DNA from: Corynebacterium matruchotii
GTDB lineage: Bacteria; Actinomycetota; Actinomycetes; Mycobacteriales; Mycobacteriaceae
DNA: 64,000 nt
Direction: 5' to 3'
Assembly (NCBI RefSeq): GCF_011612265.2
Contig: NZ_CP050134.2
Location: 496,001-560,000 of the forward strand
The translations under genes and the position numbers were made by a program. This document shows, piece by piece, positions 1 through 64,000 of the stretch. The notes under the pieces are model-generated. The model was not told the origin of the DNA. It made no database searches and saw nothing but the letters and a program-made list of their open reading frames with translations. Within the stretch, counting starts at the first letter, position 1, and every line of letters begins with the position of its first letter.

Positions 1-75
1 GAGCACGGCAATAACCTTGTAACCTGCGGAAAAGCTTCCGCAACAGTCGGCGTACCCGTGGCAGGAACGCTGTGA
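1..75 (+). CDS. Possible C-terminal end of a gene truncated by the window edge
   Basis: Frame 1 is open from the first base to a TGA at 73-75 and gives 24 residues ending in ASATVGVPVAGTL. The other two forward frames hit stops within about 20 bases. The Ala/Val/Gly-rich tail would suit a secreted or membrane protein, but 24 residues are too few to identify a family. An inverted repeat GCGGAA-AAGC-TTCCGC lies inside it. It could equally be non-coding. Confidence 0.3.
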   Translation, partial: EHGNNLVTCGKASATVGVPVAGTL

Positions 76-184
76 CAAAGAAGCCTTGAGCGTGTTAGCG
101 TGCCGAGCGTCGAGAAATGTCGAGCATGCTTGAGCAAGAGGTGCTGCTATTTTGCCTGGTTAACGGGCTATAGACTGGCAGGGC

Positions 185-472
185 TTAGGCGTACGATAAA
201 ACATTGCTACCTTCACGGATCTCATCGGTGATAGCACTGGTGCATTCCAGGAGAGATTGGACGAACTCATCTGCCTTCTTATCGGCCTGACCTGTGGTTT
301 CGGCAGGAAACGTGAAAGTGATACAAAGGCGATGCAACGAGGCTGGAGAAATATCGGGTGTGATACCTGCAAAAACAGGATTCTGCGAAAGCACCTGACG
401 AACGAGTAAAATTGCCTCCGGGGTGGGGAGCGAATCGTCGAGATACACAAAGATCTTTAATTTGAAATCCAT
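185..472 (-). CDS. Small hypothetical protein (95 aa)
   Basis: An unrecognised small soluble protein starting MDFKLKIFVYLDDS. I chose the ATG at 472 because AGG lies eight bases upstream of it; an ATG two codons earlier (478) sits too close to that AGG. The product has a hydrophobic beta-like start, a central stretch that could form two helices and no membrane segment or metal motif. It reads away from the 702-866 gene, so the two may share the regulatory space between 473 and 701. No function can be assigned. Confidence 0.55.
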   Translation of the reverse strand: MDFKLKIFVYLDDSLPTPEAILLVRQVLSQNPVFAGITPDISPASLHRLCITFTFPAETTGQADKKADEFVQSLLECTSAITDEIREGSNVLSYA

Positions 473-574
473 TGTCATTACCTGTGTGACTTGAATAGCT
501 GTGGTTATTACCAGCAATTATAGAACGGTTGATACCTGGGGTGAGTGGAGTGAAATGTTACAGTAGGAATTGGT

Positions 575-607
575 GTGTTCCCTATGCGGGTTGAGTGTGG
601 GGAACAC
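575..607 (+). promoter_or_regulatory. Hairpin in the leader of the 702-866 small gene
   Basis: GTGTTCCC (575-582) and GGGAACAC (600-607) form a perfect 8-bp stem with a 17-base loop. It has no T-run, so it is not a simple terminator. It lies about 95 bases before a small ORF with a strong ribosome-binding site and could be a leader structure or a protein-binding palindrome. Confidence 0.3.
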
Positions 608-701
608 CTTCCTCGTCGCTGCGCGGTAGGCCCGCGCGCGTGCGGGTGGACCGTGTAGCTGTTTCGGCGAGCGGACCGCCTAACGATGATGGAGGATTGT
701 C

Positions 702-866
702 ATGGGTAAACACAATAAACACCCTGATCGATCACCCGGTCGTAATAATAATAATGATCTTGCAGCCAATGAGCGGTCCAAAGCAAAATTGGCGTACAAG
801 ATCATCATCTTTGCGACCGCAACAGTGAAACTCATCACTGAGATACTTCACTGTATAGGGTCGTAG
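702..866 (+). CDS. Small protein, Asn/basic N-terminus with one hydrophobic helix (54 aa)
   Basis: ATG at 702 follows a strong GGAGGA at 691-696. The 54-residue product begins MGKHNKHPDRSPGRNNNN and has a hydrophobic or amphipathic segment from about residue 32 to 50 (AYKIIIFATATVKLITEIL). The polar, basic N-terminus followed by one helix suits a small membrane-associated peptide. A stem-loop plus T-run terminator follows six bases after the stop. Strong SD, compact ORF and dedicated terminator together argue that this is a real gene. Family unknown; I do not recognise homologues. Confidence 0.6.
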   Translation: MGKHNKHPDRSPGRNNNNDLAANERSKAKLAYKIIIFATATVKLITEILHCIGS

Positions 867-871
867 ACCCG

Positions 872-917
872 CAACCCTTACCGGGAAAGGGCAACCGACC
901 TGGTAGGGGTTGTTTTA
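872..917 (+). terminator. Rho-independent terminator of the 54-aa gene
   Basis: CAACCCTTACC (872-882) pairs with GGTAGGGGTTG (902-912) through ten Watson-Crick pairs and one G-U pair. The stem is followed by TTTTAT. Confidence 0.7.
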
Positions 918-1096
918 TATTAGTAGCAAGGATACTATCCTTAGCTGCCGCCCCCACTATATCACGAAACCCGACCGATTCGCCCAGAGCATACCTTCCC
1001 AAACGCTGTAGTAGCCCCCATCAAACCTTCGCTCCCCACCGACCCCATTAATATTCGTCATTGCTATTTATCCCTCCGGGAAAATACGATTTTGGT

Positions 1097-2353
1097 ATGG
1101 ACAAAACCCTGCTGCAAGGACTCATCACCGCCCACCTATTCATGGAAAACGGGGACCTTGCCGGGGCCAAACGGGTCCTGACCACCCTGCCTCCCGAATA
1201 TTATGATGATCCACGCCGGCTGCTCATGCTCGCTCGGGTGGTGTGCCTGGAGGTGCAAGAACCGGAGGACTTTGCTGAGGCGATAACCATATTTCGGCAG
1301 GTAGTGCGCGCTGGGTCGCGGGATGCCTCGATACTCGTCAACGTGGCGGCGCTGGCGCTCAAGATCGGATACCGGGACGAAAAACATGCTGCCTGCGAGC
1401 GGGTGGCCGACCATCGGTTGGCCTTGGACGCGGTTCGTCAAGCAATCGCCGTCGAGCCCAAGCTGTCGGTATCATATCTGATTGCCACCCGGTTGATTAT
1501 TAACCTGACCCTATATGCGGTGGGCGGTGCGGAACTAGAATCCCTGGAGGCGGAGGCCAAAGCACATCTGGGCCAGGCGGAGACCTTGGGCGCGGACCCG
1601 GCGGCGGTGGCGACACTGCGGGTGGCGTTGATGCTGGTTCTGGGCCAGCTGGATGCCGCCCGGGAATTTCTGACGGATACCCACCCGCAACCCCGAGCTG
1701 TGGCGGTGTTGCGGGACTATCTGGCGGAATTGGACCGGCCGCTCACCGATCGGGACCGTGCTGACATGGCGCAAATGTGGGCGGAGCTGCGGGAATTCCT
1801 GGCATCGTTTCCCCACTTCATGGCGCGCATGGGCCTGTCCGAAGACGATGAGTTCGCCGACCTGCGGGGCTGCATGCTCATGCAGGCCGCCCTGGACCTG
1901 CTCGATGACGACTATGGCGCATTCCCCATGCTGCTTCCCCCGGAGGGCCGGCAGCTGCTGCACAATTTTCACAAGCACACAATCATTGTGAAAGGCATGG
2001 CGATGGTGGCATGGCTCAGCCTGCCGCTGCTCTATTTGCCCGCCACACTTCGATTGTGTGCTGCCATTGTGGGGGTGGTGGGTATGCTCGTGGTCGCCAG
2101 GCTGTGGGATCGTCGGCTTCGGCGCGATGCCGCCCCATTGGGTTACGCACAATTATTGCGCGGGAACCTGCTCCTGCGGTTGGCGTTACGCCTGTCGCAA
2201 GTGGTTCCCGCGCTGTGTTTCGTGCCGGTTGCACGCACCGCGCTTCAGGGTTTCGGGGACCCCAACGTGATGACGCTCGTTGGGCTCCTCATGTTCTTTG
2301 CGCCGATGTTTCCCCTATATTTGCTGCGAATCGCGCTGCGTCAGGCGTCGTAA
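1097..2353 (+). CDS. TPR-like protein with C-terminal membrane segments (418 aa)
   Basis: The N-terminal two thirds (about residues 1-280) is Ala/Leu-rich and helical with TPR-like spacing, for example repeated short helices around DPRRLLMLARVVCLEV and DASILVNVAALALK. Hydrophobic stretches near residues 300-345 and 365-410 predict about four membrane segments. The protein is therefore probably a membrane-anchored scaffold with a cytoplasmic helical-repeat domain. I chose ATG 1097; an in-frame TTG at 1061 would add 12 residues, and neither has a good ribosome-binding site. It converges tail to tail (3 bp apart) with the permease at 2357-3388. Exact function unknown. Confidence 0.75.
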   Translation: MDKTLLQGLITAHLFMENGDLAGAKRVLTTLPPEYYDDPRRLLMLARVVCLEVQEPEDFAEAITIFRQVVRAGSRDASILVNVAALALKIGYRDEKHAACERVADHRLALDAVRQAIAVEPKLSVSYLIATRLIINLTLYAVGGAELESLEAEAKAHLGQAETLGADPAAVATLRVALMLVLGQLDAAREFLTDTHPQPRAVAVLRDYLAELDRPLTDRDRADMAQMWAELREFLASFPHFMARMGLSEDDEFADLRGCMLMQAALDLLDDDYGAFPMLLPPEGRQLLHNFHKHTIIVKGMAMVAWLSLPLLYLPATLRLCAAIVGVVGMLVVARLWDRRLRRDAAPLGYAQLLRGNLLLRLALRLSQVVPALCFVPVARTALQGFGDPNVMTLVGLLMFFAPMFPLYLLRIALRQAS

Positions 2354-2356
2354 AGC

Positions 2357-3388
2357 TTATCGACGAGCCCGCCACGCGCCGGCGGCCGCTAACCCGAGAC
2401 CAACCGCGATCCAGCACACCAGGACGGTGACGGGTTGCCCCATGGCGGCGCCGTCGAAAAACGCGGAGGAGCGAATGGCGGTGCCGGCGGCCCCAAGCGG
2501 CAGGTATTGGCCGAGCGTGCCCCACGGGCTGGGCAGCCAAGCGGCGCCGGTGGCTAGGCCGGACAGCGGGTTGGCGACGAACAGCATTAGGACGGCGCCC
2601 AGGCCGATGCCCGCGAACCCAAGCAGGGAATTCAGGCCCAAAACGGTGAGGGAAATCGCGGCGATGCCCAGCATAATGATGGCTGTGGTGGGCCAGAAGT
2701 TTGCGTCGAAAGCGTCAAACCCGAAGTACAGGGTTGCCGAAGCGATGAGGCCGCCCAGGATTGCTACCCCGATTGCGCCAATGATCTGCTTGCGGCGGGA
2801 CTTTTTAAACACGGTGCTGAAGGCGACTGCTGAGGACATGCCGCCGAAAATCATGGGCAGTGCCAGCATGCTGATGGCGGAACCGGACGGGTCCTTCGCG
2901 GTGAGGGGTGCGACGTCGGTGTAGTGAATGGGCTGGCCGGTTTGGGACAGGCCCTCGCCGATCTGCTTCAAGATGGTGGAATAGGGGGTGCCGGCGGCGC
3001 TGGCCGTCACAATGGTGATGCCGTCGGGACCTGCGGTGATGGCGCCGATAGCCTCCCGGTTTCGCACGGCCTCGGTGGCTTCCTCGGCGGTGCTGTAGCT
3101 GGTGACGGCGAAGGCGTCAGGAGATTTGGCCTCCAGACCCTGGGTGATTTTGGTGGTCACCATGTTGGGGCCGCCGACCGCGAGCGGCAAATCCTTTGCC
3201 CCGGAGTTCAGCAGTGGCGTGACGAATGACAACAACATGAGCAGCAGAATGGTGCTCAACCCCAGGATGAGGCCGGCGAGCTTGAGATATTGCTTGCTGG
3301 CCGTGGTGTTTTCGGCGGCGTTGGTGTTGATAGTTGCCGTGGTGGGTTCGGCTGTCTTTGCGCTGGTGGGCGCGGTTGTGATGGACAT
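2357..3388 (-). CDS. YhgE/Pip or ABC-2 permease-like membrane protein (343 aa)
   Basis: The Thr/Ala-rich cytoplasmic start is followed by one membrane helix (about residues 37-58), an extracytoplasmic domain of about 110 residues, and five or six further helices from about residue 170 to the end. This 1+5 layout with a large first loop is typical of YhgE/Pip-type and ABC-2-type permeases of drug or lipid exporters. No ATPase gene is adjacent. The start has GGAGACC eight bases upstream. It is divergent from a TetR regulator with two matching palindromes between them, so it is probably the regulator's target. The substrate is unknown; export of a toxic compound is inferred only from the TetR pairing. 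Confidence 0.75.
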   Translation of the reverse strand: MSITTAPTSAKTAEPTTATINTNAAENTTASKQYLKLAGLILGLSTILLLMLLSFVTPLLNSGAKDLPLAVGGPNMVTTKITQGLEAKSPDAFAVTSYSTAEEATEAVRNREAIGAITAGPDGITIVTASAAGTPYSTILKQIGEGLSQTGQPIHYTDVAPLTAKDPSGSAISMLALPMIFGGMSSAVAFSTVFKKSRRKQIIGAIGVAILGGLIASATLYFGFDAFDANFWPTTAIIMLGIAAISLTVLGLNSLLGFAGIGLGAVLMLFVANPLSGLATGAAWLPSPWGTLGQYLPLGAAGTAIRSSAFFDGAAMGQPVTVLVCWIAVGLGLAAAGAWRARR

Positions 3389-3426
3389 GGAATGGTCTCC
3401 TTCGATGCCTTGAAACTATCTTTAGT

Positions 3427-3465
3427 GGAGCATTTCGTTCCGATTTATATGGAGCATAACGCTCC
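3427..3465. promoter_or_regulatory. Twin operators in the TetR/permease divergent promoter
   Basis: Two near-identical palindromic sites, GGAGCATTTCGTTCC (3427-3441) and GGAGCATAACGCTCC (3451-3465), differ at three positions and lie 24 bp apart centre to centre. They sit between the permease start (3388) and the TetR start (3538). This is the expected place for an autoregulating TetR repressor. The second site is a perfect palindrome in its five-base arms. Confidence 0.7.
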
Positions 3466-3537
3466 GTATAGTAAAATGCAAGCGTAACGAGAAACACCGA
3501 GCTTATTGCGGAAAACTGGGAAGGATAGCTGCACGCC

Positions 3538-4098
3538 ATGCGGAAAGATGCGCAAGAAAACCGACAAGAAATACTCCGGGTCGCCAGATTCCTCATCGCC
3601 CAACAAGGGTCAGACGTGTCCCTGCGCACCATTGCGTCAACCGCTGGCGTGGGCATCGCCACCCTGTACCGCAACTTTCCCACCAGGGAAGACCTGCTGT
3701 TGGGCATTGTGCAAGAAACCGCGGAAGAGGCGGAGGCTGCAATAGCGGAATGCTTGGAAACCTGGGACGCGGACCCCGAGCAGGCGTGGCGGAACTACGC
3801 GCATGCCGTTGCCCGGCAGAAGATCGCCACGTTTGCCATGCGCATGGTCGAGACCCCCGGCATAGAAGAGATCGTCGAGCAGATCAAGGCGACACGCGCC
3901 CACGTGCTGGGCCAGGCAGAAGCAGTGCTGGATCGGGCGAAAGCCGCCGGGTTCGTTGGCCCCGACATGACTGTTCTGCAATTCCAGATCGGGTTAGCCA
4001 TAGTGACGCGGCCCCTGCCGGACACTCCCTTCTTTGATCTGCCCGAAGGGCGCGAATGGCTTATCGACGTCTACCTCCGCGGGGTGCGGGCGGAGTAG
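3538..4098 (+). CDS. TetR/AcrR family transcriptional regulator
   Basis: At 186 residues this has normal TetR length. The N-terminal helix-turn-helix spans about residues 10-52 and contains SLRTIASTAGVGIATLYRNF, a classic TetR DNA-recognition helix. The C-terminal part is an all-helical ligand-binding and dimer domain. AAGGAT at 3521-3526 is the likely ribosome-binding site. Its neighbour across the divergent promoter is the permease at 2357-3388, and twin palindromes in between are likely its operators. It probably represses both genes until an effector, unknown here, binds. Confidence 0.9.
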   Translation: MRKDAQENRQEILRVARFLIAQQGSDVSLRTIASTAGVGIATLYRNFPTREDLLLGIVQETAEEAEAAIAECLETWDADPEQAWRNYAHAVARQKIATFAMRMVETPGIEEIVEQIKATRAHVLGQAEAVLDRAKAAGFVGPDMTVLQFQIGLAIVTRPLPDTPFFDLPEGREWLIDVYLRGVRAE

Positions 4099-4109
4099 GG
4101 GAGGGGGAA

Positions 4110-5206
4110 CTCCAGCTTTAGTGAGTAAGGTGGTGCAGTACATTCTCTAAGCTCTACTTCCTTCGGGAGTTGTGGGGATTCGGATCGTTCAGGGTGGAAA
4201 AGGAGCTTGAAAGTAACGCTACAGCCTGAGCTCCGAATTCTTCCAGGACGTTTAAGAGTTCCATAATCCCGAAACCCAAGCTCAGCACATGTGCTGCAGG
4301 GTGGTTTTCTGTTATGGGTCTCTTGGGAGCGATGGTAGTAGATGCTCTAAGCTCCACTTCCCAAGAAAGCCAGGGTTCCTGAGGTGCGTTGGGCGAGTTT
4401 TGGAGCTTAGGCAAAATGCTACAAGCTGGGCTTCATTGGTGCTGAGCTTGAATTCTGGGTAGCAGATATCCGAAACGCCTGGTGGGGGAGAGCGGTAAAA
4501 CGCAAAGTCCAGCTCAGCATTTGTGAAGCCTTGCGTGATCTTGTCATTACTACGAATCCTAAAAGGCTGCACATTATCTAAGCTCCACTTTCTTCGGGAG
4601 TTTTAGGGACTTAGATCATTCAGAGTGGAAAAGGGAGCTTAGAAGTTGTGCTATAGCTTGCGTTCTGAATCCTTCCGGAGTGTTTCGGAGCTTCATAGTC
4701 CCGAAACCCAAGCTCAGCACATGTGCGGCAGAGGAGCCGGGGAAGTAGCGCGGTTGCTCAGCTTGATTTCCCTCCCGGATACCTCTTCGGGCCCAGGTGA
4801 ACATCGCAGTTTTTACGGAAGTCAAGCTTAGAAGAAGTGCGAACTTGGTTGAAGGCGTTGATAGTAGATGCGCTAAGCCCCACTTCCCAAGAAACCTGGG
4901 GTTCCTGGGGTGCGTTGGGCGGGTTTTGGAGCTTAGATAAAGCGTTACAGGTTGGGCTTCATTGGTGCTGAGCTTGAGTTTGGGGTAGCGGAGGTTTGAA
5001 ACGCCTGGAGCGCCACCGGGAGGAAACGCGAACTCCAGCTCAGCACTTATGCTGTTTCGTGGGTGTCCAAGCGCTGGCAGGGTTGCATAAGGCCTAAGCT
5101 CCACTTCTGGAATAAGGCTGCAAGAGTGTTGAGCTGGAGTTTGTCGGTGGAGCATAGGGCTGCGCATTCTGCACGGCAACCCCTCAACCCAAGCTCGGCA
5201 CTTGCG
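4110..5206. repeat. 1.1 kb array of degenerate AGCT-centred repeats, no gene
   Basis: This stretch holds about sixteen copies, in both orientations, of a roughly 17-base motif that can be written RAGCTYAG-N6-TGC. Direct-orientation examples are AAGCTCAGCACATGTGC (4278 and 4710), GAGCTTAGGCAAAATGC (4403) and GAGCTTAGAAGTTGTGC (4635). Opposite-orientation examples are the CTAAGCTC boxes near 4147, 4347, 4578, 4873 and 5094. Larger blocks are duplicated: about 150 bp at 4147-4295 recurs at 4578-4726 (offset 431), and about 185 bp at 4341-4525 recurs at 4867-5051 (offset 526). Long minus-strand frames exist, but substitutions between copies look neutral, so I treat the region as non-coding. Confidence 0.75.
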
Positions 5207-5212
5207 TGGTCG

Positions 5213-5410
5213 CTACATGATCCTCATGGACCTGCGCCTGTGGAGCGCGAAGCTCGTGGTCTCGGTCAGGTTAACCGTGAGCTCTCCGCTGGAGGTTTTC
5301 ACCGTCACCAATCCTGGGTATTCCTGATTATCAAGCTGTTTCACCAGCGCTTTAGCCTCGCCACCCTCCAAGTCGAAGGTTTCGCCGCAATAATAAAGAG
5401 TAATTTTCAT
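5213..5410 (-). CDS. Small hypothetical protein (65 aa)
   Basis: ATG at 5410 is preceded by AGAGGTGAC, a good ribosome-binding site, and gives MKITLYYCGETFDLEGGEAK. The product looks like a compact beta-rich domain (KITLYYCGETFDL, GLVTVKTSSGELTVNL) with a short basic tail. It reads out directly into the end of the repeat array at 4110-5206. There is no membrane segment or signal. The family is not recognised. Confidence 0.65.
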   Translation of the reverse strand: MKITLYYCGETFDLEGGEAKALVKQLDNQEYPGLVTVKTSSGELTVNLTETTSFALHRRRSMRIM

Positions 5411-5603
5411 CCATGTCACCTCTTTTCTCAAGCTATAGATCCCTATTTTAGCAGGTGGTGGTGGTCGGCAAGGGTGAAAAAGTAACAAGTCAGATGACAA
5501 AAAGGTGGGGGATACCCACCCAAAACCATGGGGGCCAAGCGGTCACTCCGTTTTCCATTGCGTGCGATAAAAAATTCGGGTCCTGCCTTGTAGACTGAAG
5601 GAT

Positions 5604-5990
5604 ATGAGTGATATCAGGATTGAGCATGTGGCCGTCTATGTTCACGACCTAGAGGCTATGCGGGAGTTTTACCAAACCTACTTTGGGGCGAAAGCCAACG
5701 ACCAGTACCATAACCCCACCACCGGGCTGCGCACCTACTTTCTCACCTTCGGCAGTGGGGCGCGCCTGGAAATCATGAACCGGTCTGGCGTGGATGTGCC
5801 GCAGCAACCCCAGCAGGTGGGGTGGGCGCATGTGGCCTTCTCCCTGGGGTCGAGGGAAGCCGTCGACAAGCTGGCGCAAACCCTGGCGGATGCCGGATTC
5901 ATCGTGAGCCCGCCGCGGGTGACGGGGGACGGCTACTACGAGGCGGTGGTTCAGGACCCAGAGGGGAACGCCGTCGAAATCACCGCGTAA
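5604..5990 (+). CDS. VOC (glyoxalase/bleomycin-resistance fold) family protein
   Basis: The 128-residue protein has the paired beta-alpha-beta-beta-beta modules of the vicinal oxygen chelate fold: IEHVAVYVHDLEAMREFYQ at the start and a second module beginning GWAHVAFSLGS. It ends YYEAVVQDPEGNAVEI, the usual closing strand with a metal-ligand glutamate. His8, Glu57 and the C-terminal Glu are plausible metal ligands. Length matches single-domain lactoylglutathione-lyase-like proteins. Its substrate cannot be deduced. It converges with the epsilon-like gene at 5994, three bases away. Confidence 0.9.
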   Translation: MSDIRIEHVAVYVHDLEAMREFYQTYFGAKANDQYHNPTTGLRTYFLTFGSGARLEIMNRSGVDVPQQPQQVGWAHVAFSLGSREAVDKLAQTLADAGFIVSPPRVTGDGYYEAVVQDPEGNAVEITA

Positions 5991-5993
5991 TCC

Positions 5994-6269
5994 CTAGTCC
6001 AGGGGGATGGCCTCTTCGGTTTTTTCGATCAGTATAGACACGCGGTCATCACGGATAAAGGCGAAGCCGCCGCTGGTTTTGAACCGCATGTCACTGTTGT
6101 CGATACCAATGATGTGGGCAATGCCGTCGCCAAGCATACTCACGTATGGAACGTGCCCGGGGTACACGCCGAAGGTGCCCATCTGGCCGGGGATAGTGGT
6201 AAATGAGGCTTTACCTTCCCAAATAATGCCGTAGGGGGCAATGAGCCGAACGGTGAGATATTTATCCAT
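5994..6269 (-). CDS. Stand-alone F1-ATPase epsilon N-terminal domain-like protein (91 aa)
   Basis: The sequence follows the beta-sandwich of F1F0 ATP synthase epsilon: LTVRLIAPYGIIWEGKASFTT, then a GTFGVYPGHVPYVSMLGDG segment that matches the conserved GxxGxxPGHAPxxxxL signature. It stops after the beta-sandwich (91 residues against about 120-135) and has no C-terminal helical pair, the part that inhibits ATPase. No other atp genes are nearby, so it is a paralogue or orphan and not the synthase subunit of an atp operon. GAAGGAT upstream of ATG 6269 supports the start. Role unknown. Confidence 0.8.
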   Translation of the reverse strand: MDKYLTVRLIAPYGIIWEGKASFTTIPGQMGTFGVYPGHVPYVSMLGDGIAHIIGIDNSDMRFKTSGGFAFIRDDRVSILIEKTEEAIPLD

Positions 6270-6421
6270 GCGCGGTTATCCTTCATATAAAACAAAGCTA
6301 ACTCCCCCATGGTACCGCCGTTGTGGGCGGCAAAATGTCCGATCACCTGCGGCACTACATGGGGGTAATGTCCGTGAGCTGTGGCGACGTCATGAGAGTT
6401 TGATTTGTCACAGGGGGTTGT

Positions 6422-6760
6422 TCACCAGGTGAAGAGCGATTCGGTATTGTGGTCGACAGCTTCGAGGAGGGGGCGGATGATTTTTGAGCCGGGAATGCTT
6501 TTATACCGGTGGAATTTGCCGGTGTTGTCGGGCCAATAAAGGGTCCATTTACCAGTGGTTTTGGTATAGCGGAATCGGGCAACGAATCTTTTCATCCGCG
6601 TAATTTCGGTGGTTTCAGTGGGGATGATATCGACACGCACAACTGTGACGTGGATATTCGTGGTTTGCGCTTCGAAATGTGACAGCGCCCCGTGTCTGCT
6701 GTGTTCTTTAAGCGCGCACCATTTTTGGATGTATTTCACATCGAGTTCGGGTAACACCAT
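6422..6760 (-). CDS. DUF3024 domain-containing protein (112 aa)
   Basis: The sequence has the DUF3024 pattern: an N-terminal helix with YIQKWCALK, a central strand HVTVVRVDIIP, then ARFRYTKTTGKWTLYW followed by KFHRY and a C-terminal helix. The RYTKTTGxWxLYWxDxxxKFHxY block is the family hallmark. The protein is basic and Trp-rich and may bind nucleic acid, but the family has no established function. It reads away from the TetR fusion at 6897, and the operator palindromes at 6811-6856 lie in the shared intergenic region. Confidence 0.8.
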   Translation of the reverse strand: MVLPELDVKYIQKWCALKEHSRHGALSHFEAQTTNIHVTVVRVDIIPTETTEITRMKRFVARFRYTKTTGKWTLYWPDNTGKFHRYKSIPGSKIIRPLLEAVDHNTESLFTW

Positions 6761-6810
6761 GATTTTGATGGTACCGGTCCTTGCTTTACGACGCCCAGGG
6801 CTGTTAAACC

Positions 6811-6856
6811 GTCCAACTGGACAGCAAGCGGCTGATGTGTTACAGTCTAATCAGAC
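6811..6856. promoter_or_regulatory. Two 12-bp palindromes upstream of the coiled-coil TetR gene
   Basis: GTCCAACTGGAC (6811-6822) has perfect five-base arms, and GTCTAATCAGAC (6845-6856) has perfect four-base arms. They share 8 of 12 positions and are 34 bp apart centre to centre. Being immediately upstream of the TetR-type gene (start 6897, AAGGAG at 6886-6891), they are good candidates for autoregulatory operators. They could also control the divergent DUF3024 gene. Confidence 0.5.
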
Positions 6857-6896
6857 GGTTAAAAAGACCGATAAGATCAAACAGTAAGGAGCAATA

Positions 6897-8120
6897 ATGT
6901 TTCCCCCAATGACACCACCCCCTTTCGGCTGGAATGGTCCCGACGATGATCCCCGTGACGGCGGTCGTGGCCCGCGTGGCCCTCGCGGTCGCCGAGGTCG
7001 AGGCCCACGCGGACCCTGGGATGGCTCCCACCCAGGGCGTGACTTCCGCGACGGACTGGAGGAAGAAATCCGCGAATACACTCGCCGGGTGAAGAAAGAA
7101 GCCCGCGAATACCAGCGTCTCCTAGAAGAAGAAGCCCGCGAATATGAGCGCATGATGAAGGACGTGGCCCACGAGTACCAGCGAGTCATGGATGAAGCGG
7201 GCCCAGAAGTAGTAGACGAAGAACCCGAGGAGCGTCGCCGCCGCCTTCACGACGAAGCCCAGGAACGTCGGCGTCGCCTCCACGAAGAGGCCCAGGAGCG
7301 TCAGCGTCGTCTTCACGAAGAAGCTCAGGAGCGCCAACGCATCCTTCACGAAGCGGCCGAGAACCGTCGTCGTATGCGGGATCACTATCATGATCGCCCC
7401 GGTCGGCCGGGCCGCCCAGGACGCCCTGGCCGCGGCTTCCGGGACGCCGAACACACCCGCCGCAGTGTGCTCGACGCAGCCATCCGCAGCCTCATCACCG
7501 AAGGCCTCGGTGTATCCATCCAGGCCATCGCCACCGCGGCAGGCATCACCAAGAGTGGGCTCATGCACCACTTCAATAACCGCACCGAACTGCTCGTCTC
7601 TGTCGCCGAAGACGCCATCGAAGACTTCCGCAACCAAGTCAATGACAACATTGACCTGGCGGAAAACCGGCCCGGCAAACTGCTGCGCGCCTACATCCGA
7701 ACCCTCTTCGACAACCTCGAATACCAAGACTCCTACGATCCGGCGCAGCTGTGGAGTGTACTCGCCCCCATGCCCGAAATCACCGACCTGCTTATCGACG
7801 ATGCCGCCCGCTGGCGCGACGACTTCATCGCCGATGGTCTCAACCCTGATCGGGTGACCGTTGCCATGCACGCGGCCAAGAGCTTCGTTCACGAGGCCCA
7901 GCTAGATCCGGGTATCAGCACCGAAAGCATTGCCCGGGCCAAGAGCGTGATCCTGGCGCTCACCAACGAGACTGGGCCCCTGGTGGATGTCTCCGACGCC
8001 GAAAACTCTTTCGATGATGTCGAGGAAGCGGAAGTGGAAGTGGAAGAACTAGAAAGCGCCACCGACGACAAGGACTCCGACAAAGAGTCCGGCGACGACT
8101 CCAAGGACTCTTCCGTATAA
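6897..8120 (+). CDS. TetR regulator fused to RG-rich and coiled-coil regions (407 aa)
   Basis: Domains in order: Pro/Gly/Arg-rich disordered start (about 1-50, GPRGPRGRRGRGPRGP); an 11-residue repeat coiled coil of EAREYQRLLEE type (about 58-101); a second 11-residue block of HEEAQERQRRL type (about 117-160); a GRPGRPGRPGRG linker (about 169-180); a normal TetR helix-turn-helix (about 185-230, with AIATAAGITKSGLMHHF); a TetR C-terminal domain (about 235-360); and a highly acidic tail (about 362-407). TetR proteins are usually about 200 residues, so half of this one is extra. AAGGAG precedes ATG 6897. It is ten bases upstream of the ABC exporter at 8131 and probably in one operon with it and the GNAT gene. 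Confidence 0.85.
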   Translation: MFPPMTPPPFGWNGPDDDPRDGGRGPRGPRGRRGRGPRGPWDGSHPGRDFRDGLEEEIREYTRRVKKEAREYQRLLEEEAREYERMMKDVAHEYQRVMDEAGPEVVDEEPEERRRRLHDEAQERRRRLHEEAQERQRRLHEEAQERQRILHEAAENRRRMRDHYHDRPGRPGRPGRPGRGFRDAEHTRRSVLDAAIRSLITEGLGVSIQAIATAAGITKSGLMHHFNNRTELLVSVAEDAIEDFRNQVNDNIDLAENRPGKLLRAYIRTLFDNLEYQDSYDPAQLWSVLAPMPEITDLLIDDAARWRDDFIADGLNPDRVTVAMHAAKSFVHEAQLDPGISTESIARAKSVILALTNETGPLVDVSDAENSFDDVEEAEVEVEELESATDDKDSDKESGDDSKDSSV

Positions 8121-8130
8121 CCTTAAACAC

Positions 8131-9876
8131 GTGACTGATAACACCACCCATTCACAACGATCCCGGAGGGCCATCCTCTGGTCGTATGTTCGACCACACC
8201 GGAAAACCCTGGCCTTCGCCCTCGTCCTGGGCCTAGGGGCCTCCGCGGTGAACCTCGCAAACCCACTGGCCACCCGGTGGGTGCTTGACTCCCTCAGTGC
8301 GGCGGAACTCAACCTAGTTCCGCCGCTTGCGGCATTGACCAGCCTCATGATTCTCGGTGCCTTCCTGCACTGGTGGCAAGCTATCACCCTCGGAAGCCTG
8401 GCGGAAACCATCGTGTACGACGCCCGCAGCTCCATGATCCACCGCTATCTCACCGGCAAAGTGCTGCCGCTCACAAGCCGGCCGGCAGGTGAACTCACCA
8501 CCCGGGTTACCAGCGACTCCGTCCTCCTCAGGGAAGCATCGTCAGCCTCCCTCGTGGAGCTTATCGACGGCACCATCATGCTCATCGGCAGCCTCATACT
8601 CATGGCGGTCCTCGACCCCATCCTGGTGCTCACAACCGCGATCACAATAGGTATCGTCGTGGGAATCTTCATCCGCATGACCCCCGCCATCGCCCGCGCC
8701 GAACAGCAAGGCCAAGACGCTCTTGGCGTTCTCGGCGGCCAACTCCAGGCGACACTACGCGCCATCAAAACCGTCAAAGCCGCAGGCGCCCAAGGCCGAC
8801 AAGAAACAAAACTCTTGGGCCTGGCCACGGAATCCCGGAAACAAGGCATCATCGCGGTGCGCCGCCGGGCCCTCACCGGGGCAACCGCCATGACCGGCGT
8901 GCAAATAGCCCTCATGATTATCCTGAGCGCCGGCGCCTGGCGCGTCGCCCTCGGGGACATGACCGTGTCCACACTCGTGGCATTCCTCCTCTACGCCCTC
9001 GGCATCGTCGGACCCATCGAACAAATCAGCGGCAGCATCACCCGGCTGCAATCCGGCATGGCCGCGGCCGGCCGCATCCAGGAACTCGAAGACATCGACT
9101 TCGAACGTACCCACGCCGACGCCAAGGCGTCGACAAGCGAAAGCGGCGACACCATAGTGGAATTCGACCAGGTAACAGCCAGATACACCCCAGGCGGTGC
9201 CCCCATTCTTGATGGGGTGAGCCTCGCCGTGCCCCGGGTCGGCCATACCGCCATCGTCGGGCCTTCCGGCGCCGGAAAAACCACCATGCTCTCCGCCATG
9301 CTTGACTTCATCCAACCCGAACGCGGAGAACTCCGCCTCAACGGTACCCCCTACCCGGGGCTCGCCCCCGATGAAATCCGTGCACACTTCGCCTACGTGG
9401 AACAAGAAACCCCCACCCTGCCCGGCACGTTGCGCGACAACCTCACCCTCGCCAACCCTGGCGCCACCCCGGAAGACATCGATGTGGTGCTGAAAACCGT
9501 GCGACTCGACGAGCACGTGGCCACCCTGCCACAAGGCCTCGACACCGAACTCACAGACACCAACGTATCCGGCGGCCAACGACAACGCATCGCCCTCGCC
9601 CGGGCGCTGCTGGCCAAACCCGACATTCTCCTGCTCGACGAAGTGACCGCCCAACTCGACGGCATATCCGAAGGCGCAATCCACGACGCCATCACCGACT
9701 ACGCCACCCGACACGCCGTCGTCACCGTCGCCCACCGACTCTCCACCGTGGTCGACGCCGATAACATAGCGGTCATGCAAGCCGGCCGCATTATCGCCCA
9801 AGGCACCCACCACCAACTCATGACCGACAACCCTCTCTACCAACAACTCGTAGCAGCACTTAGCCTGGACAAATGA
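8131..9876 (+). CDS. ABC exporter, fused membrane and ATPase domains (581 aa)
   Basis: A half-size type IV ABC exporter of LmrA/BmrA type. The membrane domain (about residues 15-310) carries six predicted helices. The nucleotide-binding domain has Walker A GPSGAGKTT (about residue 376), signature VSGGQRQRIALARALL, Walker B ILLLDE and H-loop VVTVAHRLST, so it should be catalytically competent and act as a homodimer. The start is GTG at 8131, ten bases after the TetR fusion gene. The GNAT gene overlaps its stop by ATGA. The context points to drug or toxic-metabolite efflux under the upstream regulator; the substrate is unknown. Confidence 0.93.
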   Translation: MTDNTTHSQRSRRAILWSYVRPHRKTLAFALVLGLGASAVNLANPLATRWVLDSLSAAELNLVPPLAALTSLMILGAFLHWWQAITLGSLAETIVYDARSSMIHRYLTGKVLPLTSRPAGELTTRVTSDSVLLREASSASLVELIDGTIMLIGSLILMAVLDPILVLTTAITIGIVVGIFIRMTPAIARAEQQGQDALGVLGGQLQATLRAIKTVKAAGAQGRQETKLLGLATESRKQGIIAVRRRALTGATAMTGVQIALMIILSAGAWRVALGDMTVSTLVAFLLYALGIVGPIEQISGSITRLQSGMAAAGRIQELEDIDFERTHADAKASTSESGDTIVEFDQVTARYTPGGAPILDGVSLAVPRVGHTAIVGPSGAGKTTMLSAMLDFIQPERGELRLNGTPYPGLAPDEIRAHFAYVEQETPTLPGTLRDNLTLANPGATPEDIDVVLKTVRLDEHVATLPQGLDTELTDTNVSGGQRQRIALARALLAKPDILLLDEVTAQLDGISEGAIHDAITDYATRHAVVTVAHRLSTVVDADNIAVMQAGRIIAQGTHHQLMTDNPLYQQLVAALSLDK

Positions 9877-10460
9877 TCACCATTCACACCAACCCCACCA
9901 TCAACCGACCCCAACTCGCCCGACTCTTCGCCGACGGCTTCATCGACGACCCCGTGTGGACCGCCATCATGCCCACCCGGCGACTCCGCCGGCACCTCAT
10001 CCAAGCGGAAATCAACGCGGGCCTGCGACACGTGGGAACCGGCCGAGCACTCGACGTCGCCTACCTCGACGACCGCGTCGCCGGGGCCCTGCTCCTCACC
10101 CCACCCGAAGACGGCGCCGAGCCCCCACCCGGCATCATCGAACGGGCGATGGCCAGCGTCGAACAGTTCGTGCCCGCACTGCGGCGCGGCATCAAACACC
10201 AAGAAGCAATAGACCAGTATCAACCGGAAGAACCCCACTGGTACCTCACCGATATTGTGGTTTCCCCCGACATGCAAGGGCATGGGGTAGGCAGTGCGCT
10301 ACTGGAGCATCGGTTGGAGCTTTCGGGGGACGACCCAATATTTCTTGAGGCAACCACCGCTGGCAGCGCGCGGCTATACCAACGTCACGGATTTCACCCC
10401 CTGGCAACGGTATCGGTTTTGCCACGTACCGAGTCGGTTGTGATGTTGCGAAAATCCTAG
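9873..10460 (+). CDS. GNAT family N-acetyltransferase (195 aa)
   Basis: The C-terminal half contains the GNAT core: WYLTDIVVSPDMQGHGVGSALLEH has the beta4 strand and the acetyl-CoA pyrophosphate loop (Q/R-x-x-G-x-G/A, here QGHGVG), followed by FLEATTAGSARLYQRHGF, the usual beta5-alpha4 element. The start ATG overlaps the stop of the ABC exporter (ATGA), so the two are translationally coupled. Acetylation of an antibiotic or metabolite alongside export is a reasonable inference but the substrate is not visible. Confidence 0.9.
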   Translation: MITIHTNPTINRPQLARLFADGFIDDPVWTAIMPTRRLRRHLIQAEINAGLRHVGTGRALDVAYLDDRVAGALLLTPPEDGAEPPPGIIERAMASVEQFVPALRRGIKHQEAIDQYQPEEPHWYLTDIVVSPDMQGHGVGSALLEHRLELSGDDPIFLEATTAGSARLYQRHGFHPLATVSVLPRTESVVMLRKS

Positions 10461-10494
10461 CGCTACCGGGTAAAACTCGGTAAAACTTGAGGGT

Positions 10495-10905
10495 ATGGCA
10501 ACCATTGAAATCCTCAGCGCCGACCAAGCCCTGGCGAATTTGAGCAACCACAAGCTGGGGCGCATCGTGATGCACAGCCGCGACGGCCTAGAGATCTTCC
10601 CCATCAATTACGTCACTGATCGAATAAACCTCTATTTTCGCACCGCGCCGGGCACGAAACTGTCCGGCATCATGACCAATAGTGATGTGGTTTTCGAAGT
10701 GGATCATGTGGAGGCCAACGAAGCATGGTCCGTAGTTGTCAAAGGTGATGCCGAACAGGTACGCGATTACAGCGAGAAATGTTATATTGACACACTGGAT
10801 CTTACCCCCTGGGTGCCCACCCGTAAACAAAATTATATTCGCATTACACCACGGGAAATCAGCGGTAGAAGCTTCCGACTGAGCAATCAAATCGAACGGT
10901 ACTAG
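10495..10905 (+). CDS. Pyridoxamine 5'-phosphate oxidase-like flavin split-barrel protein (136 aa)
   Basis: The 136-residue protein shows the split-barrel pattern of the PNPOx-like family: LSNHKLGRIVMHSRDGLEIF at the N-terminus, then PINYVTDRINLYFRTAPGTK, a typical flavin-phosphate-binding segment, then DVVFEVDHVEANEAWSVVVKG. Short proteins of this type in actinobacteria usually bind F420, FMN or heme. Which cofactor this one uses cannot be told. It is monocistronic, 35 bases after the GNAT gene. Confidence 0.85.
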   Translation: MATIEILSADQALANLSNHKLGRIVMHSRDGLEIFPINYVTDRINLYFRTAPGTKLSGIMTNSDVVFEVDHVEANEAWSVVVKGDAEQVRDYSEKCYIDTLDLTPWVPTRKQNYIRITPREISGRSFRLSNQIERY

Positions 10906-10957
10906 TAGGCTAAAAGGGTAGCACCTATAAATTACCGTATCGAAAGCTCATTCTATT

Positions 10958-11839
10958 GTGACATCTCACGACGTACCCTTATCAGATGTAGCGCAAGGCG
11001 AAGTCTTTACCAAACACGTTGACCAGCCAGATTCGGCCTACGCTGAGGCCGCCGGTCTCAATTGGCTCGGGGCGGCATCACCCCAGGTAGTGAAGGTCGT
11101 GGCAGTGAGCGACCACACCATCAGCACCACCAAAATCACCCCGAAGCGACCCACCAGAGCCGCTGCTGAGGCCGCAGGCGTGGAACTCGCCCACATCCAC
11201 CTGGCCGGTGCCCCCGCCTTCGGCAGCCCGCCGCTAGGCTGGCCCGGCCCCAACTTCATCGGCACCCAAATCCAGGCCTGCGAACCAGACCCCGACTGGG
11301 CGCGGTTCTACACCACGCAACGGGTGCTGCCGTTCTACCGCAAGGCTATGGATGCCGGAAACATCCACGACCCAGAAAGAACCGTCGAACGCGCCTGTGA
11401 ACTCATCGCCGCGGCGACCTGGGAGAGTGCCCACGTGGCACCTGGTGTGGCCGGCCGCATCCACGGGGACCTGTGGTCCGGCAACCTGCTCTACGGGCGC
11501 CCGGTCAGCAAAAACGTGCTCACCGAAACTGCCCTGGACGATGCCGGCGCTGACAACGGCGAGGTCGATGGTGACGGGGTCGAGCCGTTCTTCATCGACC
11601 CGGCAGCGCACGGCGGACACCCCGAAACCGACCTGGCCATGCTCGCCCTCTTCGGAACCCCATTCATCGAAGACGTATTCGAAGGCTACCAGTCTGTTCG
11701 GCCCCTGGCTGACGACTGGCGGGACTTCATCCCCGTTCACCAGCTGCACCCACTCGCCGTGCACGCCTTCACCCACGGCCCCAGCTATGGCCACGAGCTG
11801 CTGCGGTGCGCCACCGACGTGGTGCGGCTCCTGGGCTAA
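10958..11839 (+). CDS. Fructosamine kinase family protein (293 aa)
   Basis: Aminoglycoside-phosphotransferase-like kinase fold. The catalytic loop RIHGDLWSGNLLYG and the following metal-binding FIDPAAHGGHPETDLAMLALFG are diagnostic for the fructosamine-3-kinase family, which phosphorylates ketoamines for deglycation. An N-lobe with the substrate block GLNWLGAAS is present. The start is GTG at 10958. The catalytic loop and DPAA segment are separated by a 25-residue acidic insert (DDAGADNGEVDGDGVE), which is longer than usual. The 3' end converges with nadE 12 bp away. Confidence 0.9.
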   Translation: MTSHDVPLSDVAQGEVFTKHVDQPDSAYAEAAGLNWLGAASPQVVKVVAVSDHTISTTKITPKRPTRAAAEAAGVELAHIHLAGAPAFGSPPLGWPGPNFIGTQIQACEPDPDWARFYTTQRVLPFYRKAMDAGNIHDPERTVERACELIAAATWESAHVAPGVAGRIHGDLWSGNLLYGRPVSKNVLTETALDDAGADNGEVDGDGVEPFFIDPAAHGGHPETDLAMLALFGTPFIEDVFEGYQSVRPLADDWRDFIPVHQLHPLAVHAFTHGPSYGHELLRCATDVVRLLG

Positions 11840-11851
11840 CCTGGCGGCGAG

Positions 11852-12697
11852 TTACCGCGATTGCCGCCACCACGTGTCCTGCGGAATCACCGGCAAATGC
11901 CGCTTATGGTGACCGATCTGCCACAGGTGTTCGATGCGTGCCTGCGCTTCCGCGGGAATGAGGCCCGTGTTTTCCACATAGGTGTCGATGTCCGCATAGG
12001 TCACCCCCAGGGCGTCCTCGTCGGCGAGCGCCGGGCGGTCCTCCTCCAGGTCCGCGGTCGGCACCTTCCGCCACGTGGATTCCGGCGCACCCAGGTGACG
12101 CAGCAGCTGGGCGCCCTGACGCTTGCTCAAACCGAAAAGCGGCACCAGGTCGGCGGCACCGTCGCCAAATTTCGTGAAAAAGCCCGTGACGTTCTCCGCC
12201 GCATGATCCGTGCCAATGACCAGGAGTTTCTTCTCGCCCGCGAGCGCGTATTGGGCAATCATGCGCTCCCTAGCCTTGATATTGCCCTTATTGAAGTCCG
12301 TGAGCTTCTCCTGCCCCAGCGCCTCGGCCACGGCCCGCGCCTGGGCGTCGGTAGTCTCCTTAATATTCACTGTGACCGTGTGGTCCGGCTGGATGAATTT
12401 TAAGGCGATCTCACAATCCTCTTCGTCAAATTGCACCCCGTATGGCAGGCGCATGGCCCAGAATTCCGCATCGGTGCCTACCGCCCGCAGCTTTTCGACG
12501 GCCAACTGTGCCAGCTTGCCGGCCAATGTGGAATCCTGGCCGCCCGAGATTCCCAATACAAAGCCTCTGGCATGACTGTAGAGCAGATAGTCGGTGAGGA
12601 ATTGCACCCGATGGGTGATTTCTTCCTCCGCGTCGACGCGGGGCTTGACGTGGAGAAAATTAATGATCTCTTGTTTGATATGTGCCGCGTGGTCCAT
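11852..12697 (-). CDS. nadE: NAD(+) synthetase, ammonia-dependent type
   Basis: This 281-residue enzyme makes NAD from nicotinic acid adenine dinucleotide, ATP and ammonia. The PP-loop [15 protein letters not shown] is the ATP-pyrophosphatase signature, and the later segments [40 protein letters not shown] and GLSKRQ are conserved NadE elements. It lacks a glutaminase domain, so it depends on free ammonia. The size matches the E. coli/Bacillus form. pncB at 25469-26779 encodes an upstream salvage step elsewhere in the window. Confidence 0.96.
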
Positions 12698-12814
12698 GGC
12701 TTTTATCCTAATCAGATTGGGTATTTTTGGTGTTTGTGCCCCAGGTGCGATACCATAGTTGCTCGTGTCCTTGGCTGATTGATGCCAAAAGTTTAATCAA
12801 GAAAGGAGCGCCCG

Positions 12815-12937
12815 ATGAAGGTCCGTAAGTCACTTCGGTCGCTAAAGAACAAGCCGGGCGCCCAGGTTGTGCGTCGTCGCGGCAAGGTCTATGTGATCAA
12901 CAAGAAGGAACCCCGGTTCAAGGCCCGTCAGGGTTAA
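12815..12937 (+). CDS. rpmJ: 50S ribosomal protein L36, cysteine-free (type B)
   Basis: A 40-residue basic protein, [20 protein letters not shown] at the start and ending RFKARQG, matches ribosomal protein L36. All four zinc ligands (three Cys and one His) of canonical L36 are missing, which defines the zinc-independent type B (YkgO-like) paralogue. A strong AAAGGAG at 12802-12808 precedes the ATG. In other bacteria such copies replace the zinc form under zinc starvation. I saw no convincing Zur palindrome upstream. A strong terminator follows at 12976. Confidence 0.95.
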
Positions 12938-12975
12938 TTCGGGGGTGCCGCACGGCACCAAAAATACATTGCAAG

Positions 12976-13034
12976 CAACCGCCTTTTGGGGTTGAGTGAA
13001 GTAAAATCACCGCCCAAAAAGGCGGTTGTTTTGT
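12976..13034 (+). terminator. Terminator of rpmJ
   Basis: CAACCGCCTTTTGGG (12976-12990) pairs with CCCAAAAAGGCGGTTG (13013-13028) and is followed by TTTTGTT. This is a long stem with a 22-base loop. Confidence 0.8.
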
Positions 13035-13404
13035 TCGAATGATGTTTGGTTTGGGGGTGGTAAAAATAAGGGCGCTTCGAACGGGGTATCGGCGAAAAAA
13101 TCGGGGAATTATCAGGATTGCCAAGCCGTAACAGTAAAATGTTATTAAATTTTTATTTAAATGATAAATGGGTAATTTCCTGCTTAAAGGGTGTCATGTG
13201 CAACCCTTAGCATTTCCACTACCTACTAAAACTAAAAAGAAGCTGAGTGATTAATGTCACCTTTTGAGCGGTTGATAGGGATTGAGCTGCGGCAATCTCG
13301 TGTTGGCAAAATTTAAGGCTCTCGCAAGGTCGGCGTCAGGCCGTGCGGCAACGTCAATATGTGGGGTGTAGGCTGATGCCCAGCTGGGGATATCATTCCG
13401 GTAA
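13035..13404. other. AT-rich intergenic region before the nrd promoter
   Basis: No supported gene is present; short frames lack ribosome-binding sites. An AT-rich patch lies at 13138-13165. AAGGGT (13188-13193) and ACCCTT (13203-13208) form a small inverted repeat with a nine-base loop. The region probably carries the distal nrdHIE promoter. Confidence 0.4.
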
Positions 13405-13452
13405 CTACTATATATCGGGTTTCTTGCACTAAAACACCACAACGTATAGTGT
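13405..13452 (+). promoter_or_regulatory. Pair of NrdR boxes upstream of nrdH
   Basis: CTACTATATATCGGGT (13405-13420) matches 12 of 16 positions and CCACAACGTATAGTGT (13437-13452) matches 13 of 16 positions of the NrdR box consensus ACACWATATATWGTGT. Their starts are 32 bp apart, the three-turn spacing seen at known NrdR-controlled promoters. They lie about 140 bp before nrdH. They should mediate ATP/dATP-dependent repression of nrdHIE. Confidence 0.7.
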
Positions 13453-13590
13453 CTTTTGGTGTCGCCACATGACAGACAGCACCACGATCGAATGTTGTTT
13501 TGAAAATCACATGGCGGACACTAGGTACTTATCTGTTCAACACTTGTTGAGCTTCCGATATTCGAACATTGCTGAAGGATTTTTAAAGCT

Positions 13591-13824
13591 ATGTCTATTA
13601 AGCTATTCACTAAGCCAGCATGTATGCAATGCAACGCAACGAAGAAAGCACTCGACCGTGCCGGTTTGGATTACGAAGTAGTAGACATCAGCCTTGATCC
13701 AGCCGCCCGCGAATACGTGCTCTCCCTGGGCTATATGCAGGCTCCCGTCGTTGAGGTAGACGGCGACCACTGGTCCGGCTTCCGGCCAGAACGCATCTCC
13801 AGCCTGGCCAGCACGGTTGCGTAA
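13591..13824 (+). CDS. nrdH: NrdH glutaredoxin-like electron donor
   Basis: A 77-residue redoxin with the C-M-Q-C active site (residues 11-14) and the NrdH C-terminal signature WSGFRPERI. It passes electrons from thioredoxin reductase to the class Ib ribonucleotide reductase NrdE. It is the first gene of nrdHIE and lies downstream of the NrdR box pair. Length and motif are typical of the family. Confidence 0.97.
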   Translation: MSIKLFTKPACMQCNATKKALDRAGLDYEVVDISLDPAAREYVLSLGYMQAPVVEVDGDHWSGFRPERISSLASTVA

Positions 13825-13843
13825 GCCCACATCACATCTTAAG

Positions 13844-13881
13844 GTCGCCCTCTAGCATGAAGTGCATTCGGGGCGGCTTTT
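13844..13881 (+). terminator. Partial terminator/attenuator between nrdH and nrdI
   Basis: GTCGCCCT (13844-13851) pairs with GGGGCGGC (13870-13877) including two G-U pairs, followed by TTTTC. Being inside an operon, it may set relative nrdH/nrdIE levels and not end transcription completely. Confidence 0.45.
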
Positions 13882-13908
13882 CGTTTGCCAGAAAGGTGAC
13901 CAGCCCCC

Positions 13909-14343
13909 ATGCTCGTCGTCTATTTTTCCTCAGCCACCCGTAATACCGAACGGTTCGTCGAAAAGCTCGACCTGCCCAGTAAGCGCATACCACTGCGTAA
14001 AACCGAACCGCCCCTGGTGGTGGACGAACCCTACGTGCTCATTTGTCCCACCTACGGCGGTGGGGCGTCGATAAGCGGCGCGACGAACACCAAGCCCGTG
14101 CCGCCGCAGGTCATCCGGTTTCTCAATAACCCGCACAACCGAAACCTCATTCGTGCCGTCATAGCCAGCGGAAACTCCAATTTCGGTGTGGACTTCGGAA
14201 AAGCCGGAGACCTCATCGCTGCGAAATGTCACGTCCCTTACGTGTATCGTTTCGAACTCATGGGACTACCCGAGGACGCCCAAGCGGTTCGCGCTGGGCT
14301 CCTCGACAATGCGGAACAATTAGGACTTTTACCGCTCGGCTAA
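13909..14343 (+). CDS. nrdI: NrdI flavodoxin-like protein
   Basis: At 144 residues it begins [20 protein letters not shown], the FMN phosphate-binding loop of NrdI, with PTYGGG and ASGNSNFG as the next flavin-contact segments. NrdI supplies the oxidant that builds the dimanganese-tyrosyl cofactor in NrdF. It sits between nrdH and nrdE as in other corynebacteria. The nrdF partner lies 3.4 kb further on. Confidence 0.96.
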
Positions 14344-14418
14344 GCCTGTCGGTACCTAAGCGCGCCGCCGCACCCATTACGCTTAACCCAAACCAACTAC
14401 GTCAGTGAAGGTGTATTT

Positions 14419-16578
14419 GTGACCACAACCTACGGTAAGTCCGTGGCTGAACCGGCCAGCGAAAAAGAACAGCTCGACTACCACGCGCTGAACGCCCTGC
14501 TCAACCTGTACGACTCCAATGGGCAAATCCAATTCGGCAAGGACCGGGAGGCCGCCAACCAGTTCTTCCTCCAACACGTCAACCGCAACACCGTGTTCTT
14601 CCACGACCTGGAAGAAAAAATGGAATACCTGGTCGAAAACAAGTACTACGACCCGGAGGTGCTCGCCCGCTACGACTTTGACTTCATTAAAGATCTCTTT
14701 AAGCAGGCCTACGCCCATAAATTCCGGTTCCGTACCTTCCTCGGCGCCTACAAGTACTACACCTCCTACACGCTGAAAACCTTCGACGGCACCCGCTACC
14801 TGGAGCGCTTCGAAGACCGGGTATGCATGGTCGCTCTCGGGCTGGCCGACGGCGACACCGAGCTGGCCCGCCACCTGGTTGACGAAATTATGACTGGTAG
14901 GTTCCAGCCCGCCACCCCCACCTTCCTCAACATGGGCAAAGCGCAACGTGGCGAACCCGTGTCCTGCTTCCTGCTGCGCATCGAAGACAACATGGAATCC
15001 ATCGGGCGGTCCATAAACTCCGCCCTGCAACTCTCCAAACGCGGCGGGGGAGTGGCGCTGCTGCTCAGCAACCTGCGCGAGGCCGGCGCCCCCATTAAAC
15101 ACATCGAAAACCAGTCTTCCGGCGTCATCCCCGTGATGAAACTCCTCGAAGACTCCTTCTCCTACGCCAACCAGCTTGGGGCCCGCCAAGGCGCAGGTGC
15201 GGTGTATCTCAACGCCCACCACCCGGACATCCTGAGCTTTTTGGACACCAAGCGGGAAAACGCGGACGAAAAGGTGCGGATCAAGACCCTATCGCTCGGC
15301 GTGGTTATCCCCGATATTACGTTCGAATTGGCCCGCAATAATTCCGACATGTACCTGTTTAGTCCCTACGATGTGCAGCGGGTATATGGCAAGGCATTTG
15401 CCGACATTTCCATCACCGAGCACTACCAAGAAATGGTGGAAGACCCCCGAATCCGCAAGAAAAAGATCAATGCCCGGGTGTTCTTCCAAACCCTCGCCGA
15501 GATCCAATTCGAATCCGGCTACCCCTACATCATGTACGAAGACGTGGTCAACCGCGCCAATCCTATTGCCGGCCGCGTCAACATGTCGAATCTGTGTTCG
15601 GAAATTTTGCAGGTGAATTCGCCCAGCACCTACCACGACGATCTCACCTACGATGAGGTGGGGGAGGATATCTCCTGCAACTTGGGCTCGCTCAATATCG
15701 CCATGGCCATGGATTCCCCCGACTTCGCCCAAACCGTGGAAACCGCCATTCGCGGGCTGACGGCCGTGTCCGAACAGACCAGCATCCATTCGGTGCCCTC
15801 CATCCGCAAAGGCAACGAGCACGCTCACGCCATTGGCCTGGGGCAGATGAATCTGCACGGCTACCTGGGGCGGGAACGCATCCACTACGGTTCCGAAGAG
15901 GCGCTAGACTTCACCAACGCCTACTTTGCGGCCGTGCTCTACCAATGCCTGCGTGCTTCGAACAAGCTTGCGCAAGAGCGGGGGCAGTCGTTTGGTGGCT
16001 TCGAGGATTCCGAATACGCCTCCGGTGCCTATTTTGATCGGTTCTCTCCCGCGGACTTCGCGCCGAAAACCGCCAAGGTGCAGGAGCTTTTCGACGCCTC
16101 CAGCATCACCGTGCCCACCGCCGCGGAGTGGGATGCGCTCAAATCCGATGTTATGACCCACGGGCTATACAACCGTAATTTGCAGGCGGTTCCGCCCACC
16201 GGTTCGATCTCCTACATCAATAACTCCACCTCGTCGATCCACCCGATCGCCTCCCGGATTGAAATCCGCAAGGAGGGCAAGATTGGCCGGGTGTACTATC
16301 CGGCCCCGCACATGGACAACACCAACTTGGAATACTTCCAGGACGCCTACGAGATCGGCTATGAGAAGGTGATCGATACCTATGCCGCGGCCACGAAATA
16401 TGTGGATCAGGGGCTATCCCTGACGCTGTTCTTCAAGGACAACGTGACCACCCGTGACATCAACCGGGCCCAGATCTATGCGTGGCGCAAAGGCATTAAA
16501 ACCCTGTACTACATTCGGCTTCGCCAGGTTGCCCTAGAGGGCACCGAAGTTGAGGGGTGCGTATCCTGCATGCTGTAG
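14419..16578 (+). CDS. nrdE: Class Ib ribonucleotide reductase, alpha (catalytic) subunit
   Basis: A 719-residue NrdE that reduces ribonucleoside diphosphates with NrdF. Visible landmarks: [10 protein letters not shown] near residue 170, the first active-site cysteine in [21 protein letters not shown] containing the catalytic cysteine and glutamate (N-x-C-x-E), the [18 protein letters not shown] loop near residue 595, and a C-terminal CVSCML tail with the redox-relay cysteine pair served by NrdH. The start is GTG at 14419. It lacks an N-terminal ATP cone, as expected for class Ib, so regulation is probably transcriptional through NrdR. Confidence 0.98.
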
Positions 16579-16599
16579 TCCGGCGGTAGGCTGAGACAC

Positions 16600-16824
16600 G
16601 TGAGTAGTAATAGTAAATGGTCTATTGGTTCAACCGATTCCTTCCTCAGCCTCTGGTCGGATAAGTCCATATTGTCGATCGGCTCCAAGGGGTCGGTGTT
16701 ATCTATCGGATCAGTGGGTTCGGCCTGCTCTGTGCTTTCGGTGGGGTCCTGCCTGTCCATAGGCGGGGTGTTGTCATGTGCCACGATCTTCGGGATTTTG
16801 GCCTATGGGCGGCGTCGCTCATAG
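16600..16824 (+). CDS. SIGS-repeat small hydrophobic protein (74 aa)
   Basis: GTG at 16600 opens a 74-residue Ser/Gly/Ile/Val-rich protein built from a five- to nine-residue repeat: KWSIGS, SILSIGS, GSVLSIGS, GSACSVLSVGS, CLSIGG. The end is hydrophobic (VLSCATIFGILAYG) followed by RRRS. The repeat gives a glycine/serine zipper suited to a tightly packed or amyloid-like membrane peptide. A frame also runs on the opposite strand, but its Asp/Pro composition is just the complement of the Ser/Gly repeat. It starts 21 bases after nrdE, so it may be cotranscribed. Function unknown. Confidence 0.6.
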   Translation: MSSNSKWSIGSTDSFLSLWSDKSILSIGSKGSVLSIGSVGSACSVLSVGSCLSIGGVLSCATIFGILAYGRRRS

Positions 16825-16857
16825 GCGACGCCGGTGCCGGTAGGTGGGCGTCGATAG

Positions 16858-16910
16858 GCAAATAGAAAACCCGCACTGTTTCGCAGGGCTGGTGCAAAAA
16901 CAGTGCGGGC
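16858..16910 (-). terminator. Terminator of ftn
   Basis: CCCGCACTGTTT (16870-16881) and AAACAGTGCGGG (16898-16909) form a perfect 12-bp stem. On the minus strand the stem is followed by TTTTCTATTTG, so it ends ftn transcription. It can also stop plus-strand readthrough from the nrdE side. Confidence 0.8.
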
Positions 16911-16938
16911 TATCGGGCTGCACTATGAGTGCTGGAAT

Positions 16939-17424
16939 TTAGCGCTTGGCCAGTTCGTTGTCGATGAAGAGAACGCCCAGGCCCTCGCCGGCAAAGTTGA
17001 GGCGGTCGAGGATGTCGCTCACGCTGGACTCTTCCTCGATCTGCTCCTCCAGGAATTCGTCCAGCAGCGGACGGGATTCAAAATCCTTGAGGGAATCGGA
17101 AAGAACGGAGAGTTCGCGGATCAACCCGGTCACCTTCTGCTCGTGGGCCAATGCTGCCTCAAAAGCGTCCTTGGCGGAAGCAACGTCAACCTTAGGCGGA
17201 GCGATGTCACCGATCTGCGGGGTGTAATCACGGTCCAAGAGGTGCTGGGCGAACTTCTGGGCGTGCTCCAGCTCCTCGGCGTGCTGCTTCTTCATCCAGG
17301 ATGCCATGCCGTTGAGGGACAGATCCTCAAGGATGTAGGACATTTGCAGGTAAACCATTGCGGCTTCCAGCTCGGCGGTCACTTGATTATTCAATGCGGC
17401 TGCGAGTTTTTCATTGATGCTCAT
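16939..17424 (-). CDS. ftn: Ferritin
   Basis: A 161-residue non-heme ferritin. The ferroxidase ligands appear in the usual spacing: Glu near residue 18 (QVTAELEAAMVYLQM), the E-x-x-H pair in KQHAEELEHAQKF (about 47-55), Glu around 94 (LAHEQKVTGLI) and Gln/Glu in EFLEEQIEEE (about 125-135). It stores iron as ferric mineral in a 24-mer. It is divergent from nrdF, whose product also needs metal. A DtxR-like site lies 39-57 bp upstream of its start, consistent with iron control. Confidence 0.96.
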   Translation of the reverse strand: MSINEKLAAALNNQVTAELEAAMVYLQMSYILEDLSLNGMASWMKKQHAEELEHAQKFAQHLLDRDYTPQIGDIAPPKVDVASAKDAFEAALAHEQKVTGLIRELSVLSDSLKDFESRPLLDEFLEEQIEEESSVSDILDRLNFAGEGLGVLFIDNELAKR

Positions 17425-17462
17425 GGTGTGAGAGTGTAACGAGTATCTTTTCGGTTGTCAGG

Positions 17463-17481
17463 TAAAGTTAGCCCAGCTTAA
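17463..17481. promoter_or_regulatory. DtxR-like box upstream of ftn
   Basis: TAAAGTTAGCCCAGCTTAA matches 14 of 19 positions of the DtxR consensus TTAGGTTAGCCTAACCTAA by manual alignment. It is 39 bp upstream of the ftn start codon. In C. glutamicum, DtxR is known to activate ftn under iron excess, so this placement makes biological sense. Confidence 0.5.
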
Positions 17482-17638
17482 CCCGGGTTTTCAGGTATTG
17501 GATATCCTAAGTTAAGTACCTATTGGCGGAGTGGTCTTTAAAAGTAGACACCTATCTAAATGCTGTGGTGAACGCCGGTTTTTACCCAATTTTGGGGTCA
17601 AATACCGCGGTGAACAGGGACTAAAAGTGTACCGATTC

Positions 17639-17657
17639 TTAAGATAGGTAAACCTAA
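17639..17657. promoter_or_regulatory. Second DtxR-like box in the ftn-nrdF intergenic region
   Basis: TTAAGATAGGTAAACCTAA also matches 14 of 19 positions of the DtxR consensus and contains a near-palindromic TAGGTAAACCTA core. It lies 127 bp upstream of nrdF and 17 bp before a GlxR-like site. It could serve either divergent gene. Confidence 0.45.
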
Positions 17658-17673
17658 AAATGATCCAGTGATA

Positions 17674-17689
17674 TGTGATGTAAATCATA
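17674..17689 (+). promoter_or_regulatory. GlxR-like (CRP family) site upstream of nrdF
   Basis: TGTGATGTAAATCATA matches 11 of the 12 fixed positions of the GlxR consensus TGTGANNTANNTCACA. It lies 95-110 bp upstream of nrdF. GlxR is the global cAMP-responsive regulator of corynebacteria. Confidence 0.55.
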
Positions 17690-17750
17690 TATTTTTGGTG
17701 AGGTTGGCGGAAAATTGGCCGCGAGAATACGGTGAAAGACGCGGTTATAA

Positions 17751-18776
<1,026 letters not shown>

Positions 18777-19458
18777 GGATTTTTCACCCGTTGCATGGCG
18801 GCGGTGTGCTTGCCGACGCCCGGTGGTTGGCCATCGATGGCTGGCCGATGAGTTCTATGTACTCCACATTCGTTACTTGTCCTTATTGGGGGTAATTACC
18901 ATGGGCTAATGGGGGTAGCGGGCATGTGGGGGCTCCCGGATGGGTACACCCTTGTGTGTCTAACCTTCCGGGGGTTCCCTAAAAAGGTGTAATCTTATAG
19001 GTGCACCCACATGGTGTTAATCGAATGAGGTTAACCAAGTAGGGGTAACTGACAGGGTTTCCCTAAAAAGGGGCGAAAAGGGGCAAATGGTCGAGCTTCA
19101 ATCTTTGGGTTGACACATACCGGGGGTAATAAAACGGACATTATGCGGCAAAAATCGGAAAAACCCGCGAAAAATAATGTGTTAAAAGTCACATTCAAAA
19201 TGTGGGAAAAATAGGTCATTATCGAGTTTTAGCCTATTGCCAATGAAAAACCGCTGGATTTATACCTTATGGCAGAAAAAGCCTTTTCCAACGACGAAAA
19301 TAACAGGTAGCATGCGGGAAAAGCACACCCAAATGAGGTGGATTATCATTACCGATCTCCCCTAAAATGAGGAAGCGTAATTTTGAGACACATTCCCTAA
19401 TGATTCATTAACCACATATAGGTGTGGTGTGTGTCTTAGTGAAAGTCAGGAGGATCGT
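18777..19458 (+). promoter_or_regulatory. Long (680 bp) non-coding region before ctaD
   Basis: No supported ORF. The region contains the near-repeat TTCCCTAAAAAGG at about 18973 and TTTCCCTAAAAAGGGG at about 19049, a related CTCCCCTAAAATGAGG at about 19358, and a GlxR-like site at 19178-19193. It is presumably the complex promoter of cytochrome oxidase subunit I. The nature of the CCCTAAAAAGG element is unknown. Confidence 0.5.
19178..19193 (+). promoter_or_regulatory. GlxR-like site upstream of ctaD
   Basis: TGTGTTAAAAGTCACA matches 10 of the 12 fixed positions of TGTGANNTANNTCACA. It lies about 265 bp upstream of the ctaD start. Control of respiratory genes by GlxR is established in C. glutamicum. 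Confidence 0.5.
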
Positions 19459-21191
19459 ATGACCGCTGTGGCACCGCGGCAGGAGAATTACTCCCAGCCC
19501 ACGCGGCCCGCACCGACTGGTGAAGCCCGAATTGGCTCGCTAGCCTGGAAAATGCTCACTACCACCGACCATAAGCAGTTGGGCATCATGTACATCATCA
19601 TGTCCTTCTCGTTCTTCTTCCTCGGTGGGTTCATGGCACTACTTATCCGTGCCGAACTCTTTACTCCCGGATTGCAGTTCCTATCCAACGAACAGTTCAA
19701 CCAGCTGTTCACGATGCATGGCACCGTCATGTTGCTGCTCTTCGGCACCCCCGTCGTGTGGGGGTTCGCCAACTACATTCTGCCACTGCAAATCGGCGCC
19801 CCCGACGTGGCATTCCCCCGGCTGAACGCCTTCGGTTTTTGGATCACCCTCATCGGTGGTATCGCCATGCTCGCGGGCTTCCTCACCCCGGTGGCGCCGC
19901 AGACTTCGGCTGGACCATGTACATGCCCCTGGCGGACTCCATCCACTCGCCCGGCGTCGGCTCCGACATGTGGATCATTGGTGTGGGCGCCACCGGTGTC
20001 GGCACCGTGCTCTCCGCCATCAACATGATTACCACCATGCTCACCATGCGTGCCCCCGGCATGACCCTGTTCCGCATGCCCATCTTCTGCTGGAACATCT
20101 TCGTGGCCTCCGTAATCGTGCTCATGATCTTCCCACTGCTGCTCTCCGCGGCACTGGGTGTGCTCTACGACCGTAAACTCGGCGGCCACATCTATGACCC
20201 GGGCAACGGCGGCGCCGTATTGTGGCAGCACCTGTTCTGGTTCTTCGGCCACCCCGAGGTGTACGTGCTGGCCCTGCCGTTCTTCGGCATTGTCTCCGAA
20301 ATCGTCCCCGTGTTCAGCCGCAAACCAATGTTCGGCTATGTCGGCCTAGTGTTCGCCACCCTCTCCATCGGCACCCTGTCCATGGCGGTGTGGGCCCACC
20401 ACATGTTCGTCACCGGCGCCATCCTGCTGCCGTTCTTCTCGTTCATGACCTTCCTGATCTCTGTGCCCACCGGTGTGAAATTCTTCAACTGGCTCGGCAC
20501 CATGTGGAAGGGCCACATCTCCTGGGAAACCCCCATGATGTGGTCGGTTGGCTTCCTCACCACCTTCCTGTTCGGCGGCTTGACCGGCATTATGCTGGCA
20601 TCCCCGCCCCTGGACTTCCACCTGGCGGAATCCTACTTCCTCATCGCCCACTTCCACTACACCCTGTTCGGCACCGTGGTGTTTGCCGCCTGCGCCGGCG
20701 TGTACTTCTGGTTCCCCAAGATGACCGGGCGGATGCTCGACGAACGCCTCGGCAAGGTGCACTTCTGGATCACCTTCGTCGGTTTCCACGGCACCTTCCT
20801 CATCCAGCACTGGGTGGGCAACATGGGCATGCCCCGCCGCTACGCCGACTACCTGGAATCTGACGGGTTCACCACCCTCAACCAGATTTCTACCGTGTTC
20901 TCCTTCCTGCTGGGCATGTCTGTCATCCCCTTCATCTGGAACGTCTTCAAGTCCTGGCGCTACGGCGAAATCGTGACCGTTGATGATCCGTGGGGTTACG
21001 GCAACTCCCTGGAGTGGGCAACCTCCTGCCCGCCACCACGTCACAACTTTGTGTCCATGCCTCGCATCCGCTCCGAGCGGCCCGCATTCGAACTGCACTA
21101 CCCGCACATGGTTGAGCGCATGCGTCGTGAAGCACACACCGGCCACCACACCGAGCCGGTGACTAAAAAGCCAGCGGCGGTCGCCAAATAA
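19459..21191 (+). pseudogene. ctaD: Cytochrome c oxidase subunit I, interrupted by a one-base frameshift
   Basis: CtaD is the heme-copper subunit of the aa3 oxidase. ATG 19459 follows CAGGAGGAT. The first frame encodes residues 1-144 ([30 protein letters not shown] with a heme ligand) up to FLTP. The second frame resumes exactly at [10 protein letters not shown] and continues with [13 protein letters not shown], the copper-B and tyrosine region, and [13 protein letters not shown] with heme ligands, to position 21191. One G is missing at 19890-19891, where CCGGGTGGC is expected and CCGGTGGC is found. Restored, the protein would be 577 residues, normal for corynebacteria. Both sides are undecayed, so a sequencing error or very recent mutation is likely. 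Confidence 0.93.
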
Positions 21192-21219
21192 CCAACACCG
21201 ATCCTGACTGACTTCCCTT

Positions 21220-21260
21220 ACAGCGGGCTAAAGCATTATAGGCTTTAGCCCGCTGTATTG
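21220..21260 (+). terminator. Terminator of ctaD
   Basis: ACAGCGGGCTAAAGC (21220-21234) and GCTTTAGCCCGCTGT (21242-21256) form a perfect 15-bp stem with a seven-base loop. The T-run is weak. Confidence 0.7.
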
Positions 21261-21295
21261 CGTCGAAAAGCGAAAAACATGGCACAATAACGCCC

Positions 21296-22606
21296 GTGAC
21301 CGAAACAACCGAACAATTCACCGTGGAACTCCAACCCGGGCTGGTGCCCGCCGTAGTCACCAGCATCGGCAACGACCAGCCGGGGGTGACCGCCGCGTTC
21401 TTCCGCGTGCTCGCCGCCAATAACGTGCAAATCCTCGACGTGGAACAGGCGCCATTCCGCGGGCACCTGTCGCTCGCCGCCTATGTGGGCATTCCCGCAG
21501 GCAGCCACGAACGGCTGAAAACCGGACTGGCGGACACCCTCAAAAGCCACGGCCAAACCGTCACTGTGGAACTCCAGGACCGTGTGTCCTCCTCCCGCCC
21601 CCGCTCCACTCACGAAATCGTTATCCTCGGCAACCCGGTATCCGCCAGCGATATTGCCCGGGTCGGCCAAACCCTTGCCGACTATAACGCCAACATTGAC
21701 ACCATCCGCGGCATCGCTGACTATCCCGTCACCGGCCTGGAGCTCAAAGTCACCGTGCCCAACCCCAAACCCGGCGGTGCCGTGCCCCTACGCAAAGCGC
21801 TCGCGCAGCTCACCGGGGAACTCAAGGTCGATATCGCTATCGAACGCGCCGGCCTGATTCGCCGCTCCAAACGCCTCATCTGCTTCGACTGTGACTCCAC
21901 CCTCATCACCGGCGAAGTCATCGAAATGCTGGCCGCCCACGCCGGCAAAGAAGCCGAAGTCGCCGCCGTGACCGAACGAGCCATGCAGGGCGAACTCGAT
22001 TTTGAGCAATCGTTACGGGAACGGGTGCGCACCCTTGCCGGCCTCGACGAACGCATCATCGCCGAAGTCGCCGCCGACATCACCCTCACCCCGGGCGCCC
22101 GCACCACCATCTCCACCCTGAAACGCCTCGGATACAAAACCGCCGTGGTGTCCGGGGGATTCATCCAGGTGCTCGAAGGCCTGGCCGCCGAACTCGAACT
22201 CGACTATGTTCGCGCCAACACCCTAGAAATCGTTGACGGCAAACTCACCGGCAATGTTCTCGGCAGGGTTGTGGATCGGGCCGCCAAAGCCGAATTCCTC
22301 GCGGAATTCGCCGCTGACTCGGGCCTGGCCATGCACCAAACCGTGGCGGTGGGGGATGGAGCCAACGACATTGACATGATCTCCGCCGCAGGCCTGGGCA
22401 TCGCTTTTAACGCCAAACCTGCATTGCGCGCAATTGCCGACACCGCGGTGACCTCCCCATTCCTCGACGAGGTGCTGCACATGCTGGGCATCACCCGCGC
22501 CGAGATCGACGCCGCCAATGAGCAGGCCGGCGCCGAAATCCGCCGCAACCCCCTGCCGGAGCCCAGCGCGCCGAAAGCACACGCCACAGATGGAGGCCAG
22601 AACTAA
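21296..22606 (+). CDS. serB: Phosphoserine phosphatase
   Basis: A 436-residue SerB, final enzyme of serine biosynthesis. Residues about 1-175 form two ACT-like domains (VTSIGNDQPGVTAAFFRVL, VILGNPVSASDIARVGQTL) that probably sense serine. The HAD core follows with motif I CFDCDSTLI (nucleophile Asp), motif II VVSGGF and motif III/IV AVGDGANDIDMI. The long two-ACT form matches mycobacterial SerB2. The start is GTG at 21296. It is followed closely by a Pth2-like gene. Confidence 0.96.
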   Translation: MTETTEQFTVELQPGLVPAVVTSIGNDQPGVTAAFFRVLAANNVQILDVEQAPFRGHLSLAAYVGIPAGSHERLKTGLADTLKSHGQTVTVELQDRVSSSRPRSTHEIVILGNPVSASDIARVGQTLADYNANIDTIRGIADYPVTGLELKVTVPNPKPGGAVPLRKALAQLTGELKVDIAIERAGLIRRSKRLICFDCDSTLITGEVIEMLAAHAGKEAEVAAVTERAMQGELDFEQSLRERVRTLAGLDERIIAEVAADITLTPGARTTISTLKRLGYKTAVVSGGFIQVLEGLAAELELDYVRANTLEIVDGKLTGNVLGRVVDRAAKAEFLAEFAADSGLAMHQTVAVGDGANDIDMISAAGLGIAFNAKPALRAIADTAVTSPFLDEVLHMLGITRAEIDAANEQAGAEIRRNPLPEPSAPKAHATDGGQN

Positions 22607-22610
22607 TCCC

Positions 22611-23396
22611 ATGACCGCCGAAACTAATCCCCCAAACCTAGACGTGGACCTTGACGTCACCAGCCCCGAATTTAAAATTGCACACGATCGACTTGTGGAG
22701 GTATTTGCCCACCGCTCCGCCCGCGGCACAGAAAACCCCGACGAGCCGGACACCGTCCAGGCCATGCAAATCGCCCTCAACCTGCCCAAGCAACACCCGC
22801 CCAGCCGGCATGACCTGCTGGCCGCCGCGGCCCAAGCCGTCGTCGCCGTCTGCCTCAACCCCCAGGCCGGTACTGATGGCGAGTGGTCCGCCGCCCTGAA
22901 CCGCTGGTACGACCACCGCATCCGCAAGGTCACCCGGCGCGCCCGCAACACCGGTTGGCAGGCCGTCCAAAACCTCCCCGGGGTCACCAGCAGCGTTCAT
23001 GGCGCGCAGGCGCGGGCCTTTATTCCCAGCGCCGTGCATGAGGTGGAGCCGCTCATCCGGAAACTCCAAATCAAAGGCACCGACCTGCCCCTCGCCGACC
23101 ACCAGCCGCCGCCGCGCGCCGACACCCCCACCATCTATGTAGATGCCGGCCTCGGCATGAGCCTGGGCAAGGCCGCCGCCCAAGTCGGCCACGGCTCCAT
23201 GCTGTTGGCCGCCCACCAACCTTTCGATTGGGTGCAATCGTGGGCGCGCCGGGGATTCGAACTGTGTGTTGTCGAAACCGACCCCGATGTTTTCGCCCAG
23301 CTTGTTGACGCCCCCGGCGCCGTCACCATTCGGGATATCGGCTACACCGAGGTGGCGCCCAACACCGCGACCGTTGTTGCCAGCCCCCGCCCTTAG
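22611..23396 (+). CDS. Peptidyl-tRNA hydrolase Pth2-like protein (261 aa)
   Basis: The C-terminal 115 residues resemble peptidyl-tRNA hydrolase II: TIYVDAGLGMSLGKAAAQVGHGSMLLA corresponds to the V-R-x-D-L-x-M-x-x-G-K-x-A-A-Q-x-x-H-A motif, and CVVETDPDVFAQLVDAPGAVTIRDIGYTEVAPNTATVVA to the end of the fold. The N-terminal 145 residues are helical and unassigned; actinobacterial members often have this extension. ATG 22611 lies four bases after serB's stop region, with GGAGG at 22592-22596 inside the serB end. It overlaps the dinG stop by 4 bp on the opposite strand. Confidence 0.8.
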   Translation: MTAETNPPNLDVDLDVTSPEFKIAHDRLVEVFAHRSARGTENPDEPDTVQAMQIALNLPKQHPPSRHDLLAAAAQAVVAVCLNPQAGTDGEWSAALNRWYDHRIRKVTRRARNTGWQAVQNLPGVTSSVHGAQARAFIPSAVHEVEPLIRKLQIKGTDLPLADHQPPPRADTPTIYVDAGLGMSLGKAAAQVGHGSMLLAAHQPFDWVQSWARRGFELCVVETDPDVFAQLVDAPGAVTIRDIGYTEVAPNTATVVASPRP

Positions 23397-25438
23397 CTCA
23401 CTAATCGTTTGAGCGCCCCCGTCACCACTTTGGGGTCGGTGGTGCGCCAAAACGGTGGCAGCGAATTCAGCAGAAACCCACCATAGCGTTTCTCAATGAG
23501 CCGCTTGTCCATGATTGCCACCACACCTCGGTCGGTGGTGTGCCGCAAGAGCCGGCCCGCGCCCTGCGCCATCAGTAGTGCCGCATGCGTGGCAGCCACC
23601 TCCATGAACCCGTTGCGGCCTGCCGCGTCCGCGGCCTCTTTCCGGGCCTGCAGCAGCGGGTCATCAGGGCGGGGAAACGGGATCTTATCCATAATCACGA
23701 GCGAACAGCTCTTTCCCGGTACATCCACCCCCTGCCACAGGGTTAATGTGCCGAACAGGCACGTGTTTTCCTGCTTGGCGAATCTATCCACCAGCGCCCC
23801 CATGCTGTCGTCGCCCTGGCACAGCACGTCGAACGGTAGGCGGCGCCGCAACGATTCGGTTGCCTGTTCCGCCGCCCGTCGTGACGAAAACAGCCCCAGG
23901 GTGCGGCCGCCAGCGGCCATGATGAGCTCATACATTTCCGACAGGGTTTTTTCGTGCAGCCCGTCCCGCCCCGGAAACGGCACATGGCGGGGAACATAGA
24001 GAATGCCCGACTTGGCCGGGTCGAAGGGGGTGCCGGCATCGAGGTGATCCCAACTGCCGGCCGGTAACCCCCAGCTGGCCGCCATGGCGTTGAAATTGCC
24101 GCCAATGGTGAGTGTTGCGCTGGTCAGCACCACCGTGTTGTGGTCGAACAGTCTGCTGCGCAATAAGTCCGACACCGACAGTGGCGCCACCTTGAGCATG
24201 GTGCCGCGCCGTTCGTCCACTACCGCCCACACCACATCCTCCGGCGCGTCAGCGCTCCCAGGAGGGGTGGCTGGTTCCGGCGAAGTGGCGTCGTCAGGCG
24301 ACAGGGATGGGTGGGCGGGAAACGCCGACAAAATGCGTGCCACCGCATCATGCTGCTCCGTTAAATGGTTCGCCAAACTCAGCCGCTCCGCGTGCCGTTC
24401 GGGCTCATTAGCGGCCTCACCCTCGGGGGCCCGCCCAATGGTTTGCTGCAACTGCCACAAACCATCCTGCAACGCCACCAAGGTTGGGCGCAATACTTCC
24501 GGGAGGGTGGTGAGCCGGCCCGGATCAATGCTCATCATGACCTGCTCCCATTCGCGGGCCACATCAATGAGTTTTTCATCGCGGCCCTCCGCGCCCAGCT
24601 TGCCGGCGCGCCGGGCGGACATGTTGAGCGCGGTCACCCCGATTTCCGTGGTGGCCATTGAGGTAATGCGGTCATCCAATTCGTGGGCCTCGTCAATGAT
24701 GACCACATCATGGTCGGGCAGCACATTGATGTCCAGCATGGCGTCGACCGCCAGCAGTGCGTGGTTGGTGACCACCACGTCCACGTCGCGGGCTTTGCGC
24801 CGCGCCAATTCCGCAAAGCAGGAATCCCCGAAGGGGCAGCGGTTGGCACCAATGCATTCCTTGGCTCCCACCGATACTTGCCGCCAGGCCAGGTCGGGCA
24901 CCCCGGGTTCCAGGCTGTCCCGGTCACCGGTTTCGGTTTCGTTCGCCCATTCGTAGATGCGGGCCATGTGCCGGCCCAGCCAGCTGAGCTCCGATTCATC
25001 CACCAACGCGGTCTGCGCGCCGCCTGCGTTGCCGTCGGCATCACCACTGTTGGGATCGTCGGCCTCCAGCGCCGTGGCCTGCGCCACCTTATTCTGGCAC
25101 AGGTAGTTTTGCCGGCCCTTCATAATGGCGAAGCTGGGTTTATGGTCCAACAACGGTTCCAGCGATTCGGCCAGGCGGGGCAGATCCCGATCCACCAGCT
25201 GTCGCTGCAACGCAATGGTGGCGGTGGAAACAATCACCGTGCTTTCGGTTTCCTGGGCGTGGGCGACGGCGGGCACCAGATAGGCCAGCGATTTACCGGT
25301 GCCCGTGCCGGCCTGCACGGCAAGATGCCGCTCGGACTCCAGCGCCGTGGCAACTGCCTCGGTCATGGCGACCTGACCAGGTCTAGTCGCGCCGCCCAGT
25401 GCCGTGACTGCGGCGGCGAGCAATTCGGTTGCGGTCAT
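23393..25438 (-). CDS. dinG: ATP-dependent DNA helicase, DinG/XPD-like
   Basis: A 681-residue superfamily 2 helicase. Walker A AVQAGTGTGKSLAYLVP is near residue 40 and motif II VVIIDEAHELDD near residue 230. Four cysteines of an iron-sulfur cluster appear as NYLCQ followed by KECIGANRCPFGDSCF, the XPD/DinG arrangement. Motifs V-VI are in GVDVPGKSCSLVIMDKIPF and QGAGRLLRHTTDRGVV. It should unwind DNA with 5'-3' polarity during repair. The start is ATG at 25438, about 30 bases after pncB's stop, so they may be cotranscribed. Confidence 0.93.
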   Translation of the reverse strand: MTATELLAAAVTALGGATRPGQVAMTEAVATALESERHLAVQAGTGTGKSLAYLVPAVAHAQETESTVIVSTATIALQRQLVDRDLPRLAESLEPLLDHKPSFAIMKGRQNYLCQNKVAQATALEADDPNSGDADGNAGGAQTALVDESELSWLGRHMARIYEWANETETGDRDSLEPGVPDLAWRQVSVGAKECIGANRCPFGDSCFAELARRKARDVDVVVTNHALLAVDAMLDINVLPDHDVVIIDEAHELDDRITSMATTEIGVTALNMSARRAGKLGAEGRDEKLIDVAREWEQVMMSIDPGRLTTLPEVLRPTLVALQDGLWQLQQTIGRAPEGEAANEPERHAERLSLANHLTEQHDAVARILSAFPAHPSLSPDDATSPEPATPPGSADAPEDVVWAVVDERRGTMLKVAPLSVSDLLRSRLFDHNTVVLTSATLTIGGNFNAMAASWGLPAGSWDHLDAGTPFDPAKSGILYVPRHVPFPGRDGLHEKTLSEMYELIMAAGGRTLGLFSSRRAAEQATESLRRRLPFDVLCQGDDSMGALVDRFAKQENTCLFGTLTLWQGVDVPGKSCSLVIMDKIPFPRPDDPLLQARKEAADAAGRNGFMEVAATHAALLMAQGAGRLLRHTTDRGVVAIMDKRLIEKRYGGFLLNSLPPFWRTTDPKVVTGALKRLVS

Positions 25439-25468
25439 TCCTTTATGACAATCCTTGGGCGAATAATC

Positions 25469-26779
25469 TTACACAAAACCCACATAGCGGGTGCTAATGA
25501 CCGGCTCGTCCTTGCTCAACGCCAGGCCCTCCCACGGCAGGGTGACAAGCTGGTGCGCAAGGTAAGCGCGGGATTCCTCCAGCGTGGGCTGCCCGGCAAC
25601 GATTTCCCCATCCCGCATGAGCTCGGCGGTGAGCATGGTGGCCGTGAGATTACCGATCTCCGGCTGGGATGCGCGGAACGGGTAGATGATTTCCTCAACG
25701 GCCGTGCCCGTTGCCCGATGCGTGCGGATGGCGCGCTTACTGCCGCCCGCCGAGTTTTTGTTGAGCGATCGCTTTGCGACGGGGTACCCATCCACCTCCA
25801 CAAGCTTGTACACCATGGAAGCTGTTGGTGCGCCCGAACCGGTCACCACGGAGGTGCCCACACCAAACCCGTCCACCGGATCGCCCCGCAGCCCGGCTAT
25901 GGCGTATTCGTCCAGGTCGGAGGACACAATGATTTGGGTGTTATAGGCCCCCAATTCGTCCAATTGTTGGCGAACTTTCCGGGTCATGACCCCAAGGTCG
26001 CCGGAGTCGATACGCACCGCACCCAGTTCCGTGCCCGCCACCTCAATGGCGGTTTTCACCCCCTGGGTGATGTCATACGTGTCCACCAGCAGCGTGGTGT
26101 CGGTGCCGTGGGTTTCCACCTGGGAGCGGAATGCCGCCTCCTCGTTGGGGGTGCCGTCATCATTGATGTGCAGCAGGGTCCAGGCGTGGGCGGCGGTGCC
26201 GGTGCCGGGAATCCCATACCGGTGGACCGCTTCCAGGTTCGAAGTCGCGGTGAACCCGGCCAGGTAGGCGGCCCGGGCGGCGGTGACCGCGGCCAATTCA
26301 TTGGTGCGCCGGGAACCCATTTCGATGATGGGGCGGCCGTCAGCGGCGGTAATCATGCGGGCGGCAGCCGATGCTACCGCGGAATCCGCGTTGAGGATGG
26401 ACAAGATCAGGGTCTCTAACACAACGCATTCGGCGAAGGTGCCGCGAACCAGCATGATGGGGGAGTAGGGGAAATATAACTCCCCCTCCCGATACCCATC
26501 AATCTGCCCAGTAAACCGATAATTACGCAGGTAATCCAGGGTTTCTTGGTTGAGGAAGTCCAGCGACTCCAATTGTTTTTCCGTGAACCGGAAATTCGTC
26601 ACGGCCTCCAAGACGCGGGCGGTGCCAGCCACCACCCCATAGCGGCGCTCGTTTGGCAGTCGCCGGGAGAACACTTCGAATGCGCACATGCGGTGCGCCG
26701 TGCCGTCGGCAAGTGCCGACTGCAGCATGGTCAACTCGTACATATCGGTCAGCAGCGCGGTGGAAAGTGAATCGTACAT
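25469..26779 (-). CDS. pncB: Nicotinate phosphoribosyltransferase
   Basis: At 436 residues it matches NAPRTase, which condenses nicotinate with PRPP in NAD salvage. Characteristic stretches: ALLTDMYELTMLQSALADG at the N-terminus, FEVFSRRLPNERRYGVVAG, the catalytic loop region EMGSRRTN, and VRIDSGDLGVMTRKVRQQLDELG, the phosphoribosyl-binding barrel strand. Its product feeds NadD and then NadE (11852-12697). It lies downstream of the CAP-domain gene and upstream of dinG, all on the minus strand. Confidence 0.95.
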   Translation of the reverse strand: MYDSLSTALLTDMYELTMLQSALADGTAHRMCAFEVFSRRLPNERRYGVVAGTARVLEAVTNFRFTEKQLESLDFLNQETLDYLRNYRFTGQIDGYREGELYFPYSPIMLVRGTFAECVVLETLILSILNADSAVASAAARMITAADGRPIIEMGSRRTNELAAVTAARAAYLAGFTATSNLEAVHRYGIPGTGTAAHAWTLLHINDDGTPNEEAAFRSQVETHGTDTTLLVDTYDITQGVKTAIEVAGTELGAVRIDSGDLGVMTRKVRQQLDELGAYNTQIIVSSDLDEYAIAGLRGDPVDGFGVGTSVVTGSGAPTASMVYKLVEVDGYPVAKRSLNKNSAGGSKRAIRTHRATGTAVEEIIYPFRASQPEIGNLTATMLTAELMRDGEIVAGQPTLEESRAYLAHQLVTLPWEGLALSKDEPVISTRYVGFV

Positions 26780-26817
26780 AAACGCTAAGTTTAGCCCAAA
26801 TGCTGACCTGTATTAAG

Positions 26818-27393
26818 CTAGCTCAGCTGCACCACAGCGTATGTGCGGCCTTGGGAGCTGGCCACACCCACCCCAACCTTTGTGAGTTTTTTATCCGCCA
26901 AGGCTGCCTGGCTAGCCTGGTCTTTGAACCAGGTGTCGAGGAATTTCGAGGCCTTCGCTTCCTGATAACCCAATGCTGCCTGCACCATGACCACGTTTGC
27001 TGGGGTGGGTTTGAAACTATTTGTGGTAGCGTTGCGCTCCGCCCATTTTTGCGCCCGTGATCCCAGGTCGAAATCCGGGTTAAGCGGTTCCCGGCCCGAA
27101 TCGGTGCGTGACTGGTTGAGAATCTGCACAATATCGTTGCGGATGAGGGAATCATCCCAGATACGGGCAGTGTCGATCGGTTGCACGAGATCTCGTAATG
27201 TGGGCTTTTCCGCATCGTTCACGGTTGCCTGCTGTGATGAATTTTGCGGAGTCGAATCAAACGTGTGAAAAAATGCCCCAATCAGGGTGATGGCGGCCAA
27301 CATGTAGGACAGGATGCGTTGCGCCTCGGTGATACGATCACCGCTGGGGGCGGTTGCCCGAAAGTTCTTGAGAGCGTCGAAGAACTGCTGCAT
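26818..27393 (-). CDS. CAP/SCP domain protein with N-terminal membrane anchor (191 aa)
   Basis: One membrane helix (about residues 28-45, ILSYMLAAITLIGAFF) is followed by a linker and a CAP-superfamily domain from about residue 75: IRNDIVQILNQSRTDSGREPLNPDFDLGSRAQKWAERNA corresponds to the family's opening helix, NVVMVQAALGYQEAKASKFLDTWFKD to the second helix and KVGVGVASSQGRTYAVVQLS to the closing strands. The protein would face the cell exterior. Unlike classical CAP proteins, the two His and two Glu of the metal site are not evident. Exact role unknown. Confidence 0.8.
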   Translation of the reverse strand: MQQFFDALKNFRATAPSGDRITEAQRILSYMLAAITLIGAFFHTFDSTPQNSSQQATVNDAEKPTLRDLVQPIDTARIWDDSLIRNDIVQILNQSRTDSGREPLNPDFDLGSRAQKWAERNATTNSFKPTPANVVMVQAALGYQEAKASKFLDTWFKDQASQAALADKKLTKVGVGVASSQGRTYAVVQLS

Positions 27394-27674
27394 GGCCGGT
27401 TTCCTCCACCAATGACGGGTAATAAATGTGATTTCTCGTTAAATTTTAGCACTGAATTATCAACAAACCGACATTATATTTATATAGACAAAATAATATG
27501 TGCAGGCGGTGGGGCGTTCTAGGTGGTGTTTGCTCAGTACCGTTACTATCCTTGTGAGACATGAAGACTTTGCGGAAAACCACCACACTACCTCAGCGCG
27601 GTGATGGCGACCCCAGGGCCCGCATCAACTCCGAATTCGACCCGCCACCTACTGCCATTACCCTATCATCGCCC

Positions 27675-27962
27675 ATGGCAACTCCCGGCGTAGAACAAGA
27701 ACTCGAAGTCGACATGGCAACCAGTGAAAATCTTCCCTGGGTGTGCATTGTGTGGGATGATCCCGTCAATCTCATGAGCTATGTGACCTACGTGTTTCAA
27801 ACCGTTCTCGGCTACGACAAAAAACGCGCCATGGAACTCATGATGCAGGTTCATACCGAAGGCAAAGCCGCGGTTTCCTCCGGGGAAAAAGACAAGGTAG
27901 AGGCCGACGTGAAAAAGCTCCACACCCATGGGTTGTGGGCAACTATGCAACAGGCTGGCTGA
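27675..27962 (+). CDS. clpS: ClpS adaptor protein
   Basis: ClpS delivers N-degron substrates to ClpAP/ClpCP. The core ENLPWVCIVWDDPVNLMSYVTYVF with its N-end-rule pocket residues, the helix KKRAMELMMQVHTEGKAAVSSG, and the C-terminal DVKKLHTHGLWATMQQAG match actinobacterial ClpS. The start is uncertain: ATG 27675 gives 95 residues, the usual length, whereas ATG 27561 would add 38 low-complexity residues and lies just after a TACTAT -10-like hexamer (27544-27549), which could produce a leaderless message. The next gene begins 2 bp after the stop. Confidence 0.92.
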   Translation: MATPGVEQELEVDMATSENLPWVCIVWDDPVNLMSYVTYVFQTVLGYDKKRAMELMMQVHTEGKAAVSSGEKDKVEADVKKLHTHGLWATMQQAG

Positions 27963-27964
27963 GT

Positions 27965-28516
27965 ATGCAAGCATGGAAACGAAAAAAGAGCCTCTTCGGC
28001 CCGGCCAAATACCAGTGCGTCTTCGAACCCATTGAACGGGAAATCCTCGGTAACCTTGCGGCCACTGTCGCCAACGCGCTCATGGAACGCGCCCAATCCG
28101 CCCCCCGCGACGAACTCGCCGAACTCACTGGCATGCCCTCCGGGCACAAAGACGCCCCCGACGACCCCTCTCTGGCCCGCCTGCTGCCCGATTTCGAACG
28201 TGAGGGCGATGAGGAATACGAGGGGGACAACTCCCTGCTGCGATCCCTGCACGAATCCGACATCACCAAAGGCAAGCTCATCAACCTCGCCATCATCGGC
28301 CAAGCTCTGGGCCCCGACGGTTCCGTAAACGTCACCATTACCGAAGACGAAGCCGACGCCTGGCTGAGCGGCATTAACGACCTGCGACTTTACCTCTCCG
28401 CCATAGACGCAGACGACCCGGTCCGGCGCGAAGAACGTGACAATCTGGTGGACTGGCTCGCCTATAACCAAGGCACACTCCTAGACGCAATGGGGCATGA
28501 CATTGACATGCAATAA
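27965..28516 (+). CDS. DUF2017 family protein (183 aa)
   Basis: It starts MQAWKRKKSLFGPAKYQCVF and continues with a helical body with many acidic residues (DFEREGDEEYEGDNSLL). The position directly after clpS and before a P1-family peptidase is the conserved actinobacterial location of DUF2017 (Rv1332-like). ITEDEADAWLSGINDLRLYLSA is a recognisable C-terminal segment of the family. It is sometimes annotated as a regulator, but I see no DNA-binding motif. It overlaps the next gene by 20 bp. Confidence 0.85.
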   Translation: MQAWKRKKSLFGPAKYQCVFEPIEREILGNLAATVANALMERAQSAPRDELAELTGMPSGHKDAPDDPSLARLLPDFEREGDEEYEGDNSLLRSLHESDITKGKLINLAIIGQALGPDGSVNVTITEDEADAWLSGINDLRLYLSAIDADDPVRREERDNLVDWLAYNQGTLLDAMGHDIDMQ

Positions 28517-29438
28517 CAAGCTTATCGACGTCCCCGGCATCGCGGTGGGCCACAAATCCCTGGGGGATACTGGCTGCACCGTGATCGTGGCCCCCGACTC
28601 CGCAATCGCCGCTGTCGACGTTCGGGGCGGCGGGCCCGGCACCCGGGAAACCGACCTGTTGGCACCCCACAATACGGTGCAACGTGTCCACGCCATCACC
28701 CTCACCGGCGGATCCGCCTACGGGCTGGCCGCCGCCGATGGGGTCATGACCCGACTCGAAGAAGATCGAATAGGATTTCGAGTCCTCGACACGGATGAGA
28801 GCCCCATCGTGCCCATCGTGCCGGCCGCCGTCATCTTTGATCTCCTCGTCGGCGACCCCACCCACCGGCCCACCCGGGACGACGGCTACGCCGCCGCCCA
28901 CGCCGCACTCACCGGGGAACCCGACACCCGATCCGGCAACGTCGGCGCCGGGTGCGGCGCCACCGCCGGCCGGCTCCGCGGCGGATTTGGCCAAGCATCC
29001 ATGCAGGTAGGGGAGTGGATCATGGCCGCAGGCATTGTCGCCAACCCCATGGGGGACGTCATGAACCCCGACACCGGTGAATTCTGGGCGGATCCCCGCC
29101 GAAAGGTAGCCGTCGACAAGCTACCTGCGGCAACCCCCAAACTCAACACCACCATCGGCGTGATCGCCACCAACGCCCCCATCACCAAAGCCCAGGCCAA
29201 ACGCCTCGCAATGGTTGCGCACGATGGGATTGCTCGGGCCATTCACCCCGCGCACTCGCCGCTCGACGGCGACACGCTCTTCTGCCTTTCGACCGGCGAC
29301 GGCACCGGCGTCGACCTCCAAACCATGCTAAGCCTATCTACCCACGCGGCCGAGATTACCGCCGCTGCCATTGTCGATGCTGTTGTCGCCGCCGAACCCG
29401 GATTTGGTCTGAACACTTATTTCGAACTAACCCGCTAG
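28497..29438 (+). CDS. P1 family (S58, DmpA-like) peptidase
   Basis: A 313-residue Ntn-type hydrolase. Landmarks are IDVPGIAVGHKSLGDTGCTVI, GGGPGTRETDLL, ITLTGGSAYGLAAADGVM and, before the self-processing nucleophile, TTIGVIATNAPITKAQAKRLA, where Asn-Ala replaces the usual Asn-Ser/Thr-like junction. The family includes L-aminopeptidase DmpA and beta-peptidyl aminopeptidases. Synteny with Rv1333 of M. tuberculosis supports the assignment. The start is ATG at 28497 inside the end of the DUF2017 gene, implying coupling. Confidence 0.88.
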   Translation: MTLTCNNKLIDVPGIAVGHKSLGDTGCTVIVAPDSAIAAVDVRGGGPGTRETDLLAPHNTVQRVHAITLTGGSAYGLAAADGVMTRLEEDRIGFRVLDTDESPIVPIVPAAVIFDLLVGDPTHRPTRDDGYAAAHAALTGEPDTRSGNVGAGCGATAGRLRGGFGQASMQVGEWIMAAGIVANPMGDVMNPDTGEFWADPRRKVAVDKLPAATPKLNTTIGVIATNAPITKAQAKRLAMVAHDGIARAIHPAHSPLDGDTLFCLSTGDGTGVDLQTMLSLSTHAAEITAAAIVDAVVAAEPGFGLNTYFELTR

Positions 29439-29451
29439 AATATTGGTCATT

Positions 29452-30168
29452 ATGGCCTTCTCGAAAAAAACTCACCACCAGGACCCCTACCAGGGGGCCT
29501 ACCCACCCACGGCGGGGGTGCCCGCTGCGCGACCGCAACAACAAGTAGCCCTCGCCAAACGACGACAACAACTCAAAGCCGGAATCAGCCACGCCGTCGG
29601 ATTCGTGGTCGTCATTTGGGCCATCTTCATTATTAACGCCTTCGTGTTTGCCAACAACCTCAACTATTTTGGCATCCACCCGTGGGACACCTCCACCCTT
29701 TGGCACATCATCACCGCGCCCCTCCTCCACGGTAGTTGGGAACACCTTATCGGCAACACCAGCATCGGCGTGGTCTGTGCCTTCCTCATCGGCTGGTCCG
29801 GCAAACGCGTGTTCTGGGAAGTCACCATCATTAGTACCATCGTTGCCGGTGCCTTCCAATGGCTCTTCGGCGGCATCGGCAGCACCCACATTGGCGCCTC
29901 CGGCGTTATCTTTGGCTGGCTCACCTACCTGGTCATTCGCGGCATCTTCAACCGCAGCCTCTCCCAAATCCTCGTCGGCCTCGCACTTGTGTTCTACTAC
30001 GGTGGGGTGTTCTACGGGGTGTTGCCCAGCGAACCCGGCATTAGTTGGCAAGGCCACCTCGGCGGCGCCATCGGCGGATTCATCGCCGGTGCCTGCATCA
30101 CCTCCGACGATCCACCCGAGCTGAAACTCCGCCGCGCCCAGAGAAAACAGCAACAGCTGCGGCGATAG
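29452..30168 (+). CDS. Rhomboid family intramembrane serine protease
   Basis: A 238-residue protein with six membrane segments after a Gln/Pro-rich cytoplasmic start. HGSWEHLIGNTSIG holds the H-x-x-x-N motif of helix 2, GASGVIFGW the catalytic Ser, and WQGHLGGAIGGF the catalytic His of helix 6. It should cleave transmembrane substrates. I chose ATG 29452 over TTG 29443. It occupies the position of Rv1337 in the conserved block. Confidence 0.95.
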   Translation: MAFSKKTHHQDPYQGAYPPTAGVPAARPQQQVALAKRRQQLKAGISHAVGFVVVIWAIFIINAFVFANNLNYFGIHPWDTSTLWHIITAPLLHGSWEHLIGNTSIGVVCAFLIGWSGKRVFWEVTIISTIVAGAFQWLFGGIGSTHIGASGVIFGWLTYLVIRGIFNRSLSQILVGLALVFYYGGVFYGVLPSEPGISWQGHLGGAIGGFIAGACITSDDPPELKLRRAQRKQQQLRR

Positions 30169-30196
30169 GGAGACTGCCGCGCCGGGCATCATCGAA

Positions 30197-30242
30197 CAAA
30201 AATAACGCGAGATTCCACCTCATTGGGGAACCTCGCGTTATC
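30197..30242 (-). terminator. Terminator of glmS (bidirectional)
   Basis: AACGCGAG (30204-30211) pairs with CTCGCGTT (30232-30239). On the minus strand the stem is followed by ATTTTTGT, the better T-run, so it mainly ends glmS, and it also stands after the rhomboid gene. One TATTGGGGA-like motif lies in its loop (30222). Confidence 0.7.
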
Positions 30243-30253
30243 GCATTTCTGTG

Positions 30254-32128
30254 CTATTCGACGGTCACAGACTTGGCCAGGTTACGGGGCTGATCCACAT
30301 CGTAACCCTTGGACTCGGCGACGGTGGCCGCAAACAGCTGCAACGGCACGGTGGCCAAGAGCGGCTGCATCAAGCTGGGGGATTCGGGGATGCGAATAAC
30401 ATGGTTGGCGAACTGCTCAACCGCCTTATCGCCCTCCTCGGCGATCACAATCGTGATAGCACCCCGGGCCCGCACCTCCTGAATGTTCGAAACGACCTTC
30501 GAATGCAGGGATTCACGGCCGCCCGGGGACGGCACAATGATAAACACCGGCTGGCCCTCCTCTACCAGGGCGATCGGGCCGTGCTTCAGCTCGCCAGCGG
30601 CAAACCCCTCGGCGTGCAGGTATGCGATCTCCTTCAGCTTCAGAGCACCCTCCAGGGCGACCGGGAACCCGACGTGGCGGCCCAAGAACAGCACGGACGT
30701 GGCGTCCTTCATGCTGCGGCCCAGCTCCTTGACCTGGTCCTCATTGTCGATGACCTTCTGGATTTTCTCGGGAATCTCCCGCAGCTCGTCGAGGATCTTG
30801 TGCACTTCGTCGGCAAACATATTGCCGCGCAGCTCCGCCAGGTACAGGCCCAAAAGATACACGGCCGCAATCTGGGCGAGGAATGCCTTCGTGGAGGCCA
30901 CGGCGATTTCCGGGCCGGCATGCGTGTACAGGCAGGCGTCGGACTCCCGCGGAATGGACGAACCGTTAGTGTTGCAGATCGCAATCACCTTTGCGCCCTG
31001 CTCCCGGGCGTGGCGGACCGCCATGAGCGTGTCCATGGTTTCACCCGACTGGGACAGGGCCACCACCAGGGTTTTCTCGTTCACAATGGGATCCCGGTAC
31101 CGGAACTCGTGGGCCAACTCCACTTCGGTGGGGATACGGCACCAGTGTTCGATCGCATACCGGGCCACCATGCCGGCATAGGCGGCCGTGCCGCAGGCGA
31201 TGACAATGATCTTGTCGATGCTGCGCAGCACGGTCTCGTCAATGTGCAGCTCATCCAACGTGAGCTTGCCGTTCTCGTCGAACCGGCCCATCAGGGTGTC
31301 GCGGACGGCGGTCGGCTGATCATGGATTTCCTTCTCCATGAACGAGCTGAACCCGCCCTTTTCGGCGGCGGCAGCATCCCACTCCACCTTGAATGGCTTG
31401 CCCTGGGCCTTATTGCCGGCGAAATCAATGATGTCGTAGCTGGTGGCGGTGATGGTGACGATCTGATCGTTCGCCATTTCCACCGCATTCTTGGTGTAGT
31501 CAATGAACCCGGACACGTCGGAGCCGAGGAAGTTTTCACCCTCGCCCAGGCCAATGACCAGCGGGGAATTCCGGCGGGCGGCAACAATCCGATCCGGGAA
31601 ATCCGTGTGCAGCGCCAACAGCGTGAACGCACCCTCCAGCCGGTTGCAGGTCAGCCGCATGGATTCGGTGAGGTCGCCCTCGCCGGCGCCGTGCATAAAG
31701 TCGGACAGCAGGGTGGCGGCCACCTCGGTGTCGGTTTCGGACTTAAAGGTGTAGCCCTTTTCTGCCAGCTCGGTTTTCAGTTCCGCAAAGTTCTCAATGA
31801 TGCCATTGTGCACAACAGCAAGTTTGCCGCCATCCACCACGTGCGGGTGAGCGTTGGCATCGGTTGGCCCACCATGGGTGGCCCACCGGGTGTGCCCAAT
31901 GCCCACCACCGCTTGGGGCAGCGGGTCGGCGGCGATCACTTCGTCGAGGGCAGCGACCTTCCCGGCCTTTTTCCGGAAGCTTATTTTTCCCTCGTCGAGC
32001 ACGGCAATACCGGCCGAGTCGTAGCCGCGATATTCCAAGCGTCGTAAGCCTTCCAATACCACGTCGAGGGCAAAATGTGCCCTACCAGGGATGTTTTTAG
32101 TCCCTACGTATCCAACAATTCCACACAT
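30254..32128 (-). CDS. glmS: Glutamine--fructose-6-phosphate aminotransferase (isomerizing)
   Basis: A 624-residue GlmS making glucosamine-6-phosphate for peptidoglycan. After Met1 the N-terminal nucleophile Cys2 stands in MCGIVGYVG. The glutaminase domain contains RGYDSAGI, HTRWATHG and the asparagine/aspartate substrate loop. Two SIS domains follow (IIVIACGTAAYAGMVARY, LVVALSQSGETMDTL, VLFLGRHVGFPVALEGALKLKEI), and the end is DQPRNLAKSVTVE, the conserved DxPRxLAKSVTVE tail. It is monocistronic and inserted into the otherwise mycobacterium-like clpS-rdgB order. Confidence 0.98.
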   Translation of the reverse strand: MCGIVGYVGTKNIPGRAHFALDVVLEGLRRLEYRGYDSAGIAVLDEGKISFRKKAGKVAALDEVIAADPLPQAVVGIGHTRWATHGGPTDANAHPHVVDGGKLAVVHNGIIENFAELKTELAEKGYTFKSETDTEVAATLLSDFMHGAGEGDLTESMRLTCNRLEGAFTLLALHTDFPDRIVAARRNSPLVIGLGEGENFLGSDVSGFIDYTKNAVEMANDQIVTITATSYDIIDFAGNKAQGKPFKVEWDAAAAEKGGFSSFMEKEIHDQPTAVRDTLMGRFDENGKLTLDELHIDETVLRSIDKIIVIACGTAAYAGMVARYAIEHWCRIPTEVELAHEFRYRDPIVNEKTLVVALSQSGETMDTLMAVRHAREQGAKVIAICNTNGSSIPRESDACLYTHAGPEIAVASTKAFLAQIAAVYLLGLYLAELRGNMFADEVHKILDELREIPEKIQKVIDNEDQVKELGRSMKDATSVLFLGRHVGFPVALEGALKLKEIAYLHAEGFAAGELKHGPIALVEEGQPVFIIVPSPGGRESLHSKVVSNIQEVRARGAITIVIAEEGDKAVEQFANHVIRIPESPSLMQPLLATVPLQLFAATVAESKGYDVDQPRNLAKSVTVE

Positions 32129-32181
32129 AAAACTCGACTCTACCTTGATTTGTTAGTGATTTAAATAGACTGACATGTGAG

Positions 32182-32216
32182 AGCCGTAACGCACACTATG
32201 AGTGGTACGTTACGGC
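32182..32216. promoter_or_regulatory. Perfect 10-bp hairpin upstream of glmS
   Basis: AGCCGTAACG (32182-32191) and CGTTACGGCT (32207-32216) form a perfect stem with a 15-base loop, about 55 bp upstream of the glmS start. It has no T-run. It may be a leader structure or operator. It does not resemble the glmS ribozyme. Confidence 0.4.
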
Positions 32217-32295
32217 TGGTGGCCAAGACGAAAACGCCTCAACTACTGATGCAAACAGCGGATGCCCCGGCGCTATTCCCTCACGGACGTCGAAA

Positions 32296-32326
32296 AGCAA
32301 AAAAAGCGAGGCCGCAACCTCGCTTA
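32296..32326 (-). terminator. Terminator of the SGNH hydrolase gene
   Basis: AGCGAGG (32305-32311) and CCTCGCT (32318-32324) enclose a six-base loop. On the minus strand the stem is followed by a seven-T run. Confidence 0.85.
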
Positions 32327-32344
32327 TCGACGCCTAAAGTATGA

Positions 32345-33193
32345 CTACAGGTGCTTGGCCAAAATCTCGGCCACCCCATCATTACCCTTATGCGTCAAAT
32401 GGGTCGTGATGTTATACGGGTCGGAAGAATTATCAATAATGCCCGCAATCCACCGCTGATCCTTCGCTGCACACATGTCGTGGCCTGCGGTATCCTTCTC
32501 CAAATCAATCCAGCCCGTGCCCGTGGCCGCAGCCGACTGACGCTGCCAATCATGGGCCGCATTCAGGGAATTCCGCACCGAAATCGTAGAAATCGGCGGG
32601 GCAGGCATATTATTTAGTTGCACCGGGCAGGCCGTGTTATTGGCACCCAAAATCGACGGGTAACCCACAAACGCAATCTTCGCATTCGGGGCAGCAGCCT
32701 TAATCCGGCCCACCTGCGTCTTCATCTCATTGACGAAATTCTCCGTCTGCACCGAATAAATACCCGGGGCCTTCCACGAATCATTCATGCCAATCTGCAG
32801 GAACACATTCGTCGTCCCGGCATTTAGCTGCTTGCCCGCCAGCGCCAAATCTACCTCTTTGCTCAACCGCTTATTCGGCTCAATCGGGGCGTAAGCAACC
32901 GCGCCCGTGCAGGCGAAATCCTCCACCTTAGCGCCAGAAATCCGGGCCAATGATGCTCCCACTCGACTCTGCCCCTGCGGGCACCTGCCTGCCGGCGTCG
33001 GGGCGTTCTTCGTAGCCTTACCTGGACCCTGCATTAGATCCGCAATAACATACGTGGGGTTGGCCATGATCGAATCACCAAACAACACCACATTCCGTTC
33101 CTGGGCAGACGCAGCCGGGGTAGCGACCAATCCCCCAATAAGGGCGGTCACAGCCGCGGTAGCAGCAACCGCGAAACGACGAGTTTTAAACAT
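32345..33193 (-). CDS. Secreted SGNH/GDSL hydrolase (282 aa)
   Basis: The signal peptide (residues 1-30) has basic MFKTRR, a hydrophobic core and an ASA cleavage site before QE. The mature domain begins VVLFGDSIM with the GDS nucleophile Ser41, contains the block III Asn in QIGMNDSW, and ends with a catalytic Asp/His segment near DPYNITTHLTHKGN. Four cysteines may form disulfides (RCPQG, DFACTG, TACPV, HDMCAAKD). It is an exported esterase or lipase; the substrate, perhaps a mycolate or glycan ester, is unknown. CATTGGGGAA lies just upstream of its start. Confidence 0.9.
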   Translation of the reverse strand: MFKTRRFAVAATAAVTALIGGLVATPAASAQERNVVLFGDSIMANPTYVIADLMQGPGKATKNAPTPAGRCPQGQSRVGASLARISGAKVEDFACTGAVAYAPIEPNKRLSKEVDLALAGKQLNAGTTNVFLQIGMNDSWKAPGIYSVQTENFVNEMKTQVGRIKAAAPNAKIAFVGYPSILGANNTACPVQLNNMPAPPISTISVRNSLNAAHDWQRQSAAATGTGWIDLEKDTAGHDMCAAKDQRWIAGIIDNSSDPYNITTHLTHKGNDGVAEILAKHL

Positions 33194-33364
33194 TTAGGCA
33201 TCCTCTCATTGGGGAACATTCAGTAATCTTTGTGGAAGCATGAAGCATCATCAAAGCATTGATTATATATTTCTTGCACTTAAAGAAGTTACAGCTACAC
33301 CATAATGGGTAATACTATTGGGGAAACCCGCAACCAAAAACTTACCCAAAACACAGGTGACACC

Positions 33365-34171
33365 ATGAAAATAACCAATAATTCCCCAATAGGAATCTTC
33401 GACTCCGGCGTGGGTGGACTCACCGTCGCCCGCACCATCATGGAGCAACTCCCCGGCGAATCCATCACCTACATTGGAGACACCGCCCACAGCCCCTACG
33501 GGCCCCTTCCCATCGCCGAGGTCCGCAAACATGCCCTCCGGATCGCTGACGAACTCGTGGAACGCGGCAGCAAAATGCTCGTCATCGCCTGCAACACGGC
33601 ATCCGCCGCCTGCCTCCGGGACGCGCGCGAACGCTACGACGTGCCCGTCATCGAAGTCATCCACCCGGCCGTTCGCCGCGCCGTCGCCACCACCCGCAAC
33701 GGCCGCATTGGAGTCATTGGGACTAGCGGCACCATCAACTCCGGTGCCTACCAAGACTTGTTCTCCGTCAACCCCAATGTGGAAATAACCGCCCAAGCCT
33801 GCCCCCGCTTCGTTGACTTCGTGGAACGCGGCATCACCTCCGGGCGACAAATCCTCGGGGTCGCCCAAGCCTACATCGAACCCCTCCAAACCGCCGGCGT
33901 AGACACCCTAGTATTGGGATGCACACACTACCCCCTGCTTTCCGGCGTCATCCAACTCGCCATTGGAGACAACGTGACCCTCGTGTCCTCGGCAGAAGAA
34001 ACCGCCAAAGACGTACTCAAGCAGCTTTCTACCACCGACATGCTTGCCGACGAATCCACCACCCCAACCCACCACTTCGAATCCACCGGTGACCCAGAAC
34101 TCTTTTCACAGTTGGCTAAACGATTCTTAGGGCCACATGTGACGCACGTCGAAAAGCTAGAACCGATGTAA
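33365..34171 (+). CDS. murI: Glutamate racemase
   Basis: A 268-residue MurI supplying D-glutamate for peptidoglycan. The Asp/catalytic loops are clear: [26 protein letters not shown], the first catalytic Cys in [10 protein letters not shown] and the second in [12 protein letters not shown] chose ATG 33365, preceded by AGGTGAC, over an upstream ATG at 33305 that adds 20 unsupported residues. It begins the murI-MBL-rph-rdgB run that mirrors Rv1338-Rv1341. Confidence 0.97.
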
Positions 34172-34232
34172 TCCGCGACCGGAAACCCCATAATCTTTTC
34201 CCTATTGGAGAAAAACATGGGAAAGTAGCAAC

Positions 34233-34997
34233 ATGAAGGTTATCGTTCTAGGAAGCTCAGGCAGCGTTGGCGCCCCAGGAAACCCTGCCTCCGGATACCT
34301 CATCCAACCTTCCAATGGGCAAAGCCTCCTCATGGACATTGGGCCTGGTGTTCTCGCTAAAATGCAAGAATACCAAAACCCTAATGACGCGCATATGCTT
34401 TTCAGCCACCTTCACCCCGACCACTGCCTCGACTTTCCCTCACTCCTGGTCTGGCGCCGGTACCACCCCACTGCCCCGGCGCAACACCGCAATATTTGCA
34501 TGGGGCCACACCACACCCCAATACACCTAGGGCGACTCAGCGCCGACATTCCCGACGAGGTCGACGACATGTCCGACACCTTCGACTTCCACCCTTGGCG
34601 CATCCGCCACCCTCACCCTATTGGAGACTTTACTGTCACTGCCTATCCCACAATCCACCCCATCGAATCCTATGCCATGCGGGTAACCGCCCCCAATGGC
34701 AGAATCATCGCCTACTCCGGCGACAGTGCCTACAGCACCGAACTCATCGACTGCGCCCGCAACGCCGACATCTTCCTCTGCGAAGCCAATTGGGGAAAAT
34801 CCTGCGACAACAAAGCCCCCAATATGCACATGTGTGGCCAAGACGCCGGAATCATCGCCACCAAAGCCAACGCCAAACACCTCATCCTCGTCCACATCCC
34901 ACCCTGGGGCGACCCTATTGGGGCAATGGAAGGCGCACGCCAACACTACGACGGCCCCATCTCCCTTAGCTATTCGGGAATGGAAATCCCACTCTAA
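34233..34997 (+). CDS. MBL-fold hydrolase, Rv1339-like (254 aa)
   Basis: A metallo-beta-lactamase-fold protein with the H-x-H-x-D-H motif in FSHLHPDHCLDFPSL, a later SGDSAY with the bridging Asp and HMCGQDAGIIA/LILVHIPPW with the final His ligands. The layout matches RNase Z/phosphodiesterase-like members. The orthologous position (Rv1339) encodes an atypical cyclic-nucleotide phosphodiesterase in mycobacteria, so a cAMP-degrading role is a reasonable inference. It lies between murI and rph on the same strand, with a 48-bp gap to rph. Confidence 0.9.
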   Translation: MKVIVLGSSGSVGAPGNPASGYLIQPSNGQSLLMDIGPGVLAKMQEYQNPNDAHMLFSHLHPDHCLDFPSLLVWRRYHPTAPAQHRNICMGPHHTPIHLGRLSADIPDEVDDMSDTFDFHPWRIRHPHPIGDFTVTAYPTIHPIESYAMRVTAPNGRIIAYSGDSAYSTELIDCARNADIFLCEANWGKSCDNKAPNMHMCGQDAGIIATKANAKHLILVHIPPWGDPIGAMEGARQHYDGPISLSYSGMEIPL

Positions 34998-35045
34998 ACA
35001 CGAAGCAACCACAAACCCTAGTGTCCCCAATGTAGGCTCAACCCC

Positions 35046-35774
35046 ATGACTTCATTCACTCGCGCCGACGGCCGCGCCCCAGACCAACTCCGACCCATCC
35101 GCATCACCCGCGGATTCACCACCAACCCCGCAGGATCCGTACTCATCGAATACGGCAATACCCGAGTCATGTGCACCGCCAGCGCCGAGCAAGGCGTCCC
35201 CCGCTTCAAAAAAGACTCCGGTGAAGGCTGGCTCACCGCCGAATACGCCATGCTGCCGGCAGCCACCCATGAACGCATGCCCCGCGAATCCATGCGCGGC
35301 AAAGTCAAAGGCCGCACCCACGAGATCTCCCGCCTCGTTGGGCGATCCCTCCGCGCTGCCATTGACCTAACCTTATTGGGGGAAAATACGATCAACATTG
35401 ACTGTGATGTGCTGCAAGCCGACGGCGGCACCCGCACCGCCAGCATCACCGGCGCCTATATCGCACTTGCCGACGCCATTGCCTACCTCACAGCCCAAGG
35501 CGTCGTCCCCGGAAACCCGCTCCTTCCCCCAATAGCGGCGGTATCTGTTGGCATCATCGATGGCCATGTGTGCCTCGACCTCCCCTATGAAGAAGACTCC
35601 CGCGCCGACGTTGACCTCAATGTCATCATGACCCAGGAAGGAAAATTCGTCGAAATCCAAGGCACAGCCGAACACAACACCTTCAGCCGGGATGAATTGA
35701 ACGCAATGCTTGACTATGCGGAAAAAGGCTGTAAAGAACTCATCGAAGCCCAACTCGCCTCATTGGGGAAATAG
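35046..35774 (+). CDS. rph: Ribonuclease PH
   Basis: A 242-residue phosphorolytic 3'-5' exoribonuclease that trims tRNA 3' ends. It begins [15 protein letters not shown], with [17 protein letters not shown] and [17 protein letters not shown] following, and [22 protein letters not shown] carries the phosphate-binding arginines. [19 protein letters not shown] and [18 protein letters not shown] are further signatures. It is separated from rdgB by five bases and clearly cotranscribed. Confidence 0.98.
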
Positions 35775-35779
35775 GCATA

Positions 35780-36403
35780 ATGAAAATTCTCCTCGCCTCC
35801 AATAACCCCAAAAAAGCCCACGAATTGCGCACCATACTTGCCAATAGCGGCATAGAAATCCTCACGCTTGCCGACGTCCCCCACTACGCCGAACCCATTG
35901 AGGACGGCCGCACCTTCGCCGATAACGCCCTCATCAAGGCTCGCGCCGGGGCACAACACACCGGATTGGTGACCATTGCCGACGACTCTGGTTTCACGGT
36001 GGAAGAACTCAATGGTTGCCCGGGTGTGCTCTCGGCGCGTTGGTCTGGGCAGCACGGCGACGACCAGGCCAATAATCTTCTCCTATTGAAACAGATGGCG
36101 CACGTGCCGGAGGAACGTCGACAAGCGGCATTCGTGAGCGTGTGCGCACTCGTAGTCCCCAATGGGGAGGAGCATGTGGTGACCGGACAATGGGATGGGT
36201 GGATGCTTACCGAACCCCGAGGTGACAACGGTTTTGGCTACGATCCGCTCTTTTTACCCAATGAAGAATTCCCCAATGGGCGGAGCAGCGCGCAGCTGAG
36301 CCCCGCGGAGAAGAATGCGCTCAGCCACCGCGGTAAAGCATTGGCACAACTCGTGCCTATTGTTACTCAACTGTCGCAATTGTCGGAGGCGAATTCGGAC
36401 TAG
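35780..36403 (+). CDS. rdgB: dITP/XTP pyrophosphatase (non-canonical purine NTPase)
   Basis: A 207-residue HAM1/RdgB enzyme that hydrolyses dITP and XTP to keep them out of DNA and RNA. ILLASNNPKKAHELRTIL is the N-terminal substrate loop, TIADDSGFTVEELNGCPGVLSARW the catalytic Asp region, and GDNGFGYDPLFLP plus LSPAEKNALSHRGKAL the C-terminal signatures. Its last 41 bases overlap the end of the HNH gene on the other strand. Confidence 0.97.
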   Translation: MKILLASNNPKKAHELRTILANSGIEILTLADVPHYAEPIEDGRTFADNALIKARAGAQHTGLVTIADDSGFTVEELNGCPGVLSARWSGQHGDDQANNLLLLKQMAHVPEERRQAAFVSVCALVVPNGEEHVVTGQWDGWMLTEPRGDNGFGYDPLFLPNEEFPNGRSSAQLSPAEKNALSHRGKALAQLVPIVTQLSQLSEANSD

Positions 36404-37607
36404 CCACCCCCGAATATTCATCCACCCGGTCGAAAAATGCCCGCGATTGTTCAAACGCCCCATACCGGGTCGGCGGCGCTTTGGTAAACCGCAATGGCTC
36501 ATCCGGCCACCGTCGCCTTCCAATACGGCTCGTCACCGGATCCTTCTCAATCCGACCATTGCATGGCTTGGTTGGGTCGTCATCATTCTCCTTGTTATGC
36601 CGCATACACAACGGCACCATATTGGGGATTTCCGTCGGCCCACCCGCCGCAAACGCCTGAATATGATGAATCTGGCAATATCGCGCCGCAATCCGGCAAT
36701 CCGGGTGCGCGCACGTCGGATACGCGGCCGTGAGCACCAGCCGCTGTGCATCATCGGCGAACCGCCGCACCTCAATGGGCTCGGAAAACTCGACCCCACC
36801 AGCAAAATTACGATACGGCACCGTCACCCACCCAAACGGTTCCAGCATCCGATCCGCATAGCCGCGCAAATCCACCACCGTACCGTCCGTGGTCAGGTAT
36901 TTCCCATCCCGTTTCTCCAATAGCCACGGGTGGCAGATCACCACAAACGGCCGATATTTAAACCCCAGCGGGTTATCTTCCCCGTTTACACCTTCGCCTT
37001 CGCTTTGCGACGCCTCCCGCTCGCCGTACGTAATAACCCGCCGCGTAATAATGGTGGCCTTGGCCTCCGCAATGGAACAAGCATGCCCCTGATGAAACAT
37101 GGCCTTGGCCTCATCATCAATAAGACTATTCATCCGGGCCAACGCCTCCGCAGGGGCCTTAATATTGAGATAACCCTTACCATCACAATCAACAGTACGG
37201 CTAAACCTGGCCCAATCACTGCGGGGCTTATCCGCGCACTGCCGATTCAACGCCCCCACCACTTCTTTCAGATGCTCCTCCAGCTCATTGAGGGAATCCG
37301 CACCAGCCCGAGCAATCACATCGGCAAACAACCCCTCCCGATCCGCCTGACTATTGGAGAGTTTTCGCCAATACTTCCCAATGGTAAAAATGGTGTCGAG
37401 CGACAACCGGGCAGTTCGCATAGCGGCCAACTGGTCGGCGTCGAAAAGTTCGGCATTGCGCAACAACCGAGTAGCGGTAAGATGCGACGTCCCCAATAGG
37501 CGGGCAAGATCTTCGGGCTTGGGACGCGATGCCTGCAACTCCACCAGCAGCCCCGCAGCATCATGCAGAACCCTGGCGAGCAAATCAAGCACCGGCGTCG
37601 TTGTCAT
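36363..37607 (-). CDS. DUF222/HNH endonuclease-like protein (414 aa)
   Basis: The N-terminal about 220 residues are helical and DUF222-like (13E12-type repeat proteins of actinobacteria). The C-terminal HNH domain has CAHPDCRIAARYCQIHHIQAFAAGG, an H-H pair, and NMVPLCMRHNKEND, completing the C-x4-C...C-x2-H zinc-supported HNH fold. Such multi-copy genes are common in mycobacteria and corynebacteria and often mobile; their biological role is unsettled. It converges with rdgB, and the last 41 bases overlap. Confidence 0.88.
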   Translation of the reverse strand: MTTTPVLDLLARVLHDAAGLLVELQASRPKPEDLARLLGTSHLTATRLLRNAELFDADQLAAMRTARLSLDTIFTIGKYWRKLSNSQADREGLFADVIARAGADSLNELEEHLKEVVGALNRQCADKPRSDWARFSRTVDCDGKGYLNIKAPAEALARMNSLIDDEAKAMFHQGHACSIAEAKATIITRRVITYGEREASQSEGEGVNGEDNPLGFKYRPFVVICHPWLLEKRDGKYLTTDGTVVDLRGYADRMLEPFGWVTVPYRNFAGGVEFSEPIEVRRFADDAQRLVLTAAYPTCAHPDCRIAARYCQIHHIQAFAAGGPTEIPNMVPLCMRHNKENDDDPTKPCNGRIEKDPVTSRIGRRRWPDEPLRFTKAPPTRYGAFEQSRAFFDRVDEYSGVASPNSPPTIATVE

Positions 37608-37689
37608 AACCCATATTTTAGGCCCACTACCAGCGATTTTGTCCTTCCAGGGAATTTTCTCACATTTTTGCTTTTACCCTGTCCAAAAT

Positions 37690-38040
37690 TTACGGCTGAT
37701 CCAATTGGAACTTTTCCGTCACTTCCTGCCGACGCCACCGCTCCACAAAAAACGACAAGAATGGAATACAACCAGCCAACGCCGTCACCACCCACCGCAG
37801 CGGGGGCCACAACGCCTTCGTCCCCAAATTCAACGTCGCCAATAGGTACAAAATATAAAACAGGCCATGAACCTGCCCAATATAATGCGCCCAACTAGGA
37901 ATCGACATCCCCAATAGGTATTGGGCAATCATGCGGGTCGTCAAAATCAGCAACCACACACCAGTAACCCACGCGGCAATGGAAAACCACCGCAACGCGG
38001 TCCGCACCCGCTTTTTCCGATCAGGGTGAATAGTGCTCAT
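37690..38040 (-). CDS. DUF3817 membrane protein (116 aa)
   Basis: Three predicted membrane helices (about residues 17-42, 52-72 and 82-100). The segment SWAHYIGQVHGLFYILYLL is the DUF3817 hallmark (H-x-x-G/Q...HG-x-x-Y-x-x-Y). The conserved location corresponds to Rv1342c. The start overlaps the stop of the upstream minus-strand gene by four bases (ATGA), so the two are coupled. Function unknown. Confidence 0.88.
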   Translation of the reverse strand: MSTIHPDRKKRVRTALRWFSIAAWVTGVWLLILTTRMIAQYLLGMSIPSWAHYIGQVHGLFYILYLLATLNLGTKALWPPLRWVVTALAGCIPFLSFFVERWRRQEVTEKFQLDQP

Positions 38041-38492
38041 TGGGAATCTCCTTTACGACGGCGAGGTTGATTGAGCCGATTAAACTCCTCCACAGACAAC
38101 TGTTCCCGCTGCGGAAGAAAAGACTCGTCGATAAACTGCGGCGACGCCCCCGTCGCCCCCTGAGCTCCCCGCGATGTCGGCGGCACCTGCGGCGTGGCGG
38201 AATCACCAGAACCATTATCTTTCTGCTGCTCCGCCTCAAACGCAAGTTTTTCCGACTCGTACGCCAAAATCTTGCGGTACGCAAACACAAAAAACAACCC
38301 AAAAAACGGCCATTGGAAGGCATAACCCAAATTCTGAAATGTCCCCGAACCTGACTGGAATCTAGTCCATTGCCACCACGCCAATGCCCAAGTGCACACA
38401 ACGAGAACGGCGAGGAACACAATATGCCACGCCTTTACCCGAACTTTCTTCACCGGTCGCAGCTCAGTAGGATCATCATTGGCGGAACTCAC
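38037..38492 (-). CDS. LprD-like conserved membrane protein (151 aa)
   Basis: One or two membrane helices lie near residues 22-40 and 55-75, joined by ALAWWQWTRFQSGSGTFQNL, which with GYAFQWPFFGLFFVFAYRK is the conserved core of the Rv1343c (LprD) family. No lipobox is present, unlike mycobacterial LprD. A charged tail ends QPRRRKG. The start is uncertain: I chose GTG 38492 (MSSANDDPTELRP); GTG 38453 is an alternative. A longer version beginning near 38585 would run into the tRNA. Confidence 0.75.
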   Translation of the reverse strand: MSSANDDPTELRPVKKVRVKAWHIVFLAVLVVCTWALAWWQWTRFQSGSGTFQNLGYAFQWPFFGLFFVFAYRKILAYESEKLAFEAEQQKDNGSGDSATPQVPPTSRGAQGATGASPQFIDESFLPQREQLSVEEFNRLNQPRRRKGDSQ

Positions 38493-38585
38493 AAATATAG
38501 AGGATACCCCTTTCCCAGGGGAATAAAACTCTCCAATAGGGGATTTGGGTTTCTGGCGAGAAGAACGGTAGAGTGCTAAGGACAA

Positions 38586-38669
<84 letters not shown>

Positions 38670-38689
38670 CGAAGGATATCGGAAATGAG

Positions 38690-38716
38690 AACCAGGTTTT
38701 CGGACCTGGTTTTTTC
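38690..38716 (+). terminator. Terminator of tRNA-Leu
   Basis: ACCAGGT (38691-38697) and ACCTGGT (38704-38710) form a stem with a six-base loop, followed by TTTTT. Confidence 0.85.
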
Positions 38717-38774
38717 CTATTGGGGAAATTTGGCGGCCACTGCGGCAGCCAGTCGTGTTGTTTACGGTCGGCCC

Positions 38775-38935
38775 ACCTGTTCATGCTGGCGCAGCGCTGT
38801 GCCCCACCCACCAGTCTCACCAGCCGCGTTGTTTGCGGTGGGTCCCACCTGTCCACGTTGGCGCTACCGTGCTCCCACCTGCGCTTGAACCCACCTGTCC
38901 ACGCTGGCGCCGCGCTCGCGCCCTGCCTACCCGCC
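38775..38935 (+). repeat. Short imperfect tandem repeats downstream of tRNA-Leu
   Basis: Three copies of a block centred on CCCACCTGTCCACGCTGGCG recur at about 38777, 38846 and 38890, the first reading CCCACCTGTTCATGCTGGCG. The first two are preceded by CAGCC...CGTGTTGTTT and CAGCCGCGTTGTTT. No ORF is supported in this gap. It may be decayed duplication next to the tRNA. Confidence 0.5.
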
Positions 38936-38980
38936 CTGCGCCGGTCCCGCCAGCCGCCCCGGCGCTCAGCGTCCCAGCCC

Positions 38981-39628
38981 CTATTCCACCACACCGTTTC
39001 TAAACGCCCAGATCACCAGTTGCACGCGATTATGTGTCCCCGTCTTTGCCATTGCGGACGATAGGTGAGTCTTCACCGTGGATGGCTCTAAAAACAGAGT
39101 CGTGGCGATCTCGTTATTGCTCATCCCCTGACATAATTGCGCAACACAGTCTAATTCCCGCGGGGTGAGCACCTCGGAGCTGGAGGTGAAAATGCTTTTT
39201 CTGCGGGTGAATTCGGCGATGACGCGCCGGGTGAGGCTGGCGTCGACAAGCCCCTCGCCGAGGGCAGCCCGCCGCACGCCCTCAACCAGGTCCGTCATGG
39301 AGCTGTCTTTGAGGAGGATGCCGCACGCGCCAGCCTCCAATGCTCCGAACACGTATTCGTCCATGTCAAACGTGGTGATGACAATGACGGCGGGCGCGGG
39401 TTCGAGTTGTTGGATGCGCCGGGTGGCTTCCAGGCCGTCGCCACCAGGCATGCGGATGTCCATGCACACCACATCGGGTTGGAGGCGTTGCGCCACGGTG
39501 AGGGCCTCTTCGCCGGTGCTGGCTTCCCCAATAACCTCGATGTCGCCGGAGGCTTGGAGAATTGTGGCCAGTCCGGCGCGGATGAGTGCTTCGTCGTCGG
39601 CGATGACTACCCGAATTAGGTTTTCCAT
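38981..39628 (-). CDS. LuxR/NarL family response regulator
   Basis: The receiver domain begins RVVIADDEALIRAGL, with phospho-acceptor Asp in VVCMDIRMPGG and the conserved Thr and Lys in VIVITTFD and CGILLKDS. A LuxR-type helix-turn-helix follows (LTPRELDCVAQLCQGMSNNEIATTLFLEPSTVKTH). I chose ATG 39628; ATG 39646 would add six residues. It overlaps the kinase gene and is the last gene of the ABC-transporter operon 42228-38981, whose expression it probably controls. Confidence 0.95.
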   Translation of the reverse strand: MENLIRVVIADDEALIRAGLATILQASGDIEVIGEASTGEEALTVAQRLQPDVVCMDIRMPGGDGLEATRRIQQLEPAPAVIVITTFDMDEYVFGALEAGACGILLKDSSMTDLVEGVRRAALGEGLVDASLTRRVIAEFTRRKSIFTSSSEVLTPRELDCVAQLCQGMSNNEIATTLFLEPSTVKTHLSSAMAKTGTHNRVQLVIWAFRNGVVE

Positions 39629-40749
39629 GTGAGGGCCACTTTCCATCCGTCGGAATCAGGTTCGTTGATGAGTGTGGCGCCACAGTGGTTGGCGCGCTCC
39701 TGCATTCCGACGCTACCACGTCCCGGCACGATTCGTCGCGGTTCGCCGGGGGTAAAAATTCCGTGGGTGGTGACCATGAGTCCGGCCTCGTCAAGGTTGA
39801 TTGTGACCGGTGCCCCCGATGCGTGTTTACGCGCATTGGTGAGGGCTTCTTGGATGGTTCGGTAGGCGCATTGTTGTTCGGGGGCAGTGAGGTTGGTTCG
39901 CAGCCCCGGCCCGGTCACGCGAATGCTCATGCCGAGGTTCCGGCATTCCGTAATAAGGTCTGGGATGCGCGCAATCGTGGGTTGGGGTGTGTGGGTGGCC
40001 TCCGCCTCCGTGGGGGTGCGGAGGGTGTTGACGGTGGCACGCACGTCGGCAAGCGCTTGGGAAATGCTGGTGGAAATGCCTTCAAGCTGCTTTTCGACGG
40101 CCGTGGGGTTGCTATGCAAGATCGCTCGTGCCGCGGTGGTTTGGATGGCAATGCTGCTGAGATGGTGCGCGGTGGTGTCGTGAAGCTCGCGGGCGATGCG
40201 GGTGCGTTCCTCCGCCAGGAGGGTTTGCCGTTGCGCCGCCACAAGCCGCTGGTTATTGGAGACAATGTAGCCGATGCCAACGCCGAGAGCGAAGGAGGCG
40301 AGCCCGCTGAAAACCCCAATACCTCCGCGGACCAGGAGGCTGCTCGGAGTGGTATTAAAGCAGGTCCACACCAGGGTCAGCATCAGGGTGTAGACGCTGG
40401 TTTGCGCTATGAGGTGCGGCACTGGTTTGGGGGCGTAGCGGATCACCGCATAGCTGAGGAACGGTATGGCCAGGTTATTGGTGTTGCTGTTATGGAGCCC
40501 CTGCATGATGGCGGTGCCCATCGTCACAGCCTCAGCAATGAGGCATATCCACAGCATGGAAACCGGTCGCGTGCGACGAAAAAATATTGTTGTCGCTTCG
40601 ATGATATAGGCCGCAACCATGATGGCTACCAGCACGAGTGTGGGTGCTGTCATACTGAGTGGTGCCATATCCGGCGCGGCGTACATCAGTGCAATCTGCA
40701 CCATCCCCAGGACGAAGATTGTCCCGGCGATAATCCTGTCGATAACCAT
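39616..40749 (-). CDS. Sensor histidine kinase, HisKA_3 type (377 aa)
   Basis: Five to six membrane helices span about residues 5-165 with little extracellular loop, typical of intramembrane-sensing kinases. The dimerisation helix RIARELHDTTAHHLSSIAIQ holds the phospho-His, and a short HATPase domain contains QEALTNARKHASGAPV and GRGSVGMQERANHCG. It pairs with the response regulator downstream and the ABC transporter upstream. Intramembrane-sensing kinases beside ABC exporters usually respond to envelope-active antibiotics; here that is inference. Confidence 0.94.
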   Translation of the reverse strand: MVIDRIIAGTIFVLGMVQIALMYAAPDMAPLSMTAPTLVLVAIMVAAYIIEATTIFFRRTRPVSMLWICLIAEAVTMGTAIMQGLHNSNTNNLAIPFLSYAVIRYAPKPVPHLIAQTSVYTLMLTLVWTCFNTTPSSLLVRGGIGVFSGLASFALGVGIGYIVSNNQRLVAAQRQTLLAEERTRIARELHDTTAHHLSSIAIQTTAARAILHSNPTAVEKQLEGISTSISQALADVRATVNTLRTPTEAEATHTPQPTIARIPDLITECRNLGMSIRVTGPGLRTNLTAPEQQCAYRTIQEALTNARKHASGAPVTINLDEAGLMVTTHGIFTPGEPRRIVPGRGSVGMQERANHCGATLINEPDSDGWKVALTWKT

Positions 40750-40750
40750 G

Positions 40751-41572
40751 TTACAGATTGTAGGTCTTCACCCGGCCGATTCCGATGATGGTGGCCAGTC
40801 CCGCCCAGCCGACGCAGAGCAGCATTCCCGCCATCGTTCCGTAGGCTGCGGTATTGCTGACTCCCACCGCCGACACGATGGATTGCAGCGGCAGCCACCC
40901 GTATGCGTGCGAGTCCCAGCCCAGCACGGTTCCCAGGGTGGTTACTGTGGCTTCGATAATGTAGACGACCCCCATGACGACGCCGGCGATTGGCCCGCTG
41001 TGGGTTGCGATCGTTATTGCTGCCGCGGCAACTGCTAGCAGCGTGAGCGCAATGATTCCCCGTAGCCACACCAGCAGCATGTCGCTTGTCGACGCCGCCC
41101 AGTCGACCCCGTTCAGTGCCGTGGCGATGCTCGTCACCACCACCGTGATGAGGCAGCTCACGGCCACGACTGCGGCCGTGACCACCGCGACCGTGCCCAG
41201 CATGTTGAGTCCCCACCGGCCGCGGCCCCGCAGTACCTTCCACATGACGGCCCCATGGCGGAAATTACCGGCAACCAAAAGAATTCCCAATACCGTGACC
41301 ACCACATAGGAGAGGCCAATGCCACTCGATTGGCTGGCGGTGCCGGTCACGTCCAGGCCCTGAAGCTGAAAGTGCGGGCTGCTTGGGTCGCTGTTACCAA
41401 TCACTTGTTGAATCTTGTCGCCGGTGGCCCCACCAATCTGAGGAGGGTCGATCTTCATGAGCGACCGCAATACCCAGTGCAGCACGGACCCCAACACCGC
41501 AGCCAGCAGCATGACCGCCGCCGTGATGCGAATTGCAGACAATTGAAATGCTGTGTAGAGTTCGGTTTTCAT
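40751..41572 (-). CDS. ABC-2 type permease subunit (273 aa)
   Basis: Six predicted membrane segments with a loop of about 60 residues after the first helix. Segments LSYVVVTVLGILLVAGNFRHGAVMWKVL and GVVMGVVYIIEATVTTLG are in the usual positions for ABC-2 permeases, including the N-terminal coupling helix after helix 2. It lies between its ATPase (41572) and the two-component system, with nearly touching ends, so one operon. The substrate is not visible. Confidence 0.88.
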   Translation of the reverse strand: MKTELYTAFQLSAIRITAAVMLLAAVLGSVLHWVLRSLMKIDPPQIGGATGDKIQQVIGNSDPSSPHFQLQGLDVTGTASQSSGIGLSYVVVTVLGILLVAGNFRHGAVMWKVLRGRGRWGLNMLGTVAVVTAAVVAVSCLITVVVTSIATALNGVDWAASTSDMLLVWLRGIIALTLLAVAAAAITIATHSGPIAGVVMGVVYIIEATVTTLGTVLGWDSHAYGWLPLQSIVSAVGVSNTAAYGTMAGMLLCVGWAGLATIIGIGRVKTYNL

Positions 41573-42228
41573 TATTGTGCTTCTCCCATGGTGTCGAAGT
41601 AGTGATCTTCTAAATCGTCTGTTGTTGGTCCCTGGAAAATTGTTTGGCCGGTCCGAATCATGGTGACCTTATTGGACATTGCGGCGGCCTCCGCCAAATG
41701 GTGTGTGGATACCACGACCGCGTGTCCTCGCTGCGCGTAGTTCTTCAGGAATGTGGTGAGCCACCGGATTCCCTCCGGGTCGAGCCCGTTCGCAGGCTCG
41801 TCGAGAAGCAAAAGGTCGGGTTCCCCAATGAGCGCCGCGGCCAACGCAATGCGTCGCTTCATACCCAGGGAATAGTGCTTGATTTTCTGGTCCGCTGCGT
41901 ATTCCATCTGCGTGAGCTGCAGCATTTCGGTGACCTGTTTTGCGCCGAGATTGTGGGAGAGCGCCACGCTGTGCACGTGCTGCCGACCGGTGAGCCCGGG
42001 CAACAGCCCACCCTCGTCCAGTAAAATCCCCACGTCACGGGTCAGTCCCACGCTGCCGGAACGCTTCACCAAACCGAGTACCGCCTTGAGTAGCGTCGTT
42101 TTGCCCGCCCCATTGGGGCCGAGTAGCGCCACCACGTCGCCCGAGTCTGCCTGAATCTGCGCGTTGCGCAGCACGGTTCGGCCCGCGAACGAGACCGTTA
42201 CGTCCTGTGCTTTCAATACCGTTGTCAT
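41572..42228 (-). CDS. ABC transporter ATP-binding protein
   Basis: A 218-residue ATPase: Walker A LLGPNGAGKTTLL, signature HYSLGMKRRIALAAALIG, Walker B LLLLDEPANGLDP and H-loop VVVSTHHLAE. This matches bacitracin/lantibiotic-type export ATPases. ATG 42228 follows GGAGAATGAAAGC; longer in-frame extension upstream is not protein-like. It heads the operon ATPase-permease-kinase-regulator. Confidence 0.95.
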   Translation of the reverse strand: MTTVLKAQDVTVSFAGRTVLRNAQIQADSGDVVALLGPNGAGKTTLLKAVLGLVKRSGSVGLTRDVGILLDEGGLLPGLTGRQHVHSVALSHNLGAKQVTEMLQLTQMEYAADQKIKHYSLGMKRRIALAAALIGEPDLLLLDEPANGLDPEGIRWLTTFLKNYAQRGHAVVVSTHHLAEAAAMSNKVTMIRTGQTIFQGPTTDDLEDHYFDTMGEAQ

Positions 42229-42488
42229 GCTTTCATTCTCCTGCTCTCGCATGGAAAAAACATCGGCTGAACAGGCGAAATCTACATCTCCGCCATTTGG
42301 GGGAGGTGTTAGGGTTTGAGGCGGCCTGCTGGTTATTGGCGGTGCATGTCCTGGTGACGGCGCAGCATAACTCAAACCTCCCCAGCCCATAGATTTATGG
42401 GCAGACAGATGGGGGAGAGCGGACTAATCTTAAAGCTAAAAATGCTGGTTATTACGCGGTTTTCCGCAAGCAAAACGAGGTTCATGTC

Positions 42489-43652
42489 ATGCGCAATATA
42501 TGTCGGATAGTTCTGGCCATAACGACAGCGGGAATGCTGGCCGCCACCCCTCCCAGTGCGTTAGCGCAGCCCGCGCCACCGGCCAGCGCTCCGTGCGCCG
42601 ACCTCGATGTAATTTTCGCCCGCGGCTCTGGCGGGAAACTCAACAGCGTCGAAAGCCTACGGCTCCAAGCCCAGGTTGCGGCGGGCGCCAAGGCAGCGGG
42701 CATCACCACGAACTTTTACGAGCTCGGTTCCCGACCCGACCAACAGTACGCCTACCCTGCGGTTTCCGTGAACGATGAGAAAGGCGCGCTGACCGCGCTC
42801 GGTGCCAAAGTCAGCGGCGGCCAGGCGTTCGAATACGGCAGGAGCGTGCGCATCGGGGTGGCGGACGCGGTGCACTACATTGCCCAGCGCGTCGAAAAGT
42901 GCAAGGATGCGCGATTCTTCATAAGCGGGGTGTCGCAGGGCGCGCAGGTCATTGGGGAGGCCTATGGGGAATTGCCGGTTAACCTGCGGGAACGGGTGAT
43001 TTTTAATGCGCTCTTCGGCGACCCCAAGCTGTATTTGCCGGAGGGCCAGCCCGAGCTGACGGCGGCGGGCATCACCTATCCGCGGTATGAGCGTGGCGAG
43101 CGGTCCGAGTGGCGGCGTGGGGTTCCCGACCCGTCGACGTTTGTCGGCTCGCTCGGTGCCCGCATCCCCTACCTGCCCGAGGGGTGGACCCACACGACCG
43201 GATTGTGGTGCAACGATAATGATTTCGTGTGCGGGTCCGACCTGAACCCCCTTGTCGACAGCGGTCACCACCAATACGATGTCGAGAACGGCCCCATTGA
43301 CCAGGCGGTTCGTGAGGCCCTGGATCGGTTCGCCCACCGCCTTGCCGTGACCCCGCTTGTCGACGCTCGAACCACGGGCAGGGAGCCCACCGCTGCCACC
43401 CAATCGCCCGCCCTGTCCGTGTCCGTCAACCCCGCCCCCGGTGGTACCCAGCTGTCTTGGGATGCCGCCACCAATCCCTCCGGCGGATGGATTGTGCAGG
43501 TTGACGGCGTTTATCTCGGCAAAACCCAGCCTGGGGCCAGGTCGATCACCATCACCGACTTTGTGCCCACCCGCAGTACCGAGTTCAGCGTGGCCCCCAT
43601 CAGCGCCGATAACCTCATGGGGGTTGGCCGGGCCGCGTACCTCCATGAGTGA
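42489..43652 (+). CDS. Secreted cutinase family esterase with C-terminal Fn3-like domain (387 aa)
   Basis: A signal peptide ends at about SALA/QP (residue 26). The cutinase alpha/beta-hydrolase domain has CADLDVIFARGSGG, the nucleophile elbow GVSQGAQ (Ser149), the Asp within CNDNDFVCGSDLN and the His in SGHHQYD. Cysteines 36 and 138 and the pair at CNDNDFVC can form the family's disulfides. A beta-rich tail (about residues 305-387, LSVSVNPAPGGTQLSWDAA) looks like a fibronectin-III-type domain. It probably acts on lipid esters at the cell surface or in the host. RBS is weak. Confidence 0.93.
   Translation: MRNICRIVLAITTAGMLAATPPSALAQPAPPASAPCADLDVIFARGSGGKLNSVESLRLQAQVAAGAKAAGITTNFYELGSRPDQQYAYPAVSVNDEKGALTALGAKVSGGQAFEYGRSVRIGVADAVHYIAQRVEKCKDARFFISGVSQGAQVIGEAYGELPVNLRERVIFNALFGDPKLYLPEGQPELTAAGITYPRYERGERSEWRRGVPDPSTFVGSLGARIPYLPEGWTHTTGLWCNDNDFVCGSDLNPLVDSGHHQYDVENGPIDQAVREALDRFAHRLAVTPLVDARTTGREPTAATQSPALSVSVNPAPGGTQLSWDAATNPSGGWIVQVDGVYLGKTQPGARSITITDFVPTRSTEFSVAPISADNLMGVGRAAYLHE
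43590..43618 (+). repeat. Left copy of a 28-bp direct repeat flanking the DUF4365-like gene
   Basis: CGTGGCCCCCATCAGCGCCG and the following ATAACCTCA inside the cutinase 3' end match 25 bases of the segment at 46522-46549, with three substitutions and one gap. Both encode PISADNL in one frame. Confidence 0.5.
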
Positions 43653-43768
43653 TAAGTGGCGAGGGAATGCCGGACAAGGCGGCGTCGTCAAGCGTCGTTC
43701 AATAATACATGTCCTTGCCGTGCGATATCCTATTGGGAATTGAAATTCATTGCGGTGAGGAGCAATCT

Positions 43769-46507
43769 ATGTGCGAGGCAGGGGTAGATCATGTTGTACA
43801 AATACTACGGGTATGCGGATTTAGTGTTATACAACATTACCCGAGGGCAGATCTTCTAGTTTTTGTTCGTGACCACCAACATTTTGATCTTGGGGGATTT
43901 ATCAAGGTTCAGGTGAAGAATAGGCCAAGTCTGATGGAGAATCCCTCCACCGATAATGGTCGGGTCGGTTGGTGGGTTCGTGATTTTGCTTATCATGATG
44001 ATCCTTTCCCACGGTTACTCGTGCTTTTCGACGAGAATTCCGAGGAAGCCTATTGGGTTCATGTTACGAAAGATAAGGTTCTGGGCACAGGGCAAGAGCA
44101 AAAAATATTTGTTCCCAGGGAAAATGTTATTAATAACGAGTCTGTTGATTCTCTGGTTGAAGTTGCCTTTGGTAAGCTGCCCCAGCCAGCAGAACTGCCT
44201 GGGGTACCTGATGCGGACCGGTTGCGATATGCATTAATCGCTCCCCAGTTGATTGTTCCACACCCTCACTTACCACTGCGCACTCTTTCGTCTGTTGAGG
44301 CCATTGCGCTTTTATCATTAGCGCAGATGCGGATGCTTAAGGGGACCATGGAATATAAAATTACTGGTGCTTTGTGCAGCCACCATGATGATCCCTCGTG
44401 GAGGTTGTATTCCGCATTATTCAAATGGATTGATAAAAGACGAACCGATGCTATTTTGAGTTTTCCATCGGCAAATGTGGAAGCCAATATTGCGGCAGCG
44501 GCAGGGGTAATAAAGGCAACGGTTCTGTTTGAGGAACACTTGCCGCAGCGTGCTTGTGAGGTCCTGAAGGATGCGTTGGCGGCGCGGGACGATTACAGTC
44601 CTGTTGATTTGGCATGGTTGCAAGTGCATTTAGCTCGGAACCTGATTGAAATCGGCGAATTTGATGAGGCATGGGACTTAGCATTAGAAGCATCACTGAT
44701 TGGGCGGCGGGAATATCAAGATCCCACAGCACGATATGTGGCTGGTGTAGCCATGGAGTTCGTGTTTCAACTGAATGATCTGACAGGGAGACAGGAAGCG
44801 GAGAACCTGTTTCGGACGATTATGAAATATTCCCCCGACTCATCGTCGTGGTTGAGAACCCAAATCTTGGCTGGTGGGCTTACGGATTTCAGCGAAAAGA
44901 ACTATCCACAATCGCGTGATGATGCCAAAATAATTCTTGGGAAGGAATGCGAGACTACTATCTCAAAGGCGCATTCTACGAGTCTAATTACGGGGTTTGC
45001 CGCGGACGCCAATGCTTGGCGGCGTGCTGCGGCAGCATTTGCATGCTATTTCCTGTTGTCTGCTGACAGCATAGATGAGCTGGTATATGCTCTGAATATT
45101 CTGCGGGTAGCTGGGGTTCAAGACGAGTTAGAACTTGCTACCTCCCGGTTCCTTCATTTTGGGCCTGCTGAACCACTCGCACAAATAATGAATGAATTAT
45201 CGCTAGAAGATGCCACGAAAAGTTCGTTACCATGTGACTTTGCCCTAGTCGGGAACTGCGTGGCACTCCTTGATACGTGCACTGTGGATAACCATGCTCT
45301 CTGGCTTCTAAAAGAACTCAAAAATCCCAGTAAAACATATGTTTTTGGAATCTCTCGTTGGTATGAGAACGAGATCATTCAAGTACTCGCAAAAATCTAT
45401 GGTGCCTGTTCCTCAGAAGTAATGGCCAAGATCCAGGATTATCTCATTACGATACCTGGCATCCAAGATTTGGAGCTTGCCGCATCCTATGCGGAGCTCA
45501 TCAAGTCCATCATCGAAGATGATCTCAACTGGGGTAAGGAATGGGATAACGAGAAACTACAGAAATTGGTAACACGTGGCAAAATTGATAATGAATTATT
45601 AAAAGGAACGATAGAACAGCTTCGGGCAGTTCATGATACCAATTACGACCGGCTTTTTGGAAAAATCCGGATTGGTGATCTCAATGCCTTAGCAAGTTGG
45701 CAAGACTTCGATCATTTACCAGACGGTATTGTCCAACGAGCTGTGCTTCATTTAGCAAACCTAGTTGATCACATCATCGCAACCGCAGCTTCTGGAACAC
45801 TTCCTGGATCATATTCCAGAAGCTATAGCCACCTTTCTATTTTGGTGCACCTCAATATTTCGCACCCTCACTGTGCGAATTGGCGGCCTTGCCTCAGGAT
45901 GCTCAATAATCGTGTTTCTTCAATAGATTTGGTTCCGGGGATAGAAACAATGATCGATGAGTATCAAAAAATCCCCGCAGATGTTGCACGTGATATGAGG
46001 GAACCTCTGATGGGGTTGATGGGGAAAAGTGATACGTTGAAGATCATCTATCCTGATAGGGATGCCGATGTTCGTGGTCCGGCGTCGGCATTATTAGGGT
46101 TGCTATTCCCCGAAGATGTTCCAATGACTCAAGTCGCCCAGATGCTTCGGGGAGACGCAAGTTTAGTGAAGGCCGCAGTAAAGATTCTAGCCCAACGCAA
46201 AGAAAAATTATCGTTATCTTTGTTCGCTAGGTTGAGTAAGCATGATAGCTTCGAGGTGCGGGAAGCAGTCGTATCCGCGCTGGTCACATGGGTTCTTGAG
46301 GACGTTCGCGCGGAAGAATCCTTTTCCCTGCTTACAGAGATCGTTGCAGATGCCAGTGTTTGTTTGATCAGCACCATATTGTCTCTGGTATCCCAACATC
46401 CCCGCTCTGATGCGGCCGAAAAACTACTAGGTTTAGTTGCGGAAAAGGACTACGCGGTGGTTCCCCGACAGCTAGAGATTATCAAAACAAAATGGGAGAG
46501 GGCGTGA
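43769..46507 (+). CDS. DUF4365-like nuclease domain plus helical repeats (912 aa), likely acquired
   Basis: N-terminal about 150 residues resemble DUF4365, a PD-(D/E)xK-like domain: CEAGVDHVVQIL, an acidic strand RADLLVFVRD and IKVQVKNRPS (the Q-x-K element), then PRLLVLFDENSEEAYWVHV. The middle (about 180-500) is TPR-like (RACEVLKDALAARDDY, EFDEAWDLALEASLIGRREY). The end (about 770-912) has HEAT-like helix pairs (GDASLVKAAVKILAQRKEKL, DSFEVREAVVSALVTWVL). ATG 43769 follows GGTGAGGAGC. G+C is about 45% by spot counts against about 60% next door. It resembles large defence-type proteins in architecture, but no partner is seen. It lies between a cutinase and a truncated regulator gene. Confidence 0.8.
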   Translation: MCEAGVDHVVQILRVCGFSVIQHYPRADLLVFVRDHQHFDLGGFIKVQVKNRPSLMENPSTDNGRVGWWVRDFAYHDDPFPRLLVLFDENSEEAYWVHVTKDKVLGTGQEQKIFVPRENVINNESVDSLVEVAFGKLPQPAELPGVPDADRLRYALIAPQLIVPHPHLPLRTLSSVEAIALLSLAQMRMLKGTMEYKITGALCSHHDDPSWRLYSALFKWIDKRRTDAILSFPSANVEANIAAAAGVIKATVLFEEHLPQRACEVLKDALAARDDYSPVDLAWLQVHLARNLIEIGEFDEAWDLALEASLIGRREYQDPTARYVAGVAMEFVFQLNDLTGRQEAENLFRTIMKYSPDSSSWLRTQILAGGLTDFSEKNYPQSRDDAKIILGKECETTISKAHSTSLITGFAADANAWRRAAAAFACYFLLSADSIDELVYALNILRVAGVQDELELATSRFLHFGPAEPLAQIMNELSLEDATKSSLPCDFALVGNCVALLDTCTVDNHALWLLKELKNPSKTYVFGISRWYENEIIQVLAKIYGACSSEVMAKIQDYLITIPGIQDLELAASYAELIKSIIEDDLNWGKEWDNEKLQKLVTRGKIDNELLKGTIEQLRAVHDTNYDRLFGKIRIGDLNALASWQDFDHLPDGIVQRAVLHLANLVDHIIATAASGTLPGSYSRSYSHLSILVHLNISHPHCANWRPCLRMLNNRVSSIDLVPGIETMIDEYQKIPADVARDMREPLMGLMGKSDTLKIIYPDRDADVRGPASALLGLLFPEDVPMTQVAQMLRGDASLVKAAVKILAQRKEKLSLSLFARLSKHDSFEVREAVVSALVTWVLEDVRAEESFSLLTEIVADASVCLISTILSLVSQHPRSDAAEKLLGLVAEKDYAVVPRQLEIIKTKWERA

Positions 46508-46521
46508 TCTCCCCGATTCGC

Positions 46522-46554
46522 CGTGGCCCCATCAGTGCTGACAACCTCAGCACT
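46522..46554 (+). repeat. Right copy of the flanking repeat, with hairpin terminator
   Basis: Bases 46522-46549 repeat the cutinase 3' end (43590-43618). Within it AGTGCTGA (46534-46541) and TCAGCACT (46547-46554) form a perfect 8-bp stem with a five-base loop, which may terminate the DUF4365-like gene although no T-run follows. A frame across it reads PISADNLSTPY and stops, like an eroded cutinase C-terminus. Confidence 0.5.
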
Positions 46555-46571
46555 CCATATTAATCTCGTGG

Positions 46572-46703
46572 CTATCCAGTCTGAACAGCACTTGCGCACA
46601 CCGCGGCCACCCGGACCGTGGTCAACTTCACGAGCAGGCGCGCCAGTCCCCGATGGAGCAGCTGCTGGTCGTCGACAATGAGGGCACGAATCGAATCAGT
46701 CAC
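46572..46703 (-). pseudogene. Truncated NarL-type response regulator remnant (43 codons)
   Basis: GTG at 46703 starts one base after the kinase stop and encodes TDSIRALIVDDQQLLHRGLA, the unmistakable first beta-strand, acidic pair and helix 1 of a NarL-type receiver. After about residue 27 the sequence degenerates and stops at 46572. The phospho-acceptor Asp, the rest of the receiver and the whole DNA-binding domain are absent. The loss abuts the right end of the low-GC gene 43769-46507. The kinase upstream thus appears to have lost its partner. Confidence 0.75.
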
Positions 46704-46704
46704 G

Positions 46705-47850
46705 TCACATATTCTCCGTCCGGGGCAGAGAAACATCCAGGTAAAACCCCGTGTCGGTGGGGCCGGCGGTCATGGTGCCACCCAGCTGCGTGGCGCGTTT
46801 CCGCAACGATCGAAGCCCATAACCGTTCTCGGTGCTGCTAGCCTTGACAGGCACCAGTGCATGTTCCTTATCCGAATAATCCTCCACCGTTAGCGTGATG
46901 GAATCCTCATTGACCCGCAGATGAAAGTGGATCATCGTGGGTTGACCATGCCGAAGCGCATTCGAGACGCCCTCCCGCACCGCAATCTGGAATAGTTCCC
47001 CCTGCGCCGCCGCCAGCGCATAATTATCGTCTGGTTTATCAATCTGAAACTCCAGGCCAGTGCTCGAAAACGTTTGCGATAGCGACTGCATGGCTGCCAC
47101 AAGCTGATCGCTGGTGTGCGGCGTGGGGGTCTCCGGTGGGTCGAGCGCCCGCACCCACCGTCGCAGATCAACCAGTGCTTGCTTTGCGACGGCCTGGGCG
47201 TTGTGTACCTCGGACCATGCGGCCTGCTCGCTTGTCGACTTCAACGCCTGTGCCACGTCGAGGGCCACAATGGTGGTGACTAACTGCTGGCCCAGGCCGT
47301 CGTGAAGCATGCGTGCCGACTCTGCCTGCTCCATGCTCACCGCCGCCTCTACCGCATATCGGCGTTCTTTCTCGGCGCTTTTCTCTAGCGCGGTGAGAAG
47401 CCAAGCAAATGAGAAGTGAACGATGACTATTGTCTCTAGGAATAAAATATAATGAATATCGTCACGTTGGTATTGGCCTGCTAACGATCGGGGAAGTGCC
47501 ATGAGGACCATGAGGATTCCTGCGATGCCCATGCATTGTCGCATACCGAATGCCTGCTGAATAACCCAGAACACAATCGCTAATGTCGCAGTCGAGTAAG
47601 AACCGCCTATTATGAATAACACAAAACTGGTGGCTGCTACTGCGCTAGCTAGACATTTGTCATCGGGATTTCTTGTCCATCGTTTGATGAGGACCACATC
47701 AATAATGGTGGCGATAACTGCCACAACCATGAGGAAAATTGTTTGAGGATTAAGTTCATAGCAAAATATCGTGTCGCAGAACGTGATGAAGATGGATCCC
47801 AGGGCGAAGGCAATGAAATAAAAGTGGAGGGGGCGGCCGGCTATAGTCAT
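46705..47850 (-). CDS. Sensor histidine kinase, HisKA_3 type, probably orphaned (381 aa)
   Basis: Five or six membrane helices (about residues 8-155) are followed by a coiled segment and the phospho-His helix ARMLHDGLGQQLVTTIVALD. The HATPase domain includes AVREGVSNALRHGQPTMI and NGYGLRSLRKRATQLGG. The gene is intact. Its cognate regulator, expected directly downstream, is reduced to a 43-codon remnant. It is divergent from a CPBP protease gene, with a set of TCATGA palindromes between. It might signal through another NarL-type regulator such as 38981-39628. Confidence 0.92.
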   Translation of the reverse strand: MTIAGRPLHFYFIAFALGSIFITFCDTIFCYELNPQTIFLMVVAVIATIIDVVLIKRWTRNPDDKCLASAVAATSFVLFIIGGSYSTATLAIVFWVIQQAFGMRQCMGIAGILMVLMALPRSLAGQYQRDDIHYILFLETIVIVHFSFAWLLTALEKSAEKERRYAVEAAVSMEQAESARMLHDGLGQQLVTTIVALDVAQALKSTSEQAAWSEVHNAQAVAKQALVDLRRWVRALDPPETPTPHTSDQLVAAMQSLSQTFSSTGLEFQIDKPDDNYALAAAQGELFQIAVREGVSNALRHGQPTMIHFHLRVNEDSITLTVEDYSDKEHALVPVKASSTENGYGLRSLRKRATQLGGTMTAGPTDTGFYLDVSLPRTENM

Positions 47851-47956
47851 GATCCCAGGTTAATGAGGAATATCATGGGAAAACATGACAACAGTCATGA
47901 CTTCATGACGAACAGCACAAATTACCCCCTTATGCGTGTCATAACCATTTCATGAC
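47846..47956. promoter_or_regulatory. Cluster of TCATGA palindromes between kinase and CPBP genes
   Basis: TCATGA occurs at 47847-47852 (including the kinase start), 47895-47900, 47903-47908 and 47950-47955, with a further CATGAC at 47884 and a TCATAA at 47939. Three of these are followed by C, giving a direct repeat TCATGAC spaced 8 and 47 bp. The arrangement suits a response-regulator operator region in a divergent promoter. Confidence 0.5.
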
Positions 47957-48080
47957 GATTCACACTGGTTATTCCCGACATTTTGTTCGATCATAGTATT
48001 TATGGAGTTCTTCGGTAATCCTGTTTCGCAGTGTTGCTGCTCCATGTTGTCAACCTAAGCTATCGCTATAAGGTGCGCCA

Positions 48081-48938
48081 ATGAAAGTTCTCCCTATTAT
48101 TCTGCGTGTTGTCATTGCGGCGGTGCTCATGTTTGCCGCCTCGTTTTCCGGGATGCTGACGCAGTTCATCCCCGGTTACGAGAGCATTCTTGCCGGTACG
48201 GCAGTGGGGCGCAACACCACCGGCTTGCTGTTGGCATGCGGCGCAATGCTCATACAATTCGCCTGCGCCACCGCCGTCGCCTACGTGGGGGTGCGACTTT
48301 TGACCCGCTACCTGGATCATCAGCCGCCTACCATGCTGAAACTACGCCCCACAAAAACCGGCATGCTTTGGTTTGTCGCCATGATCGGGGTGGCGATGGT
48401 CATATTGCTCATTGCCGGCGGGGTCACCATATTATTAGGCACCACCGGTGAGCCCCTCGCCCAACACGGCGACCAGTGGTGGGTCACCCTGATCGCTGTG
48501 TTAGGCATGGCCTTCCTGCTGCAAGGCATCCCCGAAGAACTCGTGTGGCGTGGCTGGCTACTATCCTCACTGGGGGCAAAAACAACCATGCGCTGGTCTG
48601 TGGGCCTGAGCGTGATCGTGTTCGGCACCCTTCACCTCACGTCGAACGGCGGGCAAAGCAACGCCATCGAGCACGTCATCTACCTGGTCATGCCGCTTGG
48701 GTTCGCCTACGCTGCTGCCATGGCCAGGCTCGCCGCCGACTCCACCTGGGCCGCCATTGGGGTGCACGGTGGATATCACACCGCCATGCTGCTTGCCAAC
48801 GTACTCCCCATCAATAACTCACCAACCCTATGGGTGCTGATCGGCGCGCTGTGGTTTGCTGTCGGCCTTGCTATTCGAGCCTGGCGACGCCCGTTCGCAC
48901 CAGCGCAATCTGATCCCCAAGAATCTGCGCCTGCGTGA
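48081..48938 (+). CDS. CPBP family intramembrane metalloprotease (285 aa)
   Basis: Seven to eight membrane helices. The three CPBP/CAAX-protease motifs are present: EELVWRGW (E-E-x-x-x-R), FGTLHLTSN (F-x-x-x-H) and GVHGGYHTAML (H-x-x-x-B). It probably processes membrane peptides or prenylated-like substrates, and in Gram-positives is often linked to bacteriocin self-immunity. It is divergent from the orphan kinase and overlaps the next gene's end by 68 bp on the opposite strand. Confidence 0.92.
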   Translation: MKVLPIILRVVIAAVLMFAASFSGMLTQFIPGYESILAGTAVGRNTTGLLLACGAMLIQFACATAVAYVGVRLLTRYLDHQPPTMLKLRPTKTGMLWFVAMIGVAMVILLIAGGVTILLGTTGEPLAQHGDQWWVTLIAVLGMAFLLQGIPEELVWRGWLLSSLGAKTTMRWSVGLSVIVFGTLHLTSNGGQSNAIEHVIYLVMPLGFAYAAAMARLAADSTWAAIGVHGGYHTAMLLANVLPINNSPTLWVLIGALWFAVGLAIRAWRRPFAPAQSDPQESAPA

Positions 48939-49734
48939 GATCGCCCGTCTGAAGATACGCATCTACTGACTGCATTGCCGACCCCGTGAGCTCCCGCCAA
49001 TAGGATGCCGATATCGGTTGGTTATAGGCCGCGGCCTCGGCAAAGACCGATTGCATCGACCCCAACACCTGTCGGTGCAGCGGGGACAGCTTGTCCTGGT
49101 CAATATAAAACACCGGCACGTTCGTGTCATCAACCCGTGAGGATGAAAGCCATATCGGAAATAACCCCGAGATCGCGCCAAGAAGGTACCACGCCTTGGT
49201 TACTGCAATCAGGACCGCTATCAGTGTGAAAAGCAGCAGCGTAAGAGTCACATGGAGCGTCACGGTGCTTCGCTTCTGCGGAAACCTATTTCGCTCGGTA
49301 CCTATTTTCTGTAGGAACTCCTTCCTGTCTTTACACACCCACGCCGACTTTCCCGACGCCAGCAGTCCTATCGAATCCGCGGCCAGCGGCACTAGCGTCT
49401 TGCTTTGCTCTGGTGGGGTTTCAAAAAGCGCCGACAAGAATTCGCTATGATCTGGCTGGTTAGCCAGCACCCAATCGCTGAAATCCGCCACCGATACAAT
49501 CGGCTTTCCATAATCGGCGGCCCGCCGCACCTTGGCCGTCGTCAAGCTGTCTGCCACTACCGCGTCACAGCCGGTTTGCGACACCGCGGTCTTATACACC
49601 AGCCCCACCTCGCTGCACAGTTCGCGTAACTTCTCCCCCTGCGGCACCAATTCGTTATTCACCGTGATCCGGCCACTAAATGCCACCCGCGCCCCGGGCC
49701 GTAACACCTCACCACCAGATTGATAAGAAACCAT
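48871..49734 (-). CDS. BRCT-domain protein with membrane segments (287 aa)
   Basis: Residues about 12-95 resemble a bacterial BRCT domain: GARVAFSGRITVNNELVPQ at the first strand, then GCDAVVADSLTTAKVRRAADYGKPIVSVADFSDWVL, the usual ligase-type BRCT closing pattern. Two close hydrophobic helices follow (about 165-205, LTLLLFTLIAVLIAVTKAWYLLGAISGLFPIWL), then a helical C-terminal domain of about 80 residues. BRCT attached to a membrane anchor is unusual, since BRCT is normally in DNA-repair proteins. GGAGAGG precedes ATG 49734. Its 3' end overlaps the CPBP gene. Function unknown. Confidence 0.75.
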   Translation of the reverse strand: MVSYQSGGEVLRPGARVAFSGRITVNNELVPQGEKLRELCSEVGLVYKTAVSQTGCDAVVADSLTTAKVRRAADYGKPIVSVADFSDWVLANQPDHSEFLSALFETPPEQSKTLVPLAADSIGLLASGKSAWVCKDRKEFLQKIGTERNRFPQKRSTVTLHVTLTLLLFTLIAVLIAVTKAWYLLGAISGLFPIWLSSSRVDDTNVPVFYIDQDKLSPLHRQVLGSMQSVFAEAAAYNQPISASYWRELTGSAMQSVDAYLQTGDLTQAQILGDQIALVRTGVARLE

Positions 49735-50167
49735 GATTCCTCTCCTTGATGATTATTAAAGATTATTTTATGCATGGCTGATTATTTTTAAATCTGCCAC
49801 ATAAGGAAGACACGTTAATGGCGCCAGCAACCCTCTTATCGCAATAGCAAAATTCCTACTGTAATGAGGGGGAAGGTGCTTCTACCATTTACGATAATCG
49901 CAACGATGGTCAGACGGGGGTAATTTTGGGGTTATATAAGGGGGCGATGTTATCCATTTATCTATCGTTATAAAACTCCATACACTGCACATATAGATAT
50001 GGCGGGGAAAAGATGAAGGAATTTTCATCGTGTCCACATGTTCTACTAATTAGCGATTACTAAGATTAATCACCGAATCGTTATGGCAAGATTTCGATTT
50101 TACCTCCGCAAACCAGTGCGGATGAGTGCAAGCAAAACATTAGTAGATAAAACAGAAAAGGCTGGTT
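49735..50167. other. AT-rich intergenic region between BRCT gene and polysaccharide operon
   Basis: It carries the divergent promoters of the BRCT gene and the PIG-L operon. No supported ORF is present. CCGCA (50106-50110) and TGCGG (50117-50121) make a small hairpin about 50 bp before the PIG-L start. The frame at 50083-50538 is a shadow of the PIG-L gene. Confidence 0.4.
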
Positions 50168-51079
50168 ATGGCCCTATATGGCTTATTGACTGTCGCAGCG
50201 TTGGCACTTATGGGATATGCGGTGACACCCCGGGGGCGGTCAGTTTTCTTCCGGAGATTCGCCGGGGGGACGCAATTGCAAATGGCATACCTTATGGTGT
50301 TTACCATTATCATCATCGCCCTCGTTGCCCTGATAGTCATCCATCATGCCACTCTCGCGGAAGAAGTCGCCGTTTTTGCGGCTTTAGCAGCGTGTTTTGC
50401 CCTCATTGTCGCGCTATTGCGGAACCGGATTGCCTCCCCGCCGAAAACTGCCACCCCCTACACCGTTCTCACCGTCGGCGCCCACCCCGACGATCTAGAA
50501 ATCGCCTGCGGGGGTACTCTTGCTCGCCTCGCCGATGAGGGGCACAAAATCCACGCTATCGTCATGAGTGACGGATGCGCAGGGGGCGATAATAGCGTGC
50601 GCCCCACCGAAGCCCGGAACGGCGCCGCTACCATGGGGCTGGAAAAAATCGAGATTCATTCCCTCACCGACACCCGGTTAGAGGACCACAACATGGAAAT
50701 GGTGGACATTATTGAAGCAAAGATCAACGAACTCAAGCCCGACCTGATCCTGACTCACTCCAGTCACGATCAACACCAAGACCACAAGGCCGTGCACTTC
50801 GCCGTGCTGCGGGCCGCCCGTAAACAACCGTCAATTTTGTGTTTTGAATCCCCCTCCGTGACCAGCGAATTCAACCCACAACTCTTCATTGACATTACTA
50901 ACTACATTGACATTAAAATCCATGCTGTCCAAGACCACCGCGACCAGGCCGGTAAACGCTACCTCCGGTGGGATCGGCTCAAAGGCATGGCCAATTTCCG
51001 CGGCGCCCAGGGGAAACTGGAACTCGCCGAAGGATTCGAAATCGTCCGTCTCAAAGACTCCATCGCAGGATTGAAATAA
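50168..51079 (+). CDS. Membrane-anchored PIG-L family deacetylase (303 aa)
   Basis: Three membrane helices fill residues 1-85 (ALYGLLTVAALALMGYAV, YLMVFTIIIIALVALIVI, EEVAVFAALAACFALIVALL). The PIG-L/LmbE domain follows: zinc motif AHPDD at 105-109, then HSSHDQHQDHKAVHFAV with the third ligand His. The family removes acetyl groups from N-acetylglucosamine-containing lipids or sugars. AAAGG precedes ATG 50168. It leads an operon with an ATP-grasp enzyme (5-bp gap), a GT2 synthase and a secreted protein, so a role in making a deacetylated surface glycan is inferred. Confidence 0.9.
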   Translation: MALYGLLTVAALALMGYAVTPRGRSVFFRRFAGGTQLQMAYLMVFTIIIIALVALIVIHHATLAEEVAVFAALAACFALIVALLRNRIASPPKTATPYTVLTVGAHPDDLEIACGGTLARLADEGHKIHAIVMSDGCAGGDNSVRPTEARNGAATMGLEKIEIHSLTDTRLEDHNMEMVDIIEAKINELKPDLILTHSSHDQHQDHKAVHFAVLRAARKQPSILCFESPSVTSEFNPQLFIDITNYIDIKIHAVQDHRDQAGKRYLRWDRLKGMANFRGAQGKLELAEGFEIVRLKDSIAGLK

Positions 51080-51083
51080 CCAT

Positions 51084-51953
51084 ATGAACATTCTCATCAC
51101 CGGTGTCGGCGGTCCCGCCGGCCGTGCTCTCGTCAGCCAACTTGCCACCACCAGCCATAATGTTGTGGGCGTGGACATGCAGGAAGTTGCGCTCGCCGAC
51201 ATTGATTCTTTCGAACTGGTGCCCGCCGCCAACGATCCCGACATGATTAACCAACTTGCCGCACTGGTCGACCATTACGACGTGGATCTACTCATCCCCA
51301 CCGTTGCCGACGAGCTTCCCATGGTGGCGAAAGCATCCCAACTGGGTCAGCTGAGCAACGCCCAGGTTGTCATTTCCCCCCTAGAGGCGGTGGAAAAATG
51401 CTTCGATAAGCTGCTGACCATGCGGGCGCTGCGGGAAGCCGGTGTTTCGGTGCCTCCCTTCGGTCTCCCCAGCGATTTCACCTCCTCATATGATGTGTTC
51501 GAACAGCTCGGCGGTGCCATTATCACTAAACCGCGGGTGGCCCGTGGCGGTCGGGGCTTCGCCATTCACACCAGCCCCGAAAAATTCCAGCTCGAATCGT
51601 ACGACGACTCCTACATCATTCAGGCATTCGCCCCCGGGGAAGAATTCGCCCCCATGGTGTACATCGGCGACCAACCCGGCAACGAAACCGTTTCCATCGT
51701 TGCGAAAACTCAGGAAGAATTCTGCGAAACCGCCGCCCCCATCGTCCGCTCCGTCGACACCGCTAACGCCCTTGACGTGGCACTACTCGCCGTCAAGGCC
51801 TGCCACGCCCTGAAGTTGAAGGGGCCCATTGATTTGGATGTGCGTCGCATGGCTGACGGTCACCCGGTTGTGTTAGAAGTGAACGCCCGATTTGGTGCCA
51901 ATAGCTCCCTTGCACCAGAATTATTGGCAGAAGTTCTTAAGTCAGCCGCATAA
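51084..51953 (+). CDS. ATP-grasp enzyme, carbamoyl-phosphate-synthase-large-like (289 aa)
   Basis: The N-terminal pre-ATP-grasp domain opens MNILITGVGGPAGRALV. DLLIPTVADELPMVA and CFDKLLTMRALREAGV follow, typical of CarB-type ATP-grasp ligases. The ATP-grasp fold includes IITKPRVARGGRGFAIH (the P-loop-like lysine and glycine loop) and metal-binding IDLDVRRM...LEVNARFGANSS. Such enzymes in glycan clusters ligate amino acids or other acids to sugars; here the substrate is unknown. It sits between PIG-L and the GT2 synthase. Confidence 0.9.
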   Translation: MNILITGVGGPAGRALVSQLATTSHNVVGVDMQEVALADIDSFELVPAANDPDMINQLAALVDHYDVDLLIPTVADELPMVAKASQLGQLSNAQVVISPLEAVEKCFDKLLTMRALREAGVSVPPFGLPSDFTSSYDVFEQLGGAIITKPRVARGGRGFAIHTSPEKFQLESYDDSYIIQAFAPGEEFAPMVYIGDQPGNETVSIVAKTQEEFCETAAPIVRSVDTANALDVALLAVKACHALKLKGPIDLDVRRMADGHPVVLEVNARFGANSSLAPELLAEVLKSAA

Positions 51954-51971
51954 AAAAATAAGGAAACACCC

Positions 51972-53246
51972 ATGTCTGCGCTAGCAGTCGTTGTTCTCAT
52001 TGGGCTCAGCACACTCATTTTTTGGGTGGGCATGATTAAGCTCCTTTTCATACCCCTGTCCCTCTATTTTGAGATCCGCCAAACCTGGCGCAACCACCGA
52101 AAAGTAAAAACTGCCCTGGACGATGAGCCCCTCGTGAGCATCATCGTCCCCGGCTATAACGAGGAAAAAGTGCTGGGTGCCTGCATCAGCTCTATTCTGG
52201 CCAGCAGCTACCAGCACTTCGAACTCATCATGGTCAATGATGGGTCCACCGACAGCACCGCCAAGGTGATGCGGGACCTCGCCGAGGCCAACCCCTATAC
52301 CGTGATCTTTGTCGACCAACAAAACTCCGGCAAAGGGGCTGCGCTGAACACCGGCACCGCCTATGCCAATGGTGAGTTCATCATGTACGTGGATTCCGAT
52401 GGAGTTTTCGGCAAAGACACCATTCGGCAGATGCTCAAGGCCTTTGATAGCCCCAAAGTGGGGGCAGTCAGTGGTGATGATCGACCGGTGAATCTCGACC
52501 GGGTACAAACCACCCTGCTTGCGCTCATTTCTCATGTGGGCACTGGGTTTATCCGCCGGGCGCTCGCCGTGGTGAATTGCCTGCCCGTGGTCTCCGGGAA
52601 TAACGGCCTGTTCCGGCTCAAGGCGCTCAAGGCCACCGGGCCGCTACGTACTGACACGCTGGGGGAAGACCTGGAGCTGACCTGGCGAATTCACCGCGCC
52701 GGCTATCGGGTGAACTTTGCCCCACAGGCCGTCGTGTATGCCGAATCACCGTCCACATTGAAAGGGCTATGGCGGCAGCGGGTGCGGTGGGCACGGGGGA
52801 TGCTGCAAGCCACCCGGATTCATAAGAATATGATTTGCAATCCCCATTATGGGGCATTCGGAGCATATTTGCTGTTTAACCTGCTCAGCATGATTATTGT
52901 ACCGGTCGCGCAGATCTTTGTGCTGCTGGGTATGCCTATCGTTATTATTACCGACCCCGACGCGCTTCCCACAACTGCGTTAGGATGGGTGGGGTTCCTC
53001 GGGTTGGCACTAGCGCTTGTTATTTTGATATATTCAATCGCACTAAACCGGGCCTGGGGAGATTTACGCCACATATGGGTCTTTCCCCTTTGGCCCATAT
53101 ACTCCACACTGGTTGGTTTCACGCTTGGTTGGGCCATTATCTTGGAAGTGAAGGGGGCGGAAAAGAATTGGAACAAACTGGAGCGTACCGGCACCATTAG
53201 TGTGAGTGGCCTCAGTGTCGATAAGCAAGAAGCGAGTCCAGCATGA
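51972..53246 (+). CDS. Family 2 processive glycosyltransferase, PgaC/IcaA-like (424 aa)
   Basis: An N-terminal membrane helix (about 5-30) precedes the GT-A domain (about 50-290): VSIIVPGYNEEKVLGAC, VNDGSTDST, D-x-D in YVDSDGVF (141-143), GEDLELTWR (catalytic Asp) and QRVRW (269-273). Three or four further helices form the C-terminal channel (about 287-395). This Q-x-x-R-W architecture polymerises and exports beta-linked sugars such as poly-N-acetylglucosamine or hyaluronan. AAGGAAAC precedes ATG 51972. The next gene overlaps its stop by ATGA. Together with PIG-L, a PNAG-like deacetylated polymer is plausible. Confidence 0.93.
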   Translation: MSALAVVVLIGLSTLIFWVGMIKLLFIPLSLYFEIRQTWRNHRKVKTALDDEPLVSIIVPGYNEEKVLGACISSILASSYQHFELIMVNDGSTDSTAKVMRDLAEANPYTVIFVDQQNSGKGAALNTGTAYANGEFIMYVDSDGVFGKDTIRQMLKAFDSPKVGAVSGDDRPVNLDRVQTTLLALISHVGTGFIRRALAVVNCLPVVSGNNGLFRLKALKATGPLRTDTLGEDLELTWRIHRAGYRVNFAPQAVVYAESPSTLKGLWRQRVRWARGMLQATRIHKNMICNPHYGAFGAYLLFNLLSMIIVPVAQIFVLLGMPIVIITDPDALPTTALGWVGFLGLALALVILIYSIALNRAWGDLRHIWVFPLWPIYSTLVGFTLGWAIILEVKGAEKNWNKLERTGTISVSGLSVDKQEASPA

Positions 53247-54352
53247 AACGCAGAACATTTTTAAAACTTTCATCCTTGTCATCTATCCTGTCGTTCCTAC
53301 CGTTTGGGTCTTCCTCCTGCGGAAAGGGTTACGAGCTGCGGAAACTCAAAAATTCACCGCTGCCGGAAGAGCGCAGCGTGAACTTTGGTTTCGAGGATGT
53401 TTCCAATCCTCATTACGACTGGAAGGCCATGTCGCAGCGGCTTTCCAACGTCAATGCCACCGCCGCCTCCATCTGTGTGGGGCGGATCGAATGGGTGTGT
53501 TTCGACTGGGAGGGGCACCCAGATACTCAGGCCTCTATTAATGGGGCCGACTGGGTGCAGGATGCCATTGATGCGCTCAGGCCGCTCACTATTAACCTCA
53601 CCATTGATACTTTAGTACCCAATACGATCCATAAAAACCCCGAACTAGCTGGGGTTGATCCCGGGGGAGAGCGTTCCGATAAGTTCGCCTCGGTGACCGC
53701 TATCCGCGATGGGGCGGTGGGGGATGGGATTGTGGAGCTGGCGAAAACCATTTCGCACCGCTACAACCCCGACAGCATTTCCCTGACCGAGCTCATGTTT
53801 GACAATTACACGTTTGGGGAGGATGACCTGGCTTCGTATAAGAAGTTCTCCGGGGCATCCGACTGGCCGCGGAAAGACGGTGAGATCAATACTCGGGATC
53901 CTAAGCTGGGGGAATGGCGTTCCGAGGCGTTGCAGCACCTACTCGACCGCATTAAAGGGGTCATCCCCAGCAATGTCGCCCTGGACATGGATGTGCGGGC
54001 TCCCTGGAACGATCCGGGGGCGGATCGGGCTATGTCCGGCCACGATTATGACTTGCTGCTTACCGAGGCCAGCCGCATTGCCGTGTGGAACTATAACGGC
54101 ATGGAGCCCAGCGTGCAGCCAGATTATTCCGAGAAGCTAGCGGAGAGCTTTAACCGACGGTTTGGGGATAACCGTTACGTGCTGTCGACGGGCCTGTGGG
54201 CGGAGGATGAGGCCAACACTATCTCCGCCGATGATATGGCCCTTAACCTGCGGTATTCCGCCAAGGGTGGTGCATCGGCGGTGTCGGTCACCCCGGCCTC
54301 GCGGATGAGCGACGAGCATTGGAAGATGCTGGAGTCTGCCTGGAAGGGCTGA
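53243..54352 (+). CDS. Tat-type exported protein of the polysaccharide operon (369 aa)
   Basis: The N-terminus MKRRTFLKLS is a strong twin-arginine signal (R-R-x-F-L-K), followed by a hydrophobic core to Cys26 (GSSSC). The lipobox is weak because a Ser stands at -3. The mature region begins VNFGFEDVSNPHYDWKAM and has repeated aromatic/acidic segments (RIEWVCFDWEG, SISLTELMFDN, ALDMDVRAPW, AVWNYNG, YVLSTGLWAED), reminiscent of a TIM-barrel glycosidase like the PgaB C-terminal domain. That likeness is structural guesswork. It is translationally coupled to the GT2 gene and ends the operon. Confidence 0.75.
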   Translation: MKRRTFLKLSSLSSILSFLPFGSSSCGKGYELRKLKNSPLPEERSVNFGFEDVSNPHYDWKAMSQRLSNVNATAASICVGRIEWVCFDWEGHPDTQASINGADWVQDAIDALRPLTINLTIDTLVPNTIHKNPELAGVDPGGERSDKFASVTAIRDGAVGDGIVELAKTISHRYNPDSISLTELMFDNYTFGEDDLASYKKFSGASDWPRKDGEINTRDPKLGEWRSEALQHLLDRIKGVIPSNVALDMDVRAPWNDPGADRAMSGHDYDLLLTEASRIAVWNYNGMEPSVQPDYSEKLAESFNRRFGDNRYVLSTGLWAEDEANTISADDMALNLRYSAKGGASAVSVTPASRMSDEHWKMLESAWKG

Positions 54353-54382
54353 TAATAGCCTGGCGGCAAACTTCGTAGAATG

Positions 54383-54413
54383 GCCGGTGTGGCAGTACCA
54401 CCGGCTGTTTTTT
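54383..54413 (+). terminator. Terminator of the polysaccharide operon
   Basis: GCCGGTG (54383-54389) pairs with CACCGGC (54399-54405), followed by TGTTTTTT. Confidence 0.85.
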
Positions 54414-54753
54414 ATCGCCTATCGACGGATTTCCACCCCATAAGAGGGTAATTTGGCGAAAAATTAACATGATAATTGCCCACAACTATAGTGAAAAGGG
54501 GCCAAATTCTTGCCAAGAGATGTCTGAACTAAATCGTCTGATCTTAAGCAAATCCCGAAAAAGTCCGATGTGATTATGGTGAATAATGTCCGATTGGTTG
54601 GTTCGGGATTAATTTGTTTTGCCCCGGATAAGTCCATAAGGGGGTGGGTAATTCTGTGAGATACCACAAAAAACCGGTCGTAGTTGTGTGGGTGGGGTGG
54701 GTGACTTATTACAATCGGAACCATTCGGGTCCGCAAAGTATTGAAGGAATAAC
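54414..54753 (+). promoter_or_regulatory. Intergenic region with promoter for the Ycf46 operon
   Basis: No supported gene. The region is AT-rich in its first half and carries the G-run GTGGGTGGGGTGGGTG at about 54689-54704, which could form a G-quadruplex on the plus strand. GAAGGAATAAC just before ATG 54754 is the ribosome-binding site of the operon's first gene. Confidence 0.4.
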
Positions 54754-56517
54754 ATGCCAGAGTACATTAACCTCAACCCGGTTATCCGTGAGATCAGCGA
54801 CGTGCAGAATAATATTCTTCTGCTCAACGGCAAAATGGACACCATGGGTGCGCAGGTTGGTGCGGTCACCCAAGATCTCAACACCACCCGTCAAAAGCTG
54901 CAAGAACTAGCGGAGGCTTTCGAAAAATTCTCGCGGCAGGCCGAACGTATCGCCGTCGTGCAGCGCGCCGAAACCCAGCTCGGCAATCTCAAAAGCGAAC
55001 TCGACCGGGTTTATGGGCACTACGCGCTCGTTCGCCGCACCAGCGTGGGCGTACTCCAGGCCTTCGACGTGGGAAACGTCACCAATGATGTGGTGGCGCA
55101 GGTGTCTGAAGAGCTCATGATCCAAAGCCCTAGATATTGGCTGGCGCCTGCGCTTGTGGGGTTGGCCGCCTGGTCCCGGGACGACAAGGCGATCTGCGAA
55201 AAGTCCGTGCAAGAGGCCTTTACCCGCGATGCGGCAAAAACCTCTCTTTTCTTTGCGCTCATCTTACGACGCGTCAACCGCCACGATGAGGCCTACACCT
55301 GGCTCAAGCACTACCTTATGAACTGTGATGCCACCAAGCTCACCCGCGAATTCGCCGTCATCCTTGAGGCCACCGCCCGCGGCGCTTTTGGAACCCAGGC
55401 GGAACAACTGCTCACTAACCAGCTGGGGGAGTGGGACGCCGAACTGCGTCAAAACGCCCAGCTGCGGACAGCCCAAGTGACGGCATGGGTGGAAGAAATC
55501 GCCAGCAATAGGGAACAGCTTGTCGTCGACGACTACGAGAATCTGCGCAAGCTCAGCCCCGACTTTGATCGCATGCGATCACTGCTGGAATCCGCCACCG
55601 CCCTGGGGGTGACCGCGAAAAAATACGAAGAAATCCGCGACCGGCTCGATGCGCCCGTCGGCAAGATCGAAGACCTGCTCGACGACCTGTTGGAGAAACT
55701 CGTCACAGAATATGATGCGGAAGAACTGCCGCTGCGTCGCAAAGCTGCCTATGCCGAAGCCGTCATTGAATCCAACGGCGACTTGGCGCAGGCGCAGGTC
55801 AAGACCGACAAATACGTGCGGGCGCTAGCGAACACTGTCGACGCCGTAAGCCTGCAAACCCAAGCCGCCATTACCCCCGAACGATTGGGTGTTTCCATCA
55901 GCACCCAACGCACCGCCATCGGCAACGGCCTCGACAACGTGCGCGCCGCTATCGACGAATACACCAGCCGCTACCGGCGGGATTTCCTCCCCGCCGCCAC
56001 CATCATCCTAGATGGCACCCACTCCGGCTACGCCTCCCAATTCGGGTTCGTCGAATTCCGGTGCGCCACCAACGAAGATGAGCAAGCCGTCCGCCAGCGG
56101 CTCGGCGAATACTGGGAAACCCTCTTCACGCCGCACATCAACCAGGCAACCTTCCAACAGTCGGACATGATTATGCCGATCATGGTCGGCGTCATCACCT
56201 CTGTGGCGTTCCTCCTCGGCATGAAACTTCTCGGCCTGTTCATGGTGGTGCTGGTAGTCATTGCCGTGGCGTTTTATATCCACCGGAAGAAAACCCTGGC
56301 GGAACGCAATGTTGCCGAATTGCATGTGGCGAAAGAGCAGGCCATCCAAATATCGAATAACGTTATTACGGAAGCCCGCGCGGAATTCACCGACCTCATG
56401 CTGGAATTCGAAGACCGGGACGCCGAGCAGGCGGAACTCACCCGGGTGTTCGCCACCTGGCCATCCCGTACCACCAATGCTCTTCACTCTTCCACGACCC
56501 ATAATGAGGCGCGTTAA
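54754..56517 (+). CDS. Coiled-coil protein with C-terminal membrane hairpin (587 aa)
   Basis: Residues about 5-80 form a long heptad coil (IREISDVQNNILLLNGKMDTMG...QKLQELAEAFEKFSRQAERI). A helical domain of about 380 residues follows. Two closely spaced hydrophobic segments at about 475-510 (IMPIMVGVITSVAFLLGM, LGLFMVVLVVIAVAFYI) anchor it, and a further coiled coil ends the protein. Nothing resembles a known enzyme. It is the first gene of a four-gene operon (gaps of 1-2 bp) ending in a Ycf46-like AAA+ ATPase and may be the remodelled substrate or membrane platform. Confidence 0.85.
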   Translation: MPEYINLNPVIREISDVQNNILLLNGKMDTMGAQVGAVTQDLNTTRQKLQELAEAFEKFSRQAERIAVVQRAETQLGNLKSELDRVYGHYALVRRTSVGVLQAFDVGNVTNDVVAQVSEELMIQSPRYWLAPALVGLAAWSRDDKAICEKSVQEAFTRDAAKTSLFFALILRRVNRHDEAYTWLKHYLMNCDATKLTREFAVILEATARGAFGTQAEQLLTNQLGEWDAELRQNAQLRTAQVTAWVEEIASNREQLVVDDYENLRKLSPDFDRMRSLLESATALGVTAKKYEEIRDRLDAPVGKIEDLLDDLLEKLVTEYDAEELPLRRKAAYAEAVIESNGDLAQAQVKTDKYVRALANTVDAVSLQTQAAITPERLGVSISTQRTAIGNGLDNVRAAIDEYTSRYRRDFLPAATIILDGTHSGYASQFGFVEFRCATNEDEQAVRQRLGEYWETLFTPHINQATFQQSDMIMPIMVGVITSVAFLLGMKLLGLFMVVLVVIAVAFYIHRKKTLAERNVAELHVAKEQAIQISNNVITEARAEFTDLMLEFEDRDAEQAELTRVFATWPSRTTNALHSSTTHNEAR

Positions 56518-56518
56518 C

Positions 56519-56893
56519 ATGACCCAACCACCAGAATCCCACCTGCCCGAACAGTCGAACCAACCCCCGGCGAGAATCAACCCATACGCAGCTCCGCCGG
56601 CACCAATGCCGCAGGCCGGGCCGCCGGCAACCCAACAACCCGCCCAAACACCAGGCCAAGTCCTGCCCACAATCCGCCGGGAGCGGCGCCGACCCCGATT
56701 CACCACACCCCCACCACCCGAAAACCAACGACCCGGCGAAACCACCGTCCTCGACCGCATGAGCCTGCTCGGCGAACTTCACGACGACAACTCTCAACCA
56801 GCCTTTGGTCGCAACCGTAATATCGCCGGCAGTCTCCCCGACTGGTCACCCCAACCGCCAGGGGAAATCCTCATCAATCGGAGGCGGCCCTAA
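56519..56893 (+). CDS. Proline-rich disordered protein (124 aa)
   Basis: Over a quarter Pro, with Arg, Gln and Asn: PPAPMPQAGPPATQQPAQ and IRRERRRPRFTTPPPPENQ, ending LINRRRP. It contains one short possible helix (TVLDRMSLLGELHDD) that could be an interaction motif. There is no signal or membrane segment. It begins one base after the upstream stop and is followed after 2 bp by the 170-residue gene, so it is in the same operon. Probably a flexible adaptor; that is inference. Confidence 0.75.
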   Translation: MTQPPESHLPEQSNQPPARINPYAAPPAPMPQAGPPATQQPAQTPGQVLPTIRRERRRPRFTTPPPPENQRPGETTVLDRMSLLGELHDDNSQPAFGRNRNIAGSLPDWSPQPPGEILINRRRP

Positions 56894-56895
56894 CC

Positions 56896-57408
56896 ATGGC
56901 GAACGCGTACGAAACCTGGGCCCGGGCCCTCCGCAGCTGGGCCACCGACCCCACCGTCACCCTCGACGGTCTCCCACCCATCACCGCGGGATCCTTCAAC
57001 CCCACCGTGCACCGCCGCCTGCTCAAACACATCGAACGGGCCCTAAGCATTGCCGACACCCGCTGGTCCGAAACCCTTACCAACCTCCCCGCCACTGCCG
57101 ACTACCACGAATTCGAACGCTGGTGGCTCACCACTCGAAACAACCTGGCCCGCCGCATGCACCTCTGCAACCACCCCGGTCTCCCCGACGAGATACGGTC
57201 AACCCTGCTGAGCGACGCCCAAACCCGCATCGGCAATTGGCAACATCACGTCGAAAGCATCCTCCGCCGCAGCTCCGTCGCTGGGGAACTCCCCACCGCC
57301 ACCGAACAGCGCATCTACGACCTCGTCCGCAGCACCCCACTCACCGCTGTTCTCGACCCCACCTACGGCACCGCGACCCGCCTCACCCACGCACTCGAAC
57401 AATCATAA
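56896..57408 (+). CDS. Helical hypothetical protein of the Ycf46 operon (170 aa)
   Basis: A small Trp/Arg-rich helical protein starting MANAYETWARALRSWATDPT. Segments RRLLKHIERALSIADTRW, HEFERWWLTTRNNLARRM and TRIGNWQHHVESILRR predict four or five amphipathic helices, forming a bundle. There is no enzymatic motif. It lies 2 bp after the Pro-rich gene and 2 bp before the AAA+ gene. Its consistent cotranscription suggests a partner of the ATPase. I do not recognise the family. Confidence 0.75.
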   Translation: MANAYETWARALRSWATDPTVTLDGLPPITAGSFNPTVHRRLLKHIERALSIADTRWSETLTNLPATADYHEFERWWLTTRNNLARRMHLCNHPGLPDEIRSTLLSDAQTRIGNWQHHVESILRRSSVAGELPTATEQRIYDLVRSTPLTAVLDPTYGTATRLTHALEQS

Positions 57409-57410
57409 TC

Positions 57411-58961
57411 ATGCCCAACTATCTCGAAACCACCGAAATCATCACCCGCTATCTCAAAGCCCGCGTCCCCCTCATCGTCGTGAAATCCACCGAGCCGGTC
57501 CGGGTCTTCAGTATCCTCCGCACCATCAGCACCAATATTCCCTCCCTCCCCTTCTTCTACTACTCTGCTGCCGACGGCCTCCGGGAACTCGCCTCCAACC
57601 AGCTCGTCCTCGAAGACCAATCCCTCGCCGCCGCCCTCGACCAGGCAAAAACCATGTTCAAAGCCCGGCGGAACGTGAACTTCATCTTCACCGAAATCGA
57701 CCACCTCGACTCCGACACCCCCACCGCCCGACACTTCTGCCAAATGGTGCGCATCGCCGAAGAATACCAAGGCGCAATCATCCTCCTCGCCGACAAACCC
57801 GTCTGGTCCGGCCTCGCCCGGCTCGGCATGTCCGTCACCCTCGACCTCCCCACCACTGAAGAAATATTCGAACTGGTGTCCGGCATGATGAAGGGGCATT
57901 CCACCGCCATCCCCGTCGAATGGGCGGAATCCGACATGCGGGCCGCCGCCGAAATCCTCACCGGCATCACCGAAGCCGAAGTCGTCAACGTCCTAGCCAC
58001 CATGCTTGTCAAAGGCGCAATCCGTGCCGAAGACCTCGCCGAACTCTCCAGATTCAAAGACTCCATCTTTGGCGAACTCACCGGCATCGAACGCATCCGG
58101 CTCGACGACAACTACCACGTGGGCGGACTCGACAACCTCAACGCCTGGTTGAAAAAACGCAAAGCCCTCATGAAAACCGACCTCTCCGGCACCAGACTCC
58201 ACCCACCCAAAGGCATCCTCCTGTGCGGCGTCCCCGGCTGCGGTAAATCCCTCTCCGCAAAAAACATCGCCGTCCAATGGGAACTCCCACTCTACCGGCT
58301 CGACATGGGCGCCATCCTGGGCATGTACGTTGGCGAATCCGAACAAAACCTCCGCGAAGCCCTCGAAACCGCCGAACGCATGGCACCCTGCGTGCTCTGG
58401 ATCGATGAAATCGAAAAAGGCCTCGCTACCGGCTCCGGTGACAGCTCCGTCACGAAACGCCTCATCGGCCAATTCCTCTTCTGGCTCCAAGAATCCCAAG
58501 CCAAAGTCTTCATCGTCGCCACCGCCAACGACGTCTCCACCCTCCCACCAGAACTACTTCGCAAAGGCCGCTTCGACGAAATCTTCTTCGTCGACCTCCC
58601 CACCGAAACCGAACGCACCGACATCATCGACCTATGCTTCTGGAAATACACCAACCACGCCATCCCCAGCCACCTCGTTGCGGAACTCGCCGAAGTCTCC
58701 GAAGGATTCGCCGGCTCCGACATTGACGCCGTAGTCCACGACATTGGTTCGGAAATGCTCTTCAACAACACCACCGAACTGCCCCCATCCGACTATATTC
58801 GCAGCCAATTCCGCAACGTTGTTCCCTTCAGCCAAACCAACCCGGAAGAACTCGCCGCCATCCGCGATTGGGGTCGCCACCGGGCGGTACCCGCCGGCCG
58901 CACCATCGCCGACTCGCCCGACAACAACTCCGTCTTCGCCGGCCGCACCATCGTCCTCTAA
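57411..58961 (+). CDS. Ycf46-like AAA+ ATPase (516 aa)
   Basis: The N-terminal half is the degenerate AAA-like domain of Ycf46 proteins (RARVPLIVVKS-type strand at about 15-25, FIFTEIDHLDSDTPTARHF and AIILLADKPVW). The active AAA module follows: GGLDNLNAWLKKRK (about 238), Walker A GVPGCGKS (273-280), Walker B VLWIDEIEKG (328-337), sensor 1 IVATANDVS and Arg finger LLRKGRFDE (383-390). No protease or DNA-binding domain is attached. Ycf46 is widespread in cyanobacteria with poorly known function. Here it closes an operon with a coiled-coil membrane protein, a Pro-rich protein and a helical protein. Confidence 0.92.
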   Translation: MPNYLETTEIITRYLKARVPLIVVKSTEPVRVFSILRTISTNIPSLPFFYYSAADGLRELASNQLVLEDQSLAAALDQAKTMFKARRNVNFIFTEIDHLDSDTPTARHFCQMVRIAEEYQGAIILLADKPVWSGLARLGMSVTLDLPTTEEIFELVSGMMKGHSTAIPVEWAESDMRAAAEILTGITEAEVVNVLATMLVKGAIRAEDLAELSRFKDSIFGELTGIERIRLDDNYHVGGLDNLNAWLKKRKALMKTDLSGTRLHPPKGILLCGVPGCGKSLSAKNIAVQWELPLYRLDMGAILGMYVGESEQNLREALETAERMAPCVLWIDEIEKGLATGSGDSSVTKRLIGQFLFWLQESQAKVFIVATANDVSTLPPELLRKGRFDEIFFVDLPTETERTDIIDLCFWKYTNHAIPSHLVAELAEVSEGFAGSDIDAVVHDIGSEMLFNNTTELPPSDYIRSQFRNVVPFSQTNPEELAAIRDWGRHRAVPAGRTIADSPDNNSVFAGRTIVL

Positions 58962-58968
58962 CCGGCAA

Positions 58969-60261
58969 TCATTGCGCGCAATTTTCCACCCGTTTACGTT
59001 TCCGCCGATGGGTGGAATCCGCAACATACGGCTCAAACTCCACCCGGGGCGGCACAAACCCCAACCGCTCCGCCAACCCATCCAACTCGGCCCGCACCCG
59101 ATCCAACACCTCACCCACCAGCGGCGCCACAAACACCACCAGCCGATCATCCGAATGCCGCTCCACCCGAAACTCCGAAACCCCAGGCACATACAAAAAA
59201 CACCGCTCCACCATGTCCGGAAACACCGAAACCCGACCATCACCTCCTACGGCTGGAAACGAAAACACATCATCCTCCCGCCCCGCAATCTTCGCCACAA
59301 CCGTCGTCGCCTGACCACACCCACACACCTGATTCGCCGCCAACGTCAACACGTCGTTAAGCCGATAACGCACAATCGGCTGCGACCGCCGTCGAAAATC
59401 AGTAATAATCGGCACAAACCGGGAATCGTCCACAAACTCCTTCTCAAAATAACAAATATCCTCATTCAAATGCATCGACCCAAACGGGCACGTATACCCC
59501 AAAAAACCCTCAGTACACTGGTACGCCTGAAAAATTACCTCCTGCCCAAACACCTCCCGAAACCGCCGCTCATCAAACGACGTCAACACCTCCGCCACCG
59601 AAATCACCCGCGCCGGGCATAGCCGCAACTCCCCAGCAACCACAGCATCCGCAAGCACACTCAACACCGACGGGGGAGCCACCACCACAGTCGGCCGATA
59701 TGACCCCAACGCCGCAATATGCTCCGCCATCGGCCGATACACATCAAAAAACCGAAACTGAATCACCCGCGAATTCACCGTCTCATACAGATTATTATTC
59801 GCCCGCAGAAAAAACGCGATCCGCTGCCCCGAAAGCGACGGCAAAAACCGCGCCAACACCGCACCCGCCCACGCACACCGCTCCCGATCGCTCACAATGA
59901 ACAAACCCCGATGCCCACTCGTCCCCGACGACAACCCCACCGAAACCCCACGATACGTAGGCGAAAAATCCCGGGACCGCTCCGCCGCCACCGCAATCTC
60001 CAACGCCCGATCCCGATCCAACCCCACCGTATTGAGCCTATTAAAATTCGCCATCATCGACTCCTTATCCATCACCGGCAACTTCCCTAAATCGGCACGA
60101 GAACCCACCCGGGGAAGCGTCGCAAAATACGGCGAATGCCGCCGCAAAAACCGAAACTGCCGCCGAACATACCGCTCCTGCAACCTGTCAATAGCCGCCC
60201 GCGACCGCAACCGCCGCCACCGACTCTGCGCAAAATACCCGGCAATCAGCAACGACGTCAC
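58969..60261 (-). CDS. Adenylate-forming enzyme, coenzyme F390 synthetase-related (430 aa)
   Basis: The protein resembles the PaaK/F390-synthetase branch of adenylate-forming enzymes: GVSVGLSSGTSGHRGLF is the ATP phosphate loop (S-S-G-T-S-G), and SQPIVRYRLNDVLTLA is the R-Y-x-x-x-D motif. A Cys-x-Cys zinc-like CGCGQATT follows, then a C-terminal lid ending RKRKRVE. F390-synthetase-related proteins of unknown function form their own clade. Start is GTG 60261 overlapping the MBL stop by four bases. It is the last gene of a three-gene minus-strand operon. The acid it activates is unknown. Confidence 0.85.
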   Translation of the reverse strand: MTSLLIAGYFAQSRWRRLRSRAAIDRLQERYVRRQFRFLRRHSPYFATLPRVGSRADLGKLPVMDKESMMANFNRLNTVGLDRDRALEIAVAAERSRDFSPTYRGVSVGLSSGTSGHRGLFIVSDRERCAWAGAVLARFLPSLSGQRIAFFLRANNNLYETVNSRVIQFRFFDVYRPMAEHIAALGSYRPTVVVAPPSVLSVLADAVVAGELRLCPARVISVAEVLTSFDERRFREVFGQEVIFQAYQCTEGFLGYTCPFGSMHLNEDICYFEKEFVDDSRFVPIITDFRRRSQPIVRYRLNDVLTLAANQVCGCGQATTVVAKIAGREDDVFSFPAVGGDGRVSVFPDMVERCFLYVPGVSEFRVERHSDDRLVVFVAPLVGEVLDRVRAELDGLAERLGFVPPRVEFEPYVADSTHRRKRKRVENCAQ

Positions 60262-61064
60262 AGCAGCTCCCGCCGATCATACTGCCCATGGCTGAAATAC
60301 ACCGGAATTCCCCGATCCACAACCCCCTGCACCAGCGTTGCCGTCTCCTTATACGTCTCATAATCCCGCTGAATCAACCTCGTAGGCAGCCGCAACTGCG
60401 ACGAATATGGCAACAAATCATTCCCCCACGACGCATCCGTCGCAATAAGCAACCGGCCCGGAATATACGCCCCCACCTGGCCCGCCGCATGACCCGGCAA
60501 CCGCACCAACAACAAACTCCCATCCCCAAACACATCATGACCAACAAGCCCCGTGTCCGGATCCTGCACCAACGACTGCACCGGCATCACCGACGCATTC
60601 TGCGCCAGCCACGACGGCACCAATGCCGGAAACACCAAATCCCGCACCCGCGCATTCCCCAACACCTCATACGCATCCGCCGACATAATAATCTCACTCT
60701 CGGGAAAAAACTTCACCCCACCAATATGGTCAGGGTGCAAATGTGACAACACCACCCGCCGAATCTGCCCCACATCAATCCCATCCCGAGCCAACTGCGC
60801 CGGAATCTCATCCTCCGCCGTCACCCGCGTCGGAGTCACCTTGTTATACAGAAATCCCCGCACCCCAGAGCGGAAAATATCCTGCGAATACCCCGTATCG
60901 AGCAGCATATAGCCCTCCGACTCGTGCTCAATCAGAAACACCCCAGCCGGAAACGCCCGACTAGGATCCATATCACGCGGCAACCCCCGATACATGACCC
61001 GCAAATTATTCATGCAATAACCGCACTGATAATACCGAACACTCTTAATCAATTGATTCGACAT
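60258..61064 (-). CDS. MBL-fold hydrolase (268 aa)
   Basis: A metallo-beta-lactamase-fold hydrolase of N-acyl-homoserine-lactonase type: FLIEHESEGYMLLDTGYS, then the H-x-H-x-D-H motif in LSHLHPDHIGGVKFF, LVRLPGHAAGQVG with the next His, and IATDASWG with the bridging Asp. The last His is in PVYFSHGQYD. I chose ATG 61064, preceded by GAAGGGATAC, over an ATG six codons upstream. It overlaps both neighbours. In this operon it could cleave the thioester or ester formed by the adenylate-forming enzyme. Confidence 0.9.
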   Translation of the reverse strand: MSNQLIKSVRYYQCGYCMNNLRVMYRGLPRDMDPSRAFPAGVFLIEHESEGYMLLDTGYSQDIFRSGVRGFLYNKVTPTRVTAEDEIPAQLARDGIDVGQIRRVVLSHLHPDHIGGVKFFPESEIIMSADAYEVLGNARVRDLVFPALVPSWLAQNASVMPVQSLVQDPDTGLVGHDVFGDGSLLLVRLPGHAAGQVGAYIPGRLLIATDASWGNDLLPYSSQLRLPTRLIQRDYETYKETATLVQGVVDRGIPVYFSHGQYDRRELL

Positions 61065-62148
61065 AACGCCGTATCCCTTCATCTAAACTGACAATCGGTT
61101 CGTAACCCAAATCCCGCCGCGCCGCCGAAATATCCAACACCTGCGAATACGCCAACGCGCACACGGTATACCGAGTCACCGGCGGCTCACCTGGCAACCG
61201 CAACACCGCATAAACCAACTCCAATAGCGACGCCACCCCATATAAGACGGTGGCGTTACGACGCCGATACCGCGGCACCGCCCCCAACAACGTGAATAAC
61301 TCATCCACAACATCAGTCACCGGCCGCGGATCATCATTAGTAATGTTATAAACTCGCCCCGCAGCTGCCGGCGACTCCGCCGCCAACCGGGTAGCATATG
61401 CCACATTCTCCACGCAGGTTAAATCAATAACCGTCCGCCCCGGCTGGCCGCGCCGGGGGAATCGGGGAAGCCGGGGATGCGGCAACCGCAGGCACCCCAA
61501 CCGGCCCGGTTTTTTCGGGAAAACTTGCTGGTGGCGGCGCCGAAACACCGGAATCCCAATGGTGTCATTGGCGTGCACGAGCCGCGGCACAATGCTCGTG
61601 TCACCCACGCCGATCAGCCCCCGGGGGCGTAAAATCACGGAACCCGAAAACTCCGACGCCACCTGCTCGGCTCTAATCTTGCTCCGAATATAATTATTGA
61701 GTCGATTATTGGGGTCGAAATCCGATTCGGTGATATGAAACCGGTCGCCGCGCTGCGAATAAATGCTGGGGGAGGAGATGAATATCAGACGGCGCACCGC
61801 ATTGCGCCGACAGAAATCCACCACCGCCTGAGTGCCCCCCACATTGGTGTGATAAAAATCCTGCCACGGGCCCCACACCGTGGACAGGGCGGCGGCATGC
61901 ACCACCACATCGACCGACAGGTCAAGCTCCGCCAATTGCGCCAGGTCACCGACGATCGCGGTGACGGTTCCCGGATATGTGGGGTCGGTGGGCTCCGCGG
62001 CGGCCTGGGCGGCGGTGGCGGCATCAACTAGCTGCTGCAACCTTGCGTTATTCCGACCGGTTGCGACAACATCATAACCGCTACGAGCAAATTCCGATAC
62101 GACATAACCCCCGAGAAAGCCTGTAGCACCAGTAACTAAAACCTTCAT
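61045..62148 (-). CDS. NAD(P)-dependent epimerase/3-beta-HSD-like, with odd GC-rich insert (367 aa)
   Basis: An extended SDR: MKVLVTGATGFLGGYVV holds the G-x-x-G-x-x-G dinucleotide loop, VVVHAAALSTVWGPW the next strand, and the catalytic Ser...Tyr-x-x-x-Lys maps to FISSPSIYSQRG and LNNYIRSKIRAE. RPRGLIGVGDTSIVPRL and IDLTCVENVAYATRLA are typical of 3-beta-hydroxysteroid-dehydrogenase-like members. Between them an in-frame insert of about 30 residues (near 61435-61535, Arg/Pro/Gly-rich) is encoded by very GC-rich, palindromic DNA. ATG 62148 is the first start that keeps the family N-terminus. First gene of the operon. Confidence 0.88.
   Translation of the reverse strand: MKVLVTGATGFLGGYVVSEFARSGYDVVATGRNNARLQQLVDAATAAQAAAEPTDPTYPGTVTAIVGDLAQLAELDLSVDVVVHAAALSTVWGPWQDFYHTNVGGTQAVVDFCRRNAVRRLIFISSPSIYSQRGDRFHITESDFDPNNRLNNYIRSKIRAEQVASEFSGSVILRPRGLIGVGDTSIVPRLVHANDTIGIPVFRRRHQQVFPKKPGRLGCLRLPHPRLPRFPRRGQPGRTVIDLTCVENVAYATRLAAESPAAAGRVYNITNDDPRPVTDVVDELFTLLGAVPRYRRRNATVLYGVASLLELVYAVLRLPGEPPVTRYTVCALAYSQVLDISAARRDLGYEPIVSLDEGIRRYVESID
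61435..61535. repeat. GC-rich palindromic insert inside the epimerase gene
   Basis: The region contains CCCGGCTGGCCGCGCCGGGG and GCGGCAACCGC palindromes and a C-run segment ending CGGTTTTTTCGGG. It interrupts a conserved part of the epimerase without breaking the frame (multiple of three). It looks like a small palindromic element and not protein-driven sequence. Boundaries are approximate. Confidence 0.45.
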
Positions 62149-62392
62149 TGTCACGACTTCTACCCTAACAAAACGATTCAGATATGCGAGAGAACTATGC
62201 CACAAGGCTACCGCAGAATTGCTGCAAAACACCCAGGTGGGGTGGGGGAGAGGCGGCGGTGAGCGCCGGGCAGACCGTCGTTGTGTGCGGTGGGGTGGCG
62301 TCGACAAGCTGGGGTGGGCAGGGAGGATGAGCTGCACAGGGGAGTACACCTAAAGATGTGGTTGGGTCCGCAACCAAGGTATGGTATTACCC

Positions 62393-63619
62393 ATGCATAT
62401 TGCCGTCTTTACCGATTATTATCTTCCTACCCTCGGTGGGGTACAAACCAGCATTAAAGCGCAAAAAGACACGTTGGAAGCGGCCGGACATCGGGTGACC
62501 GTTTTTTGCCCCCTGCACGAGCCGAGCGGCGACCTGACGGTGGTGCAATTACCAACCAGCAAGGTGATTAAACCTGACAATTATCCCTATACGTGGCCGC
62601 CGAAGCGAGCGAAGCGGTTTGCCCAAAATTATATGGATAGTATCGAGCCTGTGGATGTGGTGCATGTGCACAGCGAAATGGCGGCTGCGGCGGCCGGTGT
62701 GCATGTGGCGCGTAGCCGGGGGTTACCGCTGGTGCAGACCATGCACGGACGTGTTGATGTGTATACCCAATGCGTGTTGCCGTTTCCCGCGGCGACCAGT
62801 GTGCTGCTTTCCTGGTTGTATAACCGTAATAATCCGGTGCGACCGGTGACGCTTCGGGATGCGCCGTACACGCGCACCGCCCTGGCGCGTCGCATGTGGA
62901 GGCTCATGGTCAACCAGGCAAATTATGCGGATCATGTTATAGTCCCCTCCCACCATTTCGCCCACAAGTTGCAGTATCAAGGGGTGAATAAGCCCTTGAC
63001 AGTGCTGTCTAATGGGCTGGAATCCACCCTGTTGTCTCAATTGCGCGCGATAAAACCGCGGGAATATACCGGTGGTGACACGGAATTCCGCATCATGTGG
63101 TGTGGGCGGGTGAGTCAGGAGAAGCGCCCGATTGATTTCTTGCGGGCCATTCGGCAGCTGCCGGAAAACGTGGTGGTGAACATGTATGGTTCCGGGCCAG
63201 CCATGAAATCCGTGCGCCGCTACATTACCCGCCACAGGCTTTCTGGTCGGGTGACGCTTCACGGGCCGGTGCCGCAGCAAACCGTGCTGACCGCCATGCA
63301 GGAGCATCACCTGTTTGCGTCCACCAGCTATGATTTCGATAATCAACCCATGGTGCTTTTGGAGGCGCATGCTGCCGGCACCCCGGTGCTACTGTGCGAC
63401 CCTGACCTGACCGAGGTGGTGCCACCCGAGGGCACCGTGTTGACGGCCACCCCGGATTCGCAATCCATTGCGGCCGCGGTGCGGGAGCTCATGGCGCATC
63501 CCGCCCGGGTGCGGGAAATGAGCGATTACCTGCTGAAATCCTGCGATAGTACCTTGCAGCAGCCGCTTACCGAGCAGCTGTTAGGCGTGTACGAAAGCGT
63601 GTTGCAGCCCTCCGCGTAG
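62393..63619 (+). CDS. Family 4 glycosyltransferase (408 aa)
   Basis: A GT-B enzyme. MHIAVFTDYYLPTLGGVQTSI is the acceptor-side Gly-Gly loop. HVHSEMAAAAAGVHVAR and the serine/His PSHHFAHKL follow, then the donor domain with WCGRVSQEKRPIDFLRA and MYGSGPAMKSVRRYI, and the E-x7-E motif around FDNQPMVLLEAHAAGTPVL. Similar enzymes add mannose or glucose to glycolipids such as phosphatidylinositol mannosides in this order. The acceptor is unknown. I chose ATG 62393 because AAGGT (62376-62380) is spaced for it and touches the other ATG at 62381. Confidence 0.92.
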   Translation: MHIAVFTDYYLPTLGGVQTSIKAQKDTLEAAGHRVTVFCPLHEPSGDLTVVQLPTSKVIKPDNYPYTWPPKRAKRFAQNYMDSIEPVDVVHVHSEMAAAAAGVHVARSRGLPLVQTMHGRVDVYTQCVLPFPAATSVLLSWLYNRNNPVRPVTLRDAPYTRTALARRMWRLMVNQANYADHVIVPSHHFAHKLQYQGVNKPLTVLSNGLESTLLSQLRAIKPREYTGGDTEFRIMWCGRVSQEKRPIDFLRAIRQLPENVVVNMYGSGPAMKSVRRYITRHRLSGRVTLHGPVPQQTVLTAMQEHHLFASTSYDFDNQPMVLLEAHAAGTPVLLCDPDLTEVVPPEGTVLTATPDSQSIAAAVRELMAHPARVREMSDYLLKSCDSTLQQPLTEQLLGVYESVLQPSA

Positions 63620-63758
63620 CGTTCTGGCTGTCGGATTGAGGGTGTTGGCCGGGTTCCCGTGAGGTGTTCCTGCCGTCGGGTCGGTCGGAGTGGGGTGGGG
63701 TTTGGGGCCGGCATTCTTGGGGCTGAGCTTGCTTTACGACGGCCGAAGGTGTTGGATT

Positions 63759-64000
63759 TTAGTCCCAGTAGGAATTATCCAGTTCTTCGTCAGCATATGG
63801 GTCGTAGACCACGGGATCGGATCTGCCGCGAGGCCGGCGCATGTACTCGCTGAAAGCGTCGCTGAGGGCTTCGGCGCCGTCCCAGTCGAGCTCCATACCC
63901 CAGTCTGTTTTCCCACAAAGGAAGAAGAAAATATCCTTGAGTAGGGATAGCGCATCCGAGTCCCGGGACTGCGTGACATCGATCTCGGCGATTCCAAAGT
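63759..64000 (-). CDS. C-terminal end of an acidic hypothetical protein (partial)
   Basis: A minus-strand frame is open from the window edge to TAA at 63761-63759, giving 80 residues that include LSLLKDIFFFLCGKTDWGME and end DEELDNSYWD. The acidic, Trp/Tyr-containing tail and codon pattern look coding, whereas the other frames give Ser/Thr/Arg-rich shadow translation. No start is inside the window. The family is not recognised. Confidence 0.65.
   Translation of the reverse strand, partial: FGIAEIDVTQSRDSDALSLLKDIFFFLCGKTDWGMELDWDGAEALSDAFSEYMRRPRGRSDPVVYDPYADEELDNSYWD

Follow-up and report, generated by a model that had tools for sequence, protein, structure and literature searches.

A corynebacterial four-gene locus as a possible reduced copy of a mobile AAA+ ATPase cassette, a candidate bacterial conflict system

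AAA+ ATPases of the Ycf46 family are found in plastids and cyanobacteria, and many of their bacterial members are uncharacterised. AAA+ proteins of the Msp1/ATAD1 type extract or refold membrane proteins, and proteasome-activating ATPases (ARC/Mpa/PAN) carry an HbYX motif at the C-terminus. NTPases are also central to the MoxR-vWA ternary and GTPase-centric conflict systems, in which, according to Kaur et al. (2020; PMC7159879), a conserved NTPase core is combined with exchangeable effectors, including caspase-like and FtsK domains. The cassette described below has a similar operon logic. Its components are different: there is no vWA family in the four genes g1 to g4 and their AAA domain matches PF00004 rather than MoxR, which argues against a MoxR-vWA ternary system, and Pfam and NCBIfam scans of the same genes gave no DO-GTPase or GAP1 family, as opposed to the GTPase-centric GAP1 system.

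Within the window, i.e., the whole 64-kb stretch of DNA that was analysed, four intact open reading frames follow one another on the forward strand with gaps of 1, 2 and 2 bases: g1 (54754-56517; 587 aa), g2 (56519-56893; 124 aa, of which 27 are Pro), g3 (56896-57408; 170 aa) and g4 (57411-58961; 516 aa), the last encoding a Ycf46-like AAA+ ATPase. An earlier, sequence-only reading of this DNA had described such a head-to-tail, operon-like layout, and the intact frames and tight gaps bear it out. Transcription of g1-g4 as one unit is predicted from the spacing; promoter- and terminator-like matches at the locus were near or under the level of shuffled sequence. That reading also knew of no described actinobacterial system with this composition, in agreement with our searches: g1-g3 have no accepted match in Pfam or NCBIfam scans, a PADLOC search returned weak matches only, and no published description of the cassette was found in a literature search.

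The ATPase g4 matches the Pfam AAA family (PF00004) with 109.4 bits (cut-off 21.2). Its motor motifs comprise Walker A (GVPGCGKS, residues 273-280; 58227-58250, forward strand, as for all features given here), pore loop 1 (GMYVGESE, residues 304-311; 58320-58343), in which the aromatic Y306 is invariant in profile A2, Walker B (VLWIDE, residues 328-333; 58392-58409), the sensor VATAN (residues 369-373) and the Arg-finger box RKGRFD (residues 384-389; 58560-58577). An alignment of 28 homologues shows the majority of these residues to be invariant. The intact Walker and Arg-finger motifs noted earlier are confirmed, and a pore loop and sensor can be added. The features of the Ycf46-like family are present as well, namely the AAA module motifs and an N-terminal part of approximately 230 residues, with full-length alignment to 28 sequences. 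Proteins with which g4 aligns over its full length include P0075, for which the label ycf46, an automatic UniRef name, is explicit, and two with names that begin alike; g4 also aligns over its full length with phrog_8638, a 568-aa family. Compared with other Ycf46-like proteins, g4 forms a separate, high-scoring subfamily that is linked to g1, g3 and mostly also to g0, a fifth gene described below: the g4 proteins of 47 uncut public loci score 691 bits or more with profile A2, versus at most 319 bits for other matches in the phylum.

Better known AAA+ proteins fit less well. The best PADLOC match of g4 is IetA of the IetAS anti-phage system (104 bits, covering the AAA part), but the NCBIfam IetA model gives 78.5 bits against a cut-off of 510, and Pfam shows no serine-protease family, as expected of the IetAS partner, in g1-g3 or 13 further window genes, g4 having other partners instead. 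For the proteasome-activating ATPases, scores are likewise far below the cut-offs (TIGR03689, 61.5 versus 504.75; TIGR01242, 97.1 versus 500), and an HbYX tail is lacking: g4 ends in GRTIVL (58941-58958), the local form of the RR[IV][VI] motif in or near which most of its relatives terminate. FtsH is excluded by score (TIGR01241, 87.7 versus 600) and by the Pfam scan, which shows no peptidase domain, i.e., no fused M41. Among the 13 further window genes, the sole protease-like one is of the CAAX type (Rce1-like; 48081-48938).

The g1 protein consists of an N-terminal coiled coil, a putative TPR-like alpha-solenoid and, towards the C-terminus, a membrane segment and a long helix; the Pfam scan found no TPR family, i.e., no TPR sequence repeats. 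Kyte-Doolittle windows of 19 residues exceed 1.6 only for starts at residues 470-495, and the structure model has helices at 470-489 and 491-556. The hydrophobic segment at about residues 470-513 (56161-56292) is therefore a probable transmembrane hairpin.

To follow the genes in other genomes, 55 public loci were collected via g1, whose presence there is thus by construction. Downstream of g1, g4 is found in 48 of 49 assessable loci (48/55 overall) and g3, a helical protein without an accepted family, in 52 of 53 (52/55 overall); six of the seven misses for g4 and two of the three for g3 are loci cut shortly after g1. Since g4 and g3 homologues recur 3' of g1 in nearly every assessable locus, the arrangement is not due to chance. 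A reverse search agrees: among 69 ATPase relatives on viral contigs, only two have g1 and g0 in the fetched flanks, and it is these that rank highest by g4 score (810 and 773 bits, the next being 371). Co-travel of the genes, which the sequence-only reading had offered as a point on which it could fail, therefore holds. The unit it proposed was too small, however, as a fifth gene, g0, for which the Pfam scan gave no accepted family, accompanies 53 of the 55 loci, making the natural unit one of five genes. In the window g0 was not found, nor in the whole genome (E<=1), and the intergenic stretch at its site in most relatives (54353-54753) has frames full of stops.

The remaining small proteins also carry recognisable signatures. 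The Pro-rich g2 has a conserved C-terminal motif, LPxWxPxPPGE, present in the window as LPDWSPQPPGE (56834-56866); among the 55 loci it is found in strict form in 46, in relaxed form in 4, and not in 5, 2 of which end at a contig end. A terminal peptide of the RR-hydrophobic type is common to g3, g4, many g0 and many of the EccC-like proteins encoded upstream of some cassettes. At the C-terminus it occurs in 45 of 48 g4 and 37 of 47 g3 proteins, compared to 1 of 431 other predicted genes at the same loci, a class that includes g2 and core genes too short for a label. N-terminal tags were counted in 13 of 47 g0, 0 of 13 EccC-like and 6 of 431 other proteins, the g0 and EccC-like counts being too low because the gene caller shortens starts; in longer frames, inspected by eye, the tag is visible in most of 12 EccC-like proteins and in a large part, though not the whole, of the g0 set.

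The cassette is not confined to Actinobacteria, the scope within which it had initially been placed. All five genes are present on Comamonas and Komagataeibacter plasmids, in Fusobacterium, in a Streptococcus satellite phage and on two IMG/VR contigs, with complete g0-g4 sets in L099-L103 and L106; in L106, g1 is open over 589 codons and g2, g3, g4 and g0 adjoin it. The plasmids bearing the cassette carry IS or integrase genes, and genes that read as serine recombinases adjoin L103. The cassette moves between very different bacteria via plasmids and a virus satellite. Its distribution is patchy, with occurrence in 4 of 242 Corynebacterium genomes and 2 of 151 genomes of the host family.

Some lineages have additional genes next to the cassette. 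With Pfam checks done on representatives, a CHAT gene was counted in 29 of 55 loci (a 30th, in L031, reaches only 28 bits) and a caspase gene in 27. Apart from the weak L031 match, both are confined to Streptomyces, Micromonospora and Allorhizocola loci, so the counts are inflated by shared ancestry; moreover, two of five CHAT-caspase pairs stand without the cassette. A TIR gene adjoins g0 in one locus, L031 (31.4 bits, cut-off 24.7), and an EccC-like ATPase gene lies upstream in 13 of 55 loci. Searches of the window and of the six distant cassettes (L099-L103 and L106) at E<=1e-3 turned up none of these four kinds of gene, CHAT, caspase, TIR or EccC-like.

The upstream ATPase, which is related to the EccC/EssC ATPases of type VII secretion, could mean that the cassette serves as an accessory to a machine for type VII-like secretion or membrane transport, with the EccC-like protein as the pump. 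Its family profile matches 4nh0 best (8e-28), and this, YukB (2e-25) and EccC5 (1.5e-23 and 4e-23) all come far above chains named DNA translocase, which begin at 5e-7; 4nh0 was deposited as cell division FtsK/SpoIIIE, and we take it to be an actinobacterial EccC. A WXG100 gene 68 bases 3' of g4 in L016 points the same way. However, the ATPase is outside the cassette core, is restricted to 13 of 55 loci and did not turn up in the window or any of the six distant cassettes, which makes this explanation improbable. A further possibility is a module for membrane-protein quality control or stress without a conflict role, in which g4 would extract or refold membrane proteins with g1 as membrane adaptor. 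The linkage of a membrane protein to an AAA+ motor with an aromatic pore loop would suit such a module, as would the lack of CHAT, caspase, TIR and EccC-like genes in the window and the six distant cassettes. Yet housekeeping genes should be neither as rare as observed within Corynebacterium nor carried by plasmids and a phage satellite, and it would be unexpected for them to associate in some lineages with CHAT, caspase and TIR genes, so that we consider this unlikely.

The window copy itself might be a decaying remnant that has lost g0 and is now drifting, as the missing g0 and a g3 without the C-terminal tail found in most relatives might suggest; because g0 is absent, the copy could indeed be impaired. 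Against decay, g1-g4 are all open, and the motor motifs, g2 motif and tight spacing are kept. In addition, g0 is missing from two further g1-g4 loci (L088 and L055), and L098, with g1, g3 and g4, has no g0 above 30 bits. We therefore give decay little credence for the window. Another locus, L030, is probably a remnant: it has g1 but neither g3 nor g4, and what scores as g0 is only a fragment.

Our preferred reading, to which we assign a probability of roughly 50%, is that the window carries, in reduced form, a mobile cassette found in several phyla, g0-g1-g2-g3-g4, probably with a conflict or anti-phage role, whose motor acts on a membrane-anchored g1 complex. The sequence-only reading had left the choice between membrane remodelling, stress and conflict; conflict is favoured, indirectly, because the cassette is mobile and patchily distributed and has CHAT, caspase and TIR genes as neighbours in other lineages, even though the window has no such neighbour. 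In the proposed mechanism, g1 would be a scaffold anchored in the membrane that brings g2, g3 and g0 together through its cytosolic coiled coil and TPR-like solenoid, and the terminal RR-hydrophobic peptides may be docking tags for a single common site. A g4 hexamer, with an aromatic pore loop as in threading AAA+ motors, would pull on g1 or an adaptor and so toggle the complex between two states, held and released. That g1 is what g4 works on, as proposed earlier, is what we infer, but divergent g1-like proteins occur without g4 (L176 and L177), and g1 therefore need not be its substrate. The output would probably be an anti-phage or other conflict response, relayed by lineage-specific modules where these are present (CHAT/caspase proteases in Streptomyces and Micromonospora, the EccC-like ATPase in some others). 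In the window genome, without g0 and without such a module in the 64 kb, the core may be active at the membrane on its own.

As a new system of bacterial defence or conflict, the cassette is a good candidate. Families g0-g3, none with an accepted match in the scans above, stay linked to a distinct AAA+ subfamily in Actinomycetota, Proteobacteria and Fusobacteria as well as in a phage satellite of Streptococcus. A bolder and rather doubtful extension is a new class of immune system, ranging from Streptococcus satellites to Streptomyces, in which subunits joined by the shared RR-hydrophobic-hydrophobic tag would form a membrane-anchored AAA+ unfoldase complex; infection, once sensed, would cause the motor to unlock it, some lineages would signal to exchangeable executioners (caspase/CHAT, TIR or an EccC-like pump), and the corynebacterial form would have shed g0 and act alone at the membrane. 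If the cassette is a defence system, it adds a core that couples a classical AAA+ unfoldase to a membrane protein; some lineages would couple it to caspase-like proteases too, linking protein unfolding to bacterial programmed death.

Relatives of g1 extend beyond the cassettes described above. A phylum sample of 396 genomes gave two strong and three weak g1 matches (269, 75 and 20 bits); the surroundings of the 269- and 75-bit matches contain no g4, g3 or g0, those of the 20-bit match having been examined within 1.5 kb only. Further g1 relatives are named from Blautia and belong to a cluster that represents 1000 contigs, so the function could matter widely.

Clustering of the flanking ORFs revealed that the row of genes at 54754..58961 is part of a larger cassette. 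A scan of GTDB contigs with an alignment of g1, the 587-aa coiled-coil, TPR-like membrane protein, returned 55 loci, all in actinobacterial records except L021, a MAG labelled Spirochaetia. Immediately upstream of g1 lies a small protein, g0, whose profile scores at least 100 bits in 53 of the 55 loci, with a 45-bit fragment in L030 and none found by profile search in L055. Downstream and on the same strand, a homologue of at least 150 bits of g4, the 516-aa Ycf46-like AAA+ ATPase, is present in 48/55 loci (in L033 just a truncated piece of 180 bits); six of the seven misses are at loci that end 162 to 944 bases past g1, the remaining one being L030. The helical 170-aa protein g3 is detected in 52/55 loci and missed in L030 and two cut loci. 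The Pro-rich 124-aa protein g2 has its tail motif LPxWxPxPPGE in strict form at 46 loci and in relaxed form at 4; the search missed it at the other 5, two of which are cut. Both reverse tests agree. When 396 genomes from this phylum were scanned, g4 matched strongly (889 and 729 bits) only in the two that also carry a strong g1, and the remaining nine matches below E 1e-60 score 238 to 319 bits. Among 69 viral contigs found by g4, g1 and g0 occur within the fetched flanks only in the two top-scoring (810 and 773 bits; next 371). The sequence-only reading, a four-gene operon, passes its own check for co-travel across genomes but drew the unit too small, as g0 also accompanies g1.

In the g0 alignment several Cys, His, Asp and Glu residues never vary; five of these positions (one Cys, one Asp, one Glu and two His) hold across phyla. 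The predicted structure is a compact alpha/beta fold (pLDDT 84.3) with no match in a PDB search. Searches of the window and of the whole C. matruchotii genome (E<=1) detected no g0. Only 4 of 242 Corynebacterium genomes carry g1; two (G601 and G725) have g0 at the locus, and two (G597 and the C. matruchotii genome itself) do not. Since g0 is missing here and present with g1 elsewhere, the window copy is a reduced form.

The cassette is mobile and crosses phyla. tblastn with g1 matched Comamonas, Komagataeibacter (two plasmids) and Fusobacterium records and the Streptococcus satellite phage Javan368, and all five genes are present in the four records examined. Their order is g0-g1-g2-g3-g4 on a 643-kb Comamonas antarctica plasmid (L100) and a Komagataeibacter nataicola plasmid (L101), and g1-g2-g3-g4-g0 in Javan368 (L099) and a 2.1-Mb Fusobacterium vincentii record filed as a plasmid (L102). 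Against the actinobacterial profiles, g4 of these four scores 622-656 bits, g1 352-406, g3 38-47 and g0 80-98, and each g2 has a W-containing tail with RR near its end. The IMG/VR contigs L103 and L106 have the same five genes, followed in L103 by genes that resemble serine recombinases by eye; IS and integrase genes lie near the cassette on the Komagataeibacter plasmids. The Javan368 g1 has at least 3019 relatives, a count of one protein rather than of whole cassettes, and those named among the best 120 of 3019 are from Streptococcus, Blautia and Ruminococcus. Phage records H12-H30, from Pseudomonas and Mycobacterium phages, contain Ycf46-like ATPases that share approximately 30% identity with g4 of the satellite. 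At L176:7897- and L177:8025-, divergent g1-like proteins (352 and 155 bits) occur without g0, g3 or g4, the latter directly preceding a Ser/Thr-kinase-like ORF (judged by eye); the g1 core belongs to a wider, independent family.

As the earlier reading had supposed, no described system of this composition was found in Pfam, NCBIfam, PADLOC 2.0, PHROGs or the literature. In PHROGs, g4 matches phrog_8638, and g1 of the satellite gives a single weak match of 21 bits, both annotated as function unknown; window g1 and g3 have none. We class the cassette as a putative NTPase-cored mobile conflict operon, nearest in logic to the NTPase-cored conflict systems that Kaur et al. 2020 (PMC7159879) describe, although the defining domains of those systems were not found in it.

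The g4 C-terminus is RR[IV][VI] or a close form at nearly all loci, as it is for most g3, and a peptide of this type recurs N-terminally in many g0 and in most EccC-like proteins. Scored by a fixed pattern over the final 16 residues, the tail occurs in 45/48 g4, 37/47 g3, 1/55 g1 and 1/431 of the other genes predicted at these loci; in an alignment of 28 g4 homologues the tail is present in 22, versus 1.8% of shuffled tails. Window g4 ends in GRTIVL, window g3 is without the RR-type tail, and in three distant cassettes g1 has a similar one (NRKIKI, RRILSNS, RRVMVNS). We read the peptide as a putative docking tag for one common site.

Neighbouring genes differ by lineage. Among 32 Streptomyces, Micromonospora and Allorhizocola loci (L034-L065), 27 have a caspase-like (C14) gene and 29 a CHAT gene; a 30th CHAT match, in L031, has only 28 bits. 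Pfam confirmed C14 in L036, L049 and L053, and CHAT in L042, L048, L049 and L055. The genes lie upstream in most Streptomyces and in Micromonospora, and downstream of g4 on the opposite strand in L042, L048, L050, L064 and L065. CHAT is sparse in Streptomyces (131 matches in 61 genomes, about one per 4 Mb), and g1, g3 and g4 adjoin three of five CHAT-caspase pairs at most 3 kb apart picked by eye; the other two (Streptomyces L096 and L097) are without g1-g4, so the protease pair also stands alone. The other 23 loci (L011-L033) include 13 with an FtsK/SpoIIIE-type ATPase, 12 of them strong and one (L011) weak and on the opposite strand. The closest solved structures to its profile are 4nh0 (filed as FtsK/SpoIIIE, which we take to be an EccC), YukB and EccC5 of type VII secretion. 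Between this gene and g0, a coiled-coil-looking protein of ~180 aa is seen in L012, L014, L017, L019, L021, L028 and others, with a hydrophobic C-terminus in L019/L020; Pfam scans of three of these proteins gave no accepted family. A TIR-domain gene immediately precedes g0 in L031, and a WXG100 gene follows g4 in L016. Because the modules track lineage, these associations have limited independence. At E<=1e-3, neither the window nor the six distant cassettes (L099-L103, L106) gave a match to CHAT, caspase, TIR or EccC-like genes.

Nearly all loci, as judged from sequence, co-encode a predicted membrane-anchored helical scaffold and threading-type AAA+ motor with two or three small proteins. 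In our preferred reading, g4 would remodel the scaffold complex, the small proteins would serve as adaptors, and the unit would take part in inter-genome conflict, most likely anti-phage. Carriage by a satellite phage and plasmids, rarity and the CHAT, caspase and TIR neighbours of some lineages point this way; antiviral cargo is documented for P4-like satellites (PMC9122126). Housekeeping, secretion or remnant roles still compete with conflict, so we give the proposal as a whole a probability of about 0.5.

The C. matruchotii chromosome that carries the operon also has a defence island (L091, contig positions 484001-496500), which overlaps the window start and ends 54 kb ahead of the operon; it groups Hma-type genes (HmaB, 940 bits; HmaC, 838 bits) with two IetA-like AAA ATPases (156 and 100 bits). 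A 932-aa protein at window 43709-46507 matches DUF4365 (44 bits) and, weakly, HEAT, and has no PADLOC match at E<=1e-5. Directly upstream of the operon, 50168-54352 encodes a PIG-L deacetylase, an ATP-grasp protein, a family 2 glycosyltransferase and, with no family assigned, a protein of 369 aa; this is likely a cell-surface sugar cluster. Elsewhere on the contig, FtsK/EccC-type ATPase domains at 394309-394923 and 2186995-2187603 lie in two open frames, 1343 and 1313 aa long, whose length suggests type VII EccC.
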